From Candidatus Gastranaerophilales bacterium (GTDB lineage: Bacteria > Cyanobacteriota > Vampirovibrionia > Gastranaerophilales > Gastranaerophilaceae), in the NCBI GenBank assembly GCA_944324835.1, contig CALUXV010000012.1, positions 1 through 39,775 of the forward strand: 39,775 nt of DNA, read 5' to 3'. The notes beneath the pieces were generated by a model. It was given only the letters and a program-made list of their open reading frames with translations. It ran no database searches and was not told the origin of the DNA. Below are positions 1 to 39,775 of the stretch, one piece after another (the stretch's first letter is position 1; each line of letters starts with the position of its first letter). A program made the position numbers and the translations under genes.

Positions 1-421
1 CTTGTATTAATGCATTTATATCAACATCGCAAACACCGTCACCGTATGTAAGCAGGAATGTTTCATTATTTAGATATTTTTCTGCTTTTTTTATTCTTGA
101 ACCGGTCATTGTGTTTTCTCCTGTATAAAGCATTGTAACTTTCCAGGGTTCTGTTTTCATTTTATGAATTTCAACAGAATTATTAACCATATCTACAGTA
201 ATATCAGAGTAGCGGTTGTAATAGTTTATAAAATAATCTTTTATTACGTGTGATTTGTATCCGGTTAGAATAATAAAATCGTTAAATCCGTAATATGAAT
301 AAATCTTCATAATATGCCACAAAATTGGTTTGCCGCCAATTTCTACCATTGGTTTTGGTATTAATCTTGTTTCTTCTGATAAACGTGTTCCCAGTCCGCC
401 TGCAAGTATAACTACTTTCAT
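1..421 (-). CDS. rfbF: Glucose-1-phosphate cytidylyltransferase (RfbF), 3' end outside window
   Basis: RfbF joins CTP and glucose-1-phosphate to CDP-glucose, the cytosolic entry to CDP-linked deoxysugars of O-antigen or other surface glycans. I translated the reverse strand from the ATG at 421: 140 residues are visible, beginning MKVVILAGGLGTRLSEETR, the sugar-nucleotidyltransferase signature with the nucleotide-binding G-G-x-G-T-R loop, followed by IPKPMVEIGGKPILWHIM, where the lysine is the expected substrate contact. The wording of this region, and the later MTGSRIKKAEKYL, fits RfbF rather than the glucose-1-phosphate thymidylyl- or uridylyltransferases. The start has a GAGG site 8 bases upstream lying inside the end of the preceding glycosyltransferase gene, which stops 3 bases before this ATG, so the two are translationally close and in one operon. 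The family is about 255 residues, so roughly the last 45% is missing because of the window edge. An rfbG-type dehydratase would be expected next. Confidence 0.9.
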   Translation of the reverse strand, partial: MKVVILAGGLGTRLSEETRLIPKPMVEIGGKPILWHIMKIYSYYGFNDFIILTGYKSHVIKDYFINYYNRYSDITVDMVNNSVEIHKMKTEPWKVTMLYTGENTMTGSRIKKAEKYLNNETFLLTYGDGVCDVDINALIQ

Positions 422-424
422 TAA

Positions 425-1360
425 TTATTCCTCAAAATTTATTCGTTCTTTTTCTACAACATATTTTGTAAAAGATACTCTATCCAATACAGCCATAAGA
501 TATTCTCCGATTATTCCTAAGAATAACATTTGCATTGATACAAAAAATGTGACAATCAGAATTAGTGGTGCAATACCGGCTGAGAATGTAGTCCAATGCG
601 TAAGTTTAAAAATTGTATAGCATATACCGATAAATAGTGAGATAACACTAAAAATTCCGCCTGTATATATCATCATTTTCATTGGAGCTTTACTTGTATG
701 AATAAGTGAATTCATTGCAGTATCAAAATATTTGAAAAAGTTGTATGTAGTCTGGCCTTTTTCTCGAATATTTTGTTTATATTGTATTAAAAATGGTTTA
801 TATCCGAGGGTTGGAATAATGTTTCGCAAAATCGGATTATGATCTTTTATTTTTCTGAATTCTTCTATTACTGATTTGTCATATAGTCCATATCCAATAA
901 CGTGTTTATACTGTTTTATATCAGAAAGATTCTTTATTATTTTGTAATACAAAGAACGAACCATATACATCAATTTAGATTCTTTTGATGCGATTTTTTG
1001 ACCCCAGACAACTTTTTCACCGTCTTCCCATTTTTTAATAAATTCAGGGATGAGTTCGTAAGGGTCTTGTCTGTCAGCCATCACAAGTATCACTGCATCT
1101 CCGGAAGAAGATAGCAGGGCATTCATTGTTGAGCATTCAGGACCAAAATTTCTATTATTTAAAATAACTTTTACACGTTTATCTTTTTGGGCTAAATCTC
1201 TAAATATTTTTTCAGAATTGTCAGTAGAATCATTATCCGCAAAAATTATTTCAAATTCATATCCTTCGATGGTTTCTATAATATTTTTCAATAAAGAATA
1301 TGAATCAGATATATTTTCCTCCTCGTTATAGCACGGAATAACAACACTAACTTTTTTCAT
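425..1360 (-). CDS. GtrB-like polyprenyl-phosphate glycosyltransferase (GT2 with two C-terminal membrane helices)
   Basis: Likely transfers a sugar from a nucleotide donor to undecaprenyl phosphate on the cytoplasmic face of the inner membrane. The N-terminal GT2 fold starts with VSVVIPCYNEEENI (residues 4-17), has a DNDST turn and NRNFGPECSTMNALLSSSGD, and then MADRQDP, where GtrB/DPM1 proteins usually show DLQDP; leucine is replaced by arginine but both aspartates remain. Residues about 230-255 and 263-290 form two hydrophobic helices, the usual membrane anchor of GtrB/ArnC-type enzymes. At 311 residues it has the usual family length. ATG 1360 has AGGAG 7 bases upstream. It lies between gtrA (40 bases upstream) and rfbF (3 bases downstream), so the donor or final glycan may involve CDP-sugars, which is inference. 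The exact sugar cannot be read from the sequence. Confidence 0.88.
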   Translation of the reverse strand: MKKVSVVIPCYNEEENISDSYSLLKNIIETIEGYEFEIIFADNDSTDNSEKIFRDLAQKDKRVKVILNNRNFGPECSTMNALLSSSGDAVILVMADRQDPYELIPEFIKKWEDGEKVVWGQKIASKESKLMYMVRSLYYKIIKNLSDIKQYKHVIGYGLYDKSVIEEFRKIKDHNPILRNIIPTLGYKPFLIQYKQNIREKGQTTYNFFKYFDTAMNSLIHTSKAPMKMMIYTGGIFSVISLFIGICYTIFKLTHWTTFSAGIAPLILIVTFFVSMQMLFLGIIGEYLMAVLDRVSFTKYVVEKERINFEE

Positions 1361-1400
1361 TCTTTCTCCTTAATTATGATTTATAATATCATAAAATGTT

Positions 1401-1856
1401 TTAATTAAAAACAAATTTTTTCATTAAAAAGAAAGATAGGATGGCGTTTGGAAGTAATATTATTGCGTAATTTAAGTAATAATTGGACATGCCGATTAAT
1501 GTAAAGATTTTTAAACACAAAACCGTTAAAAAATAAACAAATACGTATACAGAGATAAATCGTAAAAGTAGTCTGTTGTTATTATTTTTAAATACAATAC
1601 ATCCTGTTGTTTTGAAGTTGAATAGTACTCCTAAAACCGTTGCAATTAATGTTGCTGCGGCATAATGAAGCGAACAAAAAATACAAAGAGAAAATACAAT
1701 GTATCCCCAGAGAGTATTTAGTCCGCCGACAAGCAGAAATTTTACAAACTGCCAGTTTATATTATATTTCAGACATAAATTTTTTAAGAAAATTTTTCTT
1801 CTCCTTTTATGATATGTAATGTTGTATTTTATATCATGTCCATATTTAAACTTCAA
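1401..1856 (-). CDS. GtrA family membrane protein (putative lipid-linked sugar flippase)
   Basis: GtrA proteins are small four-helix inner-membrane proteins thought to flip undecaprenyl-phosphate-linked sugars to the periplasmic side. The core begins FVKFLLVGGLNTLWGYIVF, the family signature, followed by three more hydrophobic stretches and a positively charged C-terminus (MKKFVFN), with the typical NFK motif (GVLFNFKTTG) in the middle. The start is uncertain. The longest reading begins at TTG 1856, 10-12 bases after a GGAGG site, and gives 151 residues with an unusually basic 35-residue extension before the first helix. That GGAGG is one arm of a 12-bp stem (1866-1906). A second AGGAGA site lies inside the frame just before KIFLKNL, so an internal non-ATG start is possible. 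GtrA next to GtrB and a large membrane transferase is the classic three-gene gtr arrangement. Confidence 0.85.
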   Translation of the reverse strand: MKFKYGHDIKYNITYHKRRRKIFLKNLCLKYNINWQFVKFLLVGGLNTLWGYIVFSLCIFCSLHYAAATLIATVLGVLFNFKTTGCIVFKNNNNRLLLRFISVYVFVYFLTVLCLKIFTLIGMSNYYLNYAIILLPNAILSFFLMKKFVFN

Positions 1857-1865
1857 ATAATATAA

Positions 1866-1906
1866 ACACCTCCAAAATTATATTTTATTTTTTCTTTTGG
1901 AGGTGT
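1866..1906 (-). promoter_or_regulatory. Intercistronic stem-loop that pairs the gtrA Shine-Dalgarno sequence
   Basis: ACACCTCCAAAA at 1866-1877 and TTTTGGAGGTGT at 1895-1906 are perfect 12-base inverted repeats with a 17-base loop. On the minus-strand transcript the CCTCC of the 5' arm base-pairs with the GGAGG that would be the ribosome binding site of gtrA. It sits between the stop of the large transferase gene and the gtrA start. The bases after the 3' arm are T-rich but not a clean U-run, so it could be either a weak terminator or a translational switch. Confidence 0.6.
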
Positions 1907-1924
1907 CTAATATTTTTTATTATT

Positions 1925-4189
1925 TTACTTTTCAGGTTTTAATTTCCCGTTTTTTATATCTGTAATAACTCGATGGAGTTCTTTTTCATCCGTAACCAGT
2001 ACGATTAAATCTCCTTTGATATATATTGATTCTTCTGCCGGCCATGCTTTCATGTTTTGTAATACACCGGAATCATACAGGTTGTTTAATCGCGCAGCGT
2101 ATCCATTATAATTTCTTTTTAAAGATTTAAAAAGAGTATAAGGGATAGTGCTGGTATTACGAGTTTTTATAAAGTTTCCAGGATAATAAAATTCATTAGC
2201 AACAAATGGTGTTGCAGAATGATCAAATGGGTGTAATAATAACCCAACACTGTGTATTGTTTTAAGTCCGGTAGTATAATACTTGCATCTTGCGCTGTTA
2301 TTAGCACCTATTTGAATATAATGATATGCTTTTTTAGAATTGAAATTTGGGTTTGACTCAATACGCATAATAATTCGATTGAAAAGCATTTTTTCCGTTT
2401 CTAACCCAAATGACCATACTTTTTGTGCCCACAAATCATTTACTGCAGAAGTAAATAGGATTACTGTTGTAATTAATAAAACCATATTTTTATATACAAC
2501 TTCTTTATTTATGAGAATAAATAAAGCTGCAACGATAAGCACCCTAAAATAAACTAATCCGAATAAATCAATTCTTGGGACTAAAAATTGCGGGTCTGCA
2601 CAAATCATTGTTGCTGTTTTGGTTCCTATTATGGCAAAGAATAATAACCCAAATTGTAAACATTTGACGATTAAATTCTTAGATTTTATATTTGAATTTA
2701 ATTTGAATGCAAGTAAAACAACAAGCATTATTAGTAATAATGTAAACATTTCACATAAGTGATTTGGTATAAATGGATGCTGATAAGAGTATAACTGCGT
2801 AAAGGCAATTTCTATACAATCCATTATTCTGCCCGGTAAGTCGTGTAAAGAGATTGGATTTATTGTATAAAAATCTCTTAATATTCCGGTTATTTTTAGT
2901 AGCATAAGAACTATTTTAAAAATAACTCCGGCAATTAAAATATCAACTGCTGCCGGTATGGATTTGGAAACGAAGGATTTAATACTATTAGTTTCTCCAT
3001 CCCAATCTAATGATTTTATGAATAATTTGCCTAATAGGACAATTACCAATGTGTTTATAAAACTCGGATAGACAGATAATGCCCAGTTAAATAAAAGGAT
3101 TGACAGTATGTTTATTGATATAAATTGCAAAATAGATGTTCTGCGCATATATTCAAGAGATTTTTCTGCCAGAATAAACCCTAAAATGATTGCAAAAGGT
3201 GCAATATATATTTCCGGTTGTCCTTGTATATAATAAGTCCATTCCAGAGTAAAAGGCTGTATTGTTAATAATAAACCGCATATAACATACATGTATAATT
3301 TTTTAGGAACTTCCCAGAATATATTTAAAGCAACTGCTCCGGCTGCAAATCCTGTGAATGCCGCTAAATAAGTAAGAATAGGAATATACTGACCATCTAA
3401 TAGTATATTTTTTATTAAATTAGCTCCATATCTCCCCATCCATGTGTCTGTATTAATAGGACGAGCGTGGTATATCCACCACCAGTCATGATTTCCTCTA
3501 AACATCGTTATTATGTTTATTGAAAAGACAATGAATAATGTGCCCAAAATCATCCAAAACGTTTTAATATATAGAGGGTCAATGTTTTGAATTTTTTCTT
3601 TTATTTTTGCCCACAAATCATTACGATTTGAATACGGTATAAACATTAATCCTATAAGTGCAATGAATAAAGCTATATCTTTTATGTAATTATTTAAATC
3701 TATTTGTAATAGATGTACCTTTGATTTGTATGTGATATTTATATTATCACCTTGATTAATTGTAACTTTATAAACTTTTGGTTTTTTAGCCGGTACTATT
3801 ATTTTTTTATCGGTAATAATATCATTGTTATTTATCTTGATTTTTATATCTTTAAATTTTATATTTCCAGTGTAAACATATACTTCTTTACCTGAATTAT
3901 GATATCCGGGTGCCATAAGTACAACGTTCAATTTGCAATTGGAATCAGCTTTTAATTTTAAATCTGTTTTGCGGTAAAATGCCCAGGTACGTTTTCTAAT
4001 TTCATAATACTTTTTAGAATTTTTACCTTGTATTTCTCTGAATTTTACTGACTTATCAGTTGTCAAGTTTTGTATAGTTGCATTATTATTCGGATAAAGA
4101 CGAACAATAGTTGGTTCTTTGGTGTATGCAAAATATGATACTACTAAAAATACAAAAAATAGTATCAGCATAACTGTTTTCTTTAGCAT
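1925..4189 (-). CDS. Large polytopic glycosyltransferase, GtrII-like
   Basis: A 754-residue inner-membrane protein with one helix near the N-terminus (MLKKTVMLILFFVFLVVSYF), a periplasmic beta-rich region of about 150 residues, then roughly ten further membrane helices and a soluble C-terminal part. The loop IITMFRGNHDWWWIYHAR followed by TDTWMGRYGANLI resembles the acidic first loop of GtrII-type glucosyltransferases, which move a lipid-linked sugar onto surface polysaccharide at the periplasmic face. I call it GtrII-like mainly from this loop, the topology and the gtrA and gtrB genes downstream; remote homology, so moderate certainty. I chose ATG 4189 because a strong GGAGG stands just before it; a start 36 bases further upstream is open but lacks this site. 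The 150-base gap upstream is very AT-rich and holds a 7-bp inverted repeat, TATGATA/TATCATA, at 4257-4275. Confidence 0.65.
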   Translation of the reverse strand: MLKKTVMLILFFVFLVVSYFAYTKEPTIVRLYPNNNATIQNLTTDKSVKFREIQGKNSKKYYEIRKRTWAFYRKTDLKLKADSNCKLNVVLMAPGYHNSGKEVYVYTGNIKFKDIKIKINNNDIITDKKIIVPAKKPKVYKVTINQGDNINITYKSKVHLLQIDLNNYIKDIALFIALIGLMFIPYSNRNDLWAKIKEKIQNIDPLYIKTFWMILGTLFIVFSINIITMFRGNHDWWWIYHARPINTDTWMGRYGANLIKNILLDGQYIPILTYLAAFTGFAAGAVALNIFWEVPKKLYMYVICGLLLTIQPFTLEWTYYIQGQPEIYIAPFAIILGFILAEKSLEYMRRTSILQFISINILSILLFNWALSVYPSFINTLVIVLLGKLFIKSLDWDGETNSIKSFVSKSIPAAVDILIAGVIFKIVLMLLKITGILRDFYTINPISLHDLPGRIMDCIEIAFTQLYSYQHPFIPNHLCEMFTLLLIMLVVLLAFKLNSNIKSKNLIVKCLQFGLLFFAIIGTKTATMICADPQFLVPRIDLFGLVYFRVLIVAALFILINKEVVYKNMVLLITTVILFTSAVNDLWAQKVWSFGLETEKMLFNRIIMRIESNPNFNSKKAYHYIQIGANNSARCKYYTTGLKTIHSVGLLLHPFDHSATPFVANEFYYPGNFIKTRNTSTIPYTLFKSLKRNYNGYAARLNNLYDSGVLQNMKAWPAEESIYIKGDLIVLVTDEKELHRVITDIKNGKLKPEK

Positions 4190-4341
4190 TAAATCCCTCC
4201 TTATTCTACAGGTGTTTAAATTCACCCTTCTAAAATAATTAAATAAAATATATTAATATGATAAATAGTATCATAAATAGATTAGATTTATGATGTGTAA
4301 TTAACATTTCTTAATCTAAGGATAATTTAAATATTATTTTT

Positions 4342-5715
4342 TTAACCGACAAAATGCAGAAGGTAAATTGTAACCAGTGAGAAGTACACAAACAAACCGA
4401 CAACATCTATTGTTGTTGCAATTACCGGCCCTGATGCGATAGCCGGATCTACTTTAAATTTTTTCAATACAAATGGTGTGCACGTACCGATAACTGTTGC
4501 TGTTGTCATATTAATTACCATTGCAAGTCCTACAATTACTCCAAGAGCAATGCTATGCTGCCATCTTGATGTCACAAGAGTTACAAGCGCTCCAAAGACA
4601 ACCCCTATCAATAATCCGATTGCCGCTTCTCTAAATATATGATACATCGCAGATTTCAAATTAACTTGACCGGTTGATAAGCCGCGAACCATAAGTGTAA
4701 TACTTTGCGTCCCGATATTACCGCCAAGACCGGCCAACAACGGCATAAATATTGCAATTATCGGCAAAGCATGTAATGTTGTGTCAAAGAAATTAGCAAC
4801 GTTTACTGCTATAAATTCCCCGAGTAACGTAATAAACAGCCAGGGAGTTCTTGCTTTAACCGCATGAAGAATATTCCCCGACAGAATATCATCTTCATCT
4901 TCAACCATTTCGGTTGCGATACCTGAAGATGTATAAATTTCATCGGTTGTTTCTTCTTCAACGATATCCTGAGCATCATCCCATGTGACAATACCTTTTA
5001 GCCTGTTATACAAATCAACTACAGGAAGTGCGTTGAACTGGTATTTCATAAATTCATCCGCAATATAATCCTGCAAATCATCAACGTGAAGTTTTACAAT
5101 ATCACGTGTCATAATATCAACAACTTTTTGATGAACGGGTGATGTCAAAAGTTTTCTAAGTGAAACAACCCCCATCAAGTGATTTTGCTTATCTACAACA
5201 TATACATAATACAAATCCATATTGTCTTTTTCTGCTTTAATACGAATTGTATTCAAAACCCCTTCAACATCCATATCGGTAGAAACAGTTAATACAAGAG
5301 GGTTCATAATCCCGCCGGCAGATTCTTCGTTGTAGGTCAACAGTTCTCTGACTTCAGATGAAAACTTATGCGGAAGTTTGTCAAGATAAGATTCCGTATC
5401 ATCTTCTTCCATATCGCCGAGAACGTCTGCCGCTTCGTCGTGAGGCATTTTAGCAATCAAGCGTGATGCATACTCTTCATCAACTTCACCCAAAAGTTCA
5501 ACCTGAAGCTGAGGAGGCAGGTATTCAAGTAAATCCGCTGCTTTTTCTTCGTCCAGCTGTTTGAAACAGGCAAGACGTTCTTTGGGATTAAGTTCTGCAA
5601 ATATATCCGTCAAATCTGCAGCATGATATCCGTCTAAAGTTTCTTTTAATTGCTTTAGATTCTCATCATCTATTATTTCCCGCAAGCGGTCTACTATGCT
5701 TTCAATATTTATCAT
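4342..5715 (-). CDS. mgtE: Magnesium transporter MgtE
   Basis: MgtE is a dimeric inner-membrane Mg2+ channel gated by cytosolic Mg2+. The protein shows all three parts: an N-terminal helical superhelix (DLTDIFAELNPKERLACF, ADLLEYLPPQLQVELLGEV, repeated acidic Mg2+-sensing segments), a CBS-domain pair (about residues 135-255, with YYVYVVDKQNHLMGVVSLRK and NALPVVDLYNRLKGIVTWDD), and a C-terminal five-helix pore domain containing PLLAGLGGNIGTQS, the family signature. Length of 457 residues is normal. The ATG at 5715 is preferred over a GTG at 5730 because the latter overlaps a TATAAT box at 5722-5727. That box is 6 bases before the ATG and no Shine-Dalgarno site is seen, so the mRNA may be leaderless. 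It is transcribed away from argS. Confidence 0.95.
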   Translation of the reverse strand: MINIESIVDRLREIIDDENLKQLKETLDGYHAADLTDIFAELNPKERLACFKQLDEEKAADLLEYLPPQLQVELLGEVDEEYASRLIAKMPHDEAADVLGDMEEDDTESYLDKLPHKFSSEVRELLTYNEESAGGIMNPLVLTVSTDMDVEGVLNTIRIKAEKDNMDLYYVYVVDKQNHLMGVVSLRKLLTSPVHQKVVDIMTRDIVKLHVDDLQDYIADEFMKYQFNALPVVDLYNRLKGIVTWDDAQDIVEEETTDEIYTSSGIATEMVEDEDDILSGNILHAVKARTPWLFITLLGEFIAVNVANFFDTTLHALPIIAIFMPLLAGLGGNIGTQSITLMVRGLSTGQVNLKSAMYHIFREAAIGLLIGVVFGALVTLVTSRWQHSIALGVIVGLAMVINMTTATVIGTCTPFVLKKFKVDPAIASGPVIATTIDVVGLFVYFSLVTIYLLHFVG

Positions 5716-5721
5716 AATTTC

Positions 5722-5753
5722 ATTATACACGAAACATCTTTTTGCGATATAAT
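5722..5753. promoter_or_regulatory. Divergent -10 boxes of mgtE (-) and argS (+)
   Basis: A TATAAT lies on the minus strand at 5722-5727, 6 bases before the mgtE ATG, and another on the plus strand at 5748-5753, 34 bases before the argS ATG. No good -35 hexamer is visible at 16-18 bases from either, so the call rests on the -10 boxes and the divergent gene layout. Confidence 0.45.
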
Positions 5754-5787
5754 TATACCACTGGAAGATATTATTAAAGAGGTAAAA

Positions 5788-7497
5788 ATGTATAAAAACG
5801 TATTATTAACAGATGTAGAAAATGCAATAATCAAGGCTGTCGAAGAAAAAAAACTCGGAAGTATGGAAGAATATACAAAAGGTTCTTTAACAATTGAAAA
5901 GCCTAAAAATCCTGATTTTGGCGATTTTGCCGTAAACGTATCATCACTTGCACGTCAGGCTAAAATTGCACCTCCAATGATTGCCAACGCAATTGTTGAA
6001 AACCTTAAAGACAAAGAATATGAAACATCTGTTGTCGGCGGTTTTATTAATTTTAAACTATCTAACAAAATGCTTGCGGATGTAATTCAAGAAATTCTTG
6101 ATAAAAAAGAAAGCTACGGAAAAGGAGAAAATGTGACTCCTGAAAAAATTATTCTTGAATACGTTTCCGCAAATCCGACAGGGCCTTTCCATATCGGTCA
6201 TGGTAGATGGGCTGCTATGGGAAGCGCACTTGCAAACCTTTTAAAATTCTACGGATATGATGTTTTTCAAGAATTTTATATTAATGATGCCGGTTCTCAA
6301 ATCCAAAAACTGGGTCGCTCTCTTTTAATTCGTGTTAAACAGGAACTCGGAGAAAATGTTGATTTCCCTCAAGATGAGGAAGAAAGAAAAAATTATTACG
6401 CAGGAGAATACTTAGTACCTGTTGCAAAGAAATTCCTTGAAGAAAATCAGCCGACAGAGGATATAAACGTATTATCAGATTATGCAAAAAATTATATGGA
6501 AAATGTTCAAAAAGAATTACTTGAAAAATTCCGTGTTCATTTTGACAAATTCTATTCAGAACTTGACTTGCATAAATCAGGGAAAGTTGATGTATGCTAT
6601 AAAAAATTACAAGACAGCGGAAAACTTTATGAAAAAGAAGGAGCTGTATGGTTTAAATCCTCTGAATACGGTGATGATCAGGACAGAGTTATCAAAAAAG
6701 CAGACGGTTCTAACACTTATCTGACAGCAGATATTGCATATCATATTGACAAACTTGAAAGAGGATTCGATAGACTGATTAATATCTGGGGGGCAGATCA
6801 TCACGGTTATGTTCCCAGAGTAAAAGCATCTATTGAAGCTCTCGGCTATGACCCGAATAAACTTGAAGTTCTGTTAGGACAGCTTGTAAATCTCGTTATC
6901 AACGGTGAAGAAGTTCGTATGGGTAAACGCCGTAATATGGTTACATTAGAAGAACTTATTGATGAAGTCGGTATTGATGCAACAAGATTCTGGATGTGCA
7001 TGAGAAATATTGATACAACATTGGATTTTGATATAGAACTTGCAAAAACAGCATCTGATGAAAACCCTGTATTCTATGTTCAATACGCACATGCCAGAGT
7101 TTGTTCAATCTTAAGAAATCTTGTAAAAGAAAAACTTAATACTGAAACCGGTGAAAAATTACCGGCTCCGATGACTGATGAAGAATATAAAAATGCAATT
7201 TCAACGATTGATTATAATGCAATGGAAAAAGCTATACCAACAGCTAAAAAACTAATCTTGAAACTTGAAGAATACAAATCTATGATTGAAGCATCCGCAC
7301 AAAACAGAACAGTTTATACCGTATGCCGTTATGTTCAGGAACTTGCCGGAGAATTTCATTCATTCTACAACTCAAATAGAGTTATTACTGATGATAGAGA
7401 TTTGATGAAATCAAGAGTAGCATTAGTATATTCAATAAAAACTGTTCTTAAGAACGCTCTTGATATACTGGGAGTAACTGCTCCTGAAAGGATGTAG
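5788..7497 (+). CDS. argS: Arginyl-tRNA synthetase
   Basis: Charges tRNA-Arg with arginine in the cytosol. The 569-residue protein has the order expected of ArgS: an N-terminal Add-1 domain (NPDFGDFAVNVS, GGFINFKLS), a class I Rossmann catalytic domain with HIGH at residues 135-138 inside ANPTGPFHIGHGRWAAMG, the region NIWGADHHGYVPRVKA, a modified KMSKS region VRMGKRRNMVTLEELID, where many ArgS lack the canonical lysine motif, and a C-terminal DALR anticodon-binding domain ending LDILGVTAPERM. An AGAGG site stands 5 bases before the ATG. The next gene begins 5 bases after the TAG stop, so a secreted hydrolase is probably co-transcribed with this housekeeping gene. Confidence 0.97.
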   Translation: MYKNVLLTDVENAIIKAVEEKKLGSMEEYTKGSLTIEKPKNPDFGDFAVNVSSLARQAKIAPPMIANAIVENLKDKEYETSVVGGFINFKLSNKMLADVIQEILDKKESYGKGENVTPEKIILEYVSANPTGPFHIGHGRWAAMGSALANLLKFYGYDVFQEFYINDAGSQIQKLGRSLLIRVKQELGENVDFPQDEEERKNYYAGEYLVPVAKKFLEENQPTEDINVLSDYAKNYMENVQKELLEKFRVHFDKFYSELDLHKSGKVDVCYKKLQDSGKLYEKEGAVWFKSSEYGDDQDRVIKKADGSNTYLTADIAYHIDKLERGFDRLINIWGADHHGYVPRVKASIEALGYDPNKLEVLLGQLVNLVINGEEVRMGKRRNMVTLEELIDEVGIDATRFWMCMRNIDTTLDFDIELAKTASDENPVFYVQYAHARVCSILRNLVKEKLNTETGEKLPAPMTDEEYKNAISTIDYNAMEKAIPTAKKLILKLEEYKSMIEASAQNRTVYTVCRYVQELAGEFHSFYNSNRVITDDRDLMKSRVALVYSIKTVLKNALDILGVTAPERM

Positions 7498-7502
7498 ACA
7501 TT

Positions 7503-8648
7503 ATGAAAAAATTCCTGTTAGTTTTATTAACAGTATTTATAGGAACTATAACAAACGCTGCAACACCAATAAAATTTATTTATCTGAATGGTTCCAATGC
7601 AAATACTGTTAATGATAAGGTTGCATTTACAACAGGGATGAATAATACTCAGGAATATGTAAAATCTATATTTGAAGCATCCGATTTTATAAATGAACAT
7701 CTTCTTAAAAACGGGGAATATACAATTTCTGAAAAGCCTTATGTGTTTTTCTGGGGATACCAGTCGCAGGAAGATTTAAATAATGTAAATAGTTGTTTGT
7801 TGTCAATGAAAATGATTAGCCCAAAGCTCGCACAATCTGTTAGAGGCCTTTTATTTCATTGTATGCATGATGCCATCTGGGTTCAAAAATCATACCATAT
7901 GCATTGTGTAGTAAATAATCTTCACCGGTATGTAATGAAAGCACACAAAAACGGTGAAAAAGTTATTCTTTCAGGACATAGTGCAGGTAGTTTTATTACT
8001 TACGAATATTTGATACATAAACTTCCGTGTATAACTCATGAACACCTGATTAAACGTATGGAATTAACAAATAACGGAAGAATTGACAAGTTTTACCAAG
8101 AGCATAAAATTAAACCAACCTGTCTGGATGCGATTACAGAATCAGGGTTTGCTCTTTATACCGCTGACGGGAAATTTGTAGGGGCAAGTTCTCTGAATAG
8201 ACTAAAAGAAGCCTATGAAAACCTTGATAAGTATACTGACTTAGTATGTGCACCGCAGGATGAAGTATTGGGAGTTGTCAATTTCGGCAGTCCGCTGGTT
8301 CTTTTTTATTCTGATATAAAAGACCCTAATATTGCAATTAATAAATACAACAAGGTACTGTTTGAATATATGAAAAATAGTAATATGTTTTTCTTAACGG
8401 TAAATTTTGCGGATGATCCGATTGGGTTCCCTGTTTCTCAAAATTATACAGCAGATGAAATGCAAAACATGAATAATTTAAATTTCTCAGACAATTCACG
8501 TGGGTTTATTTATAACAAATCTGATGTAAAAAGTCCTGCAACATTTGTAATGGCTCATTCATCATATTGGAAACACCCGAAAAAATTTGCAAAAGCAATG
8601 AGAGATGCTTATATTGAAGGGTATAATAATTTTTATCAAAATAATTAA
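7503..8648 (+). CDS. Secreted lipase-like alpha/beta hydrolase
   Basis: Residues 1-19 form a signal peptide (KKF, a hydrophobic run, then TNA/ATP as likely cleavage), so the protein is exported. ILSGHSAGSFITYEYL carries the serine-hydrolase elbow G-H-S-A-G with the nucleophile at about Ser160, as in triacylglycerol lipases and esterases. FGSPLVLFYSD and NFADDPIGFPVSQNY supply plausible positions for the acid, and MAHSSYWKHP for the catalytic histidine, but these two are assignments by position only. The substrate is unknown. The gene follows argS by 5 bases. At 381 residues it is longer than a minimal lipase, with several cysteines and histidines in the cap region (NSCLLSMKM, LLFHCMHDAIW). 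Confidence 0.7.
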   Translation: MKKFLLVLLTVFIGTITNAATPIKFIYLNGSNANTVNDKVAFTTGMNNTQEYVKSIFEASDFINEHLLKNGEYTISEKPYVFFWGYQSQEDLNNVNSCLLSMKMISPKLAQSVRGLLFHCMHDAIWVQKSYHMHCVVNNLHRYVMKAHKNGEKVILSGHSAGSFITYEYLIHKLPCITHEHLIKRMELTNNGRIDKFYQEHKIKPTCLDAITESGFALYTADGKFVGASSLNRLKEAYENLDKYTDLVCAPQDEVLGVVNFGSPLVLFYSDIKDPNIAINKYNKVLFEYMKNSNMFFLTVNFADDPIGFPVSQNYTADEMQNMNNLNFSDNSRGFIYNKSDVKSPATFVMAHSSYWKHPKKFAKAMRDAYIEGYNNFYQNN

Positions 8649-8654
8649 TTAAAA

Positions 8655-8709
8655 TGTTTGACATACCTAACAAAAAATGCTAAACTAAATTTGTTAGGCA
8701 AGTCAAACA
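8655..8709 (+). promoter_or_regulatory. Consensus promoter covered by a double palindromic operator
   Basis: TTGACA at 8658-8663 and TAAACT at 8681-8686 are separated by 17 bases. The segments 8652-8674 and 8690-8712 are inverted copies (20 of 23 bases pair). Each half is itself an imperfect palindrome of 18 bases: TGTTTGACATACCTAACA at 8655-8672 covers the -35, and TGTTAGGCAAGTCAAACA at 8692-8709 covers the expected transcription start. This is the geometry of a repressor binding two sites. The TTAGGCAAG core is reminiscent of DtxR/MntR-type metal-responsive boxes; that assignment is a guess. Confidence 0.7.
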
Positions 8710-8728
8710 TTTAGGAGATCTTTAGAAT

Positions 8729-9130
8729 ATGGTTAATATGAATCCGATACCCATTTCATCTGTAAGACAGCAAGCTGCGGATTTAAAAGTATTTCATCAC
8801 CATATTTATGAATATAAAAAAGGGATACGCAGTTTAATATTAACGACAGAAAAAAGTATATATAGAAAGCCTATAGAAAATCGTTTAAACCATGAAAAAA
8901 TTGACTATGCAATACAAGATGTTGATAAGAATAAGATAAATGTTTTCTTCGGGGCTAAAAAATGTATAGAAGTTGTAAAAACTTTTATTCATAAAAAATT
9001 AAGTGAACTATCTCCTGAACAGGATTTTATATTAGGTACGCTGCTTGGATATAACAAAGAAGCTCAATGTGACAGGTATTTAAATCAAATAAAGAAGCTT
9101 TCTTCTAATAAGAAAAAAGCTGCAAAATAA
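8729..9130 (+). CDS. DUF2023 family protein
   Basis: A 133-residue cytosolic protein of unknown function. VFHHHIYEYKKGIRSLILTT (about residues 21-40), the middle segment NVFFGAKKCIEVV, and LSPEQDFILGTLLGYNKEAQCDRYL near the C-terminus match what I know of the DUF2023 family almost throughout, with the conserved histidine cluster and two cysteines that could bind metal or a cofactor. DUF2023 genes are often beside flavodoxin genes, which suggests a link to iron-poor growth, but no flavodoxin is in this window. AGGAGA ends about 10 bases before ATG 8729, which decides this start over the ATG three codons later. The gene stands alone between its own double-operator promoter and a terminator, so it is a single-gene regulated unit. 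Confidence 0.88.
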   Translation: MVNMNPIPISSVRQQAADLKVFHHHIYEYKKGIRSLILTTEKSIYRKPIENRLNHEKIDYAIQDVDKNKINVFFGAKKCIEVVKTFIHKKLSELSPEQDFILGTLLGYNKEAQCDRYLNQIKKLSSNKKKAAK

Positions 9131-9182
9131 TTTTATTTATACTTTAATCGTTAACTTATTATACTGTGTAAACTGTACACCA

Positions 9183-9207
9183 GGGGCTTATCTAAAGCCT
9201 CTTTTTT
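9183..9207 (+). terminator. Rho-independent terminator of the DUF2023 gene
   Basis: GGGGCTT (9183-9189) pairs with AAGCCTC (9195-9201), including one G-U pair, over a 5-base loop and is followed directly by six Ts. The T-run overlaps the stop codon of the convergent gene ending at 9206. Confidence 0.85.
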
Positions 9208-9970
9208 ATAGGTATAAATTATTTGTATCGGATAAAAATTCTTCAAATTTGGAACGAAAAACAACTAAATCCGCTTTAGACTCTAAAGAGTCGCCAGGCA
9301 GGATAACTTTTATTGTATCACATTGTTTTTTTAGAAATTTGAATGTTGATTCATCTTTGCCGATATAAATTATTGAATAATCCTGATATTCAGATATAAG
9401 TTTTTTTAGTAAATTATTAAGTTCAAATTCTATAATATGTATAGTTATCTTATTTTCCTCTTCAGATAATTCGATATTTTCTTGAAATTTAGATTGTGTA
9501 ATAATACTTTTTACTGCTTTTTTTATTGGTTTTAAATCTTCTTTTGATAACCCTTTGGTATTTATTACGATAGACCAGTCTTGATATTCCAGGATTAATT
9601 TTTTATTTTCTGAAAACTCTTTTACAAGGTTATTATATATTTTTTTCAATTCTTTTTTTATGGAATTATCAGCTTTTATTTCTTTATTATTTTGTATTTC
9701 AACTTCAGCACCCAAAACCCCATACAAATCAATGTTATCAGTAGATACCGGAAATTCTGACTTGAAATTTTTTATATTTTGGTCTGTTAATATACTAACA
9801 GTTATAAATTCTTTTTTTGCTAGATTTTCTATAATCCTTTTGAATGTCGGAGAGAAAAAATATGATGTGCTGGTTCTTATATATGGTGAAATTCTATTGT
9901 TGTAATCAATTATCAAATGAATTTTTTCTTTGTTAATGATTTTTTCTCTAAATTCTTCAAGTGCTTTCAT
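9206..9970 (-). CDS. Trehalose-6-phosphate phosphatase-like HAD protein, catalytic residues lost
   Basis: The 254 residues follow OtsB/trehalose-phosphatase segment by segment. IHLIIDYNNRISPYI (residues 17-31) stands where the HAD motif DxDGT should be: the first Asp (D22) is kept but the second is Asn24 and the glycine-threonine pair is gone. VSILTDQN replaces the SGR turn, LYGVLGAEVE matches the G-x-x-G-A-E motif, ILEYQDWSIVINTKG matches the cap beta-strand, IIEFELNNLLKKL replaces the lysine-bearing motif, and IYIGKDESTFKFL (about 201-213) replaces the Mg-binding GDDxTDE. So the fold appears intact but the active site is not, suggesting a binding or regulatory role. AGAGG precedes ATG 9970 by 6 bases. 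No trehalose synthase is nearby. Homology is my reading of motif order; the function is unknown. Confidence 0.65.
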   Translation of the reverse strand: MKALEEFREKIINKEKIHLIIDYNNRISPYIRTSTSYFFSPTFKRIIENLAKKEFITVSILTDQNIKNFKSEFPVSTDNIDLYGVLGAEVEIQNNKEIKADNSIKKELKKIYNNLVKEFSENKKLILEYQDWSIVINTKGLSKEDLKPIKKAVKSIITQSKFQENIELSEEENKITIHIIEFELNNLLKKLISEYQDYSIIYIGKDESTFKFLKKQCDTIKVILPGDSLESKADLVVFRSKFEEFLSDTNNLYL

Positions 9971-10057
9971 TGGGAACCTCTTTCTAATACCGTATAAGTG
10001 CTGCGTCCTGTTAATCAGTACTTCCGAATAATTTTATTTAATCGGCTTGTCGATAAA

Positions 10058-10165
10058 TTAGAACTTACGGCTGTTTAAATTATATATACAAGGAGGCTGG
10101 TTTATATCCGTAACGGGATTAAACTCAAAAAGAAAATGATTAAATTGTTTAATAAATTTATTCAT
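10058..10165 (-). CDS. Possible 35-residue small protein
   Basis: In the 275-base gap between the PHP gene and the phosphatase-like gene, the minus strand holds an open frame starting MNKFIKQFNHFLFEFNPV and ending NLNSRKF. AGGCGG lies about 6 bases before its ATG. The 5' end can also pair with a segment about 65 bases downstream (AGGC-GG-TTTAT against ATAAGCCGCCT, one bulge), so a structured RNA is an alternative. No homolog is known to me; the evidence is only frame plus spacing. Confidence 0.22.
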   Translation of the reverse strand: MNKFIKQFNHFLFEFNPVTDINQPPCIYNLNSRKF

Positions 10166-10245
10166 AAGCCGCCTAATTACTTGTTTCAGTATATCACTTT
10201 TTTTTTAAACTGGCAAATTCAATTTTTGAAAATATGGAATATAGT

Positions 10246-11100
10246 TTATTGGACATTAAGAAAATTAACCAGCGTTAATTTATTAATATCAATAGGATAG
10301 TTATCAATATTCAATTTGCCGAGGGTAATATTTTGTTTATTGCTTCCGTGATAATCACTTCCTCCGCTAATTAATAGATTGTATTTTTCAGCACAATTTA
10401 ATAAAAACTGTATTTCATTTTTATTATATCTGGAATAAAAACATTCTAATCCTTTTATACCGCATTCAATCATAGTTTCTAATTTTGGAAGGAATTCATC
10501 CTTATTTAAGTGTTTTTCTCCTTCACCTCCCAACGGGTGTGCCCAGACCGGAATTCCTCCTGCATTTAAAATTATTTTAATGGCATCTTCTCCATCAAAA
10601 CGGGTATTGCCGGTTTTGCAGCCATCAAGATATTTTTTCATCGCAGATAAATTATCATTTGCTAAGCCTCTATTTACTAAAATATTAGCAAAATGAGTTT
10701 TTACAACACTTGGCCTTGAATAAAGCCAATCAAGTTCTTCTTTGGTTAATTCAATATTCCAGACCTCTTTTAAATATTTTATTCTTGTTTCCAGTTTTTG
10801 ACGGCGTAAATCTTTTCCTTTTAGTATAAGAGAGTGTAAAGTTTTATCATCAGAACGATAATTATATCCCAGTATATGGCATTTGATATCTCTGGTTTTG
10901 CAGGTTAATTCAACTCCTCTGATAAATTTAATATCAGAAGGTATAATTTTTTCTATTTTTATTGCACCTTCTATTGTATCGTGATCAGTTAGTGCGAACA
11001 TTTTGATACCGGCTGTTTTTATATTTTTGATAAGTTCTTCAATTGAATTACTGCCGTCAGAATAGCTGCTATGTACATGTAAGTCGACTAATGAAACCAT
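10246..11100 (-). CDS. PHP-domain phosphoesterase (TrpH/YciV, RNase AM type)
   Basis: A 284-residue cytosolic metallo-phosphoesterase. All PHP motifs are present in order: DLHVHSSYSDG (H8, H10, D15), ALTDHDT (D39, H40), RGVELTC (E64), VWAHPLGG and ISGGSDYHG near the C-terminus. Proteins of this subfamily act on 3',5'-nucleoside bisphosphates or trim short 5' RNA ends, and the 284-residue length and single PHP domain fit them rather than DNA polymerase PHP domains or histidinol phosphatases. AGGAGG stands 5 bases before ATG 11100. The gene is divergent from the large glycosyltransferase gene; the 107-base gap between them has repeated ATTCTAA elements (around 11167-11193) of unknown meaning. 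Confidence 0.88.
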   Translation of the reverse strand: MVSLVDLHVHSSYSDGSNSIEELIKNIKTAGIKMFALTDHDTIEGAIKIEKIIPSDIKFIRGVELTCKTRDIKCHILGYNYRSDDKTLHSLILKGKDLRRQKLETRIKYLKEVWNIELTKEELDWLYSRPSVVKTHFANILVNRGLANDNLSAMKKYLDGCKTGNTRFDGEDAIKIILNAGGIPVWAHPLGGEGEKHLNKDEFLPKLETMIECGIKGLECFYSRYNKNEIQFLLNCAEKYNLLISGGSDYHGSNKQNITLGKLNIDNYPIDINKLTLVNFLNVQ

Positions 11101-11207
11101 TTATCCTCCTAATGAGAATTGTAACATAAATATTTCAAACTGTTCAGAAAGGTTCATTTTATGGTATTCTAAAACCATATTCTAACATTCTGAAATGAGG
11201 TAGTATC

Positions 11208-13946
11208 ATGAATAATTTAAATAAGTTCCTGCAAGACAATATGTTTCATTATCAAATTGAAAACTTACAACAAATTATCGGTGATAAAAAAATAATTATA
11301 TATGGTTGTGGGCTTTTATTTAAAACTATTCAAGAAGAATATGATTTATCAAGTTTTAATATAGTCGGTATTTGCGATAAAAAATTCTCTATTACTGATG
11401 AAGGGAAAGATATTATGGGAATTCCAATAATCCCGTTTTCAAAATTATCGGAATACAGTGTTGATTATATAGTTGTTGCAGTTCAAAATTATTATTCAAT
11501 TATTTCAGAATTAAGTCGTACAATCAAAAGTTCAAAAATTATACCATTAGTTAATTTAAGCTTTAAGTATAATTCGCTTACAATGAGTAATAGAACCGGT
11601 AATTTTTTAAGTAATTTATTTTCAATTAAAAATTTTCATTACAAAAAAATAATTACTATATTGGGAATAAAGTTCAAATTTGAAAACAAGTATAAAAAAT
11701 TGTCAGAAGATTATAAGTTTTTGGAATCAAAATTGAATTTTTTACAAAAACAGCTTAATAAAATTAATAAGGTTATATCAGGCGGTATTAATACTGCCAA
11801 AATAGAAAACGAAATTGAACTTTTATCTCAAAAAGGGGTTACAGAAACTCCTAGAAATCAGAAATTAATTGTTTCTTTGACTTCATATCCTGAACGTATG
11901 TATGATATTCATTATTGCTTGTATTCGTTATTGACTCAGACAATAAAGCCTGACAAATTAATTTTATGGCTTTCAGAGGAAGAATTTCCAAATAAAGAAA
12001 AAGATATACCTAAAAAAGTTCTTCATTTGCAAAAATTTGGGCTAGAAATAAAATGGTGCGGAAAGAATATAAAATCCTATAAAAAACTTATTCCTGCTCT
12101 AAAAGAATATCCCGATGATGTAATTGTTACCGCTGACGATGATATTTTTTATCCGGCAAATTGGCTTGAAAAATTGTATAAAGCGTATTTAGATGATTCA
12201 AGTTATATTTATTGCCATAACGCTCATAAAATTACGTTTGAAGGACGAAATATAAAATCATATATGAGTTGGGAACGTTCAATAAACGATAATACGGCAG
12301 ATTTTATTAATGTTGCTGTAGGCTGCGGTGGAATATTATATCCTCCAAAATCTTTGCATCCGGATGTTTTTGAACAGAAAACATTTATGTGGTTAGCGCC
12401 AAATGCAGATGATATTTGGTTCTGGGCAATGGCCGTTTTAAACAATACAAAAATTAGAGTACTAAAACATCCTATTAATGAAATAATCTATACAAATCCT
12501 AAAAGAGATTTGGGATTAACTACAGAGCATACTCTCTATCATGTCAACATGAAAGGGGGGAATGATTTACAATTAAAAAATGTATTGGAAACTTATCCGG
12601 AAATAAAAGATAAACTCCGTGATTATCATTATGTATTTGAGTTATATAATGATAATATTTATAATTATATTCTATTTTTGGATCATAAATTTGCATATGA
12701 TTATGTTACTAAACAAATTAATCGAAATTCGTCAGTACTTGAAATAGGCTGTGGCGACGGATATGGGACGTCATATCTTGCCAAACACTTTAAGTACGTG
12801 GAAGCAATTGATATTTCAGAAGATGCAATAAAAAAAGCAAAGGCAATATATAAACTTGATAATTGTACATTTAAATCTTATCCCGGGAAAAAACTTAACT
12901 ATCCTGATAACTTTTTTGATGCGGTTGTATCTTTGCAGGTAATAGAACATGTTAAAGATGTAAAACTATATTTAAAAGAAATTAAACGAGTTTTAAAGGA
13001 CGATGGAGTATTTATAATATCTACACCATCCAGAACGCATAGACTTGCACCAAAACAAAAACCTTGGAATGAAGAGCATTTAAGAGAATATGATTCAAAA
13101 ACACTTCAAAGAGAAATATCCAAAGTTTTTGATAATTTTAAAATTCTAAGTGTTACATCAAAACAAGAAATTTTGGATATAGAATACGATAGAGTTGCTG
13201 ATAAACGTACTGATTTTAAAGGTATTAGAAAAAATATAAAAACTGATATTGATTATAAAAAAGAATTTTCGGTTAATGATTTTTATGTATCTGATACGGA
13301 CTTGGATTCGGGCTTGGATTTTATAGTTACAAATATAAATTTTGATTCTGCGAAATACTGGGAAAATCGGTATAAAAATCAAGGTAATTCAGGTGCCGGA
13401 AGTTATGGTTTACTGGCAGAATTTAAAGCAGATGTTATTAATAATTTTGTTAAAGAACATTATATTAACAGTATAATTGAATTTGGCTGCGGTGACGGAA
13501 ACCAGCTTGAATTATTCAATGTGAAAAATTATACAGGATTTGATGTTTCTGATACAATTCTTGATTACTGTAAAAGAAAATTCAGGAATCATAAAGATTA
13601 TAAATTCAAGAATATGACAGAATATACAGGAGAAAAGGCTGAATTAACTCTTTCTCTTGATGTGATTTTTCATTTGGTTGAGAATAATGTTTTTGAAACA
13701 TATATGAATCGTTTATTTAACTCCGCTTCTAAGTATGTCATTATATATGCTTCTAATAAAAATGAGGAACATTGTATTCATGTAAAACATAGAAAATTTA
13801 CCGATTGGGTTGAAAAAAATCAGCCTAATTGGAAATTATTAAATATTATTCCAAATAAATATCCATATGATTTAAATAAACCTAATGAAACATCTTTCTC
13901 TGATTTTTATATATTTGAAAAAATGAATCCGGGAAATATAATCTAA
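11208..13946 (+). CDS. Four-domain protein: Rossmann-like + glycosyltransferase + two SAM methyltransferases
   Basis: A 912-residue protein with no signal peptide. Residues 26-120 form a nucleotide-binding Rossmann-like domain (KIIIYGCGLLFKTI, VGICDKKF). Residues 155-190 look like a short coiled coil. Residues 218-450 look like a glycosyltransferase: IVSLTSYPERMYDIHYCLYS, a DDDIFYP metal-binding motif at about 310, and the acceptor-side segment LAPNADDIWFWAMAV. Residues 490-650 are a class I methyltransferase (VLEIGCGDGYGTSYLA at 510, then LQVIEHVKDV). Residues 715-905 are a second, different methyltransferase (YWENRYKNQGNSGAGSYG, then IIEFGCGDG at 756). Such chains build and methylate surface glycans, which is inference. 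GAGG lies 8 bases before ATG 11208. It is the only sugar gene in this part of the window, so it may be a recently acquired or stand-alone glycan-decoration enzyme. Confidence 0.8.
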   Translation: MNNLNKFLQDNMFHYQIENLQQIIGDKKIIIYGCGLLFKTIQEEYDLSSFNIVGICDKKFSITDEGKDIMGIPIIPFSKLSEYSVDYIVVAVQNYYSIISELSRTIKSSKIIPLVNLSFKYNSLTMSNRTGNFLSNLFSIKNFHYKKIITILGIKFKFENKYKKLSEDYKFLESKLNFLQKQLNKINKVISGGINTAKIENEIELLSQKGVTETPRNQKLIVSLTSYPERMYDIHYCLYSLLTQTIKPDKLILWLSEEEFPNKEKDIPKKVLHLQKFGLEIKWCGKNIKSYKKLIPALKEYPDDVIVTADDDIFYPANWLEKLYKAYLDDSSYIYCHNAHKITFEGRNIKSYMSWERSINDNTADFINVAVGCGGILYPPKSLHPDVFEQKTFMWLAPNADDIWFWAMAVLNNTKIRVLKHPINEIIYTNPKRDLGLTTEHTLYHVNMKGGNDLQLKNVLETYPEIKDKLRDYHYVFELYNDNIYNYILFLDHKFAYDYVTKQINRNSSVLEIGCGDGYGTSYLAKHFKYVEAIDISEDAIKKAKAIYKLDNCTFKSYPGKKLNYPDNFFDAVVSLQVIEHVKDVKLYLKEIKRVLKDDGVFIISTPSRTHRLAPKQKPWNEEHLREYDSKTLQREISKVFDNFKILSVTSKQEILDIEYDRVADKRTDFKGIRKNIKTDIDYKKEFSVNDFYVSDTDLDSGLDFIVTNINFDSAKYWENRYKNQGNSGAGSYGLLAEFKADVINNFVKEHYINSIIEFGCGDGNQLELFNVKNYTGFDVSDTILDYCKRKFRNHKDYKFKNMTEYTGEKAELTLSLDVIFHLVENNVFETYMNRLFNSASKYVIIYASNKNEEHCIHVKHRKFTDWVEKNQPNWKLLNIIPNKYPYDLNKPNETSFSDFYIFEKMNPGNII

Positions 13947-14015
13947 TTGATTAAAAGTGGTAAAAATATTTGTATGGTGTACAATATTCTTATTAAATAG
14001 CAATAAGGTTTTACA

Positions 14016-15401
14016 ATGATAAATGATATGACAAAAGGGGAGCCTTTAAAACTGATATTCTGGTTTTCGGTTCCGCTTTTAATTGGGAATATATTCCAAC
14101 AATTATATAATATAGCCGATATTGTTATCGTAGGCAGGACATTAGGGACAAACGCTCTTGCAGCAGTCGGAGCAATTTCTCCGATATTCTTTTTTCTAAC
14201 CTTCGTACTTGTCGGTATGACCAACGGTTTTGCGGTTGTTACAGGTCAGCGTTTCGGGGCTCAGGATGAAACCGGTGTAAGACGTTCCGTTACTATTTCA
14301 ACCATTCTCAGCACAATATTTACACTTGCTTTCACCTTATCTCTTACATTCTTTATGGATAAATTTCTTTACTGGATGAATGTTCCGAAAGAAATATATA
14401 AAGATGCTTATTCTTATATTATGATTGTTGTTGCAGGGCTGCTTGTTGTTACATTATACAACCTTCTTGCAAGTGTAATACGAGCATTGGGGGATAGCAA
14501 AACACCTTTATATTTTCTGATATTTGCATCTATTCTAAATATATTCCTTGCCCTTTTATTCATTCTAAAATTCAATATGGGCGTTCCGGGTTCTGCAATT
14601 GCTGTTGTAATATCCCAGCTGGTTGCAGCACTCTTATGCGTTGTATACGTAAAATTAAAATTCCCGATTCTGCATTTGAAAAAATCCGACTGGAAATTTT
14701 CTTTAAATCAGGAAGAGAAAAATTTTATTATGGAACACTTAAATGTCGGGCTTCCGATGGCATTGCAGTTTTCGATAATCGGAATCGGAATACTTGTTAT
14801 ACAAAGTGTCTGCAATAGTTTTGGTCCTGACATTATTGCAGCGATGACTGCCGCATTAAGAATAGAACAAATTGCGACAATGCCTATGATGTCTTTTGGT
14901 GTTGCAATTGCAGCCTATGTAGCACAAAACTATGGAGCAAACAAATTCGGCAGAATCCATGACGGAGTCAAAAAATCCTCAATAATCTGTCTTTTGATAA
15001 GTATTGGGATGGGAATAATTATGCATGCTTGGGGTTACGATTTAGTCGCAATATTTTTAGGATACGGAGAACACCATATTCTGGAGCTTGCAAAAAGTTA
15101 CCTTATGATTAGTGCTTTGTTCTATTTCTTTCTCGGTCAGATTTTTATACACAGAAATGCTCTGCAGGGAATGAGTGAAGCAGTTATTCCGCTGTGGGCA
15201 AGCATTGTTGAACTTGTTATGCGATGTGCTATCGCCATATTCTTTGCCGATAAATGGGGATACTACAGCGTATTTTATGCCGGCCCTGCTGCATGGGTTA
15301 CGGGGGCTTCTATCGTCGGATTCGGATATTATATGAATCTGTTTAAAATTGCTAAAAAAGCGCAAAATACAGTACGTGAAAATAGAAAAGTAACCGTTTG
15401 A
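14016..15401 (+). CDS. MATE family multidrug/toxin exporter
   Basis: A 461-residue inner-membrane antiporter with twelve hydrophobic helices. The N-terminus (MTKGEPLKLIFWFSVPLLIGN, then QQLYNIADIVIVGRTLGTNALAAVGAISP) and the mid-protein repeat (NVGLPMALQFSIIGIGILVIQ) are typical of the NorM/DinF-like MATE group, which extrudes drugs or metabolites using Na+ or H+ gradients. ATG 14016 has AAGG 7 bases upstream; the ATG four codons later begins the usual MTKG and may also be used. The gene follows the 912-residue protein by 69 bases and meets the autotransporter gene tail to tail with only 2 bases between the stops, and no terminator is visible there. The exported substrate is unknown. Confidence 0.95.
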   Translation: MINDMTKGEPLKLIFWFSVPLLIGNIFQQLYNIADIVIVGRTLGTNALAAVGAISPIFFFLTFVLVGMTNGFAVVTGQRFGAQDETGVRRSVTISTILSTIFTLAFTLSLTFFMDKFLYWMNVPKEIYKDAYSYIMIVVAGLLVVTLYNLLASVIRALGDSKTPLYFLIFASILNIFLALLFILKFNMGVPGSAIAVVISQLVAALLCVVYVKLKFPILHLKKSDWKFSLNQEEKNFIMEHLNVGLPMALQFSIIGIGILVIQSVCNSFGPDIIAAMTAALRIEQIATMPMMSFGVAIAAYVAQNYGANKFGRIHDGVKKSSIICLLISIGMGIIMHAWGYDLVAIFLGYGEHHILELAKSYLMISALFYFFLGQIFIHRNALQGMSEAVIPLWASIVELVMRCAIAIFFADKWGYYSVFYAGPAAWVTGASIVGFGYYMNLFKIAKKAQNTVRENRKVTV

Positions 15402-15403
15402 TT

Positions 15404-17995
15404 TTATATGCTGAAACGGAATCCCATCTGGAGCGCAATACCCTGCCTGCCTCCGTTTCTAATCATTGCTTCTAAAAATCCGGTTAGTCTGTCTCCCCAG
15501 CGTTTTTGTATTCCGACACCGTATTGAACAAAAGGTTTAACCGATAAGTCCGGCAAAAAGACATCATCCGCCTGAAATCTTGCCTGGTCAATAATATTCC
15601 ACACCATAGAAACTGCTATATACGGCTGCCAGAAATTCTTAAAATTCCCGATAAGTTTCAACTGCGGCTCTATATGAATTGCATGTAACGGTTCAGTATT
15701 AATACCGACATTTGAGGCTGTATGATAGTTGAATGTGTTTACAAAAGAATAAGACATCAAAAGACTCGGTTGAATAATAAGTTTTTTATTCGGAATCGTA
15801 AAATTGTATCCTGTTTTTTCTGCAACACCTGCCAACAGCATTCCAAATTCATCCCGTCCAAAATTACTTGATGCTTCACCCACATTTGCTCCAACACTAG
15901 CCGTCCAGGCAGAAAAGAATTTGCCTTTATAAAATACAGTGTCTGCACCTATCAGCCCGCCGTTATTATAAATTCCGATTCCGTCATACGCTTGATGCGA
16001 ACCGTTATAAGATGCGTATCCGCCATAAATATTGTACCAGCCGTTTTTTAACTCTCTTAATGAACTTTCACCGCCAAATATGCTGCCGTAACTGACATTT
16101 GAAACTTTAGGCCCGTTTTTTAAAGGTACGGATTCAAATATTGAATACGGCTTAAACCATATTCCGCTTCGTTGTTCCGGCATGATGAGAGGGGATAAAG
16201 AAACAAGGTTATTTGAACTTGCACATCTGTTTTTTAATTCAAATGCAATTTTTTCATCAGGCGGCATAATCATAACCATATCAAGGTTTGAAAAAATATT
16301 TTTATGGGTGTCCAACAAGGTTAAATATCCGCCCAATTGTGCTGCAACTTCACCTGAAAGTATTGACGGATTAAACCCGCCTCTTGTAAAATCAAAATCA
16401 CCATCTCCGGAATCATAACTTACACGGTAATTGTAAATAGGTGTTTGAAGTGTTGTCGGATTGTATTGAACATAATCTTTTAAAACCGTATCCGCAAAAG
16501 GAATTGATATATTTGGAGCTTTTGGAACTCCTTCAATTGCAAGGTTCGGGACAAACAGGTTTCCGCCTGAATACGATGATGCTGAAATTGTATCCATTGT
16601 ATTCGTATTCAGAGTTACGTCAGGATAAATATTTGCAGTTCCTGATACGTTCAGGTTCCCGAAGTTTATATTATCAATTACGCCGTTTTGTGTATTAAAA
16701 TTTACTCCGTTAGAAAAAGATGTGTTTTGAGCGTTGAAGTATGTTGTATCAGCCAGAAGATTAACCGTTCCGCCTTCAAAATTAAAATTTCCGGTATAGT
16801 TATTGTTTATACCGCCAAGATTCAGTATCCCCGAATCTTTTTTTGTTATTGTGCCAAGTCCGCTTATGCCGCTTAGAATACTTGTTGTACCGCCGGAATT
16901 AAATTCAATCTCTGCATTTTGTGCATTATAGATATCGTTTTTTTCTCCGGATTTATCAAAATTGTTTTGGAATGTGGAATTATCAATGTAGAGTTTGCCG
17001 CCGTTATATATTCCGCCGCCTTCTCCGATTTGGACATTGCCTGAAACACGATTATTTTCTATTGTTGAATTACTTATTGTTGTAACACCGTCAATATTGT
17101 TGTAGATAGCTCCTCCATTGGCATAAAAATCGGAATCTGCCGTGTTATTTGAGATTGTAGTATTATTTATGTTTAGAGCTGCATTGTTAAATATTGCACC
17201 GCCAAATGCATAGGAATAATCATCACCTCGTACGCTGCTATTATTTATGGACGAGTTATCAATATTCATATTTCCGATATTATAAATAGTACCGCCATAA
17301 ATAAATGAACCGTCTTCTCCTTGTGCGTAGTTATTGTTAAACAGAGTATTTTTTATTTCTATATTCCCGCTGTTATAAATAGCTCCGCCATAAGGAATTG
17401 CAGAACCTGACGAATAATTATTATCAAATACGGAATTATTAATTGTCATTGTGGCAGTGTTACTCTGGTATCCGTTTGCCAATGCTCCGCCGTAAGAAGA
17501 TGCCCCGTTAGTGTGGTTGCCGCTGAATAGGGTTGAATCAATATTTACTTCGCCGTCATTAAGGTTATATATTGCACCTGCAACGCCAAAATTAAGCCCT
17601 GCCGAATCTACAAAATTATCTATAAATGCGGAATTTGAAACATTTAATTCGCCTGCGTTATTGAAGATTGCTCCTGCAAAACTTGAAGCACTGTACCTTT
17701 GCCCCCTGCAATTCAACATACTAATTGTATTGAACTGGGTATCTTGATTAAAAATAAAACCGCTGAACGAATTTCTGCCGTTTATTGAATAATTATTTCC
17801 TTCAAATGTCAAATCTAAATTCATAAAACTGTTATTAATTGACTCATCGGAGGTCAAATTATTTCTAATATTTAAAATATCGCCGCTTGAAGGATTTGAG
17901 TTTATTAATTCATCAAAACTATATATCTGTATATCATCCGCCCAAACAGGTGCAGTTAATAATGCAGCAATTAATATTATTTTCTTAAATAGCAT
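15404..17995 (-). CDS. Pmp-type autotransporter adhesin
   Basis: An 863-residue type V secreted protein. A signal peptide begins MLFKKIILIAALLTAPVWA and is probably cut before DDIQ. The passenger (about 60-390) holds eight imperfect repeats of the form GGAIYN-x-NI-N-TxFxNN, as in chlamydial polymorphic outer membrane proteins, expected to form a beta-helix. A linker (about 400-600) leads to a C-terminal beta-barrel of about 270 residues from SGIWFKPYSIFESV to the final GFRFSI, with alternating strands such as GWYNIYGGYASYNGSH; the chain ends in Ile rather than the usual Phe. It likely displays or releases an adhesive surface domain. I chose ATG 17995 because it starts the signal peptide; a TTG 78 bases upstream is open but less likely. 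No Shine-Dalgarno site is seen, but TATTAT/TATAAT boxes lie 3-6 bases before the ATG. Confidence 0.88.
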   Translation of the reverse strand: MLFKKIILIAALLTAPVWADDIQIYSFDELINSNPSSGDILNIRNNLTSDESINNSFMNLDLTFEGNNYSINGRNSFSGFIFNQDTQFNTISMLNCRGQRYSASSFAGAIFNNAGELNVSNSAFIDNFVDSAGLNFGVAGAIYNLNDGEVNIDSTLFSGNHTNGASSYGGALANGYQSNTATMTINNSVFDNNYSSGSAIPYGGAIYNSGNIEIKNTLFNNNYAQGEDGSFIYGGTIYNIGNMNIDNSSINNSSVRGDDYSYAFGGAIFNNAALNINNTTISNNTADSDFYANGGAIYNNIDGVTTISNSTIENNRVSGNVQIGEGGGIYNGGKLYIDNSTFQNNFDKSGEKNDIYNAQNAEIEFNSGGTTSILSGISGLGTITKKDSGILNLGGINNNYTGNFNFEGGTVNLLADTTYFNAQNTSFSNGVNFNTQNGVIDNINFGNLNVSGTANIYPDVTLNTNTMDTISASSYSGGNLFVPNLAIEGVPKAPNISIPFADTVLKDYVQYNPTTLQTPIYNYRVSYDSGDGDFDFTRGGFNPSILSGEVAAQLGGYLTLLDTHKNIFSNLDMVMIMPPDEKIAFELKNRCASSNNLVSLSPLIMPEQRSGIWFKPYSIFESVPLKNGPKVSNVSYGSIFGGESSLRELKNGWYNIYGGYASYNGSHQAYDGIGIYNNGGLIGADTVFYKGKFFSAWTASVGANVGEASSNFGRDEFGMLLAGVAEKTGYNFTIPNKKLIIQPSLLMSYSFVNTFNYHTASNVGINTEPLHAIHIEPQLKLIGNFKNFWQPYIAVSMVWNIIDQARFQADDVFLPDLSVKPFVQYGVGIQKRWGDRLTGFLEAMIRNGGRQGIALQMGFRFSI

Positions 17996-18118
17996 AAGAT
18001 TATAATATGAATTTAATCCGCAGAATCTATTAACTAACCGGGTAACATTATATTCCCCATATAATCTATTCAATAAAAAAAATAATTATTTAATACTCTA
18101 TATAAAAGGAGAGATAAC

Positions 18119-18790
18119 ATGACTAAAAAAGTTTTAATAATAACAACTAATTTTTCAGGCAGCGAAAACGATACAATGCAGGAAACAGGTGTTTGGCTTG
18201 AAGAATTTGCTGCACCGTATCTGGTATTTGAAGCAACCGGATATGAAATTACAACCGCAAGTCCTCTGGGCGGTTTATCCCCTGTAGATGAAAACAGTAT
18301 GTCCTGCTCTAACCCTGAAGAATGGGATAAGTGTATAAAAATTCTGAGAAATACAACTCCATTGTCAGAAATTAATTACAAAGAATATGATGCTCTGTTT
18401 ATCCCGGGCGGGCACGGACCTATGTTTGATTTAGCAAATGATGTATTGGTTCAAGAGATTGTTGAATATTTTTATAACAACGATAAAATAATTAGTGCAG
18501 TATGTCACGGCCCTGCAGGGCTTGTTCTTGCAAAAGATAAAAACGGGATTTCTATCCTTAAAGATAAAAAAGTAACCTGTTTTACTAATAAAGAAGAAAA
18601 AATCGTAAAACACGAAGAAGATGTTCCTTTTCTTTTAGAAACACGTCTTAGAGAATTAGGAGCCTTATTTGAAGATTCTGCATCTTGGGCAGAACACGTG
18701 TGTGTTGATGAAAAACTTGTTACCGGACAGAACCCGCAGTCTGCTCTTCTTCTTGCGGAAGAGGTTGTAAAACTTCTTTCGGAGAAGTAA
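18119..18790 (+). CDS. DJ-1/PfpI family protein (Hsp31-like)
   Basis: A 223-residue cytosolic protein. ALFIPGGHGPMFDLAND followed by ISAVCHGPAGLV gives the nucleophile elbow with Cys129 and adjacent His130, and QETGVWLEEFAAPYLVF supplies the conserved glutamate region of the Hsp31/glyoxalase III-like branch. These enzymes detoxify reactive aldehydes such as methylglyoxal or act as stress chaperones. AGGAGA lies 7 bases before the ATG. The last 71 bases overlap the 3' end of the convergent EamA gene, so transcription of one could reduce the other. It is not long enough to contain the additional domain of E. coli Hsp31, and the exact activity remains open. Confidence 0.9.
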   Translation: MTKKVLIITTNFSGSENDTMQETGVWLEEFAAPYLVFEATGYEITTASPLGGLSPVDENSMSCSNPEEWDKCIKILRNTTPLSEINYKEYDALFIPGGHGPMFDLANDVLVQEIVEYFYNNDKIISAVCHGPAGLVLAKDKNGISILKDKKVTCFTNKEEKIVKHEEDVPFLLETRLRELGALFEDSASWAEHVCVDEKLVTGQNPQSALLLAEEVVKLLSEK

Positions 18791-19673
18791 ATTTCAATTC
18801 AGACAAAATAACGGCTGATATCATAAGAACACAACCCAAAATTTCTCTCAAGGTCATTGTTTCATGAAGTATAATCGTTCCCCCGACAACTGCAAATACA
18901 GATTCCAAACAAAGAATCAATGATGCAATAACAGGTGCGGTGTATTTTTGTCCGAATATCTGCAGAGTATATGCAACCCCGCAGGTTAAAATTCCGGCAT
19001 AAAGAATCGGAACTTTGCATGCGACAATTGATGACCAGGTTGGTGTTTCATATAAAAACATCAGCGGGATTGATAACAAGCCCACTACAAAAAATTGTAC
19101 GCAAGAGGTTTTTACAGCATTAACTTTATCTGAAAAATAGTTTACAACAAGAATATGAACCCCGTAGAAAAATGCACCGACCAACAGCCAGATATCATAA
19201 TGGCTGAATCCGCCTGTACTTTCTTTAAAACATAACAGATACAGACCGATTACAGCTATAACAACACTGATTTTAACATTATTGGATAGTTTCTGCCCTA
19301 AAAACAGCATAGAAATCAACGGTACATAAATAATGTACAAAGCGGTAATAAATCCGGCTTTTCCGGCAGGAGAATACAGCATACAGTACTGCTGAATACT
19401 CATCGCAAGAAATAACGCAATCCCACACAATATTCCGGCTTTGGCAAGAGTAACACGCTGTTCAAAACGTACTTCTTTTGTTCTTGTATCTTCTTGAATA
19501 AGTTTTACAATAGAAATTACAGGTAACAAACTGAAACCGCCGATTATACTTCTTACCGCATTAAACGTAAACGGGCCTACATAATCCATGCCGGCTCTTT
19601 GCGCAACAAAAGAAAGACCCCAGGTTAAGGCAGTCAAAAATAATGCGATATTGGCTAGAATTTTCTTTTTCAT
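18720..19673 (-). CDS. EamA/DMT family transporter
   Basis: A 317-residue inner-membrane protein with ten predicted helices in two EamA repeats: NIALFLTALTWGLSFVAQRAG opens the first, and HYDIWLLVGAFFYGVHILVVNYF the second, with the closing SLILCLESVFAVVGGTIILHE that is highly typical of the family. Members export amino acids, nucleobases or other metabolites; the substrate cannot be told. The minus-strand TATAAT at 19681-19686 lies 7 bases before the ATG with no Shine-Dalgarno site, predicting a leaderless mRNA. The C-terminal 20 residues (LQPLPQEEEQTAGSVR) overlap the DJ-1 gene on the other strand. It lies 23 bases downstream of the amrS stop, so it might also be read from the amrS transcript. 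Confidence 0.92.
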   Translation of the reverse strand: MKKKILANIALFLTALTWGLSFVAQRAGMDYVGPFTFNAVRSIIGGFSLLPVISIVKLIQEDTRTKEVRFEQRVTLAKAGILCGIALFLAMSIQQYCMLYSPAGKAGFITALYIIYVPLISMLFLGQKLSNNVKISVVIAVIGLYLLCFKESTGGFSHYDIWLLVGAFFYGVHILVVNYFSDKVNAVKTSCVQFFVVGLLSIPLMFLYETPTWSSIVACKVPILYAGILTCGVAYTLQIFGQKYTAPVIASLILCLESVFAVVGGTIILHETMTLREILGCVLMISAVILSELKFTSPKEVLQPLPQEEEQTAGSVR

Positions 19674-19696
19674 GATTAATATTATATCTGAAAAAT

Positions 19697-20698
19697 TTAT
19701 TCAAACCAGCCGTCACAAATATTGCCGCAATATTTACACTTATTCCCGTTCAGATTATTTTCAAGAATTTTATATCCTGCTCTTTTGATAACAGCTCTAC
19801 CGCAGTTTGAACAATAGGTTGCAGAACTTTCAGGATGCGGAATATTTCCGGTATAAACATATTTTAGACCTTTGTTTTTTGCAATATTATAGCTGCGCAT
19901 AAGAGTTTCAATTTGGGTCGGATTTTTGTCCATTTTTTTGTAACTCGGATGAAATGCACTAAAATGTATCGGAACACTATCTCCAAGATTTTTAAGAATC
20001 CATTCGCATTCCTTTTCAATCTCTTCATTGGAAGAATTTTCACCGTCTATCAATAGTGTAGTCAATTCAAGCCAGCAGTCAGTATTATGTTTTACATATT
20101 TTATTGTATCAAGGACGGGTTCAAGTTTTGCAAGGCAGTTCTTTTTATAAAAATTTTTAGTAAACCCTTTTAAATCGATATTTGCAGCATCCATATAACT
20201 AAAAAACTCTTTTGCCGGTTCAGGATTTATAAAGCCTGATGTAACCGCAATGGTTTTAATTCCATACTTTCTGCAGAGTTTTGCTGTATCAATGGCGTAT
20301 TCAAAAAATGCAATTGGGTCATTATACGTAAATGCTATTGATTTACAATTGTATTCTATAGCATACCTGACAATATCTTTCGGAGATACTTTAAAAAGCC
20401 GGTTATAGTTTGGTTTAACCTTTGTAATATGCCAATTCTGGCAAAATTGGCATCCCATAATACATCCGTTTGTACCAAATGACAATACACGGCTTTCCGG
20501 ATAAAAATGGTACAATGGCTTCTTTTCGACAGGATCTATTGCCATGCCGGTATTATAACCGTAGGTCTCAAGTTCAATATTTCCTCCGATATTTTTTCGA
20601 ACAGAGCAAAAACCGCTCTGCCCTTCGTTTAAAGAACAATAACGAGGGCAAATTAAACATTGAATTTTGTTATTTTCTAACCTCTTTTGATATTTCAT
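19697..20698 (-). CDS. amrS: AmmeMemoRadiSam system radical SAM enzyme
   Basis: A 333-residue radical SAM protein of a widely conserved but uncharacterised three-part system. GTNGCIMGCQFCQNW places the CxxxCxxC iron-sulfur motif at C79, C83 and C86, fitting this PFL-activase-like branch; CLICPRYCSLNEGQSGFC upstream is the family-specific N-terminal cysteine cluster. A C-terminal zinc-ribbon-like region (YCSNCGRAVIKRAGY, then CKYCGNICDGW) ends the protein. The partner, a fused AmrB-AmrA, is encoded divergently only 21 bases away (20720), which supports the assignment. A minus-strand TATAAT (20706-20711) lies 7 bases before ATG 20698, without a Shine-Dalgarno site, so translation probably starts at the 5' end. 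The biochemical role in the system is unknown. Confidence 0.93.
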   Translation of the reverse strand: MKYQKRLENNKIQCLICPRYCSLNEGQSGFCSVRKNIGGNIELETYGYNTGMAIDPVEKKPLYHFYPESRVLSFGTNGCIMGCQFCQNWHITKVKPNYNRLFKVSPKDIVRYAIEYNCKSIAFTYNDPIAFFEYAIDTAKLCRKYGIKTIAVTSGFINPEPAKEFFSYMDAANIDLKGFTKNFYKKNCLAKLEPVLDTIKYVKHNTDCWLELTTLLIDGENSSNEEIEKECEWILKNLGDSVPIHFSAFHPSYKKMDKNPTQIETLMRSYNIAKNKGLKYVYTGNIPHPESSATYCSNCGRAVIKRAGYKILENNLNGNKCKYCGNICDGWFE

Positions 20699-20705
20699 AA
20701 AATGT

Positions 20706-20713
20706 ATTATAAT
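20706..20713. promoter_or_regulatory. Overlapping divergent -10 boxes between amrS and amrB-amrA
   Basis: The 8-base ATTATAAT contains TATAAT on the minus strand (20706-20711) and on the plus strand (20708-20713). The plus start codon is 6 bases and the minus start codon 7 bases away, so both transcripts should begin at or within a base of their start codon. No good -35 is seen on either side, though a TTTTGA/TTGATA around 20685-20692 is possible for the plus strand. Confidence 0.55.
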
Positions 20714-20719
20714 GCTTAT

Positions 20720-22069
20720 ATGAGTAAAATAAAATCACCTGGTGTAGCAGGAATTTTTTATCCAGCAGGAGCCGGAGAATTAGAAAAGTATATAGAGCGT
20801 TTTAAATACGATTCCAAGAATTATTATGAATATAAAAGTCGTGCCGTTATCGTACCTCATGCAGGAATAAATTTTTCCGGCCGGCTTGCATATGAGGGAT
20901 TAAAACAATTAGATAAAACCTTACAAACACTCTTTATTTTTGCCCCTGCGCATCGTGTACCTTTTGATAATTTGTGTATAGCCTCATATAGCGAATGGGA
21001 AACACCTTTTGGCAACTTAAAAGTCAATCAGAGGATAAATAAGGAATTAAATGACAGATTTTTTGTCGGCTGCTATAATGAAGCATTTGAAGATGAACAT
21101 TCTATTGAAATACAACTTCCTTTTATAAGGAAACTCTTTGAAGAGGTAAATATTGTTCCGGTTCTTGTCGGACGCTCAGATACAAATTCTATTTTAAAAA
21201 TCATACAACATTATTGGGATGATAAAAATATCGGATTTATTATTTCTTCCGATTTGAGTCATTTTTTAAAAGACAAAGAGGCTCAAAAAATGGATTTAAT
21301 GACTGCAGAAATGATAGAATCGGGAGATGTTACACAGTTTAATTACAAACAAGCATGTGGTGCACTTAGTATATGTGCTTTAACAGAATTCGCTGCTCAA
21401 AATAAATTTTCGTTAATAAGAAATGGTCTGATGAATTCATCTGCAGTATCCGGAGATACATCACGAGTTGTCGGGTATGGAAGCTGGTTTTTGTATGAAG
21501 GGACTGTAAATGAATTTTTGAAAAAATATTATTCCGGAAAAATCTTGAGAATATGCCGGGAAGTTATTCTGGGCGAATTAAACAGAACAAATTACGGAAG
21601 TTTATCACATTTACATTTACCGCCTCTATTTGATGAAAAAATTGCGACTTTTGTAACTCTAGAAATACGTAAACAGTTAAGAGGATGTATTGGCTCTATT
21701 CTTGCGCATAGAACTCTTAAAGAAGATTTAATATACAATGCGAAAGCAGCAGCATTCAAGGACCCAAGATTTAGACCTTTAGAAAGAAGTGAGTTTGAAT
21801 ACTTATCAATTGCTGTTTCCTTACTTTCTCAACCTGAAAGTATAAGCTTTGCAAGTGAGAAAAACTTGCTTGAACAAATTGAACAGTTTAAAGACGGTCT
21901 TATAATAAAAGATGGAGTATATCAAGCGGTTTACCTGCCGTCTGTATGGGAACAGCTGCCGGATAAACAAGAATTTTTAAAATCATTAAAACGAAAAGCC
22001 GGCTTAAGTGAAGATTATTTTTCCAATACATTTGAAGCATTTAAATTCCAGAGTGAATATATAAAATAA
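20720..22069 (+). CDS. Fused AmmeMemoRadiSam proteins B (Memo) and A (AMMECR1)
   Basis: A 449-residue cytosolic fusion. Residues 1-265 are a Memo-like (LigB-fold) domain: KSPGVAGIFYPAGAGEL, VIVPHAGINFSGRLAYEGL, FAPAHRVPFDNL, EHSIEIQLPF, and ISSDLSHFL supply the histidines and acids that line the metal pocket of Memo proteins. Residues about 290-449 are an AMMECR1 domain: FVTLEIRKQLRGCIGSI, with the signature LRGCIG, and AAAFKDPRFRPL, LSIAVSLLSQP. In many genomes the two are separate genes; here they are one chain, which supports a physical complex. ATG 20720 is preferred over an upstream TTG because it fits the family start and lies 6 bases after a TATAAT. It is divergent to amrS and upstream of rimO. 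Confidence 0.93.
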   Translation: MSKIKSPGVAGIFYPAGAGELEKYIERFKYDSKNYYEYKSRAVIVPHAGINFSGRLAYEGLKQLDKTLQTLFIFAPAHRVPFDNLCIASYSEWETPFGNLKVNQRINKELNDRFFVGCYNEAFEDEHSIEIQLPFIRKLFEEVNIVPVLVGRSDTNSILKIIQHYWDDKNIGFIISSDLSHFLKDKEAQKMDLMTAEMIESGDVTQFNYKQACGALSICALTEFAAQNKFSLIRNGLMNSSAVSGDTSRVVGYGSWFLYEGTVNEFLKKYYSGKILRICREVILGELNRTNYGSLSHLHLPPLFDEKIATFVTLEIRKQLRGCIGSILAHRTLKEDLIYNAKAAAFKDPRFRPLERSEFEYLSIAVSLLSQPESISFASEKNLLEQIEQFKDGLIIKDGVYQAVYLPSVWEQLPDKQEFLKSLKRKAGLSEDYFSNTFEAFKFQSEYIK

Positions 22070-22128
22070 GATTAAACAAAAATTTTGGGCTGCTATTATT
22101 TCCCTTTGTTTATGTTAAATTAATAACT

Positions 22129-23433
22129 ATGAAAAAGATAGCATTAGTAAGTCACGGTTGTGCAAAAAATTTGGTTGATTCAGAGCTTATGCTGGGATTT
22201 CTTACTCAGAACGGGTATGAAATTACTCTTGATGAGAATGAATCTGATATTGTTATAGTAAATACATGTTCATTTATTAATGATGCTGAAAGAGAATCAA
22301 TTCATTCTATCTTGGAAATGGCCGAAAACGGGAAAAAAGTTATTGTTGCCGGATGTCTTGCTCAAAAACATAAAGAAGAACTTAAAGAAGCTATTCCTGA
22401 AATTGCCGGCATGATTGGGCCGACTGATATTGAAAAATTAGTTGATGTTATTAAAGGAATTGATAAAGGGTTTATAAACGATGTTGCTGATAGACCTGAC
22501 TATATTTATCCTGAAAATATAAAACGCCAGCAAATTACAGTTGGGGCAAGTTCTTATTTGAAAATAGCAGACGGCTGTAATTATCGCTGCGGATACTGTA
22601 TAATTCCTTATTTAAGAGGAGATTACCATTCCAGAACAATAGAACATATAGTTGATGAAGCCAAATTACTTGTTGCAAAAGGTGTAAATGAAATTATACT
22701 TATTGCACAGGATACAACATATTATGGTGTTGATTTGTATGGTAAGCCAATGCTAAAAGAATTGTTAGAAAGATTAAATGATATTGAAAATCTTTGTTGG
22801 ATAAGAATTATGTATGCGTATCCAACCATGATGACAGATGACTTGCTAGATACGATTGCAAAACTAGATAAAGTTGTAAAATATGTAGATATACCTTTGC
22901 AGCACTCTCACCCTGATATGTTAAAATCAATGAATCGTCCGGCTTTTGATTATAGAAAACTTGTTCAAAATATAAGACAACGTATTCCTAATGTTGCAAT
23001 AAGAACTGCTTTTATTGTCGGATATCCGGGTGAAACAGAAGAAGAATTTGAACATCTTTATAATTTTGTTAAAGATATGAAATTTAATAAGATGGGCGTT
23101 TTTAAATATTCAAGAGAAAAAGGTACGCCTTCATATAAATTGAAACCGCTTGTTTCTAAAAAAATAATGAATGAGAGGTATAAAAAACTTATGGTACTGC
23201 AACAAGGTATTTCCAAAGAAGTTAATGAAAGTTTTATAGGAAAAACTCTTGATTGTATCATTGAAAGTTATACGGATGATGGTATGGTTATTGCAAGAAG
23301 CCAGTATGATGCTCCTGAGGTTGATGGAGTTGTATATATAAAAACAGATAAACCAATTGTTCCGGGCGATATTGAACAGGTAAAAATAACGGATTGTTAT
23401 GAGTATGATTTAATCGGTGAGATTATTTCGTAA
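22129..23433 (+). CDS. rimO: Ribosomal protein S12 methylthiotransferase RimO
   Basis: RimO adds a methylthio group to a conserved aspartate of ribosomal protein S12. The 434 residues contain the three domains of the family: an N-terminal UPF0004 domain with VSHGCAKNLVDSELMLGF, a motif that separates RimO from MiaB, and cluster cysteines C11, C47 and C76; a radical SAM domain with CNYRCGYC (C150, C154, C157), followed by IPYLRGDYHSR; and a C-terminal TRAM domain ending DCYEYDLIGEIIS. Length is normal. No ribosome binding site is evident before the ATG; a TAAATT box lies 7 bases upstream. Its last 11 bases overlap the convergent gene at 23423. It is 59 bases downstream of the amrB-amrA stop and may be co-transcribed. 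Confidence 0.96.
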   Translation: MKKIALVSHGCAKNLVDSELMLGFLTQNGYEITLDENESDIVIVNTCSFINDAERESIHSILEMAENGKKVIVAGCLAQKHKEELKEAIPEIAGMIGPTDIEKLVDVIKGIDKGFINDVADRPDYIYPENIKRQQITVGASSYLKIADGCNYRCGYCIIPYLRGDYHSRTIEHIVDEAKLLVAKGVNEIILIAQDTTYYGVDLYGKPMLKELLERLNDIENLCWIRIMYAYPTMMTDDLLDTIAKLDKVVKYVDIPLQHSHPDMLKSMNRPAFDYRKLVQNIRQRIPNVAIRTAFIVGYPGETEEEFEHLYNFVKDMKFNKMGVFKYSREKGTPSYKLKPLVSKKIMNERYKKLMVLQQGISKEVNESFIGKTLDCIIESYTDDGMVIARSQYDAPEVDGVVYIKTDKPIVPGDIEQVKITDCYEYDLIGEIIS

Positions 23434-23761
23434 TAGCTTTATCTAAACCCGCCTTTTTGGTTAAATGATAAATTTTCATAGAATCTGCAGCAATTTTTTG
23501 TTCAAGTTCAACTATTTTTAAACTATCTCTAATACGTTGCTGTCCTGCATTATAAGCCCAGTTGGCATCCATCCTTGGATCAATAGGTCTGTTTTTGCCG
23601 GAATTCATCATATGCCCAATGGTAAAAGAACAGGTCATCATAACAATACCAGGTACAATTTTTTTAGCAAGTGCCCAGGATTTGTTAACAACAAATTTTG
23701 CAGCAGGTTTTACTTTGTCTTTTAAATGAAAATTATTTAAATTATTGTGGGGAATGTTCAT
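23423..23761 (-). CDS. Small unknown protein with one membrane helix
   Basis: A 112-residue protein that I do not recognise. It has a polar N-terminus (NIPHNNLNNFHLKDK), a likely membrane or amphipathic segment IVPGIVMMTCSFTIGHMM at about residues 36-53, and a charged helical C-terminal half (RIRDSLKIVELEQKIAADS) compatible with a short coiled coil. AAAGGA precedes the ATG by about 8 bases. It is convergent with rimO, overlapping by 11 bases. The topology suggests an inner-membrane protein with a cytosolic helical tail, possibly a structural or adaptor protein. Confidence 0.6.
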   Translation of the reverse strand: MNIPHNNLNNFHLKDKVKPAAKFVVNKSWALAKKIVPGIVMMTCSFTIGHMMNSGKNRPIDPRMDANWAYNAGQQRIRDSLKIVELEQKIAADSMKIYHLTKKAGLDKAITK

Positions 23762-23884
23762 TATTTTATCCTTTCCTTTGGTTTAATACATATCAAATAA
23801 AAAATTTGCTAGTTCTATTAACAAAATGTTACATATTTTTTAATTTAACAAATATGTGGATAATTAATATTAAGGAGTTGAGAT

Positions 23885-24790
23885 ATGATAGTTACTGATT
23901 CAATAAAACCGCCGAGAGTTTCTATAATTCTGCCGGTTTATAATACAGAAGGTTGTTTAAGACAGTGTCTTGACAGCTTTTTGGCACAAACTTTTGATGA
24001 TATAGAGATTGTATGTGTTAATGACGGTTCTACGGACAAGTCTTTAAAAATTATTGAAGAATACATGAAAAAAGATGACAGAGTAAAACTTGTAACTCAA
24101 GAACATCAAGGTAAAGCACAAGCAGCGAATAAGGGCAGATATCTTGCAAGAGGAGAGTATATTTGTTTTTTTGACAGTGCCGATTATGCTAAACCTGATA
24201 TGATTGATAAACTTTTTAAGAATGCAAAAGAATATGAAACTGATATAACAATGTGCTCTGTTACATTATTAGATTCTAAAAAAATGGGCTTTGAAGATAA
24301 TGATTTTTCTCTAAATTTGTTCTCTGATGATTTTAATGAGAGAGGCTTTTCACCACGTGAAACCGATAAGTTTTTGTTTAAAATTTCTACCAGTCCCATT
24401 AATAAAATTTATCGTCGGGAATTTTTAGAAAAAAATAATATTACTTTTCTTAAAGGACTAAATTATGAAGAATATTTGTTTTTTGTACAAGCATATTTAT
24501 CGGCTTCAACTATAGGTCTTGTAAGAAATAGTCTTCTTGTTCACCGGATTAATGATGATAATGCAAAGAAAAATGATTATAAAAAGCTTGACTTATTTAG
24601 AATTATGAAATTGGAAAAAGAATTTTTAATTCGCAAAAAATTATACAACGATTTGAAATATCATTTTGAAAAAGCGAAGAAAAATATTCTAATTGAATTT
24701 TATAAAACAATTAAATCGTTGCGAGTAAAAATTCAATATCGATTTAAGTTCTTTTTTGAATATCCATTTCAAAAAATTGATACTAAATAA
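23885..24790 (+). CDS. GT2 family glycosyltransferase with altered DXD motif
   Basis: A 301-residue cytosolic glycosyltransferase. RVSIILPVYNTEGCLRQCLD, then VCVNDGSTDKSLKIIEEY and AANKGRYLARGEYICFFD are GT2 family A hallmarks. The metal-binding motif, usually D-S-D-D, reads D-S-A-D here (FFDSADYAKP), losing the central aspartate, which normally holds the metal-nucleotide complex, so activity is not certain. The C-terminal region (residues 200-301) is basic and has no membrane helix. AAGGAG lies 8 bases before the ATG. The gene is isolated from other sugar genes; its acceptor is unknown. An AT-rich gap with TTAACAAA-type sequence lies upstream. Confidence 0.85.
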   Translation: MIVTDSIKPPRVSIILPVYNTEGCLRQCLDSFLAQTFDDIEIVCVNDGSTDKSLKIIEEYMKKDDRVKLVTQEHQGKAQAANKGRYLARGEYICFFDSADYAKPDMIDKLFKNAKEYETDITMCSVTLLDSKKMGFEDNDFSLNLFSDDFNERGFSPRETDKFLFKISTSPINKIYRREFLEKNNITFLKGLNYEEYLFFVQAYLSASTIGLVRNSLLVHRINDDNAKKNDYKKLDLFRIMKLEKEFLIRKKLYNDLKYHFEKAKKNILIEFYKTIKSLRVKIQYRFKFFFEYPFQKIDTK

Positions 24791-24809
24791 GTATATGTAC
24801 TATACTTAT
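24787..24809 (+). repeat. 9-bp inverted repeat overlapping the glycosyltransferase stop
   Basis: ATAAGTATA (24787-24795) and TATACTTAT (24801-24809) are perfectly inverted over a 5-base loop and contain the TAA stop. A run of nine Ts follows about 14 bases later, so this may act as a weak terminator. Confidence 0.4.
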
Positions 24810-24904
24810 GTTGTAGTCTATTTTTTTTTATAATATAAACAAATAGCGGAAACGTGTATTATTATTGAATAGTGCATAATCTTTGCTATATCAGGATTTC
24901 AAAC

Positions 24905-24948
24905 TTTGGTATACCCCGAATAATCCTCTAAAATGAGGATTACCAAAA
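24905..24948 (+). promoter_or_regulatory. Two mutually exclusive stems in the leader of the unknown gene pair
   Basis: TAATCCTC (24921-24928) pairs with GAGGATTA (24935-24942) over a 6-base loop. TTTGGTA (24905-24911) can pair with TACCAAA (24941-24947), which uses two bases of the first stem, so the two stems cannot fully form together. The region lies 60-100 bases before the start at 25008. It could be an operator or a folding switch. Confidence 0.35.
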
Positions 24949-25007
24949 TTTTTGCTATGATATCCTAGATGTGTGAAACACTAGAAGTAGAGAAAGGATA
25001 TAATCCT

Positions 25008-25538
25008 ATGGGAATAAGAGCAATAGGAGCAAACATAGCACACAAAGTTGCGTCGCCGTTTACTCGCAAATCAACATCAACAAATCCATTTGAACACAAC
25101 AGTTTTCAAGGCAAAGTTTTTAAGGGCAGTGTACTTACTTTTGCTGACCTTTTCCAAAAAAATACTAATACCGTAAAAGAAACCAGTAAATTAAAAATGA
25201 TGTCTGCATCTGTAGTATCAGCAGTATCAAATTTTGGTCACAAAATTTCACAACCTATTGTTAATTTTGCAAGAAATGTAAAAGCAGGTTTTAATAATAC
25301 AATTGTCGCAATTAAAGCATTGCCGCATAAAGTTAACGAAATTGGTAAAAATGTTTCTCAAAAAATATCCGAATCGTTACATTTGGATAAAATTCACAAA
25401 GAAGAGGCTAAGGATGGCGTAAAAGTTTTAAGTATGAGAGAAATTAATACTAAAGCATCTATTGCAGACTTGAAATCTACCTGGATAGAAGAAAATAAAT
25501 TAGAGCTTGCTAAAAAAGCACCTAAGGAGGCTGCATAA
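25008..25538 (+). CDS. Unknown 176-residue protein, first of a coupled pair
   Basis: I do not recognise this protein. It is basic and mostly helical (NFARNVKAGFNNTIVAIKALP, KVNEIGKNVSQKISESLHL) with no signal peptide. Its N-terminal part reads SFQGKVFKGSVLTFADLF, ending in an F-K-G motif like the leaders of several other proteins in this window. AAAGGA lies 9 bases before ATG 25008, which I prefer to a start 39 bases upstream; the sequence around it is itself a small palindrome, AGGAT-ATA-ATCCT. The stop overlaps the next gene's start in TAATG, so the two are translated together. The pair has no visible partner elsewhere and is followed by a strong terminator. Confidence 0.65.
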   Translation: MGIRAIGANIAHKVASPFTRKSTSTNPFEHNSFQGKVFKGSVLTFADLFQKNTNTVKETSKLKMMSASVVSAVSNFGHKISQPIVNFARNVKAGFNNTIVAIKALPHKVNEIGKNVSQKISESLHLDKIHKEEAKDGVKVLSMREINTKASIADLKSTWIEENKLELAKKAPKEAA

Positions 25539-25894
25539 TGAATAAAAAAATTAAAAAAATTATTGAAACATTAGGAAAACATGAAGATGTTGAATCAATT
25601 GCAGTTTTAGAAGAATTAGGTACAAATTCTCAGGATGATGAAATCAGAGAATTAACTTCTCAAGCACTTGTACGCAAAAATATACATGAAGCCTTAAAGG
25701 TTGTTATAATTAACAAAGGTAAAGGTATTAACGACATGAGCCCTGTTGTTGCAATGTCAACGATTAATGAAATCTTAAATCTTGAAAATAAATCAGAAGC
25801 AATTAAGATTTTGGATGATACAATTAATATGCATTCAGACGAAGAAGTTCGTGAAAATGCACGCTCAGTAAAATCACTATTATCTTTGAGTTAA
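25538..25894 (+). CDS. Unknown 118-residue helical (HEAT-like) protein, second of the pair
   Basis: A soluble all-helical protein: KKIKKIIETLGKHEDVESI, VLEELGTNSQDDEIRELTSQALV, and ILDDTINMHSDEEVRENAR look like two or three HEAT or ARM-type helix pairs, a scaffold used for protein-protein contacts. No enzyme motif is present. Its ATG overlaps the previous gene's stop by one base (TAATG), indicating translational coupling and probably a 1:1 complex with the 176-residue basic protein. It may serve as a chaperone or adaptor for that partner, which is inference. A rho-independent terminator follows 26 bases after the stop. Confidence 0.65.
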   Translation: MNKKIKKIIETLGKHEDVESIAVLEELGTNSQDDEIRELTSQALVRKNIHEALKVVIINKGKGINDMSPVVAMSTINEILNLENKSEAIKILDDTINMHSDEEVRENARSVKSLLSLS

Positions 25895-25919
25895 TAATTC
25901 GTAAGTATTATTAAAAATA

Positions 25920-25959
25920 AAAAGGATTCAGAATAATTATTCTTGAATCCTTTTGTTTT
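25920..25959 (+). terminator. Terminator of the coupled gene pair
   Basis: AAAAGGATTC (25920-25929) pairs with GAATCCTTTT (25945-25954); the stem continues through GAATAA/TTATTC with one bulge, then GTTTT follows. Confidence 0.85.
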
Positions 25960-26005
25960 ATAAATAATCCGTACAAATAGTAACATTTTCTACATAAAAT
26001 CTTGT

Positions 26006-26105
26006 TATAATGTTTTACCTGCCGGAACCAGTAAAACAGTTTATACAACAACTACAACATATATTAAAGGTACAAATTTATAATAGAAAAAAGAGTTCAA
26101 GTTAA
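26006..26105 (+). ncRNA. Possible short transcript or 31-residue ORF between two terminators
   Basis: TATAAT at 26006-26011 is followed by a hairpin (GTTTTAC 26012-26018 against GTAAAAC 26031-26037 with CTG/CAG inside) and, 50 bases further, by a strong terminator at 26088. An ATG overlapping the box opens a frame MFYLPEPVKQFIQQLQHILK that stops at 26105, within the terminator. A different frame reads LPAGTSKTVYTTTTYIKGTN and then stops, which looks like a protein remnant. No -35 is convincing. I list it as an unresolved transcript or gene fragment. Confidence 0.25.
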
Positions 26106-26125
26106 TTCTTGAACTCTTTTTTTTT
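26088..26125. terminator. Strong bidirectional terminator
   Basis: AAAAAGAGTTCAAG (26088-26101) and CTTGAACTCTTTTT (26108-26121) form a perfect 14-bp stem with a 6-base loop, flanked by T-runs on both strands. It ends transcription toward the minus-strand gene at 26127 and that gene's own transcript. Confidence 0.85.
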
Positions 26126-26126
26126 A

Positions 26127-26699
26127 CTACGATTTTATATCTCGCTCAACAAGTTTTGGAATCTCAATATTGTTTATTTCATTGAGCCATTTTGTCTGGT
26201 TATACGGAAGTTGTTCTTTAAATTTATCAGCTTCTTCTTTATTATTAAGCGGGTATTTATGAGCAAATTGTATTGCCATTACGCCTGACTGGCCTTTTAC
26301 CTTTTCTATCTTAAATATATTTTGCTCAAGATATTTAGATTTTCCGGTATCGCCTATAAGTATAAAATTTACTATTGCAGTATTTCCTTTTTCATTATAC
26401 ATAACCTGAGCATCCAAAGGCGATTGTTTGCTGGCGCCGGCAGCTAAATCTTTTGCGTAATTGAATGGTTTGCTATAAGATTTTATATGATAAATTCCAA
26501 TCAAATCAGTCCATTTATCACCGTTTTCATTTCCTTTGTAATATTCATTGATATATGATTTAGTTGCTTTTGAATAATCACTGAATTTTAATGTAAATAT
26601 CTGGTTATCAAATTTGATTGTTTTTGAACCGTTTGTTTGTGCAAACACCGAATCAATTGTTAAAATACAAATGAATAATATTATAACGATTTTTTTCAT
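26127..26699 (-). CDS. Secreted protein of unknown function, downstream of creD
   Basis: A 190-residue protein with a clear signal peptide (KKIVIILFICILTIDSVFA, then QTNG). The mature part is charged and beta/alpha mixed; no catalytic motif is recognised. Its start lies 2 bases after the CreD stop, so the two are co-translated and probably act at the same envelope location. The sequence IYHIKSYSKPFNYAKDLAAG and NYAKDL-type pieces suggest a globular periplasmic or outer-membrane-associated lipoprotein-like domain, but there is no lipobox cysteine. I cannot name a family. It may be a periplasmic partner of CreD, which is inference from position only. Confidence 0.7.
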   Translation of the reverse strand: MKKIVIILFICILTIDSVFAQTNGSKTIKFDNQIFTLKFSDYSKATKSYINEYYKGNENGDKWTDLIGIYHIKSYSKPFNYAKDLAAGASKQSPLDAQVMYNEKGNTAIVNFILIGDTGKSKYLEQNIFKIEKVKGQSGVMAIQFAHKYPLNNKEEADKFKEQLPYNQTKWLNEINNIEIPKLVERDIKS

Positions 26700-26701
26700 A
26701 A

Positions 26702-27859
26702 TTATTCCTTATACCATTCAATATTTCTTGTATAGTACATTACTGCAACTACTGCAAGAAATAACCCTAAACTACCAATCAAAAGAGAAAATTCTTGCAA
26801 GTTTAGTATAGTATACAAATAAATATATAAAACTGCAAGAATCAATGTAATAGTTCTTGAAATCATATTGTCTTTATTTGTCAGTACAAAATATGTATAA
26901 CCGCTAATCAATCCTATAGTCATAATTGTAGCTATTAAGTAAGCATAGCCAAAAGGTATAAATTCTGACATTGATAAAAGTAACATATAAAATATAACCA
27001 TAGAAATACCGATTAAAGTATATTGAAACGGGTGTATTTTTTTCATTTTTGAAGCAGATTCAAATAAGAAAAATGCAAGGAAAGTTAGTGCTATAAATAA
27101 GAATCCATATTTTACACATCTAACCGTCATTCTATAACTGTCAACCGATGTTAAAAACGTAATATTACATATATTATTTAATGTTGAATTGTCAGATATA
27201 TTCCAGCAAGTTTCATAGCCGTCATTATTTATTTTTCTTTCTGACGGTAAATAATTTCCTTCAAAATTTAAGTTTTTCCAATTACCGCTAACAGTAAAAT
27301 TATTATTTTTACCTCCTGCGTTAAAACTGATACCATTAATACCCTTAAGAATATAATGAGCCTCAAATGGAATATTCGTCGGAGTATTAGCTAAATTGAC
27401 GACTCCTAAAGGATTCCCGTTTAATTTTTTAATTCGCTGACCGACAATTCCGTTTATATCTGTAACATTCATAACTAAAGTTCCTTGAGTATTCTTTTTA
27501 GGATTTGTAAATGTTCCCCAAGCTGTTATTTCTGCCGTATAAACAGGTATTTTAAAAATTCCCTTTTTTCTATATTCCGTTATTATATTGGACTTTACAT
27601 TATACTCTGTAGGACATAGATATTCTCCATTTTTCAACTTCAATAATGGTGTACTAATCGTTTGTTCTTTAGCCCAAGATGCCGCTATTGTTGCAATTGC
27701 CGAGTTTTTGTAATCAGCACGTTCGTTAATAGTATTTTCGACACAATGCAAAGGAATCAAAAGCAACACAAGAAAGACAACAATTAAGATTAATTTGTTA
27801 ACAATAGGATTTGCTTTTTTTGTTAGTTCTTCTTCAAAAATATTTTCATTTTCAACCAT
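26702..27859 (-). CDS. creD: CreD-family inner-membrane protein
   Basis: A 385-residue inner-membrane protein. After an acidic N-terminus, one helix (LILIVVFLVLLLIPLHCVENT, about residues 23-43) leads to a long periplasmic domain containing the family's characteristic SWAKEQTISTPLLKL, VMNVTDINGIVGQR and GNWKNLNFEGNYLPSER, and then about five or six C-terminal helices ending in YYTRNIEW. In Enterobacteria and Pseudomonas, creD is induced by the CreBC system and linked to envelope stability and beta-lactam tolerance; no CreBC genes lie here. AGGAGG precedes ATG 27859 by 6 bases. Unlike E. coli CreD it is followed by a small secreted-protein gene, 2 bases downstream. Confidence 0.9.
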   Translation of the reverse strand: MVENENIFEEELTKKANPIVNKLILIVVFLVLLLIPLHCVENTINERADYKNSAIATIAASWAKEQTISTPLLKLKNGEYLCPTEYNVKSNIITEYRKKGIFKIPVYTAEITAWGTFTNPKKNTQGTLVMNVTDINGIVGQRIKKLNGNPLGVVNLANTPTNIPFEAHYILKGINGISFNAGGKNNNFTVSGNWKNLNFEGNYLPSERKINNDGYETCWNISDNSTLNNICNITFLTSVDSYRMTVRCVKYGFLFIALTFLAFFLFESASKMKKIHPFQYTLIGISMVIFYMLLLSMSEFIPFGYAYLIATIMTIGLISGYTYFVLTNKDNMISRTITLILAVLYIYLYTILNLQEFSLLIGSLGLFLAVVAVMYYTRNIEWYKE

Positions 27860-27956
27860 AATTACCTCCTACTTTGAATATCGGATATTATAATTATAAA
27901 ATGAAAAGTTGCCAATTGTTTAATATATTTACCTGTATTATAAAAATATTTATGAA

Positions 27957-29708
27957 TTATTCATTCATTACCCGTTTAGATATCTCAAAAACCGGTAAAT
28001 CGTTGCCGTCTTTTATATCTTTAGGGCTTGGATTTTTTACCCACAAGTCAATTGAGTCTTCGTTTATATACTGTTTTGAATTCTCTGCAATTATATATTT
28101 TACAACATCTTTAGGTTTATCTTTATACCCTTCAATACCTGCGAAATCAAGAACTTTCATAAAATTATTCTTCATTACATAAAAAGCGTTTTCGACTCCG
28201 CCGGTTTTGCTTGTAATTCTTGTCTCAGCAGGGTTTTGAGAATAGCCGGAGTTATTTTTTAAATCAATTTTTTCATCAATTAAATCTCCGTCAATTAATT
28301 TATTAACATTTCGTTCTCCGATTTCGTCTTTTATTTTATTTAACCCTTCTTTAGTAATTTTATATCCCGTAAAATAATTATCTACATTCACTGATTCAAG
28401 TCTGTATGATGTTCTAAAATTAACATCTGCATTGCATCCTTGATGGTCAAGGCGCATATCAAGGTTTGGCGGAACAACTCCATTCTGGAATAAAAGTACA
28501 TCTCTGATTGTTAAAGGTTTTGATTTATCTTTACGTTTTTCACTCAAGTAGTATAAATCGTATTTCAAAACATCAACAGTACCTTTTACATCTGCAAAGG
28601 CATCATGTGCATCGTCCAGATTCTTACAGAACAAGAATTTATACTGTTCCGAGAGTTTTTTCCTTGCACCCAAATACGGATGAATTCTCTGCTGTAATAT
28701 AAATGGATCGATAACTTTATAAGAACGTTTTGGTTTTAATTGGTCATTTGAAAATTCATTATGTTCATTTATTGCATTATTCAACATTTTTATATCAAAT
28801 TTTGAATTGTATGCAACAATTATTCCGTTTTTCTTATTCAAATAATTGTTTACAAATGGTTTCAAAACTTCTTCCATAACCGGTGCATCTTTAACATCAT
28901 TATCATACAAACCGTGCACTGCTGATGCGCCTTCCGGAATATGTATCTTAGGATTGATTAACTGGCTGTAGCCTGTTTCTGGTAAAACTTTTCCGTTTTT
29001 AACCTGTATTGCACCAATCTGAATAATTTTGTCTAAAGGTTTTGTTGTATCATCAGTATTTGTACCTGTTGTTTCCGTATCAAATACAACGCAATCTATA
29101 CACAATTTGCCGTTCTCGTCAGTAATCGGAACATCAAGAGATTTGTGGCGTGACATATTCATTAATTCTTTCAGGTTTGTTGCAAAAGAAATATCATCGG
29201 TAGGTTTTTCATAAAGATTTTTGGCCGGCGGCTCTTTTACTTCTCTTGAATCAATCGAATGTGATGTCGCAAGCGGTTTCTTGACATTATATTTATTAAA
29301 CCTTTTAACCCAGGTTGTATCATTTGTTTCTGCAAGCGCATTTGCATGCTGGAATACATAAAACTCTGTTTCGGTAGCTGTTTTCCAATCCAAAGGTTCT
29401 TTAGAAAGGTTTTTCCAGCCTACTTTGTTAAAATCAACCCATATGCCGTCTTTTAAAAGCCCTTCTCCCTGATACTCTTTATCTGTAACTTTTTTTATAT
29501 AATTATCCTCAAACCATTGTCCTTTAAATGTTATATTTAGAGGCCTATATGGGTAAATAGAAATTGAGTTTAAGGCAATAGGTTTAGTCGTATTATGATG
29601 TGATGTACAATTGACGGCAGGGGAAACAGGATTGGATACATTTGTGGTTCCAGATTTGTAGTTAACAGGTGAATAATATGTTGAAATTATTTTTGATTGA
29701 ATATTCAT
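27957..29708 (-). CDS. DEDDh 3'-5' exonuclease-domain protein with leader and extra C-terminal domain
   Basis: A 583-residue protein. The exonuclease core (about residues 200-395) has all DnaQ motifs: VVFDTETTGTN (D210, E212), VHGLYDNDVKDAP, VAYNSKFDIKML (D305) and DDAHDAFADVKGT (H368, D373). DEDDh enzymes degrade single-stranded DNA or RNA from the 3' end. The first 200 residues are unlike DnaQ: a polar, proline-rich leader ending PLNITFKGQWFEDNY, and a region with KEPLDWKTATETEFYVF. Residues 400-583 form another unknown domain. There is no signal peptide. AGGAGG lies 6-7 bases before ATG 29708, 10 bases after the phospholipase D gene's stop, so both form one operon. Its substrate is not known. 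Confidence 0.85.
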   Translation of the reverse strand: MNIQSKIISTYYSPVNYKSGTTNVSNPVSPAVNCTSHHNTTKPIALNSISIYPYRPLNITFKGQWFEDNYIKKVTDKEYQGEGLLKDGIWVDFNKVGWKNLSKEPLDWKTATETEFYVFQHANALAETNDTTWVKRFNKYNVKKPLATSHSIDSREVKEPPAKNLYEKPTDDISFATNLKELMNMSRHKSLDVPITDENGKLCIDCVVFDTETTGTNTDDTTKPLDKIIQIGAIQVKNGKVLPETGYSQLINPKIHIPEGASAVHGLYDNDVKDAPVMEEVLKPFVNNYLNKKNGIIVAYNSKFDIKMLNNAINEHNEFSNDQLKPKRSYKVIDPFILQQRIHPYLGARKKLSEQYKFLFCKNLDDAHDAFADVKGTVDVLKYDLYYLSEKRKDKSKPLTIRDVLLFQNGVVPPNLDMRLDHQGCNADVNFRTSYRLESVNVDNYFTGYKITKEGLNKIKDEIGERNVNKLIDGDLIDEKIDLKNNSGYSQNPAETRITSKTGGVENAFYVMKNNFMKVLDFAGIEGYKDKPKDVVKYIIAENSKQYINEDSIDLWVKNPSPKDIKDGNDLPVFEISKRVMNE

Positions 29709-29718
29709 ACCTCACCTC

Positions 29719-31701
29719 CTAACCTACCAGGTCCAGTTTGCTGCCCGTATCAACGGCTGATTCTTGTGATTCGTAATAACGGTTTTTAATTTTTTCATAC
29801 TCGGATTCTGAGTGTTTCCAATCTCTCTCAAATTGCTGGTTAAAAACATTTGCAAGTATCGGTTTTTCAAATGCAATAGCGACTTCGTTGTTCCCGCGTT
29901 TATATTTTTCTTTTGCGTTGTTTCTATCAATCATGATTTTGTAGTAACCTTTGATTGTAGAAAGTGTAGGGCGTTCCTTTTCCGTAAAATGATATTCTTT
30001 CTTTTGAAGAGAAATTGTTGCTTCTCCGGTTTGGTTAATATCTTTTATTGCTTTTTTGAGTTTTGCACGTCTGACATATAATTCTTTGTAATCTAGTTTT
30101 TTACGGTTAACAGGCGGAAGTCCTACTTCTTTTTCAAAAGGTTCGACAGTTTTTAAGTATTCTCTTATTTCTTCATTAATTTTATCCGTATAAAGTTCAT
30201 AGTCTTCTCTTTCGCCTTTTTTGAGGTTTTGGTTCAACCCCATTGCAGACCAGTTTGTAGAACCTATCATAACCTCTCTGTCATCAAATACTGCCCATTT
30301 TGAGTGAAGTCTTTGATTGATTCTCTCATCGGTTTTGTATTCTCTAATATTGACTCCGTTTTCAACGAGTTCCTGATATGCGGTATTACAATACGGGAAT
30401 TCACGTATAATCGACGGATCAACAATTATTTTGGCATCCAGTTCTCCGTTTTGGGTTCTCTGTATAATATTTTGAATGATTTCTTTGTCAGATATAACAA
30501 ATAATTCCGCCCTGAGTTTTTTTGCTGTTTTGACTTTGTTCAAAAGATAATCTCTGGTGCTTTCTTCTCCTTCTTCTCCGACATAAGCAAGTTCTCTAGG
30601 TTTTGTAGCCAGAATTTTTATTGCCGGATTTTCTACAGGGTTGCGTTTTATTATATCAAGTTTACTCAAATCGTTTTCATCATACCGTTTTTTATCAATA
30701 TCATTGTCATAAAGAACACCAACTGTATTCATATAATCAATATTTTCTTGTTTAATCTCCTTATTAAGCCCTTTGTACAGTTCTTGTTCATCTTCTGATA
30801 GCGGTCCTGCTACCATTTTGGTTCGTCCGAGTCTTTGCCAGGAGAATTTCCAGTCTTTATTAAAAATATCTTCCAGAATATTATCAACTTCGGAATTTTT
30901 CTTGTCAGGCAGCGTTTCAAGAGCAATACAGGCATCATGGTTTGCATTTGAGTGATTGCCCCAGTTCATACCGCCAATAATAAGTTTTTTGCCATCTACT
31001 GCAACCAGTTTGACGTGCTGCAATGCAGCTCCGCCTTGTGCTGCTCTCGGATACGGAACAACGTCAATATCATTTTCTTTCAGATACTTAATCATATCCA
31101 TGTTGTTATAATGTCTGTCACGTTCATTGTTTCCGTTTATATACCATTTGTGAGCATCAAGAATAATCTGTACTTTAAGATTAGGATTCTCTTTTTTCTT
31201 GTTTATAATTATCGGCAGTAAACTTACGTGCTGGTCGTATCCTCCGACAACCTCTGAACCGTTAGCTGGCCATTTATGACCATCTATTTTTGGATTTTGA
31301 AACTCGAACATTTCAATCTGAATAGAATCTTTCGCACTCTTTACAAATTCAACGGTTTTATCAAAAATTTGTTCTCCGTCAATAAGTGTTGTTGCTCTTG
31401 TATTTCCGACTATAGCAGACTTACTTGGAACCGGCGGAACCTGCGGGATATATGAGAGAGATTTAATTTTCTGCATCAAATATTCTGTTCTGGAGATTCC
31501 CATTTTGTTTGCATCCATCGCAATTTTATTTGCGACAAAAAAAGACACATCGTCTAATGCTACTGGATGGTCTTTTTTAGGGGTTCTAACTATTGGTTTT
31601 GGAATTCGATTTTGATAACTATCGTTCTTCTTTTCGCTCCCGAAAGTTATACTTTTGGGAATGCTATATGTAATAGGAACAATAGCCAAGTTTGTTTTCA
31701 T
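29719..31701 (-). CDS. Phospholipase D superfamily protein with two HKD motifs
   Basis: A 660-residue protein. Both catalytic half-sites are intact: HVKLVAVDGKKLIIGGMNW at about 229-247, with H-x-K-x4-D and GGxN, and HSKWAVFDDREVMIGSTNW at about 466-484. Such two-motif proteins act as phospholipases, cardiolipin synthases or nucleases; a soluble chain without membrane helices fits a secreted or cytosolic PLD or nuclease better than cardiolipin synthase. The N-terminus reads MKTNLAIVPITYSIPKSITFG, a leader similar in style to that of the exonuclease encoded after it. A lysine-rich helical C-terminal region (about 500-650) follows the second motif. ATG 31701 is preferred over the GTG six bases upstream. 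A TTGTCA-17-TATAAT promoter lies about 35 bases upstream. Confidence 0.85.
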   Translation of the reverse strand: MKTNLAIVPITYSIPKSITFGSEKKNDSYQNRIPKPIVRTPKKDHPVALDDVSFFVANKIAMDANKMGISRTEYLMQKIKSLSYIPQVPPVPSKSAIVGNTRATTLIDGEQIFDKTVEFVKSAKDSIQIEMFEFQNPKIDGHKWPANGSEVVGGYDQHVSLLPIIINKKKENPNLKVQIILDAHKWYINGNNERDRHYNNMDMIKYLKENDIDVVPYPRAAQGGAALQHVKLVAVDGKKLIIGGMNWGNHSNANHDACIALETLPDKKNSEVDNILEDIFNKDWKFSWQRLGRTKMVAGPLSEDEQELYKGLNKEIKQENIDYMNTVGVLYDNDIDKKRYDENDLSKLDIIKRNPVENPAIKILATKPRELAYVGEEGEESTRDYLLNKVKTAKKLRAELFVISDKEIIQNIIQRTQNGELDAKIIVDPSIIREFPYCNTAYQELVENGVNIREYKTDERINQRLHSKWAVFDDREVMIGSTNWSAMGLNQNLKKGEREDYELYTDKINEEIREYLKTVEPFEKEVGLPPVNRKKLDYKELYVRRAKLKKAIKDINQTGEATISLQKKEYHFTEKERPTLSTIKGYYKIMIDRNNAKEKYKRGNNEVAIAFEKPILANVFNQQFERDWKHSESEYEKIKNRYYESQESAVDTGSKLDLVG

Positions 31702-31733
31702 ACACACAAATATCCAACTCTCGTAACACCCAC

Positions 31734-31762
31734 ATTATAATTTGTGTTTTTATATCTGACAA
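31734..31762 (-). promoter_or_regulatory. Promoter of the PLD-exonuclease operon
   Basis: On the minus strand TTGTCA (31757-31762) and TATAAT (31734-31739) are separated by exactly 17 bases, 5/6 and 6/6 to consensus. AACAC/GTGTT inverted repeats flank the -10. The predicted mRNA leader is about 26 bases. Confidence 0.75.
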
Positions 31763-31834
31763 GCCTAATATAAAGTTTATTTAAGAAACATTACGAGTTT
31801 GATACAAAAAGGATGAACTATTTTTTAAAGGTGT

Positions 31835-31840
31835 TATAAC
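31835..31840 (+). promoter_or_regulatory. -10 box of the dGTPase-like gene
   Basis: TATAAC lies 6 bases before ATG 31847, with no obvious -35. It predicts a leaderless transcript. An AAAGG site 13 bases upstream of the ATG is the competing explanation. Confidence 0.35.
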
Positions 31841-31846
31841 TAAATT

Positions 31847-33094
31847 ATGCGTGTATTGTGTGGTGTGACTTCTTATTCATTTAAATCAAATCATTCAAAG
31901 TTCCAAAATGAAGCAATGAATGAAAATAATCCCAGATGGGAAAATGCAACTAAGCGTGAATCTCCGCTTGAGACAAAAACTTTTGATTTGAGAACACCGT
32001 TTGAGCGGGATAAAAACAGGATAATGTATTCCGAAGGATACGACCGTTTGAGATATAAAACGCAGGTATTTTTTAATCCGCAAAACGATATGGTATCCAC
32101 CAGAAGTACCCATGTCGCATTGGTTTCTGATATTGCCAGAAGTATTTCCAAACATCTCGGTTTAAATGAGGATTTGGCAGAAGCAATTGCTCAAGGTCAT
32201 GATATCGGCCATACTCCATTTGGCCACGACGGAGAAAAAGTTCTGGATTCAATTTCTCGTTCAAAAGATTTGCCAAAATTCTGGCATGAGAAAAACAGTC
32301 TGAGAATGGTTGATGATATTCTACTCCTTGAAAACAGCAAAGGAAAATTAAAGAATTTGGATTTGACTTATGCTGTCAGAGATGGAATTATCAATCATTG
32401 CGGAGAAGTTAACCAGAATTTTGTAATGCCGAGAGAGGAATTTATTGATTTAAAAGCAATACAACATCCTGCACAGGTTGAACCTTACACATGGGAAGGG
32501 GTTGTTGTAAAAATATCAGATAAAATTGCATATTTAGGAAGAGATATAGAAGATGCAAAAAAGCTGGGTATATTAAAAGGCAAGCAACTAAAGGAATTAA
32601 ATAAAATGATGTCGAAACATCTTGGGATACCCAATCTGGAAGCAAATAACACAAATATTGTAAATCTTTTTATACACGATATTGTTCAAAACTCTTCACC
32701 TGACAAAGGAATCGGTTTTTCTGAATCTGTAGCGCATTTAATGGATGATATTAAAGAATTTAATTACAAAAATATTTATCTGAAGCCGGAAGTTAAAAAG
32801 ATTAATTCAAAAAACGTTGATGAAATTATCAAACCTGTTTTTGATTATTATGAGAGTAATTATGATGAGAGAGCTTTGGTTAAAAATACCAGAAAAAATC
32901 CAATACTTACAACCTTCAAAAACTGGGCGCTTAAATATACGAATACGCCTGAAAGACCCAAGAATTGTGATAATAAGATATTATATCATCTTAAAAATCC
33001 TAAAGAGTACAATCAGGCGATAGTTGATTTTATATCCGGAATGACCGATAAATATATTCTTCGTGTTTTCAAATTTATTAAAAAAGCTAAATAG
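31847..33094 (+). CDS. dGTPase-like HD-domain triphosphohydrolase
   Basis: A 415-residue HD-superfamily protein that resembles deoxyguanosinetriphosphate triphosphohydrolase. TFDLRTPFERDKNRIMYSEGYDRLRYKTQVF is the family N-terminal block; STHVALVSDIARSI and AIAQGHDIGHTPFGHDGE give the metal-binding His and the HD pair, and DKIAYLGRDIEDA supplies the last Asp. The enzymes split dNTPs into nucleoside and triphosphate, which can starve DNA replication of phage. The first 30 residues (MRVLCGVTSYSFKSNHSKF) are absent from ordinary dGTPases and resemble the other leaders in the window. The start is placed at ATG 31847. It is divergent from the PLD-exonuclease operon and convergent, with a 1-base gap, with a secreted peptidase-like gene. 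Confidence 0.85.
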   Translation: MRVLCGVTSYSFKSNHSKFQNEAMNENNPRWENATKRESPLETKTFDLRTPFERDKNRIMYSEGYDRLRYKTQVFFNPQNDMVSTRSTHVALVSDIARSISKHLGLNEDLAEAIAQGHDIGHTPFGHDGEKVLDSISRSKDLPKFWHEKNSLRMVDDILLLENSKGKLKNLDLTYAVRDGIINHCGEVNQNFVMPREEFIDLKAIQHPAQVEPYTWEGVVVKISDKIAYLGRDIEDAKKLGILKGKQLKELNKMMSKHLGIPNLEANNTNIVNLFIHDIVQNSSPDKGIGFSESVAHLMDDIKEFNYKNIYLKPEVKKINSKNVDEIIKPVFDYYESNYDERALVKNTRKNPILTTFKNWALKYTNTPERPKNCDNKILYHLKNPKEYNQAIVDFISGMTDKYILRVFKFIKKAK

Positions 33095-33095
33095 A

Positions 33096-33659
33096 TTATT
33101 CTAATGCAAGCTGTTGTTTGTAGAACGGGCTGTTAGCAATTCTTGTTTGAATCTGATTATTATTTTTATCTGAATGTTTATAAAGATATGCCAGATTATT
33201 CAATCTTTTATTTAAGTCTGTTTGCTGATAAACTTTGTTAGGTTTTTTTAGTTTAATCCAATATCTAGCCTCTGTTTGAGTTGCGATTGTTTCCTCTGTT
33301 AGTGTTGCACGTTTTGCTTTATGACAGCTTTCATGTGCTATTAAGCAGGCAATTTCTTCATCTGAACATTTTCTATATTTAGTATTAATAAGAATATATC
33401 GTTCCCCGAAATTATTTTCTCCGCTGATGGCATAATCATTTCTATAACTATAAGAAAGTAATGCTAAATCATAAAAAACGATTTTTACGGAATTTTCCTG
33501 AAGATTATCAAAAATTTCTGTTGCACCGATTTTCTCTAACAATAATAATGCATCCGCAACTTTAAAATCATCGGTAAAATGGTTCATATTATAAGCAAAT
33601 GCCGGTGATGCAATACTTAATAAAAAACTACATAATAATATAAGGGTAAATTTTTTCAC
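33096..33659 (-). CDS. Secreted zincin-like metallopeptidase (HExxH)
   Basis: A 187-residue protein with a signal peptide (KKFTLILLCSFLLSIASPAFA, cut before YNMN). The mature part carries IACLIAHESCHKAKRAT, an H-E-x-x-H metal-binding motif (H109, H113) on a predicted helix, with possible third ligand E130 in TQTEARYW. The C-terminal 50 residues are helical and polar. The region resembles minimal zinc peptidases such as those acting on envelope proteins, but no named family is recognised. The start is GTG 33659 with GGAG about 10 bases upstream. The gene ends 1 base after the dGTPase-like gene's stop on the other strand. Cysteines in the motif (HESCH) are unusual. Confidence 0.65.
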   Translation of the reverse strand: MKKFTLILLCSFLLSIASPAFAYNMNHFTDDFKVADALLLLEKIGATEIFDNLQENSVKIVFYDLALLSYSYRNDYAISGENNFGERYILINTKYRKCSDEEIACLIAHESCHKAKRATLTEETIATQTEARYWIKLKKPNKVYQQTDLNKRLNNLAYLYKHSDKNNNQIQTRIANSPFYKQQLALE

Positions 33660-33725
33660 GACAAATACACTCCATGTTTTGGATGTTTAAATGTTATCTG
33701 TAAGTAGTGTTAGGTTGATTGCTTA

Positions 33726-33746
33726 CATATATATAAAGTATATATG
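33726..33746. repeat. 8-bp AT-rich inverted repeat
   Basis: CATATATA (33726-33733) and TATATATG (33739-33746) are perfect inverted copies over 5 bases, in the 249-base gap between the peptidase-like gene and the next small gene. TGTAAG/CTTACA copies flank a nearby segment. It may be an operator for either gene; nothing else coding is seen in the gap. Confidence 0.35.
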
Positions 33747-33908
33747 CAGGATATAATTGCTTCGTTTATTATAAATTTTACAAAAAGTAATAATTCTATT
33801 TAAAAAATTAATTAGAATAAATACGGATATTCAAGAAAGCATGACAAATTATGCCATTCGATATACAATTAGTAATAAATATATTATGGAATGAAAGGAG
33901 TGGTTAAT

Positions 33909-34115
33909 ATGTATCATGTTTATACTATAGAAAGAGAAAAACCTGATTTTTCAAAAACTGCAATGGGTGATTTCAGAGATTTTGATGCAGCTTTAGAAAA
34001 GGCTGAAAAGTGTATTGAAAATAAACCAGAGTTAAGATATATAATTGAAGAAACAGACGGACACGTTAATAGTTACGGTGATTTAATTGCTAATGTAGTT
34101 GTTGAAAGTGAATAA
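33909..34115 (+). CDS. Small unknown protein (68 residues)
   Basis: A compact acidic protein with alternating strands and a helix: MYHVYTIEREKPDFSKTAMG, then FRDFDAALEKAEKCIENKP and IIEETDGHVNSYGDLIANV. I do not recognise it. AGGAG lies 8 bases before ATG 33909, preferred over a start 18 bases upstream that would overlap the binding site. A single cysteine is in the helix. The gene stands alone: about 250 bases of non-coding sequence precede it and a stem-loop follows 12 bases after the stop, so it is an independent small transcript. Confidence 0.7.
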   Translation: MYHVYTIEREKPDFSKTAMGDFRDFDAALEKAEKCIENKPELRYIIEETDGHVNSYGDLIANVVVESE

Positions 34116-34126
34116 TTTTATACAAT

Positions 34127-34151
34127 AATGGCGGGTATTTTACCCGCCATT
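34127..34151 (+). terminator. Stem-loop after the 68-residue protein gene
   Basis: AATGGCGGGTA (34127-34137) and TACCCGCCATT (34141-34151) form a perfect 11-bp stem with a 3-base loop. The T-run after it is short (TTTC), so it may work as a terminator in both directions or as an mRNA end stabiliser. Confidence 0.7.
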
Positions 34152-34180
34152 TCATAAATCCAACTATTCAATTGTCTAAA

Positions 34181-34336
34181 CTATTCTACCTTTGCCTCCT
34201 CAAAATAATCTACTACTGTTGACAATACGTTGTCGAAAAAGTTTCCGAGTTCTGCGGAAACCTCATTTTTCAGTTCGTGTGCTGCAATAGAATCTTCTGC
34301 CACGCTAACAAACTGAAAATCTTGATTTAAGTCCAT
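34181..34336 (-). CDS. Small acidic protein (51 residues)
   Basis: An open frame of 51 residues beginning MDLNQDFQFVSVAEDSIAA and ending DYFEEAKVE. A GAGGA site lies about 8 bases before ATG 34336. The protein is strongly acidic with one predicted amphipathic helix (ELGNFFDNVLSTVVDYFEEA). It lies between a terminator-like stem-loop and the fliPQR operon's downstream side, transcribed in the same direction as fliR but 168 bases after its stop. No homolog is known to me. The clean ribosome binding site, compact frame and independent placement make it more than a random ORF. It is not obviously flagellar. Confidence 0.55.
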   Translation of the reverse strand: MDLNQDFQFVSVAEDSIAAHELKNEVSAELGNFFDNVLSTVVDYFEEAKVE

Positions 34337-34426
34337 AATCAATTCCTCACTTAATTCTAGTAGACGATACTTATTACATAATTAATTTACGGACGGATTT
34401 CCATTTTCTTTAATGATTTTATTTAT

Positions 34427-34492
34427 ATTGTTACAATAAAAAGTTTAAAAAGGGTAAAAACCAGCAATAATAAGAATTTATAATTGTTACAA
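34427..34492. repeat. Direct repeats of ATTGTTACAA
   Basis: ATTGTTACAA occurs at 34427-34436 and again at 34483-34492, each followed by an A-rich run. The copies are 56 bases apart, roughly five helical turns, in the gap just after the fliR stop. They may bind a regulator of the small gene at 34336. Confidence 0.35.
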
Positions 34493-34504
34493 AAAAAGCA
34501 TGTT

Positions 34505-35284
34505 TTAAAATACCGCACAAATACCTTCCATGAATTTTGGAATCAGAATATTTAAATACTCAACAATAGGACGTACAAACATTATTGATAACAATAATCC
34601 TAAATATATTTTAAGAGGAATTGATACCATAAATATATTCATCTGAGGCATAAGTTTTGAAGTAAAACCTAGAAGAACATCACTTATAAAGAGCACACCA
34701 AAAATTGGAAGAGCAATTTTTAATGAAATAACAAAAATCTGGCTAATTATAAATATTATCTGATGTACGACTTCCGGAGAGAATCCGAATCCATAGCCTA
34801 TAGGCATTACCTGAAAACTATTGTAAAATGCCGAAAAAAGTATATGGTGTGCATTTAAGGATATAAATACCATTGTCATCATCCAGGTATACATCTGTGT
34901 AATAACAGGAGAAGAGCCTCCGGACATCGGGTTTAATGCCATATCAGCAGATAATCCCATCTGTATAGAAAACATATTTGCGCCCAGTTCGATTGCAATA
35001 AATAAAACATTTGCACAATAACCTATTGCAAACCCTATTAAAAACTCTCGAAATAAAATAATTGTTAATTCCGGAACGGAGGTTGGCGCCATAAAACTTA
35101 TCTTTGATTGTATCAGTGGAAATATCAAAAAAGATATAACTGCACATAGCCATATTTTAACCTGCTGCGGGATTGGAAATGTAGAAAACAAAGGAGCAGA
35201 GGCAAACATACCGCTTAACCTTGTTACTATCGCCATAAAAAGAATTATATTTGCAGGAGAAAATATGTCGAACAAATCAATCAT
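34505..35284 (-). CDS. fliR: Flagellar biosynthesis protein FliR
   Basis: FliR is part of the inner-membrane FliPQR export gate that passes flagellar subunits into the growing axis. The 259 residues have the family features: LFMAIVTRLSGMFASAPLF, REFLIGFAIGYCANVLFIAIELGANMFSIQMGLS, and LPIFGVLFISDVLLGFTSKLMPQMNIFMVSIPLKI, with about six helices. Its ATG lies 3 bases after the fliQ stop. In many flagellated bacteria flhB follows fliR or is fused to it; here no flhB or flhA is seen after the 168-base gap. The start is the ATG at 35284; the operon is transcribed toward lower coordinates. Confidence 0.95.
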   Translation of the reverse strand: MIDLFDIFSPANIILFMAIVTRLSGMFASAPLFSTFPIPQQVKIWLCAVISFLIFPLIQSKISFMAPTSVPELTIILFREFLIGFAIGYCANVLFIAIELGANMFSIQMGLSADMALNPMSGGSSPVITQMYTWMMTMVFISLNAHHILFSAFYNSFQVMPIGYGFGFSPEVVHQIIFIISQIFVISLKIALPIFGVLFISDVLLGFTSKLMPQMNIFMVSIPLKIYLGLLLSIMFVRPIVEYLNILIPKFMEGICAVF

Positions 35285-35287
35285 GTA

Positions 35288-35560
35288 CTAACCGCCTATT
35301 AACCGTGGAATAGTATCCATAAACTCATTGAATGTACCGATAAATAAATTAAACATCCATGGAAGAAGTATAACTAATACAACTACGCTGCCGATAATTT
35401 TTGGTACAAATGTAAGAGTTGATTCTTGAATCTGCGTAACTGTTTGAAACACACTGACAATAAGACCTAAAACCATACCTGCAACAAGTATTGGAACCGA
35501 AACTTCTAATACCAGTACAAATGCTTTTTGAAGAAGTGTAATAATAATATCCTGATTCAT
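35288..35560 (-). CDS. fliQ: Flagellar biosynthesis protein FliQ
   Basis: A 90-residue two-helix inner-membrane protein, one of the stalk components of the FliP5Q4R1 export gate. The sequence shows KAFVLVLEVSVPILVAGMVLG, then ISVFQTVTQIQESTLTFVPK, the highly conserved FliQ loop, and VVLVILLPWMFNLFIGTF. The ATG is 6 bases after the fliP stop and the stop is 3 bases before the fliR ATG. Length of 90 residues is normal for FliQ. The type III secretion homolog SctS is the main alternative, but with flagellar-type FliP and FliR next to it FliQ is preferred. Confidence 0.95.
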   Translation of the reverse strand: MNQDIIITLLQKAFVLVLEVSVPILVAGMVLGLIVSVFQTVTQIQESTLTFVPKIIGSVVVLVILLPWMFNLFIGTFNEFMDTIPRLIGG

Positions 35561-35566
35561 AACTTA

Positions 35567-36328
35567 CTACCTCACAAAGCCTTCAACAAGTGATTTAACA
35601 ACTAAGTACCATCCGTCTACAAGTACAAACATTATCAGTTTAAATGGTAATGCAATCATTGTTGGCGGCAAAAACATCATCCCCATAGATACAAGTACTG
35701 ATGATACAACAATATCAATAATCAGGAACGGTAAAAAGATAACAAACCCGATTGTAAATGCAGTTTTGAGCTCACTTAATATGAATGCCGGTAAAAGACA
35801 ATAAGTCGGGACATCATCTTTATTTTTAGGTTTCTCAAGTTTACCCATCCGGACGAATAGTGCCAGTTCTTTTTCGTTAGTCTGCTTAAACATAAAGTCA
35901 CGAATAGGAACGATAGCTCTATCCAGTGCTGCCTGCTGTGTTATCTGGTTATGCATATATGGCTGCAATGCTTTATCATTAATCTGGTTTAAAGTAGGCG
36001 ACATGACAAAAAATGTAAGTATTAAGGCTAAACTTGTTATTACCTGATTAGGTGGCAAAGTATTTACGCCCAGTGCCTGACGGGTTAATGATAGAACTAT
36101 TACAATTCTTATAAATGATGTTGTCATTATAAATATACTTGGAGCCAAAGTTAAAATGGTTAACCATATAACAATTTGTACCCCGTTTGTAAAGTCTTGC
36201 GGGGTATTGGCGGGCTGCATTCCAATGTTAATATTAGGAAAAGATACCGGAGCCGCCATCGCAGGAACTGTACAAAAAATCGATATTAAAAAGCCTAACA
36301 ACACGTACTTAAGTGTTTTTCTATTCAT
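35567..36328 (-). CDS. fliP: Flagellar biosynthesis protein FliP
   Basis: FliP forms the ring of five subunits at the core of the flagellar export gate. The 253-residue protein begins with a signal-peptide-like segment, KTLKYVLLGFLISIFCTVPAMA, which is a flagellar FliP feature lacking in type III secretion homologs. Then LTLAPSIFIMTTSFIRIVIVLSLTRQALG and LPPNQVITSLALILTFFVMSPTLNQIN follow, and the cytosolic/periplasmic FRDFMF-like segment PIRDFMFKQTNEKELALF, closing with FLPFLIIDIVVSSVLVSMGMMFLPP. AGGGA precedes the ATG at 12 bases. It starts the fliPQR operon, with a TTGATT-17-TATTAT promoter upstream. The signal peptide supports flagella rather than an injectisome. Confidence 0.95.
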   Translation of the reverse strand: MNRKTLKYVLLGFLISIFCTVPAMAAPVSFPNINIGMQPANTPQDFTNGVQIVIWLTILTLAPSIFIMTTSFIRIVIVLSLTRQALGVNTLPPNQVITSLALILTFFVMSPTLNQINDKALQPYMHNQITQQAALDRAIVPIRDFMFKQTNEKELALFVRMGKLEKPKNKDDVPTYCLLPAFILSELKTAFTIGFVIFLPFLIIDIVVSSVLVSMGMMFLPPTMIALPFKLIMFVLVDGWYLVVKSLVEGFVR

Positions 36329-36366
36329 ATTTCATTACTATCCCTATAAAATATACTCTCTTATTA

Positions 36367-36395
36367 ATAATATACGAGCTTTTTTAGAAAATCAA
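36367..36395 (-). promoter_or_regulatory. Promoter of fliPQR
   Basis: Minus-strand TTGATT (36390-36395) and TATTAT (36367-36372) are 17 bases apart, about 39 bases before the fliP ATG. This is a housekeeping sigma-70 type promoter and not a sigma-28 type flagellar promoter. Confidence 0.6.
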
Positions 36396-36447
36396 AAACT
36401 TAACAAAAGTAAATAGCAAAAAAAATTTTTACAAGATTTATAACAGT

Positions 36448-37545
36448 ATGAATCTCTCGTTAAATAATATTACCCCGATATCACGTTTTGCCGGTGAAAT
36501 AGGAAAAACAACCCGCCGCTTGAATCAGCTTGCTATAAAAGAACTAAAATCAGAGAAAATTGAATATACTTTTCCGAAAGCAACAGCTGAAGATTTAAAA
36601 AGATTAACTTCTAAAAAAATTGAAGATACTTATAAACGTACAACCTGGACTAATCCTAAAGATGGAAAAGTTTATCATTTATTAGAAGATAGCCGAACTA
36701 AAGAGGGGGTAAATATAAGAATACTATCTTCAGAGGGTGAGTTTATTAAAAATGCAACACTTAAACCTAAAACAATAGTTGTATTTGACCAGTTTAAAAC
36801 TATGAGCGGTTTAAGAAACATGTTAAAATTAAAGTTTTTTAAACCGGCAGCACATGGAGTAATCGTAGAAACATTTATAAGACGAACAAATCCGTTTGCA
36901 ACAATTGAACGTTTAAACCATAAAAAGAATCTGTATGAAATGATAAAATACAGAGGCTGCTTACCTCAACATTTGAGTGATAAACGGTTTGTTGAATTAA
37001 ACAAATCGATGGAGAAAGGGCATAAAGTTGATTATATTTCAATGACTGAATCACGTTCGTGTGATATTGGGGATTTGTCAAAATCTTCAGGAGAAGTGCA
37101 AAAAAAGACAATTCAAGAAGAAATTTTAGATAAAGAATTTAATAATGTTACAAAAGTAATTAAATCAATCATAAAAAAAGGGTGTAGATTTTTTGCAACG
37201 GCAAGTAATGAAGATAATCCGAAACAGTCAGTAAATATTTATCTTGCAATTGATGGAGTAGAAGGTGTTGGAGCATTATTCCCAAACGGGCGTATTGCCG
37301 GAACATCTGCATCCCGAAACTCTATATTTACGCAGCATTATGAAGCACGTAATTACAAGGGTAAAATTGTAGAAGATAACGGAAAAATTTTAGGTATAAA
37401 TATAACAGGTCAGCCGGGTGCGGAGTTACCATATAAAAAGAAATATGAATATCTTTTAAGAGGGATTGGCGGGACCTCATATTCAACTCCGGTAAGAGTC
37501 GGCAAGATTTCTTTGAATGACATGATGGAAGGTATTTTACCTTAA
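36448..37545 (+). CDS. Divergent subtilisin-like (S8) serine protease homolog
   Basis: A 365-residue protein with no signal peptide. The order of subtilase motifs is conserved: KPKTIVVFDQF (Asp114) matches the catalytic-Asp strand, AAHGVIVETF (His136) the histidine helix, KVDYISMTES the DVINMS strand, CRFFATASNEDNP (Asn254) the oxyanion region, and RGIGGTSYSTPVRVGK (Ser344 in G-T-S-x-S-T-P) the serine motif. So a complete catalytic triad is present, in a fold that is otherwise strongly divergent. The N-terminus reads NLSLNNITPISRFAGEIG, a leader similar in style to those of the exonuclease and PLD proteins, and residues 30-105 could be a pro-domain. No Shine-Dalgarno site is clear. The gene is divergent from fliP. 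Substrate and location are unknown; a role on envelope or exported proteins is inference. Confidence 0.75.
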   Translation: MNLSLNNITPISRFAGEIGKTTRRLNQLAIKELKSEKIEYTFPKATAEDLKRLTSKKIEDTYKRTTWTNPKDGKVYHLLEDSRTKEGVNIRILSSEGEFIKNATLKPKTIVVFDQFKTMSGLRNMLKLKFFKPAAHGVIVETFIRRTNPFATIERLNHKKNLYEMIKYRGCLPQHLSDKRFVELNKSMEKGHKVDYISMTESRSCDIGDLSKSSGEVQKKTIQEEILDKEFNNVTKVIKSIIKKGCRFFATASNEDNPKQSVNIYLAIDGVEGVGALFPNGRIAGTSASRNSIFTQHYEARNYKGKIVEDNGKILGINITGQPGAELPYKKKYEYLLRGIGGTSYSTPVRVGKISLNDMMEGILP

Positions 37546-37602
37546 ACTTATTTTTATGCTAAACTTATAAAGTAACGATTTAAAGTTAGGGAGAAGTTTA
37601 GT

Positions 37603-38445
37603 ATGGGCTATAAGATTTTATCAAAAAAAGAACTTTGTCCGAATCAATACGAAATAACTATTGATGCTCCTTACGTTGTAAGAAACGCAAAAGCCGGACA
37701 GTTTATTATATTTAGAGCAGAAGAAAACGGAGAAAGAGTTCCTTTGACCATTGCAGATGTAAACAAAGAAACCGGAGCTTTAACTCTTGTATTTATGGCT
37801 GTAGGGTATTCAACAAAAAAACTTGCACAATTAGAAGTTGGTGATGAACTTGTTGATATCGTAGGTCCTTTAGGACAGCCAACCCATATTAAAAAATACG
37901 GAACGGTTGTTTGTTTAGCGGGCGGATACGGCGCAGCACCTTGTTATTTAATTGCAAAAGCGTTTAAAGAAGCAGGCAACAAAGTTTATATGATTATGGG
38001 CGCAAGAACAAAAGATTTAATCTTCTGGCAAGATAAAATGAAAGATGCCTGTACTGAGTTATTCATAACAACAGACGACGGAACACTCGGTGAAAAAGGT
38101 TTTGTAACAGGTGTTCTTGAACGAATTATGAATTCAGAAAAAGTGGATTATGCAATTGCCGTTGGTCCTATGCCAATGATGAGAGCGGTTGCAAATATGA
38201 CCAGAGATAAAGGTATTTATACAGAAGCAAGCATGAATCCGATTATGGTTGATGGTACCGGCATGTGCGGTGCCTGCCGTGTAACAGTAGGCGGAGAAAC
38301 AAAATTTGCCTGCGTTGACGGGCCTGATTTTGATGCTCATAAAATCGACTTTGATGAGGTTATTAACAGAACCAAAATCTACAAGGACGAAGAGAGAAGA
38401 AGATCAGAAAATTGTAATCTGTTAAAAATGGCAGAAAAAGTTTAA
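37603..38445 (+). CDS. NfnA-type FAD/NAD-binding ferredoxin-NADP reductase subunit
   Basis: A 280-residue flavoprotein of the sulfide/dihydroorotate dehydrogenase-like group. RVPLTIADVNKETGALTLVF is the FAD-binding barrel, LAGGYGAAPCYLIAKAFKEAG the NAD(P) Rossmann fold, and MNPIMVDGTGMCGACRVTVG followed by FACVDGPDFDAH carries the [2Fe-2S] cysteines. In most bacteria the partner is NfnB, a GltD-like subunit, and together they bifurcate electrons between NADH, NADPH and ferredoxin. Here no nfnB follows; purA is next. AGGGAGAAG lies 5-6 bases before ATG 37603. An independent PyrK role is possible but the C-terminal tail (EERRRSENCNLLKMAEKV) is NfnA-like. Confidence 0.85.
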   Translation: MGYKILSKKELCPNQYEITIDAPYVVRNAKAGQFIIFRAEENGERVPLTIADVNKETGALTLVFMAVGYSTKKLAQLEVGDELVDIVGPLGQPTHIKKYGTVVCLAGGYGAAPCYLIAKAFKEAGNKVYMIMGARTKDLIFWQDKMKDACTELFITTDDGTLGEKGFVTGVLERIMNSEKVDYAIAVGPMPMMRAVANMTRDKGIYTEASMNPIMVDGTGMCGACRVTVGGETKFACVDGPDFDAHKIDFDEVINRTKIYKDEERRRSENCNLLKMAEKV

Positions 38446-38454
38446 GTATACAAA

Positions 38455-38481
38455 AGAGGTTGAGCCAAAAGTTCAACCTCT
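38455..38481 (+). terminator. Stem-loop between the oxidoreductase gene and purA
   Basis: AGAGGTTGA (38455-38463) pairs with TCAACCTCT (38473-38481) over a 9-base loop and is followed by ATTTAGTTT. It could be a weak terminator or attenuator; the purA start follows 22 bases later. Confidence 0.6.
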
Positions 38482-38503
38482 ATTTAGTTTGAGAGGATTA
38501 ATT

Positions 38504-39775
38504 ATGAAAAATACGGTTGTTGTCGGTGCTCAATGGGGTGATGAAGGTAAAGCAAAAATTACAGATTTGCTTGCACAAAATGCGGATATGATTATCCGTT
38601 ATCAAGGCGGATGTAATGCAGGTCATACTGTTGTAGTTGATAATAAAACCTTCAAGTTTCACTTGATACCGTCAGGAATCTTATATAAAAACAAGGTATG
38701 TATGATAGGTCCGGGAACGGTTATTCATCCTGAATCTTTTGAAAAAGAAGTGAATGATTTAATTGATGAAGGTATCGATGTATCAAACCTGAAAGTAAGC
38801 CCTCTGGCATCAATTACAATGCCTTATCATATAGAAATTGACGGGTATTCAGAATCTCATAGTACCAAAGGTAAAATAGGTACAACCAAAAAAGGAATCG
38901 GTCCTACATATACCGATAAATATGCAAGAATCGGTTTAAAAATACAGGATTTGTATTCCCCTGAAACTCTTTCCGAAAAACTGGATATAATACTTCCTCT
39001 CAAAAATAAACAGTTAGAAAAAGTATATGGTTTAGAACCGTTCACTAAAGAATGTATAACTTCTCTCTGCGAAAAATATGCAGAAATATTCAAGCCTTAC
39101 GTATGTTTTGAGTGGCAGGATTTGTTGAGAGAACACAAAAACGATACAATTCTTTTTGAGGGGGCTCAAGGCGTAATGCTTGATGTTGATTACGGAACAT
39201 ATCCTTTTGTAACAAGTTCCAGTCCTATAGGCGGCGGAGCTTCAACAGGTTCAGGCTTTGGTCCTAAAATGATTGATGAAGTTATAGGTGTTGCAAAGGC
39301 TTACGTAACAAGAGTCGGTGAAGGCCCGTTTGTAACGGAATTAAAAGATGAAACCGGTAACAAGATAAGAGAAATAGGTCACGAATTTGGTGTTACAACA
39401 GGGCGTCCTCGCCGCTGTGGCTGGTTTGATGCAGTTATTATGAAATATGCTGTATTAGTCGGCGGGCTTACGTCTGTTGCGTTGACTAAAATAGATGTGT
39501 TTGATTCTTTTGATGAAATCAAAATTTGTACTGCATATAAAGATACCAGAAACGGTAAAATTTATACTTCATACCCGACAGACGTATTTATACATAAATA
39601 TTTAGAACCTGTTTATGAAACACATGCCGGCTGGGGGGTAGACATAACAGAGATAAAAGAGTATGATAAATTACCTGAAAATGCGAAAAAATATCTGAAA
39701 AGACTTGAAGAACTTCTTGAATGTCCGATATCAATAATAAGTGTAGGGCCTGATAGAGAGCAGACTATTTTTGTT
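38504..39775 (+). CDS. purA: Adenylosuccinate synthetase, 3' end cut by window
   Basis: PurA makes adenylosuccinate from IMP, GTP and aspartate in purine synthesis. From ATG 38504 the frame is open for exactly 424 codons to the window edge, near the usual 425-430 residues, so only a few C-terminal residues are missing. VVGAQWGDEGKAKITDLLA is the P-loop region, with Ala where most PurA have Gly (GDEGKGK). NAGHTVVVDN, TTKKGIGPTYTDKYAR, FEGAQGVMLDVDYGTYPFVTSS, GVTTGRPRRCGWFD, and LTKIDVFDSFDEIKIC are the other landmarks. RVGEGPFVTEL shows Val where GPFPTE is common. GAGAGGA precedes the start by about 7 bases. The AGAGG-type stem-loop just upstream may attenuate it. Confidence 0.95.
   Translation, partial: MKNTVVVGAQWGDEGKAKITDLLAQNADMIIRYQGGCNAGHTVVVDNKTFKFHLIPSGILYKNKVCMIGPGTVIHPESFEKEVNDLIDEGIDVSNLKVSPLASITMPYHIEIDGYSESHSTKGKIGTTKKGIGPTYTDKYARIGLKIQDLYSPETLSEKLDIILPLKNKQLEKVYGLEPFTKECITSLCEKYAEIFKPYVCFEWQDLLREHKNDTILFEGAQGVMLDVDYGTYPFVTSSSPIGGGASTGSGFGPKMIDEVIGVAKAYVTRVGEGPFVTELKDETGNKIREIGHEFGVTTGRPRRCGWFDAVIMKYAVLVGGLTSVALTKIDVFDSFDEIKICTAYKDTRNGKIYTSYPTDVFIHKYLEPVYETHAGWGVDITEIKEYDKLPENAKKYLKRLEELLECPISIISVGPDREQTIFV

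What the first reader, a model, noticed from the sequence alone, without database searches (positions are those of the whole stretch)
27957..33094. Divergent locus of an exonuclease, a PLD protein and a dGTPase-like enzyme
Three enzymes that break nucleic acids, phosphodiesters or dNTPs are clustered: DEDDh exonuclease and two-HKD PLD in one operon with a near-consensus promoter, and a dGTPase-like HD protein reading the other way. dNTP hydrolases and PLD nucleases are both used in phage defence, so this could be a three-part defence unit; alternatively it could be a set of secreted effectors. The exonuclease and the PLD also carry large unrecognised domains (exonuclease 1-200 and 400-583; PLD about 500-650).
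Basis: partly seen in the sequence, partly recalled or inferred. Interest (0 to 1): 0.65.

Follow-up and report, generated by a model that had tools for sequence, protein, structure and literature searches.

The report
Tagged DNA- and nucleotide-destroying gene trio
Some gut relatives of cyanobacteria carry a conserved two- or three-gene cassette for enzymes that break down DNA and probably its building blocks, each starting with a protein tag that looks like an export signal, so the set may work outside the cell; this has not been tested experimentally.

Summary
The window (Candidatus Gastranaerophilales) encodes a DEDDh exonuclease (EXO), a two-HKD PLD enzyme and a dGTPase-like HD protein, all with intact catalytic residues.

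They form a real, accessory unit. PLD and EXO are adjacent on one strand in 30 of 30 loci. The dGTPase is beside them in 21. Flanking genes differ between genera, and related genomes lack the unit. Outside Gastranaerophilaceae the PLD-EXO pair recurs in other families of the class.

Known defence families do not fit: only generic PADLOC hits, housekeeping flanks, no phage or plasmid copies.

New finding: all three proteins begin with a variable, disordered, Ser/Pro/Asn/Thr-rich, Asp/Glu-poor leader ending in a short (S/T/P)F(K/G/A)(G/A/S) motif. Unlinked dGTPase paralogues start directly at the catalytic domain. The same leader type sits on many unrelated proteins. It resembles type III secretion signals. 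Cassette-bearing genomes are almost all flagellated, and nearly all family members keep a second flagellum-like export apparatus.

Best explanation (about 0.4): exported enzymes that destroy DNA and dNTPs outside the cell, sent through a flagellar or flagellum-derived type III apparatus. Export and enzyme activity are inferred. The main rival is intracellular anti-phage defence (0.25).

The parts
27957..29708 (-). EXO: DEDDh 3'-5' exonuclease-type protein, 583 aa, second gene of the PLD-EXO operon
   Evidence: RNase_T E 8.6e-19; DEDDh residues invariant in 13 relatives; Pol III epsilon/PolC exonuclease fold Z about 16
29526..29708 (-). EXO N-terminal leader, residues 1-61, disordered, running into the NITFKG motif
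   Evidence: pLDDT below 50 for 1-61; F61 invariant, rest unalignable; composition
28569..29090 (-). EXO DEDDh exonuclease domain, residues 207-380
29719..31707 (-). PLD: two-HKD phospholipase D-superfamily enzyme, 662 aa, first gene of the operon
   Evidence: both HKD motifs invariant in 15 relatives; closest folds vaccinia F13, PLD 7e0m, PLD3, PLD4
31567..31707 (-). PLD N-terminal leader, residues 1-47, disordered, containing SITFGS
   Evidence: pLDDT below 50; F22 at least 90% conserved
30955..31023 (-). PLD first HKD motif, residues 229-251
   Evidence: (PF00614)
30238..30312 (-). PLD second HKD motif, residues 466-490
29905..30201 (-). Helical insertion (residues ~503-601) inside the second HKD lobe; the lobe closes with residues ~605-632
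   Evidence: Secondary structure of the model; structural alignments span 98-635
31847..33094 (+). dGTPase-like HD-domain dNTP triphosphohydrolase, 415 aa, divergent from the operon
   Evidence: (TIGR01353 155.6 bits, cut-off 152.35)
31847..31888 (+). Short leader of the dGTPase-like protein (MRVLCGVTSYSFKS); much longer in other genera
   Evidence: absent from unlinked paralogues
31734..31762 (-). Promoter-like site TTGTCA-17-TATAAT for the PLD-EXO operon
   Evidence: 11/12 match, not above chance in number

Best explanation
The locus is a conserved accessory cassette: a PLD-EXO operon as core, with a dGTPase as frequent third member. It makes three enzymes that together would remove DNA and its precursors: a PLD3/4-like HKD phosphodiesterase, a 3'-5' DEDDh exonuclease and a dNTP triphosphohydrolase. 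Each carries an N-terminal leader that looks like a type III export signal. Most likely the three proteins are exported, through the flagellar apparatus or the related flagellum-like apparatus of these bacteria, and destroy DNA and dNTPs outside the producing cell (a neighbouring, prey or host cell, or the local medium). Shown by computation: the genes, catalytic residues, co-conservation, patchy distribution, and the leader with its composition. Inferred: enzyme activity, export, route and target.
For: Cohesion: PLD and EXO adjacent in 30/30 loci, dGTPase beside them in 21, in different flanking contexts. Pairwise distances agree (PLD-EXO r 0.97, PLD-DGT 0.84, EXO-DGT 0.90). Across 289 genomes of the class EXO occurs in 19, all among the 24 with PLD, and the pair is adjacent in five of six loci read outside the family. 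Leader: disordered in both models, unalignable except for F-x-(G/A/S), and retained in distant families (strict motif in 9 of 12 distant proteins against 8.5% background). The cassette dGTPases carry it while the unlinked paralogues examined start at the domain. Composition: Pro, Ser, Gln, Asn, Thr up; Asp, Glu, Gly down. EXO starts M-x-(I/V) in 27/28. Published type III signals are Ser-rich, poor in charge, with Ile favoured at position 3 (PMC2668754). The leader class is genome-wide: 33 of 643 protein families have the motif in residues 1-75, against 7 and 5 in the next two windows and a shuffled mean of 7.4, maximum 15. Apparatus: cassette genomes are flagellated (24/24 against 96/289 in the class; 15/17 in the family), and a second FliP-type export gate is present in nearly all 146 family genomes.
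Against: No secretion has been observed and no cognate chaperone found. Leader-bearing proteins also include an AAA ATPase, a CheR-type methyltransferase and an M16 peptidase, so the leader might be an intracellular localisation tag. Two cassette genomes (G003, G056) have no flagellin, and the leader also occurs in a genome without flagellin, so the flagellum proper cannot be the only route. The link to flagella may reflect lifestyle or shared ancestry, since genomes are not independent. dNTP hydrolases are classically cytosolic. In this genus the dGTPase leader is short. No phospholipase or nuclease preference of the PLD was tested.
Confidence: 0.4

Rival explanations
1. Intracellular anti-phage defence cassette: on infection the dGTPase lowers dNTPs while PLD and EXO degrade phage DNA.
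For: Accessory and patchy within genera; all three enzyme types are used in defence (dGTPase: PMC12265719; PLD-like DrmC, DEDDh); tight co-inheritance.
Against: No match to a known system; DrmC-I scores 32 bits against a cut-off of 133 and the antiphage dGTPase model 126 against 400; PADLOC's dGTPase model does not discriminate; flanks are housekeeping; no sensor or regulatory partner is conserved; absent from viral contigs and plasmids, with only a 27% clsA match in one phage; does not explain the shared leader.
Confidence: 0.25
2. Nutrient scavenging: exported or cell-surface enzymes digest environmental DNA to nucleosides for uptake.
For: PLD and DEDDh enzymes would turn DNA into nucleotides; gut habitat with abundant DNA; reduced biosynthesis reported for this lineage (PMC3787301).
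Against: A dNTP triphosphohydrolase has no substrate among DNA-digestion products; no transporter or nucleosidase is conserved beside the unit.
Confidence: 0.15
3. Intracellular DNA or nucleotide maintenance module with a lineage-specific N-terminal localisation tag.
For: The leader also occurs on ATPase and methyltransferase proteins; EXO core is Pol III epsilon-like.
Against: Absent from most relatives (about 17/146 have it), so not essential; housekeeping exonuclease and dGTPase paralogues exist in the same genome, and the dGTPase paralogues examined lack the leader.
Confidence: 0.15

Closest known systems
dGTP triphosphohydrolases (TIGR01353; defence dGTPases; Clover CloA)
   Same: HD catalytic residues, HD_assoc region, passes the TIGR01353 cut-off
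   Different: N-terminal leader, partner genes PLD and EXO, no CloB-type nucleotidyltransferase noted; far below the antiphage_dGTPase cut-off
PLD3/PLD4/vaccinia F13 branch of the PLD superfamily
   Same: Two HKD lobes; best structural matches F13 Z 28.9, 7e0m 28.6, PLD3 27.6, PLD4 27.2
   Different: About 15% identity, a helical insertion in the second lobe, bacterial leader; substrate unknown
DEDDh exonucleases: Pol III epsilon, PolC, TREX1
   Same: Complete DEDDh site and fold; epsilon and PolC Z about 16, TREX1 about 13.5
   Different: Additional regions 62-200 and ~410-583 of unknown fold, leader, operon with PLD
DISARM DrmC and NucT-type PLD nucleases
   Same: HKD signature
   Different: Scores far below cut-offs; no DISARM partners found among the flanking genes scanned
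Type III secreted effectors
   Same: Disordered, Ser-rich, Asp/Glu-poor N-terminus with Ile favoured at position 3
   Different: A recognisable FxG-type end motif, whereas no common motif is known for type III signals (PMC3617162); apparatus flagellum-like; secretion untested

Membership tests
dGTP triphosphohydrolase (TIGR01353) | Score above curated cut-off, HD residues intact | tested here: met
   155.6 bits against 152.35; H118, D119 and neighbouring residues invariant
Anti-phage dGTPase (NF041026) | Score above curated cut-off 400 | tested here: not met
   126.3 bits
PLD superfamily, two-HKD | Two HxKx4D motifs in a two-lobe fold | tested here: met
   Invariant in 15 relatives; fold Z 20-29
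PLD3/PLD4 5'-exonucleases | Fold plus 5'-exonuclease activity | tested here: inconclusive
   Fold among the closest, tied with other PLDs; activity not testable here
DISARM DrmC | Score above 133 and DISARM partner genes | tested here: not met
   32.1 bits; no DISARM proteins among 97 flanking ORFs scanned
DEDDh exonuclease | D-x-E, D, H-x4-D residues | tested here: met
   D210, E212, D305, H368, D373 invariant; RNase_T above cut-off
TREX1 | Closest relationship to TREX1 rather than to other DEDDh enzymes | tested here: inconclusive
   TREX1 Z about 13.5, below Pol III epsilon
Clover defence system | CloA dGTPase with a CloB nucleotidyltransferase | tested here: inconclusive
   No conserved further partner in 30 neighbourhoods; CloB not sought with a specific model
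Type III secretion substrate | N-terminal disordered, Ser-rich, low-charge signal | tested here: met
   features in PMC2668754
Type III secretion substrate | Secretion through the apparatus | not testable with these tools
   Needs an export assay
Toxin with immunity (contact-dependent or type VI style) | Conserved immunity gene next to the toxin | tested here: not met
   No further gene conserved across the 30 loci

The most novel reading that the evidence does not exclude
Vampirovibrionia-type bacteria use a shared N-terminal leader to send a large set of otherwise cytosolic-looking enzymes through a flagellar or flagellum-derived type III apparatus. This cassette would be one such export set: a bacterial functional counterpart of TREX1 (DEDDh), PLD3/4 (HKD) and SAMHD1 (HD dNTPase) that clears DNA and dNTPs in a target cell, possibly blunting DNA sensing in a eukaryotic host or poisoning prey.
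Probability: 0.15. Interest if true: 0.88.

Novelty: new variant of a known kind. Interest (0 to 1): 0.62.

Why it matters
No secretion route or effector set turned up in our searches for this common gut lineage of non-photosynthetic cyanobacterial relatives (no paper found joining Gastranaerophilales and type III secretion beyond incidental mentions). A leader that marks many proteins, and a flagellum-like export gate kept even where flagellin is missing, would turn 'partial flagellar genes left by genome reduction' into a working secretion system, and the leader would list its substrates. The cassette is a clean test case because three different enzymes share the tag.

Tried and rejected
Known defence systems: PADLOC on the three proteins and on 97 flanking ORFs gave only generic or scattered hits. 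Mobile-element origin: no relatives in viral contigs or plasmids and only a 27% clsA match in a Microcystis phage. Sequence search of the PLD profile against solved structures: nothing. Leader as wrong start codon: rejected, because the EXO start follows the PLD stop by 10 nt and the F-x-G end is conserved across families. Leader strictly tied to flagellin: rejected, since it occurs in genome G072, which lacks flagellin, and in cassettes of G003 and G056. Domains of most leader-bearing proteins: Pfam finds few. Ile/Val at position 3 across all leader families is only weakly enriched (p 0.048).

Full report
What is there. EXO (27957-29708, minus) has an RNase_T/DEDDh domain at residues 207-380. 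PLD (29719-31707, minus) has two HKD motifs. The third (31847-33094, plus) is an HD/HD_assoc protein that just passes the dGTP triphosphohydrolase cut-off. All catalytic residues are invariant in relatives. PLD and EXO form an operon with a 10-nt gap; a promoter-like site precedes it, though such sites are expected by chance in this AT-rich stretch. Close relatives found by sequence are named Candidatus Gastranaerophilales.

Is it a unit? Yes. Full-length PLD and EXO occur in about 17 of 146 genomes of the family and are absent from others in the same genera. In 30 loci from different genomes PLD is always followed by EXO on the same strand. The dGTPase is next to them in 21, usually divergent, but upstream or downstream on the same strand in two. 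Flanking genes are shared within the window's genus and mostly differ between genera. Distance matrices of the three proteins correlate at 0.84 to 0.97. In a tree the cassette dGTPases cluster away from unlinked paralogues, apart from two long-branched ones whose place is unsure. In a sample of 289 genomes of the class, PLD occurs in 24 and EXO in 19 of the same 24. Outside the family the pair is still adjacent in five of six loci read (L222-L226); the sixth, L227, has PLD alone.

What the extra regions are. The EXO model shows residues 1-61 disordered and a DnaQ/PolC-like core. The PLD model shows residues 1-47 disordered; matches to solved PLD structures span 98-635, best to vaccinia F13, a phospholipase D (7e0m), PLD3 and PLD4. 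So the 'unrecognised' C-terminal part is largely the second HKD lobe with a helical insertion. EXO 62-200 and about 410-583 remain unassigned.

The leader. Each protein starts with a variable stretch ending in (S/T/P/...)F(K/G/A/...)(G/A/S): NITFKG in EXO, SITFGS in PLD, YSFKS in the dGTPase. The stretch cannot be aligned between relatives but its end motif is conserved, also in distant families. The unlinked dGTPase paralogues examined begin at the catalytic domain. Leaders of EXO and long dGTPases are rich in Pro, Ser, Gln, Asn and Thr and poor in Asp, Glu and Gly, median length about 50. The motif is enriched at protein N-termini in these genomes: 33 of 643 families in residues 1-75, against 7 and 5 in the next windows and 7.4 (maximum 15 of 200 shuffles) expected. 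It is present in genomes with and without flagellin. Other bearers include an AAA ATPase, a CheR-type methyltransferase, an M16 peptidase and a PRTase-like protein; most have no Pfam domain.

A possible exporter. The features match published type III secretion signals: polar, Ser-rich, few charges, Ile favoured at position 3 (PMC2668754). They differ in having a visible end motif. The window holds flagellar FliP, FliQ and FliR. In addition nearly every genome of the family carries a second, shorter FliP (about 213-225 aa). In G000 it sits in a FliM/N-FliO-FliP-FliQ-FliR-like cluster, and another contig has a FlhA-FliH-FliG-FliF-FliE-like cluster (assignments beyond FliP, FlhA and FliF are by eye). 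Six of nine genomes tested lack flagellin but keep these genes. An earlier paper saw such partial sets as genome reduction (PMC3787301). Cassette presence goes with flagella: 24/24 PLD genomes have flagellin against 96/289 overall; genus-level p about 2e-5; 15/17 in the family. The tests ignore phylogeny, and FliP classes were assigned by score and size.

Interpretation. The most economical reading is an accessory set of enzymes that removes DNA and dNTPs, exported by a flagellar or flagellum-like route. The gene set, sites, linkage, distribution and leader are shown; activity, export, route and target are inferred. Intracellular phage defence is the leading rival, weakened by the lack of defence context and by the leader. 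Scavenging explains the nucleases but not the dNTPase. The resemblance to TREX1, PLD3/4 and SAMHD1 is one of enzyme types only.

Limits. Leader statistics rest on about 1.6 Mb plus flanks, ORFs are called from the first start codon, and predicted structures rest on shallow alignments (13-15 sequences).

Noticed in passing
G000:C30:13359-17374 (L176), G000:C3:9402-15390 (L072), G032:C1:113311-117277: A second flagellum-like export apparatus (short FliP, FliQ/FliR-like, FlhA, FliF-like genes) is present in nearly all 146 family genomes, including genomes without flagellin; possibly a non-flagellar type III system.
   Followed up: partly
Many ORFs, e.g. L154:6816-8381, L167:7848-10685, L138:2029-3141, L113:11782-14578, L162:11961-13238: Unrelated proteins share the N-terminal leader ending in (S/T/N/P)F(K/G/T/S)(G/A/S); a candidate list of co-targeted proteins.
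   Followed up: partly
window 34505-36328: Flagellar fliR, fliQ and fliP genes lie about 1.4 kb from the dGTPase gene; no conserved linkage with the cassette was seen in other genera.
   Followed up: partly
G072:C3:317649-318671, G000:C14:4528-5562 and equivalents: A third FHIPEP-family match of about 490-505 aa covering only the C-terminal half of the FlhA model occurs in most of the nine genomes tested.
   Followed up: no
G000:C1:131860-132273 and G000:C30:17783-18193: Flagellin_N matches lie in very long open frames (1346 and 994 aa), suggesting giant flagellin-like proteins.
   Followed up: no
window 15404-18073: 889-aa protein with repeated N/S/G-rich motifs and a C-terminal region that looks like an autotransporter beta-barrel, seen by eye.
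   Followed up: no
L227 compared with L224: In family f6 the PLD gene lies in both loci near SMC and M16 peptidase genes, but EXO is absent in L227, suggesting loss of EXO in genus g70.
   Followed up: no
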